From Acidimicrobiaceae bacterium (lineage in GTDB: Bacteria; Actinomycetota; Acidimicrobiia; Acidimicrobiales; RAAP-2): 38,425 bases of DNA. A program made the position numbers and the translations under genes. The stretch is taken from assembly GCA_003132305.1 (NCBI GenBank), contig PKXJ01000012.1:2152-40576 (forward strand), written 5' to 3'. Shown piece after piece: positions 1 to 38,425 of this stretch. How positions within the stretch are numbered: the stretch's first letter is position 1; each line of letters opens with the position of its first letter. Below the pieces are notes generated by a model, which was not told the origin of the DNA, did no database searches, and was given only the letters and a program-made list of their open reading frames with translations.

Positions 1-717
1 GAGAAGCTCTGGCCGATGTTCCTGCTCGCCCACGTCCCGGGTCAACGCCGATCGTCGTGGGTCGCGGTGTGGGCGATCCCCGGCGGCGTGCTCCTGCTCT
101 CGCCGGGGCTGCTCTTCGGGGTGGTGTGGCTCGCGTGGTGCGGGGCGGCAATGTTGTCCATGGGGCTCGGTGCGCACCTCTTCTCGTTGATGTTGCACGT
201 TCGCCATCGCCGACGTAAGGCCGATCTGCATCTGCTCTTCGTGGTCACGGCGGCGGCCTGGTTGGTCGTTGGGGTCGGCCTCGCCCTGGCGGGGGAACTG
301 ACGCTTGGACACCACCATCACCTGGGCGTCGCCCTGGTGGCGGCATCGATCGTGGCGATCAGTGGATGGCTGTTGGTGGCTCTGGTGGGCCACTCGCACA
401 AAGTCGTGCCCTTCATTTTGTGGTCGGCGCTGCGGGGGCGCGGTGTCAAGGAAAAGGCCGACGGCACCCAACTCATGTTTGCCGATCTCTACGACCACCG
501 CTGGGCCGCCATCGTCTACGGGCTCGTCACGACTGGCGTTGGTGCGGTGTGTCTCGGATTTGCTGCGTCGTTCTCGATTGCCATCGCTATTGGCGGCGGA
601 CTTTTCATCGCCACCGGTCTCTGCGTGGCAGCAAACCTATCCCTAACTACACTGCGACTGCCGTCTGGCACGGGCGCCGAACGACCCGTCGGCGAAGGCG
701 CACCGACGGGCTCCTGA
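1..717 (+). CDS. Multi-pass membrane protein, heme-copper/NnrS-like (5' partial)
   Basis: The frame is open from the first base of the window, so the 5' end is probably missing; the first internal ATG is at 16. The visible 238 residues hold about six hydrophobic segments (two near residues 15-60, one at 75-95, one at 100-125, two at 163-210) and a hydrophilic Pro/Gly-rich tail. A His-rich patch (GHHHHLG) and the motif GHSHKVVPFILW precede a cytoplasmic loop. The G-H-x-x-K-x-x-P-F-x-x-W pattern is what I associate with heme-copper-oxidase-like and NnrS-like membrane proteins, whose histidines may bind heme or metal. The neighbouring hemerythrin-DUF2249 and Cys-rich HTH genes fit a nitric oxide or oxygen stress context. 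The family assignment is an inference; only the membrane topology is directly visible. Confidence 0.6.
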   Translation, partial: EKLWPMFLLAHVPGQRRSSWVAVWAIPGGVLLLSPGLLFGVVWLAWCGAAMLSMGLGAHLFSLMLHVRHRRRKADLHLLFVVTAAAWLVVGVGLALAGELTLGHHHHLGVALVAASIVAISGWLLVALVGHSHKVVPFILWSALRGRGVKEKADGTQLMFADLYDHRWAAIVYGLVTTGVGAVCLGFAASFSIAIAIGGGLFIATGLCVAANLSLTTLRLPSGTGAERPVGEGAPTGS

Positions 718-914
718 TTCCTGGGCCGGGCCGCAAGTTACACCAAAGTTGGGCCGCGAGATAAACGTGAATCGACGAGCGAGAACTCGCCGCCGGCTAC
801 GTTACGGCTACGTTACGGCGACGTCGCTAGGCATCGAGACTTGGTAGAACCCTTCGCAGTTGATCGTTTCGAACTCGCGTCGGTTGCGCCGCCGCTCATC
901 GTCGTGCGCCTCTA

Positions 915-2159
915 TTATTCTCCGACTGACGTCGAAACGGGCGTTCTCCCGACGCGCACCCGCCACAGTTTCGGCCCGGACTCCAGATAGTCCCACGTGA
1001 ATTCACCGGCGTGCTGGGCTTCGAATTGGTAGCGCAATGGTTTCGGGTCGTGGTCGTTGACGATCACGAAGCCGCCCCCCGGGGAAAGGTGATCGTAGGT
1101 GGAAAAGATCACTTCGTGGCGCTGTCCGTGAGGGAGGACCCGCACGTCGAGCTCTTGAACCTTTGTTCCATCACGGGCATCACTCTCATTGGTGGTGGCG
1201 GCGCCGTACAACGGCCTGGTAATCCTCACGCGCCACACCTCGGGTCCGGACTCGATCGCGTCCCAGGTGAAGTCTCCCGCGTGCTCGGCTTCGAACTGGT
1301 AGCGCAGTGGCTTGGGATCGTGGTCGTTGACGAGCACGTAACCACTTCCGGGGGCGAGGGCGTGGAACTCGGAGAAGATTGTTTCGTGGCGCTGCGCCGG
1401 GGCCAGATGACGCACGTCAAGTTCTCGAATCGGCGTCTCGTCCGAGCCTTGGCGGCGCGAGCGCAGCGTGATCGGCTCGCTCGCTACCGTCCTGGCGAGT
1501 CGGTGCAGGCTGGCCGTGGTCTTGACGGCGAGCGCGGGTCTCGATGACCTCAGGGCGGCCCACGCCGAGGCGACCAGTTGGCAGGCTCGGTCACCGTGGC
1601 CGGCCTTCGAGAGTTCATTGGCCGCTTCGAGGAGAAGCGACAGGACGACTGCTTCGGAGTCGGCGCCCGGTGCTTTCTGCGAGGGTGGGTCGTTCGAAGT
1701 GGCGGTAGTCAGACGGTGCATCTGCTCCAGCAACTTGACGAGGTCCACGTCGTTATCTTCAAGGAGAGCGGGGAGTAGCAACTCGTTCTCCTTGACGACG
1801 TGGGTGGTAAAGAACGTGCCGATCTGCGTGGCCTGAGTGAGTGCCGCCGGGCCATTCGACGCGTTGGCCAGAGATTCGACGGCTGCGGTGAGCACACGGT
1901 GTTCGGCGATCATTTCGTTCACCGTGTTGGCCAGGTCCGCACGGGTGGCGGCCGTGCGGTAGATGGAGAGCTCTTCCGCCACTGCGTGGGGGATTACCTC
2001 CTCGGCGAGGTAGGTAACGAGTTCGGCTACCGCGGGCTCGTAAGCGATTCCCGAGTTCACGGCTTCGGCCAGCGCAGCGATCCTGTTATCGACGTCCGCC
2101 ACGAGCGTGCGGTGGTGCTGAAGCATCGTTTCGAGGGCTTCGATCTCAGTGATTGCCAT
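915..2159 (-). CDS. Hemerythrin HHE domain protein with two DUF2249 domains
   Basis: This 414-residue protein starts with a hemerythrin-like four-helix domain. Candidate di-iron ligands are H15/H16, H58, E62, H87, H120 and E124, spaced as in HHE proteins. After a linker it has two near-duplicate DUF2249 domains (about residues 246-315 and 335-405). Each begins with ELDVR and carries the segments Q-R-H-E and VNDHDPKPLRYQFEA. The start ATG lies behind a good AAAGGAG. Hemerythrin domains bind O2 or NO and can store or sense iron. DUF2249 domains recur beside denitrification and NO-handling genes, so a role in NO/O2 or iron-sulfur stress is plausible but not shown here. A TTCTAG-N6-CTAGAA palindrome sits 68 bp upstream, and the likely regulator is the next gene upstream. 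Confidence 0.88.
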   Translation of the reverse strand: MAITEIEALETMLQHHRTLVADVDNRIAALAEAVNSGIAYEPAVAELVTYLAEEVIPHAVAEELSIYRTAATRADLANTVNEMIAEHRVLTAAVESLANASNGPAALTQATQIGTFFTTHVVKENELLLPALLEDNDVDLVKLLEQMHRLTTATSNDPPSQKAPGADSEAVVLSLLLEAANELSKAGHGDRACQLVASAWAALRSSRPALAVKTTASLHRLARTVASEPITLRSRRQGSDETPIRELDVRHLAPAQRHETIFSEFHALAPGSGYVLVNDHDPKPLRYQFEAEHAGDFTWDAIESGPEVWRVRITRPLYGAATTNESDARDGTKVQELDVRVLPHGQRHEVIFSTYDHLSPGGGFVIVNDHDPKPLRYQFEAQHAGEFTWDYLESGPKLWRVRVGRTPVSTSVGE

Positions 2160-2226
2160 GACTTCCCACTCCTTTTACCGGTCGGCGAAGGATCGAGGAT
2201 TCGAGACGAATCACGCGGACCAGATT

Positions 2227-2244
2227 TTCTAGGCTAGACTAGAA
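2227..2244. promoter_or_regulatory. Candidate operator TTCTAG-N6-CTAGAA
   Basis: A perfect 6-bp inverted repeat (TTCTAG, 6-bp spacer, CTAGAA) lies 68 bp upstream of the hemerythrin-DUF2249 start. Related sites precede the HTH gene (3183-3200) and the reductase (4206-4232), so it is a candidate target of the Cys-rich HTH regulator. Confidence 0.5.
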
Positions 2245-2308
2245 TAACTTTACCACTTTCTCCATCGAACAGTGTCGCGAGTTCGCCGGTGACGCGCTCT
2301 CGCGAGGT

Positions 2309-2430
2309 CGGTATACCAGAGTCGTGTTCGACAGCGCGCCACTCAACCTCGGCGGCGCCCGACGCCCCCAGTCGATCTACTCGTTTGCTGGCGAGCAGGC
2401 TTTAGGGACAGTTGAACGATCGGTATACCA
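2309..2430. promoter_or_regulatory. Two GGTATACC motifs in a 317-bp intergenic stretch
   Basis: The gap 2160-2476 holds no convincing gene. Besides the palindrome at 2227-2244 it contains GGTATACC at 2310-2317 and again at 2422-2429. The first is followed by AGAG and resembles the GTATACCAGAA half of the site in front of the HTH gene (3183-3200). They may be extra binding sites of the same regulator; this is inference from similarity only. Confidence 0.3.
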
Positions 2431-2476
2431 CCAGTTTCATGGTCGGTCTACGACTCGACGTTTGTTTCGTTCGTGC

Positions 2477-3145
2477 CTACGTCGGGCGCGACACGAGGTC
2501 ACGCTTGAAAACGAGACGACAACCGGCCCGGTGGGGGTCTTTGGGGGTGAGACGGTCAACAGTGACGTCGCCGAGGCTTTCACTGAGACCCTTGGCCAGA
2601 CCGAGATGGAGTTGGCAGACCGTGTCGGGGTCGTCGGCCGCGACTTCTTCGAACGGACAGCGCCCGAGAACGAAGGTCACCTGACGGCCCCGTTCGCGGC
2701 GGGTCGGGCGAAAGCCACTCTCGATCAACTCGCGCTCGAGAGTCTCAACGGAATCATCCTGCTCGAAATGTTGGCGCCCTCGTTCGAGGCCGGCTTGACG
2801 ACCGATTTCGTAAGGACTCATCCCGTTCTTCAAAGCCCTACTAAGTAATCCGGCCAGCCACGCGTACAGTCCCGGTGTCTCCCACTTGCCAGCCGCCTCG
2901 GGGTGCAGTCGGTAGAGCAGACGGGGACGCCCCGCGACGCTGCGCCTCTCCACCTCTTCAATGACGAGGTCGGTCTCTTTCAGCACGGCGAGATGCTGGC
3001 GCACCGCGTTGTGATTCAGACCCACATAGTCGGTCAGCTCCGCTACTCCGACTGGCTGGTCGGAGTCAACGATGTAGCGGAACAGGCGGTAGCGCGTCGG
3101 GTCGCCCAGGGCCCGGGCCTCGAGTTGGATGTCGACCGCGTCCAT
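2477..3145 (-). CDS. ArsR/SufR-like winged-helix regulator with C-terminal Cys cluster
   Basis: The protein has 222 residues. Residues 8-75 form a winged helix (ALGDPTRYRLFRYI, then NAVRQHLAVLKETDLV as recognition helix region). The middle is helical and the C-terminus carries C163, C177 and C209 in CPF...VCQLH...AGC context, with H180 as a possible fourth ligand. This arrangement matches the COG2345/SufR class, in which cysteines hold an iron-sulfur cluster that responds to iron, redox state or NO. A palindromic site lies 38 bp upstream, suggesting autoregulation, and similar sites precede the hemerythrin gene and the reductase gene. The cluster and its signal are inferred from the Cys pattern. 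Confidence 0.82.
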   Translation of the reverse strand: MDAVDIQLEARALGDPTRYRLFRYIVDSDQPVGVAELTDYVGLNHNAVRQHLAVLKETDLVIEEVERRSVAGRPRLLYRLHPEAAGKWETPGLYAWLAGLLSRALKNGMSPYEIGRQAGLERGRQHFEQDDSVETLERELIESGFRPTRRERGRQVTFVLGRCPFEEVAADDPDTVCQLHLGLAKGLSESLGDVTVDRLTPKDPHRAGCRLVFKRDLVSRPT

Positions 3146-3182
3146 GAATCTCCTCGCGAGGCCAGTGGTGCAGCGCTTAGAT

Positions 3183-3200
3183 TTCTAGTGTATACCAGAA
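3183..3200. promoter_or_regulatory. Candidate operator TTCT-N10-AGAA with GTATAC core
   Basis: TTCTAGTGTATACCAGAA lies between the HTH gene start and the divergent pseudogene scrap. The TTCT/AGAA arms are inverted and the core GTATAC is itself a palindrome. The left arm TTCTAG and right flank AGAATAA are shared with the site at 2227-2244. Confidence 0.5.
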
Positions 3201-3309
3201 TAATCAATTCCCGACTGCATCGTGCCGTACTGCAACTCCGCTCTTCTGGGGAAGACTGACTATTCACGAGGGACATCCGCGTTTCAAGGCACGAACCGAA
3301 CTGCCGGTC

Positions 3310-3490
3310 GATGTCGTTCTGGAGGCTGGCAAGTACGACCGGTTCGTCTTTTGCGGTGAGGTAGCCGGTGGGAAATATGTCGCCTTCTGATTAGGACAGG
3401 GACGCGTGCTCGCGGGTATGAACGTCAACGTTTGGGGCGTTACCGAGGCCTCGTCCGCTCGGGCCAGCTCGACACTCTGCGGATGTCGAC
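3310..3490 (+). pseudogene. 3' remnant of a ferredoxin-reductase-like flavoprotein
   Basis: This stretch is a decayed copy of the C-terminal end of the intact flavoprotein at 6690-7937 (its bases about 7710-7870). Shared reading includes AGKYDRFVFCGEVAGGKY and LGQGRVLAGMNVNVWGVTEA. A TGG codon has become TGA (YVAF-stop-LGQG). About ten bases are then deleted after GTTACCGAGGCC, which shifts the frame before the gene end. No upstream part of the gene is recognisable, so it is a truncated, non-functional paralogue. The rest of the gap 3201-3642 shows no gene. Confidence 0.85.
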
Positions 3491-3642
3491 GTAGGTCGCC
3501 AGCAGTTGGTTTACCGTGAGCCTGCAGTAGTGAAGTGAAGACTCACGAATCAACTGATTCGTGGATGGTCCCCGATACCGGCGATATTTACCCGAATCAG
3601 TCCCCGTCTCCTGCAGCGCCGTGGTGATGCGAAAACTCGCGG

Positions 3643-4104
3643 CTACGCGCGATCCGTGTCCGGGTGGACGTAGCTTCCAACGGGAGTACGCAAGCCGACC
3701 GCCAGACGGTTCCATCCGTTGATGGCGACGATGGCGAGAGTGAGAGCGACAATCTCTTCGGGGCTGAACTGTTGCGCTACCCGCTCGTAGACGTCGTCGG
3801 GTGCACCCGAGCTTGGCAACAAAGTGAGCGCCTCGCACCAGGCAAGGGCCGCGCGTTCGCGCGACGAATAGACCGGCGCTTCGGGCCACACGACGACGAG
3901 GTGAAGGCGTTGACTCTCCATGCCGATACCCTGGGCATCCTTCGTGTGCATGTCCACGCAGTAGGCGCAGCCGTTCAACTGGGATGCTCGCACCTTCACC
4001 AACTCGAGCAACTCTCGATCGAGAGAGCTTGAGTGGACGACCGCTTCGAGTGTCGCCATGGCGTTGACCGCGGCGGGAAGGACGGTTCGGTAGTCGACGC
4101 GCAT
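3643..4104 (-). CDS. AhpD-like carboxymuconolactone decarboxylase family protein
   Basis: The protein is all-helical, 153 residues from the chosen ATG. It contains NGCAYCVDMH, the C-x-x-C-x-x-x-H motif of the AhpD/CMD family, in which the two cysteines act as a peroxidase-like thiol pair. I chose the start MRVDYRTV because AAAGGGG lies 7 bases before it; an earlier ATG at 4152 would add 16 residues with no site of its own. It is divergent from the FNR-type reductase, and the intergenic palindrome at 4206-4232 could serve both. A role in peroxide or thiol stress is inferred from the family. Confidence 0.85.
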   Translation of the reverse strand: MRVDYRTVLPAAVNAMATLEAVVHSSSLDRELLELVKVRASQLNGCAYCVDMHTKDAQGIGMESQRLHLVVVWPEAPVYSSRERAALAWCEALTLLPSSGAPDDVYERVAQQFSPEEIVALTLAIVAINGWNRLAVGLRTPVGSYVHPDTDRA

Positions 4105-4205
4105 GGTCATGCCCCTTTTGTTTGGATCGCTCATTGCCCGGAATGCTGTCAAATCTCCCGGCCGGTCAGTGCACGTTGGTTCGATTGTGGCGTACCGGGA
4201 TTAAC

Positions 4206-4232
4206 CTTTCTTCTAGTCCATGCTAGTGAAAG
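4206..4232. promoter_or_regulatory. Candidate operator between AhpD-like and reductase genes
   Basis: Nested inverted arms CTTTC...GAAAG and CTAG...CTAG, including a TTCTAG half identical to those at 2227 and 3183, occupy the region just upstream of the reductase. The right arm ends in GAAAGG, which may double as the ribosome binding site 8 bases before the GTG start. Confidence 0.42.
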
Positions 4233-4241
4233 GCTCGTCTC

Positions 4242-5048
4242 GTGGTCCCCCCAATTGACGCCACCGCCGCGTCCGCGGCCACGACCATCGCGCCCGCGCG
4301 GACTGTTCGTGACGTCTCGAGTCGCCAGCCGGCACGTTGGCAGAACGCCCGGGTGATCGACATCATCGAAGAGACGCCAGACGCCGTGACCTTGCGGCTG
4401 CGACTCGTAGATTCTGCCGATTTTCTCCCGGGCCAGTACTACAACGTGCGACTGACGGTAGCTGGCCGGACCGGTCCGATTCAACGGGCTTACTCCGTTG
4501 CCTCCTCACCCGTGCCGGAGACCTCCACCATCGATATTGGAGTTCGCGAGGTACCTGGCGGTTTAATCTCACCGCAACTGGTCCGGGGTCTCAGCGTGGG
4601 TGACCAGATCCAGGTGCGAGGTCCGGTTGGGCGTTTCACCTGGACGATGGAAGATGGTGGTCCGGTCCTGTTGGTCGGAGCGGGCAGCGGTGTGGTCCCG
4701 CTCATGAGCATGGTTCGCTATGCGGTAGCGGCCGATCTCGACATCCCGATGCGCCTCGTATGCTCGTCGAGCAGTTTCGACAGCGCCTTCTATCACCGTG
4801 ACTTGGCCAATTTGGCTGAACAGCATTCGTGGTTGGAGGTCGTGCACACCCTTACTCGTGATTCGAGCGATGTTCGAGCAGCACACCACCGCCGGATCGA
4901 CCACCGCATGATCGTCGAGGCCGTTGCGGGTCAGCTACCGAGACGTGCTTACATCTGTGGCCCGCCAGCGATGGTGGAAGACGTGCAGGGCTGGCTAGGT
5001 GAACTTGGCGTCGATCCGCACTGGGTCCGGATCGAGAAGTACGACTGA
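4242..5048 (+). CDS. FNR-type FAD/NAD(P)-binding oxidoreductase
   Basis: The 268 residues form one ferredoxin-NADP reductase module. After about 30 variable residues comes the FAD beta-barrel with RAYSVASS (about residues 86-93). The NAD(P) domain has GAGSGVVPLMSMVR (about 147-160) and the terminal motif CGPPAMVEDV. No iron-sulfur ferredoxin domain is attached, so electrons must pass to a separate partner. GTG at 4242 is used with GAAAGG upstream. Such reductases serve oxygenases, sulfite/molybdopterin oxidases or flavohemoprotein-like partners. No partner is evident here except, speculatively, the hemerythrin protein, which may share regulation. Confidence 0.85.
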   Translation: MVPPIDATAASAATTIAPARTVRDVSSRQPARWQNARVIDIIEETPDAVTLRLRLVDSADFLPGQYYNVRLTVAGRTGPIQRAYSVASSPVPETSTIDIGVREVPGGLISPQLVRGLSVGDQIQVRGPVGRFTWTMEDGGPVLLVGAGSGVVPLMSMVRYAVAADLDIPMRLVCSSSSFDSAFYHRDLANLAEQHSWLEVVHTLTRDSSDVRAAHHRRIDHRMIVEAVAGQLPRRAYICGPPAMVEDVQGWLGELGVDPHWVRIEKYD

Positions 5049-5284
5049 TGATCGAGCGCGACGTTCCTCGATTGAAAGACTGACAGAGTCGACGATTTGA
5101 AGTCTCCGAGCCGGTTGTCATCGTCCCCAGGGGGTCATTGACGATCCCACAACGACGGCGGATCGGTGCGATCGGAACGGCTCGTTGGTCCGCCGACTGA
5201 CGCGGGTGCACTCGCGCCGACCTAGGGCGTCGAATCGCGGGCGTCGCGTGCGTTCGGGCCACATGCCGTGCTATACCAACAGTC

Positions 5285-5620
5285 GTGGACATCGTCAAAC
5301 TTAGCGATACGCCCGGGTACGACAACAACAAGTTCATTGCGCAGCCGTTCATCGAGGGTTCGCAGTCCAACGTCAGGGTCATCAAGCTCAATCCGGGCCA
5401 GACCCTGCCCCCTCACCGGCACGCCTCGTCGGATCTCATGCTCTTCGCCGTGGAGGGTGAGGGAGTTCTCCAAACGGAAAACGGTACGATCGCGTTCGCT
5501 GCGGGTTCCCTCGCCTTTTACCGCGGCGATGAGGAGCTGCGCGTCGCGAACGAAGGTCAAGTCGGGCTGACGCTGCTGGCGTTCCTCGCCCCGCCATTCC
5601 CACCGCGTTCCGAAACGTGA
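5285..5620 (+). CDS. Small cupin domain protein
   Basis: The 111-residue protein is a single-domain cupin. The first metal motif is visible as PPHRHASSDLMLFAVEGEG (His-x-His, then Glu) and the second region is LAFYRGDEELRVANEG. The second histidine is absent, so metal binding may be incomplete. It lies about 240 bp after the reductase, and a TATACCA motif occurs just upstream (around 5272). No clear strong ribosome binding site precedes the ATG. The substrate is unknown. The 5049-5284 gap shows no gene. Confidence 0.8.
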   Translation: MDIVKLSDTPGYDNNKFIAQPFIEGSQSNVRVIKLNPGQTLPPHRHASSDLMLFAVEGEGVLQTENGTIAFAAGSLAFYRGDEELRVANEGQVGLTLLAFLAPPFPPRSET

Positions 5621-5651
5621 ACGATCGGAGACTTGCGGGGAGCGGCGCCTG

Positions 5652-5849
5652 ATGCCTGATCACGGCGAGCGGCCCAACGAGGAGTTGTTCGCCCCGTCAA
5701 TGATTACGCCCGACGTGGTGACGAGTTTCCGGTCTCAACTGACAACGGGCGAGGACGTGGTCGATCCGGCGACGCGGGCGGGTACGCGTCGGTGCACTGA
5801 CCGTAGCACCCGACGCAACGCAGAGCACGAACGCATCACGAACTTTTGA
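5652..5849 (+). CDS. Possible small hypothetical protein
   Basis: A 65-codon open frame (starts MPDHGERPNEELFAPSMITP) begins 31 bases after the cupin stop. It matches no family I recognise and has no strong ribosome binding site. It may be a remnant or non-coding. Confidence 0.2.
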   Translation: MPDHGERPNEELFAPSMITPDVVTSFRSQLTTGEDVVDPATRAGTRRCTDRSTRRNAEHERITNF

Positions 5850-5984
5850 ACAGTCTCGTCACGGATTTGAGCACGATCGTGACACGCTCTCAAATCATTT
5901 GACATTCGCATCATTCGAACGCAAACTGGGTTGGTAGCGGCCCCAACGTTTGATCGGTCTCCGACCGATTGAAGCGAATACATT

Positions 5985-5990
5985 AAGGAG
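5985..5990 (+). promoter_or_regulatory. Strong ribosome binding site AAGGAG deciding the repeat-peptide start
   Basis: AAGGAG sits four bases before the ATG at 5995. It selects MENSDAD... over the longer in-frame ATG at 5950, which has no such site, and argues that the plus-strand repeat frame is translated rather than the overlapping long minus-strand frame. Confidence 0.65.
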
Positions 5991-5994
5991 ATAT

Positions 5995-6234
5995 ATGGAA
6001 AACTCAGACGCCGATGCAGTAGGTGGCGCCGACCAACGTGACGCCGATGCGGTAGGTGGCGCCGACCGACGTGACGCCGATGCGGTAGGTGGCGCCGACC
6101 AACGTGACGCCGATGCGGTAGGTGGCGCCGACCAACGTGACGCCGAAGACGTCGGTGGCGTCGATCAACGTGACGCCGAAGACGTCGGTGGCGCCGACCA
6201 GGGGAACACCGACGTGAATGGCGGGTATAACTGA
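5995..6234 (+). CDS. Small acidic protein of six 11-residue tandem repeats
   Basis: The 79-residue product has a four-residue start (MENS), then six units of the type DADAVGGADQR (units 2, 5 and 6 vary as ...ADRR, DAEDVGGVDQR, DAEDVGGADQG), and ends NTDVNGGYN, a degenerate seventh unit. It is strongly acidic, with no Cys, no membrane segment and no signal peptide. The four-base spacing from AAGGAG is near optimal. No family is recognised. Tandem D/G-rich units resemble multi-core precursor peptides or low-complexity metal-binding tails, but no peptide-modifying enzyme lies nearby, so either reading is speculation. The downstream partner on the same strand, 450 bp away, is a ferredoxin-reductase-type flavoprotein. 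Confidence 0.6.
   Translation: MENSDADAVGGADQRDADAVGGADRRDADAVGGADQRDADAVGGADQRDAEDVGGVDQRDAEDVGGADQGNTDVNGGYN
6007..6204 (+). repeat. Tandem 33-bp repeat, six copies
   Basis: Six head-to-tail units of exactly 33 bp start at 6007, 6040, 6073, 6106, 6139 and 6172. The first four are nearly identical (core GATGCGGTAGGTGGCGCCGA); the last two share GAAGACGTCGGTGGCG. Unit length is a multiple of three, so copy-number change keeps the reading frame of the encoded peptide. Confidence 0.95.
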
Positions 6235-6442
6235 ACAACTTCATCGCGAACGGAGTCCCTCCAATGTCGCCGGAATAGGAGGGTCGGATTTTCGGAACGT
6301 TCGAAGAAGATTTTGTAATGAAAGAACTTCGAAGGGCTGGCGATGAGGTCGACAATTTAGACTCGTAGTATCTGAGGTTTTCTTCTCAACCCACTTGCAC
6401 GCTTGCGGGGAGTGACCTCTCGGGGTAGCAATTTCGATAAGT

Positions 6443-6479
6443 ACGTTCGCCTGAGACCGAGTGAGTCTCGGCCGAACGT
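6443..6479. repeat. Inverted repeat / stem-loop
   Basis: ACGTTCG at 6443-6449 pairs with CGAACGT at 6473-6479, and the interior GAGAC/GTCTC extends the stem with one or two mismatches. No T-run follows on either strand, so it is not a clear intrinsic terminator; it could be an operator or an RNA hairpin upstream of the flavoprotein. The gap 6235-6689 otherwise shows only the weak open frames noted here, including a 16-codon one at 6318-6368. Confidence 0.45.
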
Positions 6480-6553
6480 CGTTGTTCCAGCCCCTGGCAG
6501 CGTAAGCACGAAGGGGGTGCCGAAACATTCCCGGAAGTAGAGGAGTAACAAGG

Positions 6554-6685
6554 ATGACTGCATTAGCGCGGTTCGCGCGCCCACGTGGGTCCGTTCGTCG
6601 GGATTTGAGTGTGTGCCGATGGCGGTGGCCGCGCTGTCGAATGGTGTTCGTGTCAGAACCTTGTTCCGGGGGACGAAAGTCGTGA
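6554..6685 (+). CDS. Possible 43-residue leader ORF before the flavoprotein
   Basis: An ATG with GAGGAG about eight bases upstream opens a 43-codon Arg-rich frame (MTALARFARPRGSV...) that stops four bases before the flavoprotein ATG. That geometry would suit translational coupling. The sequence has no recognised family, so it may be a leader peptide, a gene remnant or chance. Confidence 0.25.
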   Translation: MTALARFARPRGSVRRDLSVCRWRWPRCRMVFVSEPCSGGRKS

Positions 6686-6689
6686 CGAG

Positions 6690-7937
6690 ATGACACGACG
6701 ACAGACGTTCGTAATCGTGGGCGGTGGTTTGGCCGGCGCCAAAGCGGCCGAAGCCCTGCGCACCGAGGGTTTCGACGGGCGCGTTGTCCTCATCGGCGAT
6801 GAGACCGAGCGTCCCTACGACCGCCCTCCGCTATCGAAGGACTACCTCCAAGGGAAATCAGAGAAGGAGAAAATCTACGTTCATCCTGAGGGATGGTATG
6901 ACGACCATGACGTCGAGCTTCGCCTCAACTGTCCGGCCACGCTCATTGATGTCGCCGCTCACCAACTGACCGTTCAGTCCGGCGAGCACTTCGATTACGA
7001 CAAACTACTGCTGACGACGGGCTCGTCCCCTCGTCGCCTCAAGGTGCCCGGCAACGACCTCGACGGAGTGCTGTACCTGCGAAGAGTGGCCGACTGCGAG
7101 GCAATCAAGGCTGCGTTCACAACGGCGAAGCGAGTTGCGATCATCGGCGCGGGCTGGATCGGCCTCGAGACCGCAGCCGCGGCGCGCGCGGCTGGCGTGG
7201 AGGCGACGGTGTTAGAGACAGCGGAACTGCCACTGGTGCGCGTACTCGGTCCCGAGGTTGCCGAGATCTTTCTTAACCTGCACACTCGCCACGGGGTCAC
7301 GATGCGCATGGGCGTCGAGGTCGCCGAAATCACGGGTGTGGACCATCGGACCTCCGGCGTGCGCCTCGCAGACGGCGACGAGATCGACGCTGACGTCGTC
7401 ATCGTTGGCGTGGGCATCACCCCGAACACCGAGTTGGCCGAGGCGGCCGGGCTTACCATCGATAATGGGATAGTTGTCAACGAACATCTGAGAAGCTCGG
7501 ATCCCGATATTTTCGCGGCTGGCGACGTGGCCAATGCGTGGTACCCGTCGCTCGGACGTCACCTCCGACTAGAGCACTGGTCCGCTGCCCTCAACCAAGG
7601 ACCCGTGGCCGCAGCCAACATGTTGGGCCGCGCTCTCGCCTATGACCGTGTGCCCTACTTCTACTCCGACCAGTACGAACTGGGCATGGAGTACTCGGGC
7701 TACGTCGAGTCTGGCCACTACGACCAGATCGTCTTTCGCGGTGAGGTGGCCAAGGGGAAGTACATCGTCTTCTGGCTCGGGCAGGGACGCGTGCTCGCGG
7801 GCATGAACGTCAACGTTTGGGACGTTACCGAGGCCATTGCCAACCTCGTCCGCTCGGGTGACCAGATCGACGTAACTCGACTACGAGATCCCGAAGTGGC
7901 ATTGGAAGATCTCCTCCACGGTGCCCATCGCGTCTAG
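6690..7937 (+). CDS. NAD(P)H:ferredoxin/rubredoxin reductase-type flavoprotein
   Basis: From ATG 6690 the protein has 415 residues, the usual size of rhodocoxin/putidaredoxin reductase-type FAD enzymes. Residues 6-20 hold the FAD dinucleotide fold (FVIVGGGLAGAKAAEAL), then RPYDRPPLSKDYL. Near 143-158 is the NAD(P) fold (VAIIGAGWIGLETAAAAR), and DIFAAGDVAN near 271-280 is the second FAD motif. The C-terminal domain ends with LGQGRVLAGMNVNVWDVTEAI. I rejected the upstream start at 6609 because the added residues are not family-like. These enzymes pass electrons from NAD(P)H to a ferredoxin or rubredoxin, usually for a P450 or oxygenase; neither partner is in the window. A degraded paralogue end lies at 3310-3490. 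Confidence 0.9.
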   Translation: MTRRQTFVIVGGGLAGAKAAEALRTEGFDGRVVLIGDETERPYDRPPLSKDYLQGKSEKEKIYVHPEGWYDDHDVELRLNCPATLIDVAAHQLTVQSGEHFDYDKLLLTTGSSPRRLKVPGNDLDGVLYLRRVADCEAIKAAFTTAKRVAIIGAGWIGLETAAAARAAGVEATVLETAELPLVRVLGPEVAEIFLNLHTRHGVTMRMGVEVAEITGVDHRTSGVRLADGDEIDADVVIVGVGITPNTELAEAAGLTIDNGIVVNEHLRSSDPDIFAAGDVANAWYPSLGRHLRLEHWSAALNQGPVAAANMLGRALAYDRVPYFYSDQYELGMEYSGYVESGHYDQIVFRGEVAKGKYIVFWLGQGRVLAGMNVNVWDVTEAIANLVRSGDQIDVTRLRDPEVALEDLLHGAHRV

Positions 7938-7949
7938 TGGAACAAGGTA

Positions 7950-8030
7950 ATGGACGACGCTGAGCTCAAGTTGGCGGGTCGGTTGGCCACCCAGTTGCGG
8001 GTGTACTCGATCCGCTGCTCCACCGAGGCG
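7950..8030 (+). pseudogene. Transketolase 5' end fragment
   Basis: Twelve bases after the flavoprotein stop, an ATG opens MDDAELKLAGRLATQLRVYS followed by IRCSTEA. This strongly resembles the start of the transketolase type whose N-terminus reads LA..LRVDSIR(C/A)S..AGSGHPTSS. The match stops at STEA, just where the reading frame of a ParA ATPase begins in another frame. Only about 27 codons survive, so it is a truncated scar. The call rests on my memory of the family N-terminus and needs a search. Confidence 0.5.
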
Positions 8031-8581
8031 GCGTCGGAAAGACGACGTCCTCGATTTACCTGTCCGCCGCTGCCGTAGAGCGGGGTTACGACCCCCTAAC
8101 GCTCATCGACGCCGACCCGCAGGCGTCGTCGGTCGAGTGGCCTGAAACGTGGCCCCTTCCTGGCATAACTGTCGTCGAGGCCCCGTCTGTACGCATGGCG
8201 ACACGGGCCATGGGGCGAGTCGAGGGCCTGAGAATCGTCGACACGCCACCGGGTAACAAGCGGATCACTCAGTCGGCTGTCGCCCTGGCCGACGCCGTAG
8301 TCGTGCCGACACGCGCGAGAGGTGTTGAGTACTCGCGCGTTCTCGCCACGCTCGAGCTCATCCCCACTCGGATACCGCGAGGCGTCGTGATCTGCGCCGC
8401 GCGACTGGGCACGAACGACCTCGAAGCGGCGATCGCGTGGTGGAAGGAACAGAAGGTGGAGCTTTGGGGAGTGATTCCCGAGCGCGTCGGCATTGCCGCG
8501 GGACCCGAAGCGCGCCTCAGCCGCGAAGGCCTTGAGGGTTACGACGCGGTGTTGCATCGAGCGCTGCGCGGGTGGCACTAA
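8021..8581 (+). pseudogene. ParA-like P-loop ATPase lacking its start
   Basis: The frame reads HRGGVGKTTSSIYLSAAAVE, then TLIDADPQASS and IVDTPPG, which are the deviant Walker A, switch I and Walker B regions of ParA/MinD ATPases, and continues to RALRGWH at 8581. The usual opening (a start plus a few hydrophobic residues and K-G-G-V-G-K-T) is missing: the signature Lys is Arg. Upstream the same frame has no ATG, GTG or TTG before a TGA at 7961. The ATG at 8195 lies after the P-loop and would give a non-functional product. Recombination with the transketolase fragment probably removed the 5' end. Confidence 0.75.
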
Positions 8582-8818
8582 GGCGCGCGGCGTTACGGTA
8601 CTAAACGTAAACCAGCCGCTCGACTCGTACGAGTCAAGGGGCTCATAGGACTGGAACGACGTTGCCGCTTAAGTGTTCGAATGCACTTATCCAACTGCAG
8701 AGAGTGTTCCATCGAACTTCGACGAGCCGTGCTTGGAGAATTGGATGCAGGATAGTAAATAGGGATTGCTCCCAACTTCACCCTTGGTAGGTTACGCCTA
8801 GAAGTTTGAGAGGGTACG

Positions 8819-10021
8819 ATGACTACGCGCGAAGCAGCTGGCAAGGTGACTTTCGAACCAGATCTCATTGAACTTTTGGCTCAGGAGTATCCACGCTTTA
8901 GTCATGCTGAGATGTTTCGGCGTCGCCGAGCAATTGAAGATCTCATGGAAACAAAGTCCGTTGATCATTTATTGATCTACGGTATTGGCGGTCGTGGCAG
9001 TGCTGTGACGTGGCTCTCCCAGTGGCTAGTGACGAATGAAGCCCAGCTCGTAGTGTCGTCTGGTGAGCGCGATGCCCTGTTTGTTCAGTACTTCAATCAC
9101 GTTCCGCTCGCAAGAAAGCTGGCAAGTGAGGCCACGGTTGACTGGGGCGGAGCATCAACAATTTCCGCTTCGATCAATGAATTGCGACGTCGCGGCGCAG
9201 TGCGGGGCCGCGTGGGGATCATTGGCTCGCTCCCTCTCGCGGGATCTCGGGCGCTAGAAGCGGCCCTGGGCACGGTACTTGATCTCAACGCTGACTACAA
9301 CCGTCTGCGACTCATCAAGTCACCCGAAGAGCTCGTATGGTTTCGTCTCGGCGCGCGGCTGGCGGACCTGTCGATTGAGGCGCTGAGTGAACAACTCCGA
9401 CCCGGAGTTAGCGAGCGTGACCTCGTCAAAATTGTTGAGATGGCGTACCACTCGTATGGTGGCATCAATGGCATTCATTACTTTGCGGTGAACGCAATGT
9501 CAGATCCTCAGTACTGCGTGCCACGACAACATCCATCGAATCGTCTGGTGCAGAGAGGTGATGTACTGACGACTGAAATTACCGCCAACTTCTTTGATTA
9601 TGGTGGCCAAGTGTTGCGTACATTTAGTGTGGGTGAAGAACTATCTCCTCTCTACAAGGAGTTACATGACGTGGCCGATCTCGCCTACCGTGAAATTGCT
9701 AAGTGCCTTCTACCAGGCACGCACGTGGCACAACTGGTCGAGGCGGCGCGCGTCATCGAAAATGCGGGTTTCACGACTTTTGACGATCTGGTTCACGGTT
9801 ACGGCGGTGGGTACTTGCCTCCGATTCTCGGTTCGTTGAGCAGACCGAATGAGCCCATAATCGACATGGTTCTACGAGAGGGAATGATGCTCGTGGTTCA
9901 GCCCAATGTCGTCACAACGGACCACCGTGCGGGGGTCCAGACCGGTGAGTGTTTGGTAATCACCCCTAACGGGCCTGAGCGACTCCATGTGTCCCCCCAA
10001 GGCGCGCTACACGTTGGCTAA
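8819..10021 (+). CDS. M24 family (creatinase/aminopeptidase P-like) protein, metal site altered
   Basis: The 400-residue protein has the creatinase N-terminal domain (to about residue 150) and an M24 pita-bread catalytic domain. Compared with the five canonical metal ligands, the first Asp is Glu (GDVLTTEIT), the second Asp is Gln (GGQVLRTF), the His is kept (VHGYGGGYL), the first Glu is Gln (MMLVVQPN) and the last Glu is kept (TGECLV). Loss of metal ligands is known for creatinase itself, which works without metal, so this is more likely a C-N hydrolase acting on a small molecule than a metallopeptidase. GAGAGGG precedes the ATG. The gene is less GC-rich than its neighbours, which suggests transfer. 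The preceding gap 8582-8818 shows no gene. Confidence 0.8.
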   Translation: MTTREAAGKVTFEPDLIELLAQEYPRFSHAEMFRRRRAIEDLMETKSVDHLLIYGIGGRGSAVTWLSQWLVTNEAQLVVSSGERDALFVQYFNHVPLARKLASEATVDWGGASTISASINELRRRGAVRGRVGIIGSLPLAGSRALEAALGTVLDLNADYNRLRLIKSPEELVWFRLGARLADLSIEALSEQLRPGVSERDLVKIVEMAYHSYGGINGIHYFAVNAMSDPQYCVPRQHPSNRLVQRGDVLTTEITANFFDYGGQVLRTFSVGEELSPLYKELHDVADLAYREIAKCLLPGTHVAQLVEAARVIENAGFTTFDDLVHGYGGGYLPPILGSLSRPNEPIIDMVLREGMMLVVQPNVVTTDHRAGVQTGECLVITPNGPERLHVSPQGALHVG

Positions 10022-10491
10022 CGCTTTGAGATCGCTGAATGGACCGGCAAAAACTCAGAGTTCACCACTAAAGCGAATCCGCGAGGTCGGCGGCCATGGG
10101 AACCGGCCAGACCCCGTCACGTGAAACCGCGGACAGACCGAAAGTCGTGAATTTCACGTATGAACTAGACAGTTGGTCGCCATTCGAACTAGGCCTGCGT
10201 TTTGGGAACCCAGTGCATTGATGTTAAGGATCGAACGCTCTCAACCGTCGGCGTTGCTCACGGAATTGGCGAGTGCACGAATGAAGGGGCTGCTGACGAT
10301 ATGGGTCTCAGGTTGGCAAGGGAACACTCGGCAGATCCAAGTCATGCCAACGGGAAAGCGCCAAGCAATAACGAACGTCTCAGCGCAGAGTTCGTCCCTT
10401 AGGAACACCACGTTACAATTTTACGGAGTCTCAGTTACGAGTCAGTTACGCTGACTGCGTGACAAAAACTCAGCCGGCCGCTGACCTATAT
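10022..10491. other. Gene-free stretch with a small hairpin
   Basis: I see no credible gene here. AGTCAG-TTACG-CTGACT at 10440-10456 is a perfect 6-bp stem with a 5-base loop just upstream of the methyltransferase remnant, and CAGTTACG is repeated around it (10434 and 10443). Confidence 0.4.
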
Positions 10492-11300
10492 ATGGATCTT
10501 CTCGCGCGCACACTAACGCGCGCGTTATTCGAGGACAACGACTGGATATTGGGCGTGGATTCTTCGTGGAGATCGGGGCCAGCGGCTCGTGCACCGTTTG
10601 TCACCTGCACTTGATAAGGCGCGGCTAGAACTGGTCGTCAAACGCCCATATCACCTTGAGGAGCGGCAGAATGGGCGGGATTGGCCAGCAAGAGCGGAGA
10701 CGATGGTGGGTCTGACGCGGATGGCTAACGCTCGCTTCTGTATAGAACGCGTCATCGCTGAAGACATCCCCGGCGACATTATCGAGACGGGAGTCTGGCG
10801 GAGCGGCATGTCGATCTTCATGCGGGGAGTCCCTAAAGCGTACGGAGTGACCGATCGAAAGGTCTGGCTTGCCGACTCCTTCGAGGGCTTGCCTCGGCCT
10901 GACGCCGCCCGTTATCCGGCCGACCGGGGCTTGGATCTCATCAAGTTTGACATCTTGTCGGTCGGGGGTCGAACAGGTGCGTCGAAACTTCGAGCGCTAT
11001 GGGCTCATGGACGATCAGGTCGGCTTCATCGTCGGTTGGTTCAAGGACACTTTGACAGATGCGCCAGTGACCGACCTTTTCGTCCTTCGGCTAGACGGCG
11101 ATCTCCATGAATCGACCATCCAAGCCCTCGAGCCGCTTTACCCCAAACTGTCAGCGGGCGGATACTGCATTATTGATGACTACGGGAATCTCAATGCCTG
11201 CGCGTCAGCCGTCACGGATTATCGAAAAGCTCACGGTATTGACGACGAGATCATCGATATAGACGGCTGGGGTGTCTACTGGCGAAAGTCTGTTCCGTAA
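10492..11300 (+). pseudogene. TylF/macrocin O-methyltransferase-like gene, frameshifted
   Basis: Three successive frames together cover a TylF-family methyltransferase. Frame one (from ATG 10492) gives MDLLARTLTRALFEDNDW. Frame two (from about 10615) gives RDWPARAETMVGLTRMANAR, then DIIETGVWRSG and WLADSFEGLPRPDA. Frame three (after about 10968) gives the EQVRRNFERYGLMDD segment, LRLDGDLHESTIQALE and IIDDYG. The second shift lies at a run of five G (10964-10968), where one G too many breaks SVGVEQVRRNF. The first shift lies between about 10590 and 10620. This SAM-dependent family methylates sugar or natural-product hydroxyls. The metal-binding LDGD and DD residues survive, so decay is recent, or the shift is a sequencing error; two independent shifts favour real decay. 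Confidence 0.82.
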
Positions 11301-11339
11301 GGACTGCCGCAAGACAGTAAGGAACATTGAGAACTCTTA

Positions 11340-11455
11340 TCAATGAGAAAGCCAAAGTCGTTCGCATTGCCCATCATGATTAATGGAGCCGTATCCTTCG
11401 GCAGACACGAGCCGCCCCAGCCCGGGTGCTGATGCAAGTAACTCAAACCGATTCG
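11340..11455 (-). pseudogene. UDP-glucose 6-dehydrogenase-like fragment
   Basis: On the minus strand the frame reads RIGLSYLHQHPGWGGSCLPK followed by DTAPLIMMGNANDFGFLI. This is the active-site segment of UDP-glucose/GDP-mannose dehydrogenases, with the catalytic Cys in GGSC(L/F)PKDT. Only about 39 codons remain, with no gene on either side in frame. With the broken TylF-like gene it suggests the ruins of a sugar or glycan cluster. Confidence 0.7.
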
Positions 11456-11457
11456 AT

Positions 11458-11530
11458 GGTCAGCCGTTACCATGTAACGCATCAACCGTTACAAAGTCAC
11501 AGAACATCCGTTACAGGAATGTTCCAGATC
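11458..11530. repeat. CCGTTAC interspersed repeat, copy 1
   Basis: Starts GGTCAGCCGTTAC and ends TTACAGGAATGTTCCAGATC, with CCGTTAC three times. The second copy lies at 28882-28931, just upstream of a tRNA-half junction, and shares both ends. GGAATGTTCC is an imperfect palindrome. No coding role is seen. Confidence 0.75.
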
Positions 11531-11596
11531 GGGCACCAGTTGAGGGCGATAGGACTTGGAACAGAGTTGCCATCACCGCCGCAAGAGTTTGGGAGC

Positions 11597-12037
11597 GTGT
11601 CAAGAGCGGTGATTGATTATCCCGCCAGTGGTGGATTCGTGACCCTGGTAGCGACGTGGGACGGAACGGCGAGCATTTACACGTACTTGGGTGGTGCGAC
11701 TATGGGCGTGGGTACTATTCCCCGTGTTGTCGAAGCGTCCCGGCATCTTCTGAGCGCCATCAAGATGCACATCGACGAATTCCCGATTGGAAATGACGAT
11801 GGCTTCCCAGGAGAAGGAATGGTTCGCTTTCATGTACTGGATTCCAACATCGGGCACGTTGTGGACCTGTCGAGTTCTTTCGATTACAACAACATCCCTC
11901 ACCCGCTCGGGCCGGTAATGGCCGCGACCCTCGAATTCGCTGCGGCCGTCACCGCCGAAGGAGACGCTATGAGTAAGGCAGGTCAGGAAAGTGCACCTCC
12001 TTCCCGTCGCCCTCGGCGTTTTCGACGAAGAACTTGA
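11597..12037 (+). CDS. Hypothetical protein
   Basis: From GTG 11597 this encodes about 146 residues. The core (IDYPASGGFVTLVATWDGTA, then YTYLGGATMGVGTIPRVVEA, HLLSAIKMHIDEFP and HVLDSNIGHVVDLSS) has the hydrophobic pattern of a folded alpha/beta protein. It has no family I recognise, no signal peptide and no membrane segment. GGGAG lies close upstream; GTG 11609 is an equally good start. The last 20 codons (SRRPRRFRRRT) look like frame overrun. A different frame from about 11990 (HLLPVALGVFDEELDRF...) runs on to 12139 and may be the true end after a frameshift. Confidence 0.5.
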   Translation: MSRAVIDYPASGGFVTLVATWDGTASIYTYLGGATMGVGTIPRVVEASRHLLSAIKMHIDEFPIGNDDGFPGEGMVRFHVLDSNIGHVVDLSSSFDYNNIPHPLGPVMAATLEFAAAVTAEGDAMSKAGQESAPPSRRPRRFRRRT

Positions 12038-12095
12038 TCGCTTTCCCAACTTGCGGATTGAGCATTTTGGCGAACTCGTCTTAGTTCGTCAGCCT

Positions 12096-12137
12096 CCAGT
12101 GCAGGATGGCAGACCTGTCAAGTCGGGTCTCCGACAC
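12096..12137. repeat. Interspersed repeat family R2, copy 1
   Basis: CCAGTGCAGGATGGCAGACC then TGTCAAGTCGGGTCTCCGACAC. Other copies lie at 12162, 15586 and (partial) 16337. The right part can fold as a small hairpin (GTCGG...CCGAC). It does not overlap a confident gene. Confidence 0.65.
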
Positions 12138-12161
12138 TAGACCCATTCATCCCGCCAACCG

Positions 12162-12200
12162 CCAGTGCAAGGTTGCAGAACTGCACGTCGGGTCGCCGAT
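12162..12200. repeat. Interspersed repeat family R2, copy 2
   Basis: CCAGTGCAAGGTTGCAGAAC then TGCACGTCGGGTCGCCGAT: the same order of blocks as copies 1 and 3, 24 bp downstream of copy 1. Confidence 0.6.
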
Positions 12201-12295
12201 CCGAACCCATACGTTGCATTGCTCACTGAGTTGCTTATGCATCGGCTGAGTTGACGGGCACCTGCGTTAACGACCCAACCTTTGTGACCAAAATT

Positions 12296-12345
12296 TGGTG
12301 GGCCGTACAGGACTTGAACCTGTGACCCCTTGCGTGTTATCAACA
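12296..12345 (-). repeat. 3' half of a tRNA gene (possibly Ile-GAU type)
   Basis: Read on the minus strand, the sequence ends CACAGGTTCAAGTCCTGT then ACGGCCCACCA: a complete T arm, a 7-base 3' acceptor strand and CCA. Upstream is TTGATAA, which would suit an anticodon loop with GAT. No 5' half with a matching acceptor is present to the right, so the tRNA is incomplete. A tRNA 3' half of this kind is the usual attachment-site relic of an integrated element. The gap 12038-12482 holds only this and two repeats. Confidence 0.6.
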
Positions 12346-12482
12346 CTTTGGCCTTCCACGGTTGGTCGTAGTTATCCGTAACTGCATACATCCATTGACT
12401 TTTCGTCCCGGGACATTCGCCCGCGTTCACCTAAATATTTTGTGGTTGCTTACATGGTTGCTTAAATTGAGATCTCCGTCGG

Positions 12483-13805
12483 TCACCTCACGTCTGGATT
12501 AATCACGGACCAACTCCGACCCCCGTTCGAAGTGCGCTCCAAGACGTTTTTGGTCGTCGAATAGATAGCATTGATTCCTTGCAACTTGGTTTCGCGAATG
12601 AGCGCCCATCCATTGTCCGAACTTAAGAATGAGAGGGCAATGGGAAGTACGTAGTGCTTTTGGCCAACCACAAATGCATGGTTTTCGAAAGTGGAAGCGT
12701 TTGAGGTTGTCGAAAGTGTCGCGAGCCCTGTGGTGCACGGTCCGCAGTATCCAGAGAGCCAGGCCGCTGTCGGTCCGGTGGCGCCAAAGTTAACCACCGT
12801 GGCAGAAATTCCAGGCGTTGCGCGCGGAGAAGAATGCGGCACTTCGCTCGACAACACGATCTTCCAACTCTTGCCCGAATTTAAAGTTCGCTCGACGACG
12901 TATGGCATGCTGCCAGCGCCTTCGCCGTAGTTGTAGAGCAACCATGCGGTACTCCCAGAACAGGAGATCCATGGCGCTGGTCGAACGGGTGGCGGGCCGA
13001 TCGAATTGGCGTTTGCCGGCACTGATTTGCCTAAAAGCGCGAGATTCCAGGCAGCACCGTTTCGTGAGATGTAGACGTTCCCGTTGGCGTTGTCGCCGAG
13101 CCAAACGGTCCCTTGCGGCGTGGTACAAATCGATGCACCGACTGCGGGAGTGCTTACGACTTGCCACGTCCGCGCACCGTTTGTCGTTTGGAGGAGAGTG
13201 CCTTTGTCGGTGAGCGCCCATCCATCTTGGGAACTTGAGAACGAAAACGTTGCAATCGGTCCTACGGATGGATCGAGGATATGTGACCACGTTCGCCCGC
13301 CGTTGGTGGTTGCAACGAGTCCCTTGTAATTAATCAGCGCCCATCCGTCGTCAACGTTAACGAAGTTAACGCTTCGTATGAAGCCATTGTCTGACTGAAG
13401 AGTCGCCGATTCCTCGTAGCTCGTCGACCAGGTACTGCCTCCGTTGTGCGTGACCATGATCAGATTTGAGTTCGGACTGATCATCCAGCCCTCGTCTGGC
13501 GTCACGAGGTCAAGTGTCTGTTGCGGGTAAAACGACGAAGGAAGAAGTACTGGTGTTGAGGACTGCGACGACTTATGTCCAGTGCCGGAAATCTTTCCCG
13601 AAGGTTTCCCGTTGCTTCTGGTCGGGGGCTTGCCCGATCCTCCTATCACCAAAATTGTCACGAAGACTAAGAGCAGAATGAGCCCGAAGATGCAGCCCAA
13701 CTGCAGATGCCTTAGTCGAGCTTTTCTACGGGCTTCCTTTATGAGCAATTCAGAATCGTTTGGAGTCTGAAGGCTTTCGTCGTGTTTTGGCGATGTAATG
13801 GTCAC
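12483..13805 (-). CDS. Membrane-anchored beta-propeller (Ycf48/BNR-like) protein
   Basis: From GTG 13805, six bases after AAAGGGGG, it encodes 440 residues. The N-terminal cytoplasmic part contains SELLIKEARRKARLRHLQL; one transmembrane helix follows (about 40-62) and then a Ser/Gly/Lys linker. The outer domain has repeated DEGW/DDGWAL and TTNGGRTWS units (LVTPDEGWMIS, VDDGWALIN, SQDGWALTDKG, SDNGWALI), the hallmark of Ycf48/BNR-like propellers. Two adjacent Cys regions (CSGS, CGPC) may pair. The N-terminal ELLIKEAR(x)KAR motif is shared with the protein at 14222-15418, on the other side of the GntR gene, so the two are likely a paralogous pair. It is probably co-transcribed behind the GntR gene (13-bp gap). 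Function is unknown; binding or sensing at the cell surface is inferred. Confidence 0.8.
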   Translation of the reverse strand: MTITSPKHDESLQTPNDSELLIKEARRKARLRHLQLGCIFGLILLLVFVTILVIGGSGKPPTRSNGKPSGKISGTGHKSSQSSTPVLLPSSFYPQQTLDLVTPDEGWMISPNSNLIMVTHNGGSTWSTSYEESATLQSDNGFIRSVNFVNVDDGWALINYKGLVATTNGGRTWSHILDPSVGPIATFSFSSSQDGWALTDKGTLLQTTNGARTWQVVSTPAVGASICTTPQGTVWLGDNANGNVYISRNGAAWNLALLGKSVPANANSIGPPPVRPAPWISCSGSTAWLLYNYGEGAGSMPYVVERTLNSGKSWKIVLSSEVPHSSPRATPGISATVVNFGATGPTAAWLSGYCGPCTTGLATLSTTSNASTFENHAFVVGQKHYVLPIALSFLSSDNGWALIRETKLQGINAIYSTTKNVLERTSNGGRSWSVINPDVR

Positions 13806-13818
13806 TTCGTGCCCCCTT

Positions 13819-14172
13819 TCATCGCATACCCTGAGCTTCGATAATCGCGACGACCTCATTCGCCCGATAACCCTGAGTACGCGCGAACTCGAGAAGCTCG
13901 TTCACGCGTGCGATAACCGCGCTCTTCTGCGGAGTTCCGACAACGCGGACGCCGCGGCCACGTGTGAAATCGAGCAATCCCTCGTCGCGCAAGATGTGCA
14001 ACGCTCGAATGACCGTGTTCTTGTTCACTCCGAGCACCTCGGCTAAGTCGATGGCGGGCGGCAAGCGTTCGCCCGGCTTCGCCTCACCGTCAGCGATCGC
14101 TCGGCGTATCTCGGCGGCCACCTGCTCGTAGATAGGCATCGATTCGTTCTTATTGACCTCTGGAGTTCTCAT
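13819..14172 (-). CDS. Short GntR-family (YtrA-like) regulator
   Basis: The 117-residue protein is a GntR winged helix (MPIYEQVAAEIRRAIADGEA, then LAEVLGVNKNTVIRALHILR and LLDFTRGRGVRVV) followed by about 40 residues, the layout of the YtrA subfamily, which typically controls membrane-protein or transporter operons. The first ATG (14172) overlaps a palindromic site and has no ribosome binding site, so either the transcript is leaderless or the ATG at 14139 is used. It is divergent from the 14222 propeller gene and 13 bp upstream of the 12483-13805 propeller gene, so it likely controls both. Confidence 0.85.
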   Translation of the reverse strand: MRTPEVNKNESMPIYEQVAAEIRRAIADGEAKPGERLPPAIDLAEVLGVNKNTVIRALHILRDEGLLDFTRGRGVRVVGTPQKSAVIARVNELLEFARTQGYRANEVVAIIEAQGMR

Positions 14173-14195
14173 AGTACTATCTCTTATAGTACTAT
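14171..14195. promoter_or_regulatory. Double palindromic GntR operator
   Basis: Two identical perfect 10-bp palindromes, ATAGTACTAT, occupy 14171-14180 and 14186-14195, separated by 5 bp (centres 15 bp apart). They lie between the divergent GntR and propeller genes and touch the GntR start codon, an arrangement expected for autoregulation and control of the plus-strand gene. Confidence 0.8.
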
Positions 14196-14221
14196 ATTTT
14201 TCAGTTACGTAAGGAGTTTCA

Positions 14222-15418
14222 ATGATTATCACCCCCACGGAACACGATGCTCCATGCGAGAGTTCAGACCCCATCGAACTACTTATCAAGGAGGCCCGAC
14301 AGAAGGCACGTCGGCGTCGTCTCCGAATAAGTGCTGTTCTTACTATTGCGTTGGCCTTCGTGGTGCTGCTACTACTGCTCGTCGCGGGTGGTGTACCAAG
14401 CAGTGCGAAACGAACGACGGGTAACAAACCCGCTCGCACGGTCGGTGCGAACCTCTCGTCGGTCGTCATTCCGCACTTCGCCCTACCCGTCGACATTGCT
14501 GTAAGCGGATCCCACGCGTGGGTAGTGAACAATTATATGAGTTTGAAATCGCCGCTCGCCAACTCGGTCATCGAACTCAACGTCTCCAACGGTTCATTGG
14601 TGCGCGTCATCAGCCTTTCTCACGTCGTCGGGGGACTCAACGCGCCCAACAGCATTGCCGCGAGCGGTACTCACGTCTGGGTGACGGACTTGAACCGCAT
14701 CATCGAACTGAACGCGAGCAACGGGTCGGTGGTGCGCGTCATCAAGGCCAAGCCTCAGTTGCACGTCATGGATCCCGCGCCGCTGTTCGCCATTACTGCG
14801 AGCGGTACCAAGGTATGGGTGGCGAACTTGAACTCGATCATCGAGATTAACGCGAGCAACGGCTCGGTGGAGCGAGTCATCAACGCTAAGGCCGACAGGT
14901 TTAGCATGCCGATCGACATTGCCGTGAGCGGTTCGCACGTGTGGGTGATGAACAATGTCCTAGGCGACAGGATCACCGAGCTCAATGCTTCGAACGGCTC
15001 GCTGGTACGCGTCATCAACACTAAAGCCGACGTATTCGGCGAGAACGGGCTTATCGCCAGCGGTTCGCACGTGTGGATTACGAAGTGGAACAACAACTCG
15101 GTCATCGAACTCAATGCTTCGAACGGCTCGGTGGCACGCGCCATCAGGTGTTGTGCTTTCGCCGGAATCGCTTCGCCCTCCACCATTGCCGTGGGTGGTA
15201 CCCACCTGTGGGTGACGACGAACTTGAACTCGGTCATCGAAGTCAACGCGAGCAACGGGTCGGTGGTGCGCGTCATCAAGGCCAAGGCCGACGGATTCGA
15301 TTACTCTCCCACTGTCTACGCATTTGACGCCATTCACGTTTGGGTGGTGAACACCCAAAGCAACTCAGTGACTGAACTCAACGCGAGCAACGGCTCGTTG
15401 GTGCGCCTCATCAAGTAA
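14222..15418 (+). CDS. Membrane-anchored YVTN-type beta-propeller protein
   Basis: A strong AAGGAG seven bases upstream supports ATG 14222. The protein has 398 residues: cytoplasmic PIELLIKEARQKARRRRLRI, one membrane helix (about 38-60), a short linker, then seven or so repeats. Each has a G(S/T)HVWV strand and an ELNASNGSVVRVI strand, spaced about 42-50 residues. This YVTN-like spacing predicts a seven-bladed propeller outside the cell. Asn-Ala-Ser-Asn-Gly in every blade is strikingly uniform, also at DNA level, suggesting recent repeat expansion. The N-terminal motif pairs it with the 12483-13805 protein. Control by the double ATAGTACTAT site is likely. Ligand unknown. Confidence 0.82.
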   Translation: MIITPTEHDAPCESSDPIELLIKEARQKARRRRLRISAVLTIALAFVVLLLLLVAGGVPSSAKRTTGNKPARTVGANLSSVVIPHFALPVDIAVSGSHAWVVNNYMSLKSPLANSVIELNVSNGSLVRVISLSHVVGGLNAPNSIAASGTHVWVTDLNRIIELNASNGSVVRVIKAKPQLHVMDPAPLFAITASGTKVWVANLNSIIEINASNGSVERVINAKADRFSMPIDIAVSGSHVWVMNNVLGDRITELNASNGSLVRVINTKADVFGENGLIASGSHVWITKWNNNSVIELNASNGSVARAIRCCAFAGIASPSTIAVGGTHLWVTTNLNSVIEVNASNGSVVRVIKAKADGFDYSPTVYAFDAIHVWVVNTQSNSVTELNASNGSLVRLIK

Positions 15419-15585
15419 TTCTGCGTCGGGGATTGACGGGTGAGAGCGCTTGAACTCGAGCGAACCAGGCATTGCGCCCTTTCACTTCGAAATTGAACTG
15501 AATACGAGGCCGCAGTCACGGGGAGGAATGTGCCATCCGCAACTCGCGCCTCCGACAACAATCAGACCTGCGACAAAGGAAGTCG

Positions 15586-15627
15586 CCAGTGCATGGTTGC
15601 AGATCTGTCACGTCGGGTCTGCGACAC
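15586..15627. repeat. Interspersed repeat family R2, copy 3
   Basis: CCAGTGCATGGTTGCAGATC then TGTCACGTCGGGTCTGCGACAC, the best-preserved copy, lying in the 260-bp gap after the propeller gene. Copies 1 and 2 are 3.4 kb away. Confidence 0.65.
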
Positions 15628-15678
15628 AGTGAATCATTGGGTTGCTTCTGCTACAGCCTGCAAATGGAAGTTCGATCG

Positions 15679-16170
15679 CTACCTATAGGAAAACGAACTC
15701 TTGACCTTCCCGGTCGTCGCGTTGACAATGTAAATCTCTTCGTGGTTGACAACGCTTACTTGGCTCGGACCGAGAGACGGAATGGCGAGCCCGCGAACTG
15801 TGATCATGTACGTGGCAACACGCTTCGGCCACTTGGACTTCGTTCCAATCCAATCATGAACGATGTCCAACTTGTTGACAAAGCCGCCGAGTGAGACCGA
15901 GTACACCCACGAGCCCGTTGGCATCGTGAATTGGTTCTTCAAGTCATTCAATGCCATTTGGGGCGACAGCAGAATCGCGTGCAGGGCCGCGTTTGACAGG
16001 GGGGTGAAGCTAATCGACCCATCCGTCAACGCTCTCTTTGGCAATGGAATGAATGTCTTGACACTTAGACCCCTAGTTTCGGGATAACTGGACGCGCCCC
16101 CAACAGTCGGACCAGTGAAAAGTGCCGCAATGAAACTAACGGTCGCGATGGCTAAAAGAGACTTTCTCAT
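15679..16170 (-). CDS. Secreted hypothetical protein
   Basis: The 163-residue protein has a Sec signal peptide (MRKSLLAIATVSFIAALFTG, with cleavage probably near VGGASS) and no further membrane segment. The mature part includes a WVYSVSLGGFV strand and ends with a beta-rich segment, VSVVNHEEIYIVNATTGKVK, that resembles the propeptide/PepSY-like 'V..D..TG.V' closing strand. No firm family. It is divergent from the iron permease operon, but its start is 470 bp from it, with the iron box nearer the permease. Confidence 0.6.
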   Translation of the reverse strand: MRKSLLAIATVSFIAALFTGPTVGGASSYPETRGLSVKTFIPLPKRALTDGSISFTPLSNAALHAILLSPQMALNDLKNQFTMPTGSWVYSVSLGGFVNKLDIVHDWIGTKSKWPKRVATYMITVRGLAIPSLGPSQVSVVNHEEIYIVNATTGKVKSSFSYR

Positions 16171-16336
16171 AGGTATGCCTTCGATTCGCCAGATGCGTCC
16201 TGTGCCTAACTATTGTCGCCTAGCACCTTGGAATTACGTCGGGAGAGGAATATTCTCTGTCGAAAATTTGTGAGATCAGCTATTCCTCCAGCTCAGTTCC
16301 GACAAATAGCCGTCAGGGTCTGCCACCAGTCTTGTT

Positions 16337-16354
16337 GTGTCGGGTCTTCGACAC
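16337..16354. repeat. Hairpin related to repeat family R2
   Basis: GTGTCG-GGTCTT-CGACAC is a perfect 6-bp stem with a 6-base loop. It shares TCGGGTCTNCGACAC with the right end of R2 copies 1 and 3, so it is a partial copy. It lies in the 16171-16641 gap, which otherwise holds only the iron box. Confidence 0.5.
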
Positions 16355-16588
16355 CAACAAACTCCGAGTGACTCTGAATCCATTCGCTGCTTGCTTCTTT
16401 TCTTTCTGAACTGAGCCATGCAGTTTGCGGGTGCTGTGACACACACCCTGTGGACCGACGCCCATCAAAGAGTGGTCATCTACATTGGCTAAGAAGCGGA
16501 AAAGACATGGGGCGAGAATGGTCCCTTCAACGCCAAAGTTACCGTCGAGTCGCGCTTTTTCCAATTCGACATTGATACTTCAGTATAG

Positions 16589-16607
16589 TTCGGTTAGCCT
16601 AACCGAA
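16589..16607. promoter_or_regulatory. Iron box (DtxR/IdeR-type operator)
   Basis: TTCGGTTAGCCTAACCGAA is a perfect 19-bp palindrome matching the DtxR/IdeR consensus TTAGGTTAGSCTAACCTAA at all but two symmetric positions. It lies 34 bp before the iron permease start, where binding would block transcription. The downstream operon also encodes a DtxR-family protein. Confidence 0.9.
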
Positions 16608-16641
16608 TACCTCTACAACGAGTCTCTAGACGGGAACACAA

Positions 16642-17553
16642 GTGATTCCGACTTTTGTCATCTTCCTTCGAGAAGGCATCGAAGCCTCGATGATCGTAGC
16701 GATACTCCTCGCTTACTTGCAACGCATCGGCAAGCGGCGGCATTTTCGCGATGTCTTTTGGGGTGTTGCCTCGGCTCTATTGCTCGTGTTCGGTGGTGGC
16801 GTTGCAGCGTTCTTTCTCATTAAGCAGTACGAGGGTTCGAACGTGCAGACCTACTTCGAGACGGCGACTTACATCCTCGCGGCCGCGATCTTGACCTACA
16901 TGACTTTTTGGATGCAGCGCCACGCGAAGGGACTCGCCCAGGAGCTGGAACGTCGTAGCGATCTCGCGCTCTCCAAGGGAACTCGGTGGGGTCTAGGGCT
17001 GCTCGCTTTCCAGGCCGTTGGTCGCGAGGGACTCGAAACGATGGTCTTCACTCTTGCCATTGTTTTTGCCAACTCTCGGCAAGCCTCAACCCCAGTCCAT
17101 GGCAATCTCGTGCTCCTGGGTGCAGGACTCGGCCTGGTTGCGGCGTTGGCGGTCGCCTATGCCATCTACATGCTGGGGGCAAAGCTCAACATGCGAAAGT
17201 TCTTCCGAGTACTCGGCACCGTCCTCATGATCTTTGCTGCCGGACTACTCGCCGACGCCGTCGAGAACATGCAGCAACTGCACTGGCTGCCGTTCGGTGA
17301 ACACGTGCTCTGGAATTCGTCGGGAATGGTCTCGGAGTCGTCGAGCTTTGGCGACGTCTTGCATTCTCTGCTGGGCTACGCCGATCATCCAACATTGCTA
17401 CAGGCCTTCGTGTGGATCGCCTACGTTGCGGTCAGCGTCGCATTCTTCATGCGCATCGGACGAGGCGGACCGCGTCGTGATATCAAGTCCAGCAAGTCGA
17501 GCGCGGCGTCATCGCCAAACGGCAATCCGACGCCCGCTGCAAGGGAGGTCTAG
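16642..17553 (+). CDS. efeU: FTR1/EfeU-family iron permease
   Basis: The 303-residue protein has seven predicted membrane helices and both signature motifs of the FTR1/EfeU family: REGIE near residue 10 and REGLE near residue 128 (R-E-x-x-E, which carry ferric iron). The last 30 residues are a charged cytoplasmic tail. It starts at GTG, directly behind the iron box, and its stop is adjacent to the ATG of the DtxR-family gene (TAGATG), so the two form an operon. EfeO and EfeB partners are absent here, so it may act alone or with partners elsewhere. Confidence 0.9.
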   Translation: MIPTFVIFLREGIEASMIVAILLAYLQRIGKRRHFRDVFWGVASALLLVFGGGVAAFFLIKQYEGSNVQTYFETATYILAAAILTYMTFWMQRHAKGLAQELERRSDLALSKGTRWGLGLLAFQAVGREGLETMVFTLAIVFANSRQASTPVHGNLVLLGAGLGLVAALAVAYAIYMLGAKLNMRKFFRVLGTVLMIFAAGLLADAVENMQQLHWLPFGEHVLWNSSGMVSESSSFGDVLHSLLGYADHPTLLQAFVWIAYVAVSVAFFMRIGRGGPRRDIKSSKSSAASSPNGNPTPAAREV

Positions 17554-18225
17554 ATGTCGAGCAACAATTCGGCAACTGTTGACAAGTATCTGGAAGCTAT
17601 CTTCTACATCGCCTTCGAGGGCGAGGTCGTGCGTCCGGGACGTCTAGCGAAGTGGCTCTCGGTAAGTCCGCCGACTGTATCAGAGGCTCTCGGTCGCCTG
17701 CGACGCGACGGCTGGATAACGATCAAGGAGGATCGAAGCGCCGTACTCACGTCAGCGGGGCAAAAGGCTGCGTCGAACCTTGTGCGGCACCACCGAATCC
17801 TCGAACGCTGGCTTACCGATGTGCTCGGTCTTGACTGGGCGACCGCCGACGATGAAGCCGACCGATTGTCCTCCGCGATTTCCGATTTCTTAATCGATCA
17901 GATCGACGCCTCGCTTGAGCGACCCCTAACCTGTCCGCACGGCAATGTAATCCCCGGACGTGCGGCCCCGTATGGCAAATTGACTGCGCTCGCGAACCTT
18001 GCCGTCGGCACGCCAGCGACGATCCGACGTATCTCCGAAGTCGCCGAGCACGACGCACGTGAACTGCTTTTGATGCTCGCGGGGCACGAGATGGCCGAAG
18101 GTTCTTTAGTGCAGGTTGTCGACGTAGCTATCGCGCAGGACGAGATAGGCGCTCTGGTCGGAGGAAAGCGAGTCGCCCTGTCCGTGGCGGCCGCGCAACT
18201 GATTTGGGTGGAAGTCGCCACGTGA
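17554..18225 (+). CDS. DtxR-family metalloregulator with unusual metal-site residues
   Basis: The 223 residues comprise a winged helix (LAKWLSVSPPTVSEALGRLR near 31-50), a dimerisation domain and a C-terminal SH3/FeoA-like domain (about 150-223). HHRILE keeps the H79/E83 pair of DtxR numbering. By my alignment, M10 is Lys (DKYLEA), H98 is Asp (ADDEA) and the C102/E105/H106 trio is D/S/S (EADRLSSAIS). The CPHGN motif of many family members is kept. The canonical activating metal site therefore seems absent, although an iron box controls the operon. It may sense by other residues, be constitutively active, or leave the box to another IdeR. Confidence 0.85.
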   Translation: MSSNNSATVDKYLEAIFYIAFEGEVVRPGRLAKWLSVSPPTVSEALGRLRRDGWITIKEDRSAVLTSAGQKAASNLVRHHRILERWLTDVLGLDWATADDEADRLSSAISDFLIDQIDASLERPLTCPHGNVIPGRAAPYGKLTALANLAVGTPATIRRISEVAEHDARELLLMLAGHEMAEGSLVQVVDVAIAQDEIGALVGGKRVALSVAAAQLIWVEVAT

Positions 18226-18306
18226 GTTGGACGCAGACTCAGCGAGCGGCTCGCGTTGCGACGAAGTGTTGAAGTCGGCCCCCCGACACCAGTTAATCGG
18301 GTCTTT

Positions 18307-18412
18307 GAATCGCGACGGGATTCGTGTTGAGCAATGTTCTTCCAAATCTTCAACCCATTGCCCAGTCGGCGCGACCGTTGGGACGCATGAGTCCGCAGAG
18401 TATGCCTACATT
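18307..18412. repeat. Junction-flank repeat, copy 1
   Basis: This about 106-bp block contains TTCTTCCAAATCTTC and CCCAGTCGGCGCGACCGTTG and ends at TTTGGTGCGCC, the edge of a tRNA-Lys half. The same block precedes the tRNA half at 37410 (37297-37409). It is probably the conserved right end of an integrated element. The 18226-18759 gap has no gene. Confidence 0.75.
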
Positions 18413-18434
18413 TGGTGCGCCTGTTGATTAAGAG
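18413..18434 (-). repeat. tRNA-Lys 3'-half junction, internally deleted
   Basis: TGGTGCGCC joins directly to TGTTGATTAAGAG. Both pieces are the ends of the 45-bp tRNA-Lys half at 28954 and 37410, and the 23 bp of T-arm between them are missing. The left flank matches that of the 37410 copy, so this was once a full junction. Confidence 0.75.
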
Positions 18435-18717
18435 GCATACGGAGACCGCTCTAGCCGTGACACACGCATCGCCAACGATCGGCAGTCAAACGCGCAATGA
18501 TCATTTCCGTTCAACTCGCGAGCATCGTACCTGATGAAAAAATTGTCGCTTCGTTGGTCCCGGCGTTGGTCTCCCAGAGTTGGTTGATACGTGCCTCTCG
18601 ATGTACTTGCCACAAAGAGCGCCGCCCGCACGACTGAGCGTGAAGTTCCAAGAGGTGTACTAGCAGGCACCTCCGCAGAGCGTTTCACCATTCGCTAGAG
18701 TCGGAATCCTTCTTCAC

Positions 18718-18757
18718 CGCAAACACCCCCGGGCCACTCGATCCGAGGGTGTCTGCG
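18718..18757 (-). terminator. Stem-loop downstream of the secreted FN3/MBG-like gene
   Basis: CGCAAACACCC and GGGTGTCTGCG form an 11-bp stem with one mismatch, immediately after the minus-strand stop at 18760. A T-run is not obvious, so termination is likely but not certain. Confidence 0.55.
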
Positions 18758-18759
18758 TT

Positions 18760-20136
18760 CTAGAACTGGCTGTAGTGCACGTTGCAGGATTTTCCGCTAC
18801 CCAACGTGATGCGAAAGACGTGGATGCCCCTTGGTGTTCCTGATCGCACGGTCACGCGTACGGTCAATCGTTTCCCCGTGTCGTGAATCACGCGTGCCGT
18901 GGTGCGTCGACCCATGTTGCTGATGACCTTCGGTTGACCGAAGAAGCCGGTTCCCAAGATGGTCACGTTCACGGTTCGACCGGTCCAAGCGCCGCCGACC
19001 ACCCTCGTTGCGCGGAGGGGGACCTTGGAGAGCGCCGAAATCACGAGTGAGCCCGCGGCGTAGTTGTACGTGGTTGCGTAGACGCCTTGATCGGTGCTGG
19101 GCGTCACGACCACCGTTGCGTTCGCGGGCAGTGCGAGGTACGTGCCCACGGCCGACGGTGCGATGGTGGACGTCGCGTAGACCGTCGGAGCGACGCCGGT
19201 GTAGGTGAAGGTGTCCTTGGTGACGGTGGCCCGATCGGCCGCCGTGAGCCCGGTTACCACCGCCGCGATGTCAACGGGGTGACCAACGGTCACGTTGGTC
19301 GCTCTCGCCGTGATCGTGAGTACGCCGGGTGTGATTACGACGGAGTGAGCACCCGCGGCGGACGTGAGGTAGTCCGTGCCGTTGCCCACGGAGGTGATTG
19401 TTGCGTAGTAGGCGTCGCCCGGGGTCAGACCGGTAATGGTCTCAGTGCCGGTGGTGTTACCGGTGACGACCTTCACAAGTGAGCCGTCCTTCGCCAATCG
19501 AATGGTGACGGTGCTCGTTTTGGCATTGACGTTGGGCGCGAAGTTGACGACGATCGAACTTGGTGAAACGAGGGAGACCGACGGTGCGACCGGCGTGGCC
19601 AAGGTCTGGGTCACCGTGATGACCGGCGACTTGGCGAGAGTGGTCTCCGTTCCGCCCGAGGTTGACTTCTCCGTCGCGATCCACGTCGCGGCGCCGACGC
19701 TGGTGGTTGCGGTCGCGCCCGGCCCCTTGGCGGCCTTGGCGCCGTAATTAATGGTGAGGGTAGCGTCGGCGGCCAGGTTCACACCGAGCACGACGATGGT
19801 CTGACCGTCGATCGAGACCGTACCGGTGCTCGCCGTCGTGTAGCCGGCGGACGTGCCCGTCGTTGATGGAGCCGACCAGCCCGGAGGGACCGTTAGGTGG
19901 ACGCCGCCACTCGACACGCCACCGGTGGCGGCGGTGTACGTGAAAGTGATGACGTGGCCGGTCGAGCCATAAGTGACACTCGTGGTCTTGGTTGTCATGG
20001 TCCCAGTGCCGTTCGCCGCCGCGGCACTCGCCGGCCCCGCGACCCCGAGAACCAGTCCCGACGCCACGAGAAGTAGTTGGAGCAGCCACTGGCCCAGCGT
20101 GCGAAGCGCCTTTGGACGAGGGTCACCTGGTTCCAT
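18760..20136 (-). CDS. Secreted multi-domain surface protein (FN3/MBG-like)
   Basis: GGAGGT precedes the ATG. The 458-residue protein has a signal peptide (LGQWLLQLLLVASGLVLGVA, cleavage after PASA). It then has a Thr/Gly-rich immunoglobulin-like region (40-160), an FN3-like domain (about 175-260: VAPSVSLVSPSSIVVNF, ending TITGLTPGDAYYATI), an MBG-like domain (about 265-365: TITARATNVTVGHPVDIAAV) and an IPT/TIG-like C-terminal domain with NVTILGTGFFGQPKV. One Cys lies near the end (SCNVHYSQF). No sortase motif or membrane anchor is present, so it is likely released or cell-wall associated. A surface or adhesion role is inferred. Confidence 0.75.
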   Translation of the reverse strand: MEPGDPRPKALRTLGQWLLQLLLVASGLVLGVAGPASAAAANGTGTMTTKTTSVTYGSTGHVITFTYTAATGGVSSGGVHLTVPPGWSAPSTTGTSAGYTTASTGTVSIDGQTIVVLGVNLAADATLTINYGAKAAKGPGATATTSVGAATWIATEKSTSGGTETTLAKSPVITVTQTLATPVAPSVSLVSPSSIVVNFAPNVNAKTSTVTIRLAKDGSLVKVVTGNTTGTETITGLTPGDAYYATITSVGNGTDYLTSAAGAHSVVITPGVLTITARATNVTVGHPVDIAAVVTGLTAADRATVTKDTFTYTGVAPTVYATSTIAPSAVGTYLALPANATVVVTPSTDQGVYATTYNYAAGSLVISALSKVPLRATRVVGGAWTGRTVNVTILGTGFFGQPKVISNMGRRTTARVIHDTGKRLTVRVTVRSGTPRGIHVFRITLGSGKSCNVHYSQF

Positions 20137-20344
20137 GATCGGACCTCCAGTTGTTCACGACATCGTCGATCTGACGATCTCCATCGATTGCTTCATTCGC
20201 GGACAGTCCCTCGATGTTCTGTGCCATCGAGGGCCGTTCGCCGGTCCAGTTGGCCATTGGGTCGAGCGACGGATAACTCTCGCTACTCAACTGCGGTCGA
20301 AGAACGGGTGCTTCGGTGATTGCTACAACCTCCTGGTCGGTCAC
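20123..20344 (-). CDS. Possible small acidic protein upstream of the secreted protein
   Basis: GTG 20344 opens a 73-codon acidic frame (MTDQEVVAITEAP..., SLDPMANW, NEAIDGDRQIDD) whose stop overlaps the start region of the 18760-20136 gene. Composition is protein-like but no family or clear ribosome binding site is seen. The rest of the gap to 20825 shows no gene. Confidence 0.3.
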   Translation of the reverse strand: MTDQEVVAITEAPVLRPQLSSESYPSLDPMANWTGERPSMAQNIEGLSANEAIDGDRQIDDVVNNWRSDHGTR

Positions 20345-20825
20345 TTCTGGTGCGGGACTGCGCTTACTAGTGCGACTGCCCTGGATGCCAGACGAGGGCT
20401 GCTCGCACGGGGGCCTTCTCGAGAGTGATCTTCACGAACCGGTTTCCATCTCAGCGATGGCTAACCAGCGCGAAAACCCTCGTGGTTGAGGCTAACCCTA
20501 CGGGCGGTGGTACACGATAAATCGGCAGCAACGTGAGGTCTCAGACAATTCTCAATGTCAGACCAATGAAATCGGTCGTTGCGTCCGGGACAAAACGATC
20601 ACATTGTGGAACCGCCACTGTCAGACGGCGTGCGAGCTCGTGAACGGGAGATCAAATGATGCGGACCTAAGGATTCGAATCGTCATGCGTATGGGGTTAG
20701 CTCGCGACATCTGGTGTCAAAGTGCAAGTCTCTTGGTCCCTATGAAAGTTCTCGCTCCCGTTGGTCTCGGGACAGAATCGATGCGGCTGTGGGAAGGACG
20801 AAGACCATTGCTGGTCTGATTAAAT

Positions 20826-20870
20826 TGGTGCGCCGGCCGGGGCTTGAACCCGGAACCTGTTAATTAAGAG
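20826..20870 (-). repeat. tRNA-Lys(CUU) 3' half, junction of cargo segment one
   Basis: On the minus strand: CTCTTAA (anticodon loop with CUU), a degenerate 3' anticodon strand, AGGTT, the T arm CCGGGTTCAAGCCCCGG and the acceptor 3' strand CCGGCGC plus ACCA. It differs from the other full copies at two positions. Beyond the anticodon loop the sequence becomes CGAGTTCCATA instead of a tRNA 5' half, so this is an attachment-site relic, not a gene. Confidence 0.85.
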
Positions 20871-21070
20871 CGAGTTCCATAGCGTTGTGCAGTGTCGCTC
20901 TAGTTACGTATGTCTTGAAATTTCAAGCAAACGCGTTGTTCTGAGTCGGTCTGGTTGGTCTGAGTTGCGCTGGTGTGTGGGATTTTTCGTGGGATTTTTC
21001 TTGCCGCAAAACTCGAAGAGGAGAAGAGCGGAAGACGTGCGGGTTCGCTTCGGGTCTCCCGCGCTGCTGT
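20871..21070. other. Conserved left end of cargo segment one
   Basis: After the tRNA half come CGAGTTCCATAGCG and a perfect 14-bp palindrome CTTGAAATTTCAAG (20914-20927). A block GGTCTGAGTTGCGCTGGTGT with GTGGGATTTTT twice follows. The same order recurs at 28999-29130 with the palindrome at the same distance. On the minus strand the block reads NPTKNPTHQRNSDQPDRL, ending at a stop at 20904, which may be the tail of a lost gene such as an integrase. Confidence 0.7.
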
Positions 21071-21075
21071 AGGTT

Positions 21076-21270
21076 TCACGGATTAGAGCGGAAAATCCTT
21101 TCAATGAGGTTGAAGTAACTCTCATGGGCGAGTTCGAGAGCACGGGCTTCAGAAAAAGCGAACCAACCAATCGTTTCGTGTTCATCCGGTGCAGCGTTTA
21201 TCGGCGTTCCCTTCCATCGATGAAGGATCCAGAGTTTCAAAGCAAGCTCACCTTCCGCCAATCGATTCAT
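21076..21270 (-). pseudogene. NUDIX hydrolase C-terminal remnant
   Basis: MNRLAEGELALKLWILHRWK then GTPINAAPDEHETIGWFAFS and EARALELAHESYF resemble the second half of MutT/NUDIX proteins (WxGTPxNxAPDEHxxIxWF). The NUDIX box (GX5EX7REUXEEXGU) and the N-terminal half are absent upstream, so the gene is truncated. The cut lies about 110 bp from the ABC transporter gene end. Confidence 0.65.
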
Positions 21271-21385
21271 CGTGGCACGACGAATACGCCCGTTTAAGCT
21301 TTCCACGAGAACACGCAATTTCGCTCCGTGAGACAAACTGCACCCGGCGCGCCCGGACTCGCTCGAATGGTACAGCGCCCGCCCG

Positions 21386-22171
21386 CTATTTCTCTTTGCC
21401 GTCGCCGACGAGTCTGGCGATGAAGAGACGAGCCCTGTCGGTTTTCGGGTTGAGGAGTACTTCCTTTGGTCGGCCCCGTTCGACGACAACTCCGTCATCC
21501 ATGAACACCACCGTATTGGCGACCTCTCGAGCAAACTGCAACTCATGCGTTACCACGACCATGGTCATGCCTTCCTCCGCGAGATCGCGCATTACCTTGA
21601 GTACCTCTCCAACGAGTTCTGGATCAAGGGCCGAAGTCGGCTCGTCAAAGAGTATGAGTTTCGGGCTCATCGCCAGCGCGCGTGCGATGGCGACCCTCTG
21701 TTGTTGTCCGCCCGAGAGTTCGCGCGCGAACGAGTCCCTACGATTGGAAAGACCCACACTCGACAACATCTTCATCCCAATCTCATCCGCCTCTCTCTTT
21801 GCGATGCCTCGCGCCAAACGAGGCGCCAGCGTTACGTTGTCGAGGACTGTGAGGTGGGGGAACAGATTAAAACGCTGGAAAACCATGCCGATGTCGCGAC
21901 GTTGGCGTGCCGTGTCGCGATCCTTTAGTGCGACCAAGTGTCCTCGACGAGGCTCGTAGCCAATCAGTTGATCGGCCACGACGATGGTGCCCGAGTCGGG
22001 CGCTTCGAGGTGGTTAATGCAGTGCAGCAACGTACTCTTCCCCGATCCCGAGGGGCCGATTACGCATACGACCTCGGCCTTCTCACACGACAAACTCACG
22101 CCACGGAGCACCTCGTTATCGCCAAAAGACTTACGAAGGTCTTCGACGACGAGCAGAGGGCGATCACTCAC
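21386..22171 (-). CDS. Polar amino acid ABC transporter ATP-binding protein
   Basis: The 261-residue protein has all ABC ATPase motifs: GPSGSGKST (Walker A), FQRFNLF (Q loop), LSGGQQQR (signature), LILFDEPTSALDPE (Walker B) and VTHE (H loop). Closest in character to GlnQ/HisP/ArtP ATPases. It overlaps the permease stop by 8 bp, so the two are translationally coupled. It energises uptake by the permease and binding protein encoded upstream on the same strand. Confidence 0.93.
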   Translation of the reverse strand: MSDRPLLVVEDLRKSFGDNEVLRGVSLSCEKAEVVCVIGPSGSGKSTLLHCINHLEAPDSGTIVVADQLIGYEPRRGHLVALKDRDTARQRRDIGMVFQRFNLFPHLTVLDNVTLAPRLARGIAKREADEIGMKMLSSVGLSNRRDSFARELSGGQQQRVAIARALAMSPKLILFDEPTSALDPELVGEVLKVMRDLAEEGMTMVVVTHELQFAREVANTVVFMDDGVVVERGRPKEVLLNPKTDRARLFIARLVGDGKEK

Positions 22172-23105
22172 TTGTCAACTCCTTCTTCGTCCTCACCTTG
22201 TTCTTCGACAAGAGCGCACGTAGTACTCGGTCGGCCAATGAGCGTCGCCGCACCTGGGAGCGCCCAAAGTGCCGCTCGAGGTAGTACTGACCAACGCTGG
22301 TGACCGACGTGGCCACGAGATACCAGAACGAGGCAACGAATAAGAGTTCCATGACTCGCGCGTTGACGTAGTAAATGGATTCAGCACTCTCGAGCAACTC
22401 CATGTAACCAATCACGGCAGCCAACGACGACATCTTCAGCATTCCTATCGCTTCGTTACCGATGGTCGGGAGAATCGCGGGCATGGCCTGGGGCAGAATT
22501 ATTTTCGCCAGCGTTTGGCGAGATGATAATCCGTGAGCTTTGGCCGCTAACGTCTGTCCGCTGTCGACCGAAAGAATTCCTCCGCGAATGATTTCCGTAA
22601 GATACGCCCCCTCATTAATGCCGAGTCCCAACAACGCCGCCAAAAACGGCGTAATGAATTGGACGGTCTGAACGTGAAAGAGCCCGGGAATGCCGATGCT
22701 GGGAAAAACTAGTGGGAGATTGAACCAAATCAACAACTGGACGAGTACTGGCGTTCCGCGAAAGGCCCACACGTACAGCCACGCCACCGCGGACATGACG
22801 GGATTATTCGATAGCCGCATTACTGCGAAGCACGTCCCCAAGACGAGCCCGAGAATCATTGCGAGCGCCGCGATCAAGAGCGTCTTCTCGAAACCTTTGA
22901 TAATCACGCCCGAGACGATGTAGTGAGGGACAATTCCCCAGTCGATGTTGCCGCGAGCGAAGCCCCACACCAGAGCACCGAGAAGCACCAAGACGATGAC
23001 GCCGCTTACCCAGTAACCCGGGTGTCGACGCGCGACGAGTTTCAGGGGCGCTCCGGGCCTCGTAGTGACGAGGTCGCGCGAGGAGCCGTCGCGACCTCGG
23101 TTCAC
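22164..23105 (-). CDS. Polar amino acid ABC transporter permease
   Basis: From GTG 23105 it encodes 313 residues; GTG 23153 would add 16 and cannot be excluded. After a 30-residue cytoplasmic start there are about six membrane helices. The EAA loop reads INEGAYLTEIIRGGILSVDS followed by GQTLAAKAHGLSSRQTLAKI and LPQAMPAILPTIGNE, as in HisMQ/GlnP permeases. A single permease gene implies a homodimer. It lies in a three-gene transporter operon after the binding protein. Confidence 0.9.
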   Translation of the reverse strand: MNRGRDGSSRDLVTTRPGAPLKLVARRHPGYWVSGVIVLVLLGALVWGFARGNIDWGIVPHYIVSGVIIKGFEKTLLIAALAMILGLVLGTCFAVMRLSNNPVMSAVAWLYVWAFRGTPVLVQLLIWFNLPLVFPSIGIPGLFHVQTVQFITPFLAALLGLGINEGAYLTEIIRGGILSVDSGQTLAAKAHGLSSRQTLAKIILPQAMPAILPTIGNEAIGMLKMSSLAAVIGYMELLESAESIYYVNARVMELLFVASFWYLVATSVTSVGQYYLERHFGRSQVRRRSLADRVLRALLSKNKVRTKKELTSE

Positions 23106-23347
23106 TTCGGAAACTTTAGATGAGCAATGACAAGACTTGTGGCGCGTGGCCACAACGTGATGAATCTAACGCGGGGAGCGCGTTCGATCATCGAATTTCG
23201 TCGTGGTGCTCGCCGGCGCAGTTCGAACAAGGCCGCGTGGGGCGTCGAAAGGTACGATGCACGGCGAACGAAATAAAAGTCGACACGGTCCGACATGGGC
23301 CAAGGCGCTCTCAGCCTTTGGGTGAGAACTGAGTTGGCGGTATCGCA

Positions 23348-24268
23348 CTAACCTTTGCCGCCCTTGTCAATGGTTGCGACCTTCACTCCGTCACCTGAAA
23401 GGTGCCACTTAACGAGAATCTTGTTGTAGGTACCATTCTTTATCAAAGCGTTTAACCCGGCCTGGATGGCCTTACCGAGTTGAGTGTCGTTCTTATTGAA
23501 CATGATGCCGTAGTCGAGGACGTTGAATGTCTTACCGATAACGTGCCACTTACCATTCTGTGAAAGTTCCAGTGCGCCGTTGATTTCAGGGCCCTGCGCC
23601 AGCGCGACGGCGCGGCCAATTTGAACTTGCGTCTGCTGCTCGGGAGGCGACGTCACCGAGATGGTGCCGATCGGTTTCTTCGAAGGGCAAATCGACTTTG
23701 AAAGGGCCGCAATTTGTGCCGCGTAGGACGTTCCTGATTGAAGCGCCACGGTTTTTCCGCATAGCGACGAGTTCGACTTCAACGTGGAAGAACTGCTGTT
23801 TAGCCCCAAGAACTGCGTTCCCGTGACGAAATCATCAACAAAGTGAATCGAACCATGACGACTCGTGAGGTCAATGACACTCGAGTCAACGATGTCCGTA
23901 CGCGACGATTCCACCGCGGGAATGAGTTCGGCGAAGTTCGGCGTGTTCGTCACGACCAACTTCAACTTCAGTTCTTTCGCGAGCGCGGTGGCAACATCGA
24001 TGTCAAACCCCACGATCGCTCCGCCCGCCGTGGCCTGGTACTCCATGGGGGTGTAGGGCGAGTTCACCATGTCGCGCAACTTACCGGTGGCTCGAATCTT
24101 TGCGGGCACCATTGAACTAGGAGAGGCTTTGGACGATGCCGACGCCGACGTGCCCAGCGAGAACAGTGCGCCTCCTGTGACTACGGCCATCACGACCAAT
24201 GACGCTCCGCTGCGACGTACCAGGGATACGTCCCCGCGTCTGCGTGCTCCACGTTGCGAATTACTCAT
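23348..24268 (-). CDS. Amino acid ABC transporter substrate-binding protein
   Basis: ATG 24268 is chosen because TAGGGGGTG lies just upstream and a Sec signal peptide follows (positively charged start, then SGASLVVMAVVTGGALFSL and ASASS). The 306-residue product is a family 3 binding protein: YTPMEYQATAGGAIVGFDID then VATALAKELKLKLVV, PNFAELIPAVES and LQSGTSYAAQ, ending with GTYNKILVKWHLSGDGV. The ligand is probably a polar or cationic amino acid; the neighbouring ureohydrolase suggests arginine or another guanidino compound, an inference from context. It is divergent from the TPP enzyme gene. Confidence 0.9.
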   Translation of the reverse strand: MSNSQRGARRRGDVSLVRRSGASLVVMAVVTGGALFSLGTSASASSKASPSSMVPAKIRATGKLRDMVNSPYTPMEYQATAGGAIVGFDIDVATALAKELKLKLVVTNTPNFAELIPAVESSRTDIVDSSVIDLTSRHGSIHFVDDFVTGTQFLGLNSSSSTLKSNSSLCGKTVALQSGTSYAAQIAALSKSICPSKKPIGTISVTSPPEQQTQVQIGRAVALAQGPEINGALELSQNGKWHVIGKTFNVLDYGIMFNKNDTQLGKAIQAGLNALIKNGTYNKILVKWHLSGDGVKVATIDKGGKG

Positions 24269-24415
24269 AACACCCCCTACACTTCCACGTGCTCCGTGAG
24301 CAACCACATTAATTGTGTTAGTGGGCACATCGAATGTCTTTTTCTTAAGATTAACGGCTCCCTTCTTGTAAGTCAACCGCGCTCGAGTCCAAGTAGCCTC
24401 TCAATGAGAACCACG

Positions 24416-24466
24416 GTGACATCGGATCACAATCCGCCCGCATGTGAAGGTAGCCTCGTGACATCG
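24416..24466. promoter_or_regulatory. Direct repeat GTGACATCG in the divergent promoter region
   Basis: GTGACATCG occurs at 24416-24424 and 24458-24466, 42 bp apart (about four helical turns), each followed by GAT-AC-like bases. It sits between the transporter operon and the TPP enzyme gene and could be a shared regulator site. No regulator is encoded in this segment. Confidence 0.3.
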
Positions 24467-24506
24467 TGATACGTCAGAAGCGCGCCGGAAGTCCGACGGG
24501 AAACCG

Positions 24507-26150
24507 ATGAGTAACGAATACTCCGCGCGCTCGGGAGGCGACGTCCTCATGGAGACGTTAACGAGCCTGGGTGTGACGACCATCTTTGGCATTCCAGGTC
24601 AACACGCGCTGGGCGCTTTTGACGCACTTCGTCGCTCTGATCTCGTCTTCGTTGGCCTTCGGAACGAACTAAACGCGGGATTCGCCGCCGATGGGTACGC
24701 GCGCGCCACGAGTTCGCCGGGGGTGCTCTTGGTTTCGTCTGGTCCTGGTGCGTTGGCGACGCTCGCTGCACTCCAAGAAGCTGCAGCTTCGTCCTCACCG
24801 ATCGTAGCCATCGGAAGTCAGATTCCTCGCGCTGGACTCGGCGGACGCAGAAGAGGATACCTGCACGAGTTGCGCGATCAGAGTGGTAGCTTTCGAGACG
24901 TCGTAAAATCGGTGTCGACCGTCAATCAGATTTCGCAGATCCCGAGCGCGATCGTTGGCGCATGGGAGATGGCCCTGACACCGCCGTACGGACCAGTCTG
25001 GGTAGAGATTCCACAGGACGTTCTCTTAGAGTCGGCATCGATACCATCCGTCGATCCGATTAGCGTTCTCGTGACGCTTCCGCGGGCACGAGCCGAGTTG
25101 TTGAGTGAGGCCGTGCGCCAATTACATCAATCTCGCCGCCCGGTCATCGTGGCCGGTGGCGGAGTGTCGCGCTCTAGGGCCGAGGACGCATTACTCGTGC
25201 TCGCCGAGAAACTGAGAGCTCCCGTCGTGACCACTTTTGGTGGTAAAGGGTCCTTCCCGTGGACTCATCCACTTTCGATGCAGTCGTGGATGGAGGATAA
25301 ATTCACCACTGAGTTTCTCGAAGACGCCGATCTGCTCCTGGTGGTTGGTTCAGGGCTCGGAGAGCTTTCGAGCAACTATCGAACGATGGTGCCTCGTGGC
25401 GAAGTCATTCAAGTCGAGGCCGACGTGGGTAAGCTCGAGGCCAACTACCGTGGTCTCGGCATCCACGCTGACGCTCGGCTGACACTTGAGGCGCTGGCGA
25501 GCGCGGTAACTTCTCGATCAAGAGACGGCGTCGCGGAATCGAAGGTTGCCAATCTCCTAACTCGAATTCGTGAGCGCTTGGAACTTCAGCATCTCAATCT
25601 TGAATTCGACCTCTTGCGAACGCTTCGCGGTGCGGTATCTAGCCACACCAAAACCTTCTGGGACATGACGATTCTCAGCTACTGGGCGTGGTCGGCGTGG
25701 GATCCACGCACCAGCGACTCGATGCACTCGGCCCAAGGAGCGGGCGGACTGGGTTTCGCCTACCCCGGGGCAATCGGCGCCGCCGTTTCTACGAAGGGAA
25801 CGGAGCGGGTGTTGGCGGTTTCGGGGGACGGAGGTGCGATGTACGGGATCGCCGAGCTCGCCGTCGCGCGACAACACTCGCTCCCGGTGACATGGCTCAT
25901 CGTCGACGACGGTGGATACGGGATTCTTCGCGAGTACATGACTGATGCATTCGGTGAAGCCTTCGGTACCGAGCTCAACCGACCGGACTTCAGCGCACTC
26001 GCGAGCGCGTTCGGTGTTCCGGCTCAAAGTACATCACCCGAAGCGCTCGAGCATGATCTCGCAATGGCGCTCGATGCCCGCGGACCTAACGTCTTGGTCC
26101 TACCGATCGTCCTGCGGATGTTCGCTCCCACGCACCTTGGTATATCGTAG
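24507..26150 (+). CDS. TPP-dependent decarboxylase/synthase, acetolactate synthase-like
   Basis: The 547-residue protein has the three-domain ThDP fold: an N-terminal PYR domain with the cofactor-activating Glu (E54 in GLRNELNAGFAADGYAR), a central FAD/ADP-like domain, and a C-terminal PP domain with GDGGAMYGIAELAVA...VDDGGYG, where the usual Asn of the Mg motif is Asp. It is not the biosynthetic IlvB: there is no IlvN partner. The family includes AruI (2-ketoarginine decarboxylase) and CeaS (carboxyethylarginine synthase). An amino acid transporter, 2-hydroxyacid dehydrogenase and ureohydrolase nearby make a guanidino 2-oxo acid an attractive substrate. That is inference; sequence alone does not settle it. 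Confidence 0.82.
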   Translation: MSNEYSARSGGDVLMETLTSLGVTTIFGIPGQHALGAFDALRRSDLVFVGLRNELNAGFAADGYARATSSPGVLLVSSGPGALATLAALQEAAASSSPIVAIGSQIPRAGLGGRRRGYLHELRDQSGSFRDVVKSVSTVNQISQIPSAIVGAWEMALTPPYGPVWVEIPQDVLLESASIPSVDPISVLVTLPRARAELLSEAVRQLHQSRRPVIVAGGGVSRSRAEDALLVLAEKLRAPVVTTFGGKGSFPWTHPLSMQSWMEDKFTTEFLEDADLLLVVGSGLGELSSNYRTMVPRGEVIQVEADVGKLEANYRGLGIHADARLTLEALASAVTSRSRDGVAESKVANLLTRIRERLELQHLNLEFDLLRTLRGAVSSHTKTFWDMTILSYWAWSAWDPRTSDSMHSAQGAGGLGFAYPGAIGAAVSTKGTERVLAVSGDGGAMYGIAELAVARQHSLPVTWLIVDDGGYGILREYMTDAFGEAFGTELNRPDFSALASAFGVPAQSTSPEALEHDLAMALDARGPNVLVLPIVLRMFAPTHLGIS

Positions 26151-26229
26151 GGGCCGAAGCAGCCCTGGTTTCTGGGACCGAAACGTCCAATGGCGAGACG
26201 ACGCTCACTCAGAACAGAATGGGAACCGT

Positions 26230-27180
26230 ATGCGTGTAGTTATAGCTGATCCCGACATTGATATCGACCTCGCACGAGCCATTCTCGAACCAACTGGCGC
26301 CGCGACTGTGTTCGAACGCGACCACTGGTCTGGCGAGGATGTCGTGGCAATCGTGGTGTCGCCCTTCGGAGAAGTTCGCGCTCGGGAGTTGGAGAACTGT
26401 CCCAATCTAAAGATCGTGGCGACGACGAGCAAGGGGGTCGACAATATAGATGTGGAGTTCTGTCAGCTCCGCGATGTCACGGTGTGGCATCCCATGGACT
26501 ACTGCTCCGACGAGGTCGCCGATACCGCCGTGACCCTTCTGCTCGCCCTCCTGCGAGGTACCGTATTTCTCGACCGCTCAGTGAGAGATGGTCAGTGGCA
26601 CTACGCCGCGGCTGGCCCACTCAAACGGATTGATGAGACACGTCTGGGAGTTCTCGGCTACGGGATAATCGGTCGAAAGGTCGCTGCGCGTGCGCGTGCG
26701 CTCAACATTGCCGTGAGCGCGTACGACCCGTACGTTGCCGCCGATGATCCTGGTGCAATCGGCGCGGGCGTCACGATCGTCGACCTCGAGGAATTGTTCA
26801 CCACCTCCAACGCTCTCAGCGTCCACGTCCCACTCGACGAGTCGACGCGAAAGCTGATTTCCGCAGAGCTCTTGGCGCTGATGCCTCAAGGCTCGGTCTT
26901 AATCAACCTCGCTCGAGGAGAGATTGTCGACATCAACGCCGTACTCGACGCGCTAAGCAGCGGTCGACTCTACGGCGCAGCGCTCGACGTGCTGGACGTG
27001 GAACCGCCCAGCCCGGAATCCCCCGCACCAAAGCACTCGCGGCTCATCGTGACGCCACACGCCGGCTGGTATAGCGAACGCTCCGCGCGAGCCCTTTTTC
27101 GTGAACCTCTCGAAGTGATACGTGACGTACTTCTCTTTGGCAGCGACGGCCACGTTGATGTACTCCGAGCTTCAGAGTAG
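26230..27180 (+). CDS. D-2-hydroxyacid dehydrogenase, CtBP-like
   Basis: From ATG 26230 it has 316 residues, normal for the family. The NAD fold is GVLGYGIIGRKVA with an Asp at the end of strand two (AYDPY), predicting NAD rather than NADP. Catalytic residues are visible: Arg in INLARGEIVD, Glu in LDVLDVEPPS and His in TPHAGWYS. HPMDYCSDEVADTAVTLLLA is typical of the CtBP/phosphoglycerate-dehydrogenase-like subgroup. It lies 80 bp after the TPP enzyme on the same strand, so they may be co-transcribed; it may reduce the same 2-oxo acid the TPP enzyme decarboxylates. Confidence 0.88.
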   Translation: MRVVIADPDIDIDLARAILEPTGAATVFERDHWSGEDVVAIVVSPFGEVRARELENCPNLKIVATTSKGVDNIDVEFCQLRDVTVWHPMDYCSDEVADTAVTLLLALLRGTVFLDRSVRDGQWHYAAAGPLKRIDETRLGVLGYGIIGRKVAARARALNIAVSAYDPYVAADDPGAIGAGVTIVDLEELFTTSNALSVHVPLDESTRKLISAELLALMPQGSVLINLARGEIVDINAVLDALSSGRLYGAALDVLDVEPPSPESPAPKHSRLIVTPHAGWYSERSARALFREPLEVIRDVLLFGSDGHVDVLRASE

Positions 27181-27312
27181 GAATCGCTCAGTCGATATCG
27201 ACGAGGATGCCTTGCGATATCTCAGCTCACGAGAACGAGAAGTGAGCGCCCCCTCATGATGAATGCGCTCGTAGAGTTACACTTAGCTACTTCGGGATTG
27301 GAGGCTCAACGC

Positions 27313-27588
27313 ATGAAAGCCACGGCCACAACGCAGTTAGACAACGATCGCGTGACGGTCACCGAATGGCGATTCGCCCCCGGCGACGAAACCAGCTTTC
27401 ACGTGCACGCCTTTGACTACGTGGTGGTCCCCTTGACGACGGGAACATTGCGGCTCGAATTGCCGACGGCAACGAAGGAGTCTCATCTCGAGGTCGGGGT
27501 GTCGTACGCTAACGTGGCCGGCACGGCCCATAATGTCGTCAACACCAACGACTATGAATTCTCCTTCATCGAGATTGAACTCAAGTGA
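27313..27588 (+). CDS. Small cupin protein
   Basis: ATG 27313 is chosen for GGAGG eight bases upstream, giving 91 residues; an ATG at 27256 would add 19 residues. The sequence is a one-domain cupin: FAPGDETSFHVHAFDYVVVP (His-x-His) and a second motif GTAHNVVNTND with the late His. Such cupins bind small carboxylates or act as isomerases or dioxygenases. It follows the dehydrogenase by 132 bp on the same strand and is likely part of the same operon. Confidence 0.8.
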   Translation: MKATATTQLDNDRVTVTEWRFAPGDETSFHVHAFDYVVVPLTTGTLRLELPTATKESHLEVGVSYANVAGTAHNVVNTNDYEFSFIEIELK

Positions 27589-27652
27589 CGCTCATCTCGA
27601 CCCCTCTCCTTCGTGAGTCCTAATATTCGCGAGCGGCGCGTGGTTGTTCGTT

Positions 27653-28549
27653 CTACATCGCGCCCAGGAGTTCGTAGATTATGTGTGCCGCGGCGATACC
27701 TGTGATCTCCGCGTGGTCGTAGACCGGCGATACCTCGACGACATCCGCGCCAACGAAGTTTCGTTGGCGTAGTGAACGAAGAATCGCGAGTAGTTCACGG
27801 CTAGTGAGCCCACCGGCCTCTGGGGTTCCCGTACCTGGCGCGTGCGCGGGATCGAGCACGTCGATGTCAACCGACACGTACATCGGGCGATCCCCGACAC
27901 GCTCGGCAATCTTCTCTATCGCACCCTTCACGCCAATGTCGTCGAGTTCGATGGTGGAGAAGATCTCGAAACCGAGGTCGGCGTCATCTTCTAAGTCCTT
28001 TGTTGAGTACAACGGACCGCGAACTCCGACGTGCATCGAACCTTCGCGATCGATCAAACCCTCCTCCGACGCACGGCGAAACGGTGTGCCGTGGGTGTAC
28101 CGCGCGCCAAAATAAGTATTCCAGGTATCGAGGTGAGCGTCAAAGTGCACGACGCTGATTGGCCCGTGCTTGGCCGCCATCGCGCGCAGTAGCGGCAGAG
28201 CGATGGTGTGGTCACCGCCAATCGAGATGACGCGCTCCGCCCGTTCGTGAAGTTCCCGACTGGCCCGCTCAATGTCCGCTAGGGCTTCACCGATATCGAA
28301 AGGGTTGACCGCGATATCACCCGCGTCGGCCACTTGGTATTTCTCAAAGGACGAGACGTCGGCGGCGGGGTTGTATGGGCGCAGAAGCCGCGATGATTGA
28401 CGAACGTGCGCGGGGCCAAACCGCGCCCCGGGTCGATAACTCGCGCCCGCGTCAAACGGTATACCGACGATGGCCACGTTCACGTCACTGACGTCGTCTA
28501 TTTGTGGTAGGCGAGCGAAGGTTGCCAGGCCGGCGTAGCGAGGGACCAA
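27653..28549 (-). CDS. Agmatinase/guanidino acid ureohydrolase family protein
   Basis: The protein has 298 residues from TTG 28549. All Mn ligands of the ureohydrolase family are present: His in GGDHT, Asp-His-Asp in DAHLD and Asp-x-Asp in DIDVLD, with [10 protein letters not shown] at the N-terminus. The gene probably begins 20 codons earlier: a perfect AAGGAGG lies five bases before an ATC codon at 28607-28609, and the codons after it ([19 protein letters not shown]) match the start of the broken paralogue at 36263. It hydrolyses a guanidino group to urea and an amine. Agmatine, guanidinobutyrate and guanidinopropionate are all possible, and the context with a TPP enzyme favours guanidinobutyrate. 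Confidence 0.9.
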
Positions 28550-28606
28550 CGTCGCGTCGACCTGACCAACTTTGCCATTCTCTACGATGCGCGGGGTCTT
28601 CTTTTC

Positions 28607-28624
28607 GATGGTCGCCTCCTTGAT
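28607..28624 (-). promoter_or_regulatory. Strong ribosome binding site in front of an ATC codon
   Basis: AAGGAGGCGACC immediately precedes ATC on the minus strand, in frame with the ureohydrolase. An in-frame stop lies about 12 codons further upstream, and no ATG/GTG/TTG is available between it and TTG 28549. This is either an AUC start or a mutated ATG. Confidence 0.6.
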
Positions 28625-28881
28625 CAGTTCCTGAGAACCAATTTAACCTGTTGGAGAATGATGCCGATCGACGCGACTTCGCGACGGTACGTTAACGTAT
28701 GTGTGACTGACGTAGACGATTCTTTCGCCGCAGGACGTGGACGACAAGGTAAAGAAGTAAAAGGAGGCACGACAGTCCGTGCCATTCGACGAAGTGGATG
28801 TTGAGTCCCGTGACCCGTCGCAGCGGGAGCCGGAGACTGCGTCTGGCGATCAAGTCTGCGACGCCCGACACTAGGGGCGCG

Positions 28882-28931
28882 GGTCAGCCGTTACAGAGTC
28901 ACAGATCAGCCGTTACTGGAATGTTCCAGAT
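28882..28931. repeat. CCGTTAC interspersed repeat, copy 2
   Basis: Starts GGTCAGCCGTTAC and ends CGTTACTGGAATGTTCCAGA, with CCGTTAC twice; it matches 11458-11530. It ends about 20 bp before the tRNA-Lys half. The 28610-29335 gap otherwise holds this, the junction and its conserved flank. Confidence 0.75.
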
Positions 28932-28953
28932 CAGCCAAGGTATTACAATTACT

Positions 28954-28998
28954 TGGTGCGCCGGCCGGGACTTGAACCCGGAACCTGTTGATTAAGAG
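28954..28998 (-). repeat. tRNA-Lys(CUU) 3' half, junction of cargo segment two
   Basis: The same 45 bp as at 37410 (identical) and 20826 (two differences): T arm CCGGGTTCAAGTCCCGG, acceptor 3' strand and CCA. The flank to the right is again CGAGTTCCATA, not a tRNA 5' half. Confidence 0.88.
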
Positions 28999-29041
28999 CG
29001 AGTTCCATATCGTTTCGACGTGTTGATCTCGTTGATTCTGT

Positions 29042-29135
29042 CTTGAAATTTCAAGTAATCATGTTGTTTCGAGTTGGTCTGGTTTGTCTGAGTTGCGCTG
29101 GTGTGTGGGATTTTCTGTGGGATTCGGAGGCGAAA
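29042..29135. other. Conserved left end of cargo segment two
   Basis: The palindrome CTTGAAATTTCAAG (29042-29055) again lies 88 bp from the start of the tRNA half, followed by GTTTGTCTGAGTTGCGCTGG and GTGGGATTTTCTGTGGGATTC. The minus strand reads NPTENPTHQRNSDKPDQL then a stop at 29059, nearly the same peptide as in segment one. Confidence 0.7.
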
Positions 29136-29335
29136 TTTGGCCTCAAAAAGTCCTCCGCATTGATTGTGTATCGGTACACGCCGACTACCTTCGTGGACGG
29201 ACTCGAAGTCCCATTGGTGTGCTCAAAGTCGTGAGAATGCATCGAGAAAATCGGCAGCAGCAATGACCAACCTGATCCTCTCCCTTCAACCGTTCGACGC
29301 TTCATCTTCAACTCTTCCTCGTAGTCAAAAAGATG

Positions 29336-29971
29336 TCAAGCCGCGGACTGATCTCCAGCGCTGGAAAGCTCGATTATTCGATCAAGGTTTTGAGTCACGA
29401 TCGTGCGGACTCGTAGTGAAGGTATCTTCTCAGTCCACCGCTTGACTTCATCAGTGTTGAAGGAGTTCGGAAGCTCAACCTCCGGCAGAGTGACATTTCC
29501 TCCGCGTGAACTAAGCACCGCAACGGTATCAACGAGAGCTTTTTCGGGAGACGCCAGTCCTGACCTGTAACTGGTTTCACCTTGATAACCGCCAAACAGT
29601 TCAGGTTGCAAATGGTGTATGACGACAGTGCCCAATGTTGTAACAACTCGCTTCGGTCTGCCAAGCGATATCACGTGCAACGACCGAGGGATTTGTTCAA
29701 TCATGCCGTGTCTAAAAAGAGCACTGTACATAGAAACGTAACTTGGATATGGACGAGTTAAAACAGGCACGACTTCAAGAATGTCGGGCACGACGGACCC
29801 GACCGCCCATACCCCGCTCCTCACTTCCTGCACTAATCCCGCGGAACCAAGTCGCGATAATGTCTTCGACGCCATTGACGAGGAAACCTGCCACAATGCG
29901 GCCGCCTCCGAGGTCGTTACTACTCGCTTGCCAAAGTTTCCGAGTGCTGCCAGGGCTTCCGTGGATTTCAT
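29336..29971 (-). CDS. AbiEi-like antitoxin of an AbiE-type system
   Basis: From ATG 29971 (GGAGG upstream) it has 211 residues. Residues 1-60 form a winged helix (TTSEAAALWQVSSSMASKTL), and the C-terminal part has SYVSMYSALFRHGMIEQIPR and LASPEKALVDTVA, the hallmarks of the AbiEi family antitoxin. Its ATG overlaps the TGA of the nucleotidyltransferase gene (ATGA). AbiEi normally binds inverted repeats to repress the operon and neutralises AbiEii without direct binding. Here it lies after the toxin gene, the reverse of the usual order. Confidence 0.8.
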   Translation of the reverse strand: MKSTEALAALGNFGKRVVTTSEAAALWQVSSSMASKTLSRLGSAGLVQEVRSGVWAVGSVVPDILEVVPVLTRPYPSYVSMYSALFRHGMIEQIPRSLHVISLGRPKRVVTTLGTVVIHHLQPELFGGYQGETSYRSGLASPEKALVDTVAVLSSRGGNVTLPEVELPNSFNTDEVKRWTEKIPSLRVRTIVTQNLDRIIELSSAGDQSAA

Positions 29972-30753
29972 GATGACACGCCCTCCTGCAGTTGTCCTAT
30001 CTCTGTGAGCGCAGAATTGACAGAATCTCCCATCGAAGTCCACGTCGCTTCATTTTCATAGAGCGCTGCCACATCGTCGTCAAGAAAAGGCAGAACCTCA
30101 GAACGAAAGCTTTGGTATGTCACCTCTGGTGCTCGTGCTGCGGCGTCGAGGGCATGTGTGTTGTCAAGACGTGGTGATCCGGCGACACGATGGAGTCTCA
30201 AGAGCAACTCAATATCGAACACATCGCGGGCTTTGGTTTCGCTCCGAAGAGCGAGCGCCGCGATCTTCTGTTCCAGTGCGGCCGTTTGTTGGTAGTGCGA
30301 GAGCGAGATTGAACTAATTCCGTAGTCGTTCAAGATCGCCTCCGGTATAACCTCAAAGTCTCGGTCAGCGTCGAGCGCATTTCGTCCGGAAAACTCAATT
30401 TTTGTTCGGACCACATCTTCACTGGCGTCGTCGCGAGAAAGCGCAACCTTCCATCTCCTGGTGGTCGCTGTTTGCTTGGGTTTCGTCACTTCGACAATAT
30501 TTAGATCCTGATGACGGAGGAGAGCCGGAAGCGCCCTGCCCTCAAGAACCTTGTCGACAGTTTCTTCAACAGTCCAACCCGGCTTTGAGAAGTAATCAAA
30601 GTCGATGTCGTTTGAATACCGGTCGCTTTGAAAGAAGTATCTGAGGTTCGCTCCACCCTTGAGGACAAACCAGTTTGAAGCGTTAACTGTCAGAGCCTGC
30701 AGGAATAGCAGGTGAAAAGTCTCAATTACCTGGGCGTCTGAGCGGGTACTCAT
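29968..30753 (-). CDS. AbiEii/MenT-like nucleotidyltransferase toxin
   Basis: The 261-residue protein has LKGGANLRYFF (residues 31-41) and SNDIDFDYF (47-55): the GG(S/A/T)...D-x-D nucleotidyltransferase motif of the AbiEii/AbiGii family, which modifies tRNA or other targets to halt growth, often giving phage defence. The start ATG at 30753 is in an AT-rich stretch with no strong ribosome binding site. The 4-bp overlap with the antitoxin gene shows they are one unit. It is the clearest defence or maintenance module of the segment and could stabilise the integrated element. Confidence 0.85.
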   Translation of the reverse strand: MSTRSDAQVIETFHLLFLQALTVNASNWFVLKGGANLRYFFQSDRYSNDIDFDYFSKPGWTVEETVDKVLEGRALPALLRHQDLNIVEVTKPKQTATTRRWKVALSRDDASEDVVRTKIEFSGRNALDADRDFEVIPEAILNDYGISSISLSHYQQTAALEQKIAALALRSETKARDVFDIELLLRLHRVAGSPRLDNTHALDAAARAPEVTYQSFRSEVLPFLDDDVAALYENEATWTSMGDSVNSALTEIGQLQEGVSS

Positions 30754-30865
30754 TTGTTTAACGGTACACTATAATACCTTATATGTCAATAATCTGTAAC
30801 GCTAAGGAATCGGGAGATTTAGTATTCGGCCAATGATTTATTAGGATTAGCCCCCACCAGGGACA

Positions 30866-30897
30866 AAACTTGATGAAGTTGGTTACAAACTTGATGA
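30866..30897. promoter_or_regulatory. Direct repeat AAACTTGATGA between divergent genes
   Basis: AAACTTGATGA occurs at 30866-30876 and 30887-30897, 21 bp (two turns) apart, in the AT-rich gap between the toxin gene and the plus-strand gene at 30926. Possible operator for AbiEi or for the winged-helix protein downstream. Confidence 0.4.
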
Positions 30898-30925
30898 GAA
30901 TCAATAAATATGTCAGTTTATTCTG

Positions 30926-31495
30926 GTGGCCGATCAAATCGTGAACGATGCCCTTAAGCACCTTCTTGCTTGTCGTGACGAACTCCAGAAGGAGATTGCC
31001 GCCAACCGCGAGCAAATCAAGAACGACACCAGAGACCTTGCCAAGGTTGAGCAAGCATTTGCTGGCTTGCGTCCGCTTGGCTCTAAGTCACTGCTCGAAA
31101 AGGCAGGTCCAATACTTGCGGTTGCGGGGACCGTATCACTCGCTCTGCTCCTTGGCATGGCAAGCACGCAAGGCCGTGGGACACTTCAATTTCCCTCAAC
31201 TTCGGACTTGATTGTCGGTGTCTTACGCGAGGGAGGACAGTCGAAGGACTCTGAGATATTGGCGAGACTTACCGATCTTGGTTGGGAATCAACTTCGAAG
31301 GAACCATTGGGCCTCATTCGCTCCTACTTGTCTCGGCTCATAAAGCAAGGTGAGGTCCTTCGCGTGGGCCAATCCACCTATGGATTACCAATCGCGACGT
31401 ACGAGGAAGTTGAAGCTGACGGCGAAGTGTCGACTGGCGGAGTCGCCCGGCCGGAGCGACCAGGCTCACGCCATCAAATCCCGACTCACCCTTAG
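30926..31495 (+). CDS. Coiled-coil, membrane-segment, winged-helix protein
   Basis: GTG 30926 opens a 189-residue frame. Residues 1-50 are a charged helix likely to form a coiled coil (ELQKEIAANREQIKNDTRDL). Residues 60-82 are a hydrophobic helix (GPILAVAGTVSLALLLGMAS). Residues 90-150 look like a winged helix (SDLIVGVLREGGQSKDSEIL, then IRSYLSRLIKQGEVLRVGQS). No known family. No ribosome binding site is seen, so the mRNA may be leaderless. It is divergent from the toxin-antitoxin pair and may belong to the same defence or maintenance module. The last 20 residues are Pro/Arg-rich. Confidence 0.6.
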   Translation: MADQIVNDALKHLLACRDELQKEIAANREQIKNDTRDLAKVEQAFAGLRPLGSKSLLEKAGPILAVAGTVSLALLLGMASTQGRGTLQFPSTSDLIVGVLREGGQSKDSEILARLTDLGWESTSKEPLGLIRSYLSRLIKQGEVLRVGQSTYGLPIATYEEVEADGEVSTGGVARPERPGSRHQIPTHP

Positions 31496-31573
31496 TCGCG
31501 GTACGACGTGCACGTCACGTGGCGTGGCGCACGACGAGAGGCGATGGTCGCCACGTCGTTTGGCGTGCCCCAA

Positions 31574-33094
31574 TCAGGCTTCAGCGCGTAGCCGTCCTTC
31601 TTGGAAGCGCTCTCGAGGTATCGAAAAGAATGGCGAGTTGGTCAGTCGGGCTGCCAACATGGCTACTACGCCCAGGGCAATTGTGACGACTAGAGCGATG
31701 TTCGCGCCGGCACTGAAACCCTGAAGCGACTTGACGATAATCCACGCGAGGACCGCGACGGCTCCAAGCGGGATGGCGGCGACGAGAAGGAACGATTTGA
31801 AGCTCTGGCGGATCTGGGATCGAAAGAACCAGGTATTCGCCAGTGCGCCGAACGCATAGAACGTGCCAAAGAGGATTCCGGTTGAGGTGAGGATTGTGCC
31901 AAAAGCGTTGGCCACCGAGGACAGATAGATCGACAACAGGAGCACGACGATGATGAGCAGTCCGACGACGACTGTGCCGAATACCGGTGTGCGTAGACGC
32001 TTATTGATCTTGGTGAAGGGACGAGGCAAGAGCTGGTCCGCTCCCATGGCGTAGCAGATCCTTGAGAGCGTGACGAAGCCGATCTGGGTCGAGGCGACCG
32101 ACGACATCAGGATCGCGACGCTCATCGCCTTATCCCACCCGCCACCGACCAGGCGATGGGCAGCGAAAGATAGGCCCGCCGCAGTGTTGTTGTTCATGAC
32201 GTGCTCTGAAGCGACGCCCTGAAACGCAACCATCATGATCGCGTAGAGGACACCGAGGCCGACGACCGAGAGCATGACGGCCCGTCCAGGATTGACCGAA
32301 GGCCGTTTAGTCTCTTCGTTCACGTACAACGAGGCGTCCCAACCTGCGATGAGGAAGACCGCGATGAGGAGTCCGCCAACCAGGCTCCCATGTCCATCGA
32401 CGCCCATCGGGCTCAGCCAGCCAATCGACGGATGCACGAAGCCGGCGGGATGCGTCACGAAGGTCTTCCACAGCCCAATCCCAACGAACACGAACAAGAT
32501 CGCGAACTCGACTGCGAACATGCCGACTTGGAATCGTGCGGAAATCACGATGCCGAGCACCGCGATCAGGATCACGATCACGCAGAGCGCCGTGGACGCC
32601 ATCGCCGCGCCAATTCGACTGGACGGGTCGAGGCCCAAGAGCGAGAGGAATGCCGGACCAACCGGCAGAGCACTCGCTATGTCACCGTAGATGGTGGCCG
32701 CCAAGACGACCCAGCCGACCATGAATCCTATATACGGACCCATCGATCGTCCGACCCACACGTAGGACGCGCCGCAGTTTGGCTCCCACTTGTTCAGTCG
32801 CGAGTATGAATAGGCAATCCCGAGCATCGGAAGCATCACGATCAGGACCGTCATGGCGCCGCCGTAGGCCGCCGCCACGAGAAGGGCGCCGAGGGAGATT
32901 GTGATCGACGCGGTTGGCGCGGACGAGGCGATCGACATGATCGTGCTTTGTATGAGCCCGATCGCGTTCGGCTCGAGTTCATGCTGAGAACTGTCACCGG
33001 CCGAGGTGAGAGCGGAGTGGTGTGCCCCCAGCAGAGTCGGAGCGTGCGGCGACCCTGAGCTAGACGCTGCCCGACCTTTTCTTAGCCCTGACAT
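31574..33094 (-). CDS. APC superfamily amino acid permease
   Basis: The 506-residue protein has twelve predicted membrane helices. The first reads TIMSIASSAPTASITISLGA and is followed by the conserved Gly/Pro-rich loop. AGWDASLYVNEETKRP near residue 230-245 is the loop typical of APC amino acid/polyamine permeases. GAGGGGAG just upstream supports the start. It is divergent from the aminotransferase operon and likely imports its substrate, an amino acid, polyamine or guanidino compound. The substrate cannot be read from sequence. Confidence 0.87.
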   Translation of the reverse strand: MSGLRKGRAASSSGSPHAPTLLGAHHSALTSAGDSSQHELEPNAIGLIQSTIMSIASSAPTASITISLGALLVAAAYGGAMTVLIVMLPMLGIAYSYSRLNKWEPNCGASYVWVGRSMGPYIGFMVGWVVLAATIYGDIASALPVGPAFLSLLGLDPSSRIGAAMASTALCVIVILIAVLGIVISARFQVGMFAVEFAILFVFVGIGLWKTFVTHPAGFVHPSIGWLSPMGVDGHGSLVGGLLIAVFLIAGWDASLYVNEETKRPSVNPGRAVMLSVVGLGVLYAIMMVAFQGVASEHVMNNNTAAGLSFAAHRLVGGGWDKAMSVAILMSSVASTQIGFVTLSRICYAMGADQLLPRPFTKINKRLRTPVFGTVVVGLLIIVVLLLSIYLSSVANAFGTILTSTGILFGTFYAFGALANTWFFRSQIRQSFKSFLLVAAIPLGAVAVLAWIIVKSLQGFSAGANIALVVTIALGVVAMLAARLTNSPFFSIPRERFQEGRLRAEA

Positions 33095-33328
33095 GCTTCG
33101 CTCCCCTCGCGGTGTACCCAGTTCGTCAGACCACGGTTCCCGGCCGATGCTGATGGTCGCGCACGCTCAAGGCTTCCGGTGCGCAGGCACCCTGACGGAC
33201 TTGCGCCGTGTTCGGCACCAACTCGTTCACCCCGTGGACCGTGACTCGAGATCCGATAGTTCCTCATCCATCCCCCAATCGTCGCGCGGTCGAAATTGTC
33301 GCTCGAGTACCGCCGCGGAAAACCATTC

Positions 33329-33344
33329 TTGTACATCTGTACCA
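33329..33344. promoter_or_regulatory. Candidate TetR operator
   Basis: TTGTACATCTGTACCA is an imperfect 16-bp inverted repeat (12 of 16 symmetric positions) in the 340-bp gap between the permease and aminotransferase genes, a suitable place for the TetR protein encoded at the end of the operon. The gap shows no gene. Confidence 0.35.
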
Positions 33345-33435
33345 TTTCGGCGACTATAGTCTGAGTCAGCGGGTTGGTCAATCGGTCGCTTGCGACTGAC
33401 GAGGTGCGTCACTGGCCCGGAGATCTGGAGGGATC

Positions 33436-34788
33436 TTGAACTACAGCGCGACACGACTTCTCGAGTTGACGTCGCGCGAGCTTGATCGTTTCCGAGCTAA
33501 TCACGCTGAATCCGCGGTCCTGCACGAGCGCGCCCGCATCTCGCTGCTCAATCGAGTGCCGATGCAGTGGATGGTGCACTGGGCGGGAGGATTCCCAATC
33601 TACGTTGCGCACGCCGAAGGAGGCCAGCTCCGTGACGTCGATGGCCACGAGTACGTCGACTTCTGTCTTGGGGACACGGCAGCCATGTTCGGGCACAGCC
33701 CGCCGGCGACGGTGGCCGCAATCACCAAGCAGCTCTCATCCGGGATGACCTTCATGCTCCCAACTCCCGATGCGCTTGTCGTGGGGGAGCAGCTTTCAGC
33801 TCATTTCGGAGTCGACAGCTGGCAGTTCACGCTGTCGGCGACGGATGCCAACCGCGCGGCGCTTCGCTATGCGAGGGCCATCACGGGCCGTAACAAGATT
33901 CTGGTCTTCAACCACTGCTACCACGGCAGCGTCGACGAGACATTCGCCACGTTGGATGGTGACAAGATCGTGGCTCCGGTTACGAGCCTGGGACCTCCGG
34001 TTGACCCCGCGGTCACAACCCGCGTGGTCGAATTCAATGACGTTCCAGCGCTGTCTGAGGCGCTGGAGAAAGGGGATGTTGCCGCCGTCCTCACCGAGCC
34101 AGCGCTCACGAATGTCGGCATCGTGCTTCCGGGCGAGGGATTCCACGCCAGGCTCCGCGATCTCACGCGCCGCCACGGGACGCTGCTCATCATTGATGAG
34201 ACCCACACGCTGTCCGCCGGACTCGGAGGTTGCACGCGCGTCTACGGACTTGAGCCCGACATCGTCGTGGTCGGTAAGGCGATCGCGGGGGGAGTGCCGG
34301 CAGGAGCGTACGGCTTCTCGCAGGAGTGCTCGAGGAAGGCCGCCTCGGTCACGTCCATGGTGAACACTGATTCACCCGGTGTTGGTGGCACGCTCGCCGC
34401 CAACGCATTGTCGCTGGCAGCCATGCGCGCGACACTGGCGGACGTGCTCACGGCCAAGGCATTCGAAAGTTCGATCGCGCTCGCTACTCGATGGACGCAA
34501 GGTGTGGCCTCTCTCATTTCGGAGCACGGGCTTGCGTGGCACGTTACACAACTCGGATGCCGGTCCGAGTACCATTTCGCGCCGCAGCCCTTCACCACCG
34601 GCGCGGAAGCGAACGCCGCGATGGATCACCCGCTCGAGCGACTTCTCCGTCTTTATTCACTCAATCGTGGTTTCGTCCTCACGCCCTTTCACAACATGGC
34701 CCTCTTTTGTCCCGCCCACTCCCTCCAGGACGTCGACAGACACTGCGAGATAATGGATGACGTGTTGAGCGAACTGTTCAAGAGATGA
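33436..34788 (+). CDS. Class III PLP aminotransferase (GSAM-like)
   Basis: TTG 33436 follows GGAGGG and gives 450 residues. The fold-type I class III landmarks are present: NHCYHGSVDE (PLP phosphate region), IIDETHTL (Asp that binds the pyridine N) and VVVGKAIAGGVPAGAYG (PLP Lys). It resembles glutamate-1-semialdehyde aminomutase-like aminotransferases in DVDGHEYVDFCLGDTAAMFG and in DSPGVGGTLAANALSLAAM, but no heme-synthesis neighbours exist. The first gene of a three-gene operon with 4-bp overlaps to the SDR gene. It may remove an amino group from a diamine or guanidino amino acid; that is context inference. Confidence 0.87.
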   Translation: MNYSATRLLELTSRELDRFRANHAESAVLHERARISLLNRVPMQWMVHWAGGFPIYVAHAEGGQLRDVDGHEYVDFCLGDTAAMFGHSPPATVAAITKQLSSGMTFMLPTPDALVVGEQLSAHFGVDSWQFTLSATDANRAALRYARAITGRNKILVFNHCYHGSVDETFATLDGDKIVAPVTSLGPPVDPAVTTRVVEFNDVPALSEALEKGDVAAVLTEPALTNVGIVLPGEGFHARLRDLTRRHGTLLIIDETHTLSAGLGGCTRVYGLEPDIVVVGKAIAGGVPAGAYGFSQECSRKAASVTSMVNTDSPGVGGTLAANALSLAAMRATLADVLTAKAFESSIALATRWTQGVASLISEHGLAWHVTQLGCRSEYHFAPQPFTTGAEANAAMDHPLERLLRLYSLNRGFVLTPFHNMALFCPAHSLQDVDRHCEIMDDVLSELFKR

Positions 34789-35624
34789 CGAACGTGAACC
34801 GAGCCAGCTATAGCGGTGCCGACTCGATGCCCCTCGATGGAGAAACGCTTGAGGACCTGGTGGCTTTCGTGACCGGTGGCACCCGGGGCATCGGCCTTGG
34901 CATCGTCGAGCACCTCTTGAAGAAGGGGGCCTCGGTGTGCCTTACTTCCAGATCGCCAAGCGGAGACGAGGTAGTCGAGGATCTATGCGCCCGGTTCGGA
35001 TCCGGACGGGCTTTTCACCTCGTGGGCGATGTCTCCTCGCGTCGCGACGTGGCCACTTGCGTCGACGAGTGCGTGGCCCGGTTCGGTACGCTGGATATGG
35101 TCGTGGCGAATGCCGGAGTTGATCACGGCGCTCCCTTCCTTGACATGACCGAGGAACTGTGGAACGAGGTCGTCTCGGTCAACCTCACCGGTGCGTTTCA
35201 CACCATTCAGTTGGCCGCACGAAAAATGGCCGGACGAGGGGGGCGAATCGTGGTCGTGGCCTCGACCAATGCCTTCTTCGTCGAGTCGAACTTCACCGCC
35301 TACAACGCATCCAAGGCCGGTCTCATCGGGCTCGTGCGCAGCGCCGCAATTGAACTCGCTCCCAACGCGATCACCGTCAACGCCGTCTCTCCTGGCTTGG
35401 TGGCCACCCGAATGACCGAGAGCCTCATCGCGCATCAGGTGCACGGTCCCGATTATCTTCGCCATATACCAGTCGGTCGCTTTGGTGTCCCGGCTGACGT
35501 TGCCGCGGCCGTCGGCTATCTGGTCTCGCCGGCGGCCTCGTGGATCACCGGTCAGCAGATCGTCGTCGATGGTGGCCAGACGATCGGGATTCACGTGCCC
35601 GCGGAGATCGTGGAGTCAAAGTGA
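34785..35624 (+). CDS. Short-chain dehydrogenase/reductase
   Basis: The 279-residue SDR has a TGGTRGIG cofactor motif near residue 31, NAG in VVANAGVDH, a Ser in VVVASTNAF and the catalytic Tyr-x-x-x-Lys in YNASK. NAVSPGLVATRMTE and ITGQQIVVDGGQTIG are standard C-terminal segments. The ATG overlaps the aminotransferase stop (ATGA). It probably acts on the aldehyde, ketone or alcohol linked to the aminotransferase step. Confidence 0.9.
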   Translation: MTNVNRASYSGADSMPLDGETLEDLVAFVTGGTRGIGLGIVEHLLKKGASVCLTSRSPSGDEVVEDLCARFGSGRAFHLVGDVSSRRDVATCVDECVARFGTLDMVVANAGVDHGAPFLDMTEELWNEVVSVNLTGAFHTIQLAARKMAGRGGRIVVVASTNAFFVESNFTAYNASKAGLIGLVRSAAIELAPNAITVNAVSPGLVATRMTESLIAHQVHGPDYLRHIPVGRFGVPADVAAAVGYLVSPAASWITGQQIVVDGGQTIGIHVPAEIVESK

Positions 35625-36244
35625 GCGCCCTCACTGCGGCCGCGGGAGACGGTCACCAGTTCAGCCAACGCGGAATGAAGCGGAAGACCGAAATCCTCGA
35701 CGCCGCCCTGCGGATCATCGCCCGAGACGGCCTGTCCGCGCTGACAATGAGGGCGCTCGCCTCGGAGGCCGGTATTCCGCTCGGTGCAACGACCTACTAT
35801 TTCCCTTCGAAGTCAGCCCTTATTACGGAAGCCTTCGAGTTGCACGCCGCACGTGAAACCGATCGGGTCATTGCGGCGATGCGCAAGCTCTCTCCAGAGT
35901 GCTCGGCTCACCAGCTTGCGGACGAACTCGCTAAGTTTCTCATCAGCGGGCTGACCGACCATCGCAGTCAGTTGATCGCCGAGTACGAACTGCTCATCGG
36001 GGCAACCCGCGAGCCCAACCTTGCGGCGCTGTCGCGCACGTGGCAGGCCCCTATGAGGCAAGAGTTGAGCGATGCGGCCGGCCGGCTCGGATCGCTGAAG
36101 CCCGTCGTCGACGCACAGGTGCTGCTCGGACTGCTCGCCGGCCTGGAAGTCGACCACCTCTCGGTTGAGCCCAGTGCAATTGACAAGGCCGCGATCCGCT
36201 CCATCCTTCGACGCAGCGTAAGTGCGCTGTTCGCTTCGTCCTAG
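35621..36244 (+). CDS. TetR-family regulator
   Basis: GTG 35621 overlaps the SDR stop (GTGA) and gives 207 residues. An N-terminal helix-turn-helix is clear: ILDAALRIIARDGLSALTMR then ALASEAGIPLGATTYYFPSK. The C-terminal ligand domain is helical and unassigned. As the last gene of the aminotransferase-SDR operon it likely controls this operon and the divergent permease. Confidence 0.88.
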   Translation: MSALTAAAGDGHQFSQRGMKRKTEILDAALRIIARDGLSALTMRALASEAGIPLGATTYYFPSKSALITEAFELHAARETDRVIAAMRKLSPECSAHQLADELAKFLISGLTDHRSQLIAEYELLIGATREPNLAALSRTWQAPMRQELSDAAGRLGSLKPVVDAQVLLGLLAGLEVDHLSVEPSAIDKAAIRSILRRSVSALFASS

Positions 36245-36262
36245 GGCGAGAAAGGCGTCACC

Positions 36263-37228
36263 ATGCTGGCTAACGAAAGCGAGGGGAACGTGGGCCCGGT
36301 CGACGCGACTACGATCCCACGGTTCGCAGGTTCCCCACGTTTGCACGATTGCCTCGACGGGAGGATGTTGATCGCTGCGATGTTGCTGTTCTCGGAATGC
36401 CCTTTGACTCCGGGACCAGTTATCGCCCGGGCGCTCGCTTCGGTCCCGAATCCATCCGAGCGGGATCGCGCCTTCTCCGACCGTACAATCCGGGACTTGA
36501 TGTTTCTCCATTCAAAACACTTCAGGTCGCTGACGCCGGCGATCTCGCGATCAACCCGTTCAGCATCGACGACGCGATCACGGACATCGAGGATGGCCTC
36601 GAGCACGTGCTCCAGACGAGCACCCGGGTCATAACGCTGGGCGGCGACCACACTCGCCCTGCCGATCCTGCGAGTTCTCAATCGAAGGCACGGCCCGATC
36701 GCGGTCGTGCATTTCGACGCTCATCTCGACACCTGGGATCCGTACTTCGGCGCGCGGATCACTCACGGGACACCGTTTCGTCGGGCTTCAGAGTAAGGGC
36801 TGCTCGCAAAGGGTAACTGCATACGCCTGGGCATCAGAGGTCCGCTGTACGATCGCCTCGACCTGTCACGTGACTCGGATCTTGGCTTCATGGTGCGACC
36901 CGCCAGTGCCATGGGCGAGGTGCATCACGATCAGATTCTTGCTGAAATTCGCCATCGTGTCGAGAGTTGGCCAGTGTACGTTTCGGTGGATATCGACGTA
37001 CTCGATCCCGGGTTTGCACCGGGCACCGGAACACCTGAACCGGGTGGCTTGACCAGTCGCGAACTTCTGGGGCTGTTGCGAGGGCTCACGGGGCTCCCGA
37101 TTATCGGTGCGGATGTCGTTGAGGTAGGACCGTCGTACGACAATGCGGGGATCACTGCGCTGGCCGCTGCACACGTGACCTATGAGCTCATATCTCTCAT
37201 GGCCCTGCAAGCCGACGTGCCTTTGTAG
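36263..37228 (+). pseudogene. Second ureohydrolase, broken by two frameshifts and a stop
   Basis: The full-length agmatinase-family sequence can be read through three frames. It starts at ATG 36263 (MLANESEGNVGPVDATTIPR). It loses one base near 36328 (AG-FPTFARLP) and two bases near 36655 ([12 protein letters not shown]). After RRASE at about 36790 there is TAA where the intact copy has a sense codon, and it ends ITALAAAHVTYELISLMAL. All metal-binding motifs survive (GGDH, DAHLD, DIDVLD), so decay is recent. It is the paralogue of 27653-28549 and confirms that protein's longer N-terminus. Its position after the TetR gene fits the original operon. Confidence 0.9.
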
Positions 37229-37296
37229 GTCGTAACTCGGTGGGAAGATTTTCGAATGAGTGCCCGCGAGTTGGTGAAAAGCGGGAGCGCAGGTGT

Positions 37297-37409
37297 GAAT
37301 CGGGACGGGTTTCACGTTCACCAATATTCTTCCAAATCTTCGAATCTTCATGCCCTCGCCCAGTCGGCGCGACCGTTGGGATGCACGAGTACGTAGAGCT
37401 TGACTACTT
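37297..37409. repeat. Junction-flank repeat, copy 2
   Basis: Same block as 18307-18412: TTCTTCCAAATCTTC and CCCAGTCGGCGCGACCGTTG, ending at the tRNA-Lys half. Confidence 0.75.
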
Positions 37410-37454
37410 TGGTGCGCCGGCCGGGACTTGAACCCGGAACCTGTTGATTAAGAG
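37410..37454 (-). repeat. tRNA-Lys(CUU) 3' half, right junction of cargo segment two
   Basis: 45 bp identical to 28954-28998. The right flank is different (GTCTAGGAGACGTG), so the next segment has another left end. Confidence 0.88.
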
Positions 37455-37558
37455 GTCTAGGAGACGTGTTTTGAAGATTCGTAATGCACAGCAAAGCCCT
37501 TTGTTTTCAAGGAAGGTGGTGGTGCAAACGTCTACAACGTCTTACCGCGTTTTAGAAA

Positions 37559-37594
37559 AATGAGGGATGTAATGAGGGATGTAATGAGGGATGT
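37559..37594. repeat. Tandem 12-bp repeat, three copies
   Basis: AATGAGGGATGT occurs three times head to tail at 37559, 37571 and 37583. The minus strand reads NIPHYIPHYIPHFSKTR before a stop, recalling the NPTxNPTH tails near the other junctions. Confidence 0.85.
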
Positions 37595-37614
37595 TCCGGT
37601 CCCAAACGGCATTT

Positions 37615-37637
37615 TTGATTAAGAGCGAGTTCCATAG
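37615..37637 (-). repeat. Partial tRNA-Lys junction with the segment left flank
   Basis: TTGATTAAGAG plus CGAGTTCCATAG is the inner edge of the tRNA half followed by the left flank seen at 20871 and 28999. The rest of the tRNA half is missing. Confidence 0.65.
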
Positions 37638-37649
37638 TGTTTTGCGGTG

Positions 37650-37865
37650 CACACTGAATCATTCAACTCACGCATCCGCGACGAGAACTTGAACGGCCAT
37701 CTCTTCGAGTCACTCCTCGAAGCCCAAGTGCTCCTTGAGGACTGGCGACGTGAATACAATCATGAACGTCTCCACAGCTCTCTTTGTTACCTGACCCCGG
37801 TCGAGTTCAAGGAGCTGTGGCGGAGGCAACACCAACAACGACTCCTAGTCGCATTGGACCATTAA
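37650..37865 (+). pseudogene. IS3-family transposase C-terminal remnant
   Basis: The frame ESFNSRIRDENLNGHLFESL continuing LEAQVLLEDWRREYNHERLH and SSLCYLTPVEF is the C-terminus of an IS3-group OrfB (integrase core, with the final catalytic Glu in ESLLEAQ-like position). Only about 70 codons remain and the 5' edge is fused to the junction sequence. No inverted repeats were found. Confidence 0.85.
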
Positions 37866-37905
37866 CAGGGGTCTCCGCATTGGCCTCTCGGCGGAAGTGA
37901 AGCGC

Positions 37906-38289
37906 CTAGTCACTCTTCATAATCAGACAGAACGGGTGACCCACAGGGTCCAGGAACACTCTGAAAGTCTCCCCGGGTTGGTAATCGGCTTTTCGAGCAC
38001 CGATGCTAAGGACGTGACGTTCTCCCTCGTCGAGATCGTCAACTTCAAAGTCGAGATGCATCTGTTTCGGCATGATCCCATCGGGCCAGGTGGGCGCCAC
38101 ATAGTTCTCGACTCTCTGAAAACTCAAAGCCGGAAGGGAATCATGCACCAAGTCGATGTCTGGCATATCTTCCGGGGCGTCACCCGGCCAAGTCTCTACC
38201 GCAATGCCAGTTAGGGCCGAGTAAAACTTTGCGAGCTCGAAAGGGTCGGGACAGTCGAGCAAGACAAGGTGCAGTCGTGGAAATTTCAT
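37906..38289 (-). CDS. VOC-family (glyoxalase-like) protein
   Basis: The 127-residue protein shows the VOC fold: LHLVLLDCPDPFELAKFYSA at the N-terminus, MPKQMHLDFEVDDLDEGERH in the middle and RVFLDPVGHPFCLI at the end. Possible metal ligands are His7, His98 and the late acidic/His residues. It matches the 'glyoxalase-like' 120-130-residue group, often linked to resistance or small-molecule detoxification. No operon partner is seen. The TTATATCG region upstream may contain a promoter. Confidence 0.85.
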   Translation of the reverse strand: MKFPRLHLVLLDCPDPFELAKFYSALTGIAVETWPGDAPEDMPDIDLVHDSLPALSFQRVENYVAPTWPDGIMPKQMHLDFEVDDLDEGERHVLSIGARKADYQPGETFRVFLDPVGHPFCLIMKSD

Positions 38290-38354
38290 ACCGCCCCGTT
38301 ATATCGCACTTCGATTTGCCTACCAACCGCCGAGTCTCCACTCGGAGTGGTTCT

Positions 38355-38380
38355 GGTTGATTAAGTCTTGAAATTTCAAG
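38355..38380. repeat. Deleted junction with the 14-bp palindrome
   Basis: GGTTGATTAAG is fused directly to TCTTGAAATTTCAAG (palindrome 38367-38380) and followed by CAAGCGTGTTGTTTTGAGTC, as in the left ends at 20914 and 29042. The intervening 60-odd bp are lost. Confidence 0.65.
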
Positions 38381-38425
38381 CAAGCGTGTTGTTTTGAGTC
38401 GCTCTGCGGATTCCGAGGGTTTTTG

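Follow-up and report, generated by a model that had tools for sequence, protein, structure and literature searches.

Hydrophilins are recognized by composition, with glycine above 6% and a mean hydropathy below −1, and by protecting enzymes against drying and being induced under water stress; units of 11 residues are also found in group 3 LEA proteins. Among calcium repeats, the RTX nonapeptide reads GGxGxDxU, and EF-hands are defined by a PROSITE-type loop pattern. A methionine-rich peptide, MrpX, is reportedly associated with a methionine sulfoxide reductase and is said, by title, to be periplasmic. In Borg tandem-repeat proteins, almost every repeat sequence is unique at the DNA level, both inside an element and from one element to another (PMC9879509). 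The gene described here belongs to a distinct family that has a unit of its own, though one resembling hydrophilins and Borg tandem-repeat proteins in kind.

Each of these likenesses is partial. As with MrpX, the products are small peptides, and Msr genes lie near in two subgroups with Met at unit position 5; in contrast, the family has no evident export signal and the unit of the gene studied here has Val, not Met. The description of an MrpX-type scavenger (Met-rich, with Msr nearby) does not fit this protein, and fits other subgroups in part. The likeness to RTX, EF-hand, and thrombospondin-3 repeats consists of Asp and Gly at fixed spacing, and D-x-D-x-x-G-x-x-D-x-x-D, present at four places in our protein, fits several EF-loop positions. 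However, the three defining patterns match 0/23 family members, and a calcium-repeat reading was rejected. Hydrophilins and LEA-like proteins (PMC10816898) share small size, disorder, a Gly-rich and hydrophilic composition, and short tandem units. In contrast, most members of the present family are strongly acidic, there is no family match, only 10/23 pass the hydrophilin composition rule (ours passes, with Gly at 19% and a hydropathy of −1.04), and the Gly in each unit would break an LEA helix. With the Borg proteins, the family shares in-frame units, disorder, a near absence of Cys and Trp, and motif-like units. Unlike in Borg proteins, most of the protein here consists of the array, and a single consensus is kept across many species.

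The window analyzed is a 38,425-nt stretch (contig C8, 2152–40576) of a 2.9 Mb genome (G000). Its repeat protein gene, at 5995–6234 on the plus strand with the stop codon included, encodes 79 residues; the assignment rests on the sequence, on relatives, and on selection on the frame among those relatives. The six in-frame 33-bp units proposed by the sequence-only reading were confirmed at 6007–6204 (plus strand), each of 11 residues with the core [DE]-x-V-G-G-x-D or the variant DAEDVGG. The encoded order is MENS, the six units (DADAVGGADQR, DADAVGGADRR, DADAVGGADQR twice, DAEDVGGVDQR, and DAEDVGGADQG), and NTDVNGGYN. Conservation of residues at every unit position, also proposed, holds in most units but not in the last two, which have diverged to DAED; units 1–4 are near identical and therefore appear recently copied. 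Tandem Repeats Finder (TRF) assigns the array a period of 33, 5.9 copies, 93% matches, and a score of 304, the highest among the 7 TRF rows of the window. The ribosome binding site, AAGGAG at 5985–5990 (plus strand), is present as claimed, but its spacer to the ATG (5995–5997) is short, at 4 nt. The sequence AGGAGATATATG at this site is also present in a relative, L021. A scan of 5600–6720 for sigma-70-type promoters and terminators found none, and no RNA family reached its gathering threshold in the window. A 15-bp inverted repeat with a 7-nt loop lies at 6443–6479, between the repeat gene and a ferredoxin reductase gene.

Differences among the window's own units number 5, 18, and 42 at codon positions 1, 2, and 3, respectively. 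The minus strand is also open across the array, as a 206-residue ORF at 5735–6355, so openness alone proves nothing, and the strand and frame rest on relatives. The comparison covers 17 pairs of relatives, which share sequences and are not independent. Pooled pN/pS was 0.49 in the gene frame, which is free of stops across all 17, versus 0.69–1.46 in the other five frames. The minus-strand ORF (HRRHVGRRHLP type) was rejected, with pooled values of 0.69–1.45 and stops in the three minus frames. Another frame gave a lower value in 2/17 pairs (L029/L071 and L027/L031). The pair L030/L067, with a pN/pS of 1.01, was excluded from the pooled set because of the N in L030. The window's gene lacks a close ortholog and does not figure in the 17 pairs. 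At the level of sequence comparison, the relatives are shown to be under selection in this frame and on this strand.

There is good support for the ORF being a genuine gene and for its membership in a family of small acidic repeat proteins. Such a gene is held by 22/99 genomes of the window's genus, giving 23 proteins. The unit profile A1 matched 23 of the 99, and we discounted one (G047, in a 696-residue frame) as chance-like. A second profile, A3, returned at E ≤ 0.001 the identical 22 plus G887, or 23/172 genomes; at E ≤ 0.05 it reached 45 genomes, of which the 22 above E 0.001 were dropped as chance-like, five of the dropped loci having been inspected (L139, L140, L141, L143, and L144). 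The 23 include L024, which ends at a contig edge, L026, in which a TAG follows the third unit, and the N-containing L030, while L074, L075, and L076 were inspected and left out. A single such gene was found in the host genome, two further matches (E 0.08 and 0.8) being read as chance.

One relative lies outside the genus, in another genus of the same family (G887; L138 1333–1608, the same gene within L150). It carries DVMGG units between acidic spacers at a 13-residue spacing, and sits upstream of a thiamine-diphosphate enzyme gene that reads as acetolactate synthase. Across 397 sampled genomes of the wider order, the only genomes with matches were G000 and G101, each a member of the window's genus, and 396 sampled genomes of the phylum gave, besides the window's own match, one 19-residue match in a 578-residue frame and nothing convincing. 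The window protein was unmatched in phage and plasmid collections searched with the low-complexity filter on. A DNA pattern of paired DVMGG motifs, searched in 327 order genomes, gave one match (G187), read as chance; this pattern does not match the window, and the sample contains no known Met-type member as a positive control. Several candidates were rejected: three viral-contig loci, in which the matched stretch is pentapeptide-repeat-like; L006 (G097, same order but another family, minus strand, E 1.1e-7), a 263-residue protein with a different 11-residue repeat of TKRDLDALGLS type; L014–L018, with wrong-strand or chance-like frames; and G583, which like G047 has a short match inside a long frame. 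Among the genomes sampled so far, the family occurs almost only in one actinobacterial genus.

The sequence-only reading had recognized no relatives. This stands for named families, in that the window protein has no match in Pfam or NCBIfam and a best E of 0.11 in PHROGs, but relatives are present in unannotated genomes. Among 17 members scanned, single ones match Pentapeptide_3 (PF13576, 7.5e-5, not the window) and Root_cap in Pfam, one matches an NCBIfam nickel/cobalt efflux model, and two unnamed PHROGs are also matched by single members (2.1e-5 and 5.5e-5). We read these isolated matches as compositional. The PF13576-matching member looks likely to be L065, which is predicted to be unfolded, and a pentapeptide repeat is rejected, the period being 11 rather than 5 and the match confined to 1/17 members. 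None of the families in Pfam, NCBIfam, or PHROGs accounts for the repeat family, and no description of it was found among the top-ranked papers of the open-licence literature.

The unit consensus is roughly [DE]-x-[MVLI]-G-x-x-D-x-x. When 108 units are anchored on [MVLI]-G alone, 93 of them carry D at position 9, while at position 3 there are 64 with D and 26 with E. A stricter rule, with limits on positions 3 and 9 as well, keeps 99 units, in which position 5 is M (49), V (37), L (8), or I (5) and position 7 is G in 50. By a strict rule, the relatives span 2 to 7 units, bearing out the check for homologs with other repeat numbers. Successive units are exactly 11 residues apart in 70/76 cases, spacings under 9 having been filtered out, and 22/23 members have a ribosome-site match of at least 4 nt before the chosen ATG (21 scored, L071 by eye, with starts picked with that site in view). 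Frame-breaking units, or loci lacking a start or ribosome site, had been named as contrary evidence; the family passed on both counts, although the frame-integrity comparison leans towards passing because protein profiles favor intact frames, and decayed copies may be undercounted. The consensus is unchanged across subgroups of low DNA similarity, and since G887 keeps the DVMGG core at a 13-residue period, the core motif rather than the period seems conserved. Small repetitive ORFs are easily lost from annotation; here comparison reveals that such an ORF can belong to a conserved family whose unit is strict.

AlphaFold2 predicts neither helix nor strand for the window protein (17 sequences, mean pLDDT 48.6) or for L065, the most hydrophobic member (10 sequences, mean pLDDT 49.6). 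These predictions, which come from few sequences and are not proof, support a view of the family's proteins as probably unfolded. Against solved structures, the best match was chance-like (E 0.44). The 23 members contain no Cys in 1791 residues and have net charges of −1 to −31. The most hydrophobic 12-residue stretch in any of them has a mean of 1.65, and they are predicted to have no evident export signal. The window units contain no Cys, Ser, Thr, or Lys, the last three of which do occur in other members, and the only Met of the window protein is its start Met.

The neighboring genes differ by subgroup. In the window, a reductase with FAD_binding_6 and NAD_binding_1 domains (4242–5048, plus strand) lies ∼0.95 kb upstream of the repeat gene. 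It is found within ∼1 kb in three genomes, and in L021 and L025 it is on the opposite side. A small cupin (5285–5620, plus strand), whose ORF ends 374 bp before the repeat ORF, adjoins the reductase in the window and in L021, the latter identified by sequence rather than family search. Reductase copies of at least 70% identity occur in 7/99 genus genomes, and with ∼1.5 kb of flank the repeat gene is at 3/13 reductase loci examined and absent from 10/13. A ferredoxin reductase-like flavoprotein (6690–7937, plus strand; start chosen by us) begins 455 bp downstream; in relatives it was not seen linked to the repeat gene. A ferritin/Dps-like gene (PF00210 in the L002 copy) begins 98–170 bp downstream of the repeat gene in L022, L023, and L077. 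Ferritin-like matches number 33, in 27/99 genus genomes, and the repeat gene is at 3/30 such loci examined and absent from 27/30 (∼1.5 kb flank). MsrA is less than 4 kb from the repeat gene in 4/22 genomes (G042, G048, G103, and G117) versus ∼0.08 expected, a comparison in which MsrA was chosen for counting after it had been seen, close species are not independent, and the background covers MsrA alone among redox genes, which are common. In L067, MsrA and MsrB are both downstream; the window genome has its MsrA on contig C28, not C8. Other neighbors are a nitroreductase (L068), a flavin reductase and DJ-1 (L066), CMD and DsrE (L026), and Nramp (L023). Some members have no redox neighbor among those annotated: L064, and by similarity L029, adjoins the housekeeping gene typA (the annotated case being L064), and L065 lies beside a β-propeller protein and DUF1801. 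L024, L065, and L066 have ∼110 bp of upstream DNA in common, but no shared neighboring gene was found, which leaves these three loci without an evident partner. In a clustering of crude ORFs, no gene family is common to all subgroups.

Considered together, composition, predicted disorder, and context suggest a lineage-restricted, disordered polyanion that assists in redox or iron stress and may buffer metals or oxidants; we hold this reading tentatively, at a little under even. Weighing against it are the change of neighbor from subgroup to subgroup, the members lacking a redox neighbor, the ferritin-like and reductase loci without the repeat gene, the two pairs with a lower ratio in another frame, and the pass rate of 10/23 under the hydrophilin rule. 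Each copy would serve a local redox/iron stress module, here the reductase and cupin, elsewhere a ferritin/Dps-like protein, MsrA/MsrB, or a nitroreductase. The protein may act as a flexible polyanion, neither through folding nor through catalysis, its regularly spaced Asp/Glu and Met/Val-Gly positions buffering metal ions or oxidants or shielding a partner. Unit number is proposed to set capacity, which would explain its variability. A more specific and quite improbable version makes these proteins new modular stress peptides, with the motif [DE]-x-Φ-G-x-x-D (Φ hydrophobic) on a disordered chain beside varied redox/iron enzymes: Met at Φ would be a reversible oxidant sink by MsrA/MsrB, and Val with extra Asp/His an iron buffer by ferritin-like proteins. 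With 23 related sequences and natural variation in unit number and the key residue (Met/Val), function is testable with synthetic peptides.

A serious rival, although on balance unlikely, is a multivalent docking scaffold in which the short linear motif [DE]-x-[MVLI]-G would dock onto a single partner protein, with several copies of the motif brought together by the array. The motif is kept more strictly than the spacers, G887 retains its core at 13 rather than 11 residues, and predicted disorder would suit such a role. However, no gene family recurs in more than 5/23 loci, those that recur being ABC-ATPase-type; this clustering worked on crude ORFs and overlooked genes, among them the ferritin-like gene of L023. 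The only binding shell examined, encapsulin, is in 5/99 genus genomes and in 1/22 repeat-bearing ones, and is absent from the window's; the idea of an encapsulin cargo array was rejected.

Distinctly unlikely, in our estimate, is a metal buffer or metallochaperone proper, which would bind Fe2+, Mn2+, or Ni2+ with its Asp residues, joined in some members by His. The Asp residues are at fixed spacing, and an Nramp gene lies ∼1.4 kb upstream in L023. Two of the three members beside a ferritin/Dps-like gene have His-rich stretches and lie just before that gene: L077 has a (DH)n tract and L022 the sequence GHRHDD. The metal-binding tail named in the sequence-only reading may therefore apply. However, His is scarce elsewhere, Cys is absent, unit position 5 is hydrophobic, and the three calcium-repeat patterns are missing throughout the 23.

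The polyanionic stress accessory is also preferred over a multi-core RiPP precursor, in which each unit would be modified and then cut out. The repeated-core layout, for which the sequence-only reading had raised this comparison, is real, and the N-terminal part is longer in L027, L031, and L072, which have related GntR-type genes beside them; L027 also has a transporter. But no modifying enzyme is found among the annotated neighbors of the window and 17/22 other loci, one to four each, and Cys is absent from all 23. With no such enzyme there, and no Cys, Ser, Thr, or Lys in the window unit, the precursor reading does not hold up well and we consider it very unlikely; Asp- or Arg-directed RiPP chemistry is possible. 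TTGTAT..ATACAA palindrome-like sequences, a possible operator, lie upstream in the same three loci, most clearly in L031. Equally improbable is minisatellite expansion in a dispensable ORF under selection only against frame loss, to which the near-identical window units 1–4, variable unit number, 77/99 genus genomes without a credible match, and the L030/L067 ratio would conform, but against which stand pN/pS ratios clearly under 1 for most of the remaining pairs, the ribosome sites in 22/23 members, and one consensus across dissimilar subgroups.

Three further features of the window were noted. Upstream of the reductase, a Hemerythrin domain is fused to DUF2249 repeats (915–2159, minus strand) near an ArsR-type regulator (2477–3145), and this region resembles a stress cluster for iron or nitric oxide. 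Two ORFs (36349–36816 and 36890–37228), perhaps frame-broken, read by eye as arginase/agmatinase-like (36349–37228, plus strand), and a longer ORF at 27653–28549 (minus strand) is similar to the pair. A 12-bp unit, AATGAGGGATGT, is present in three perfect copies at 37559–37594.
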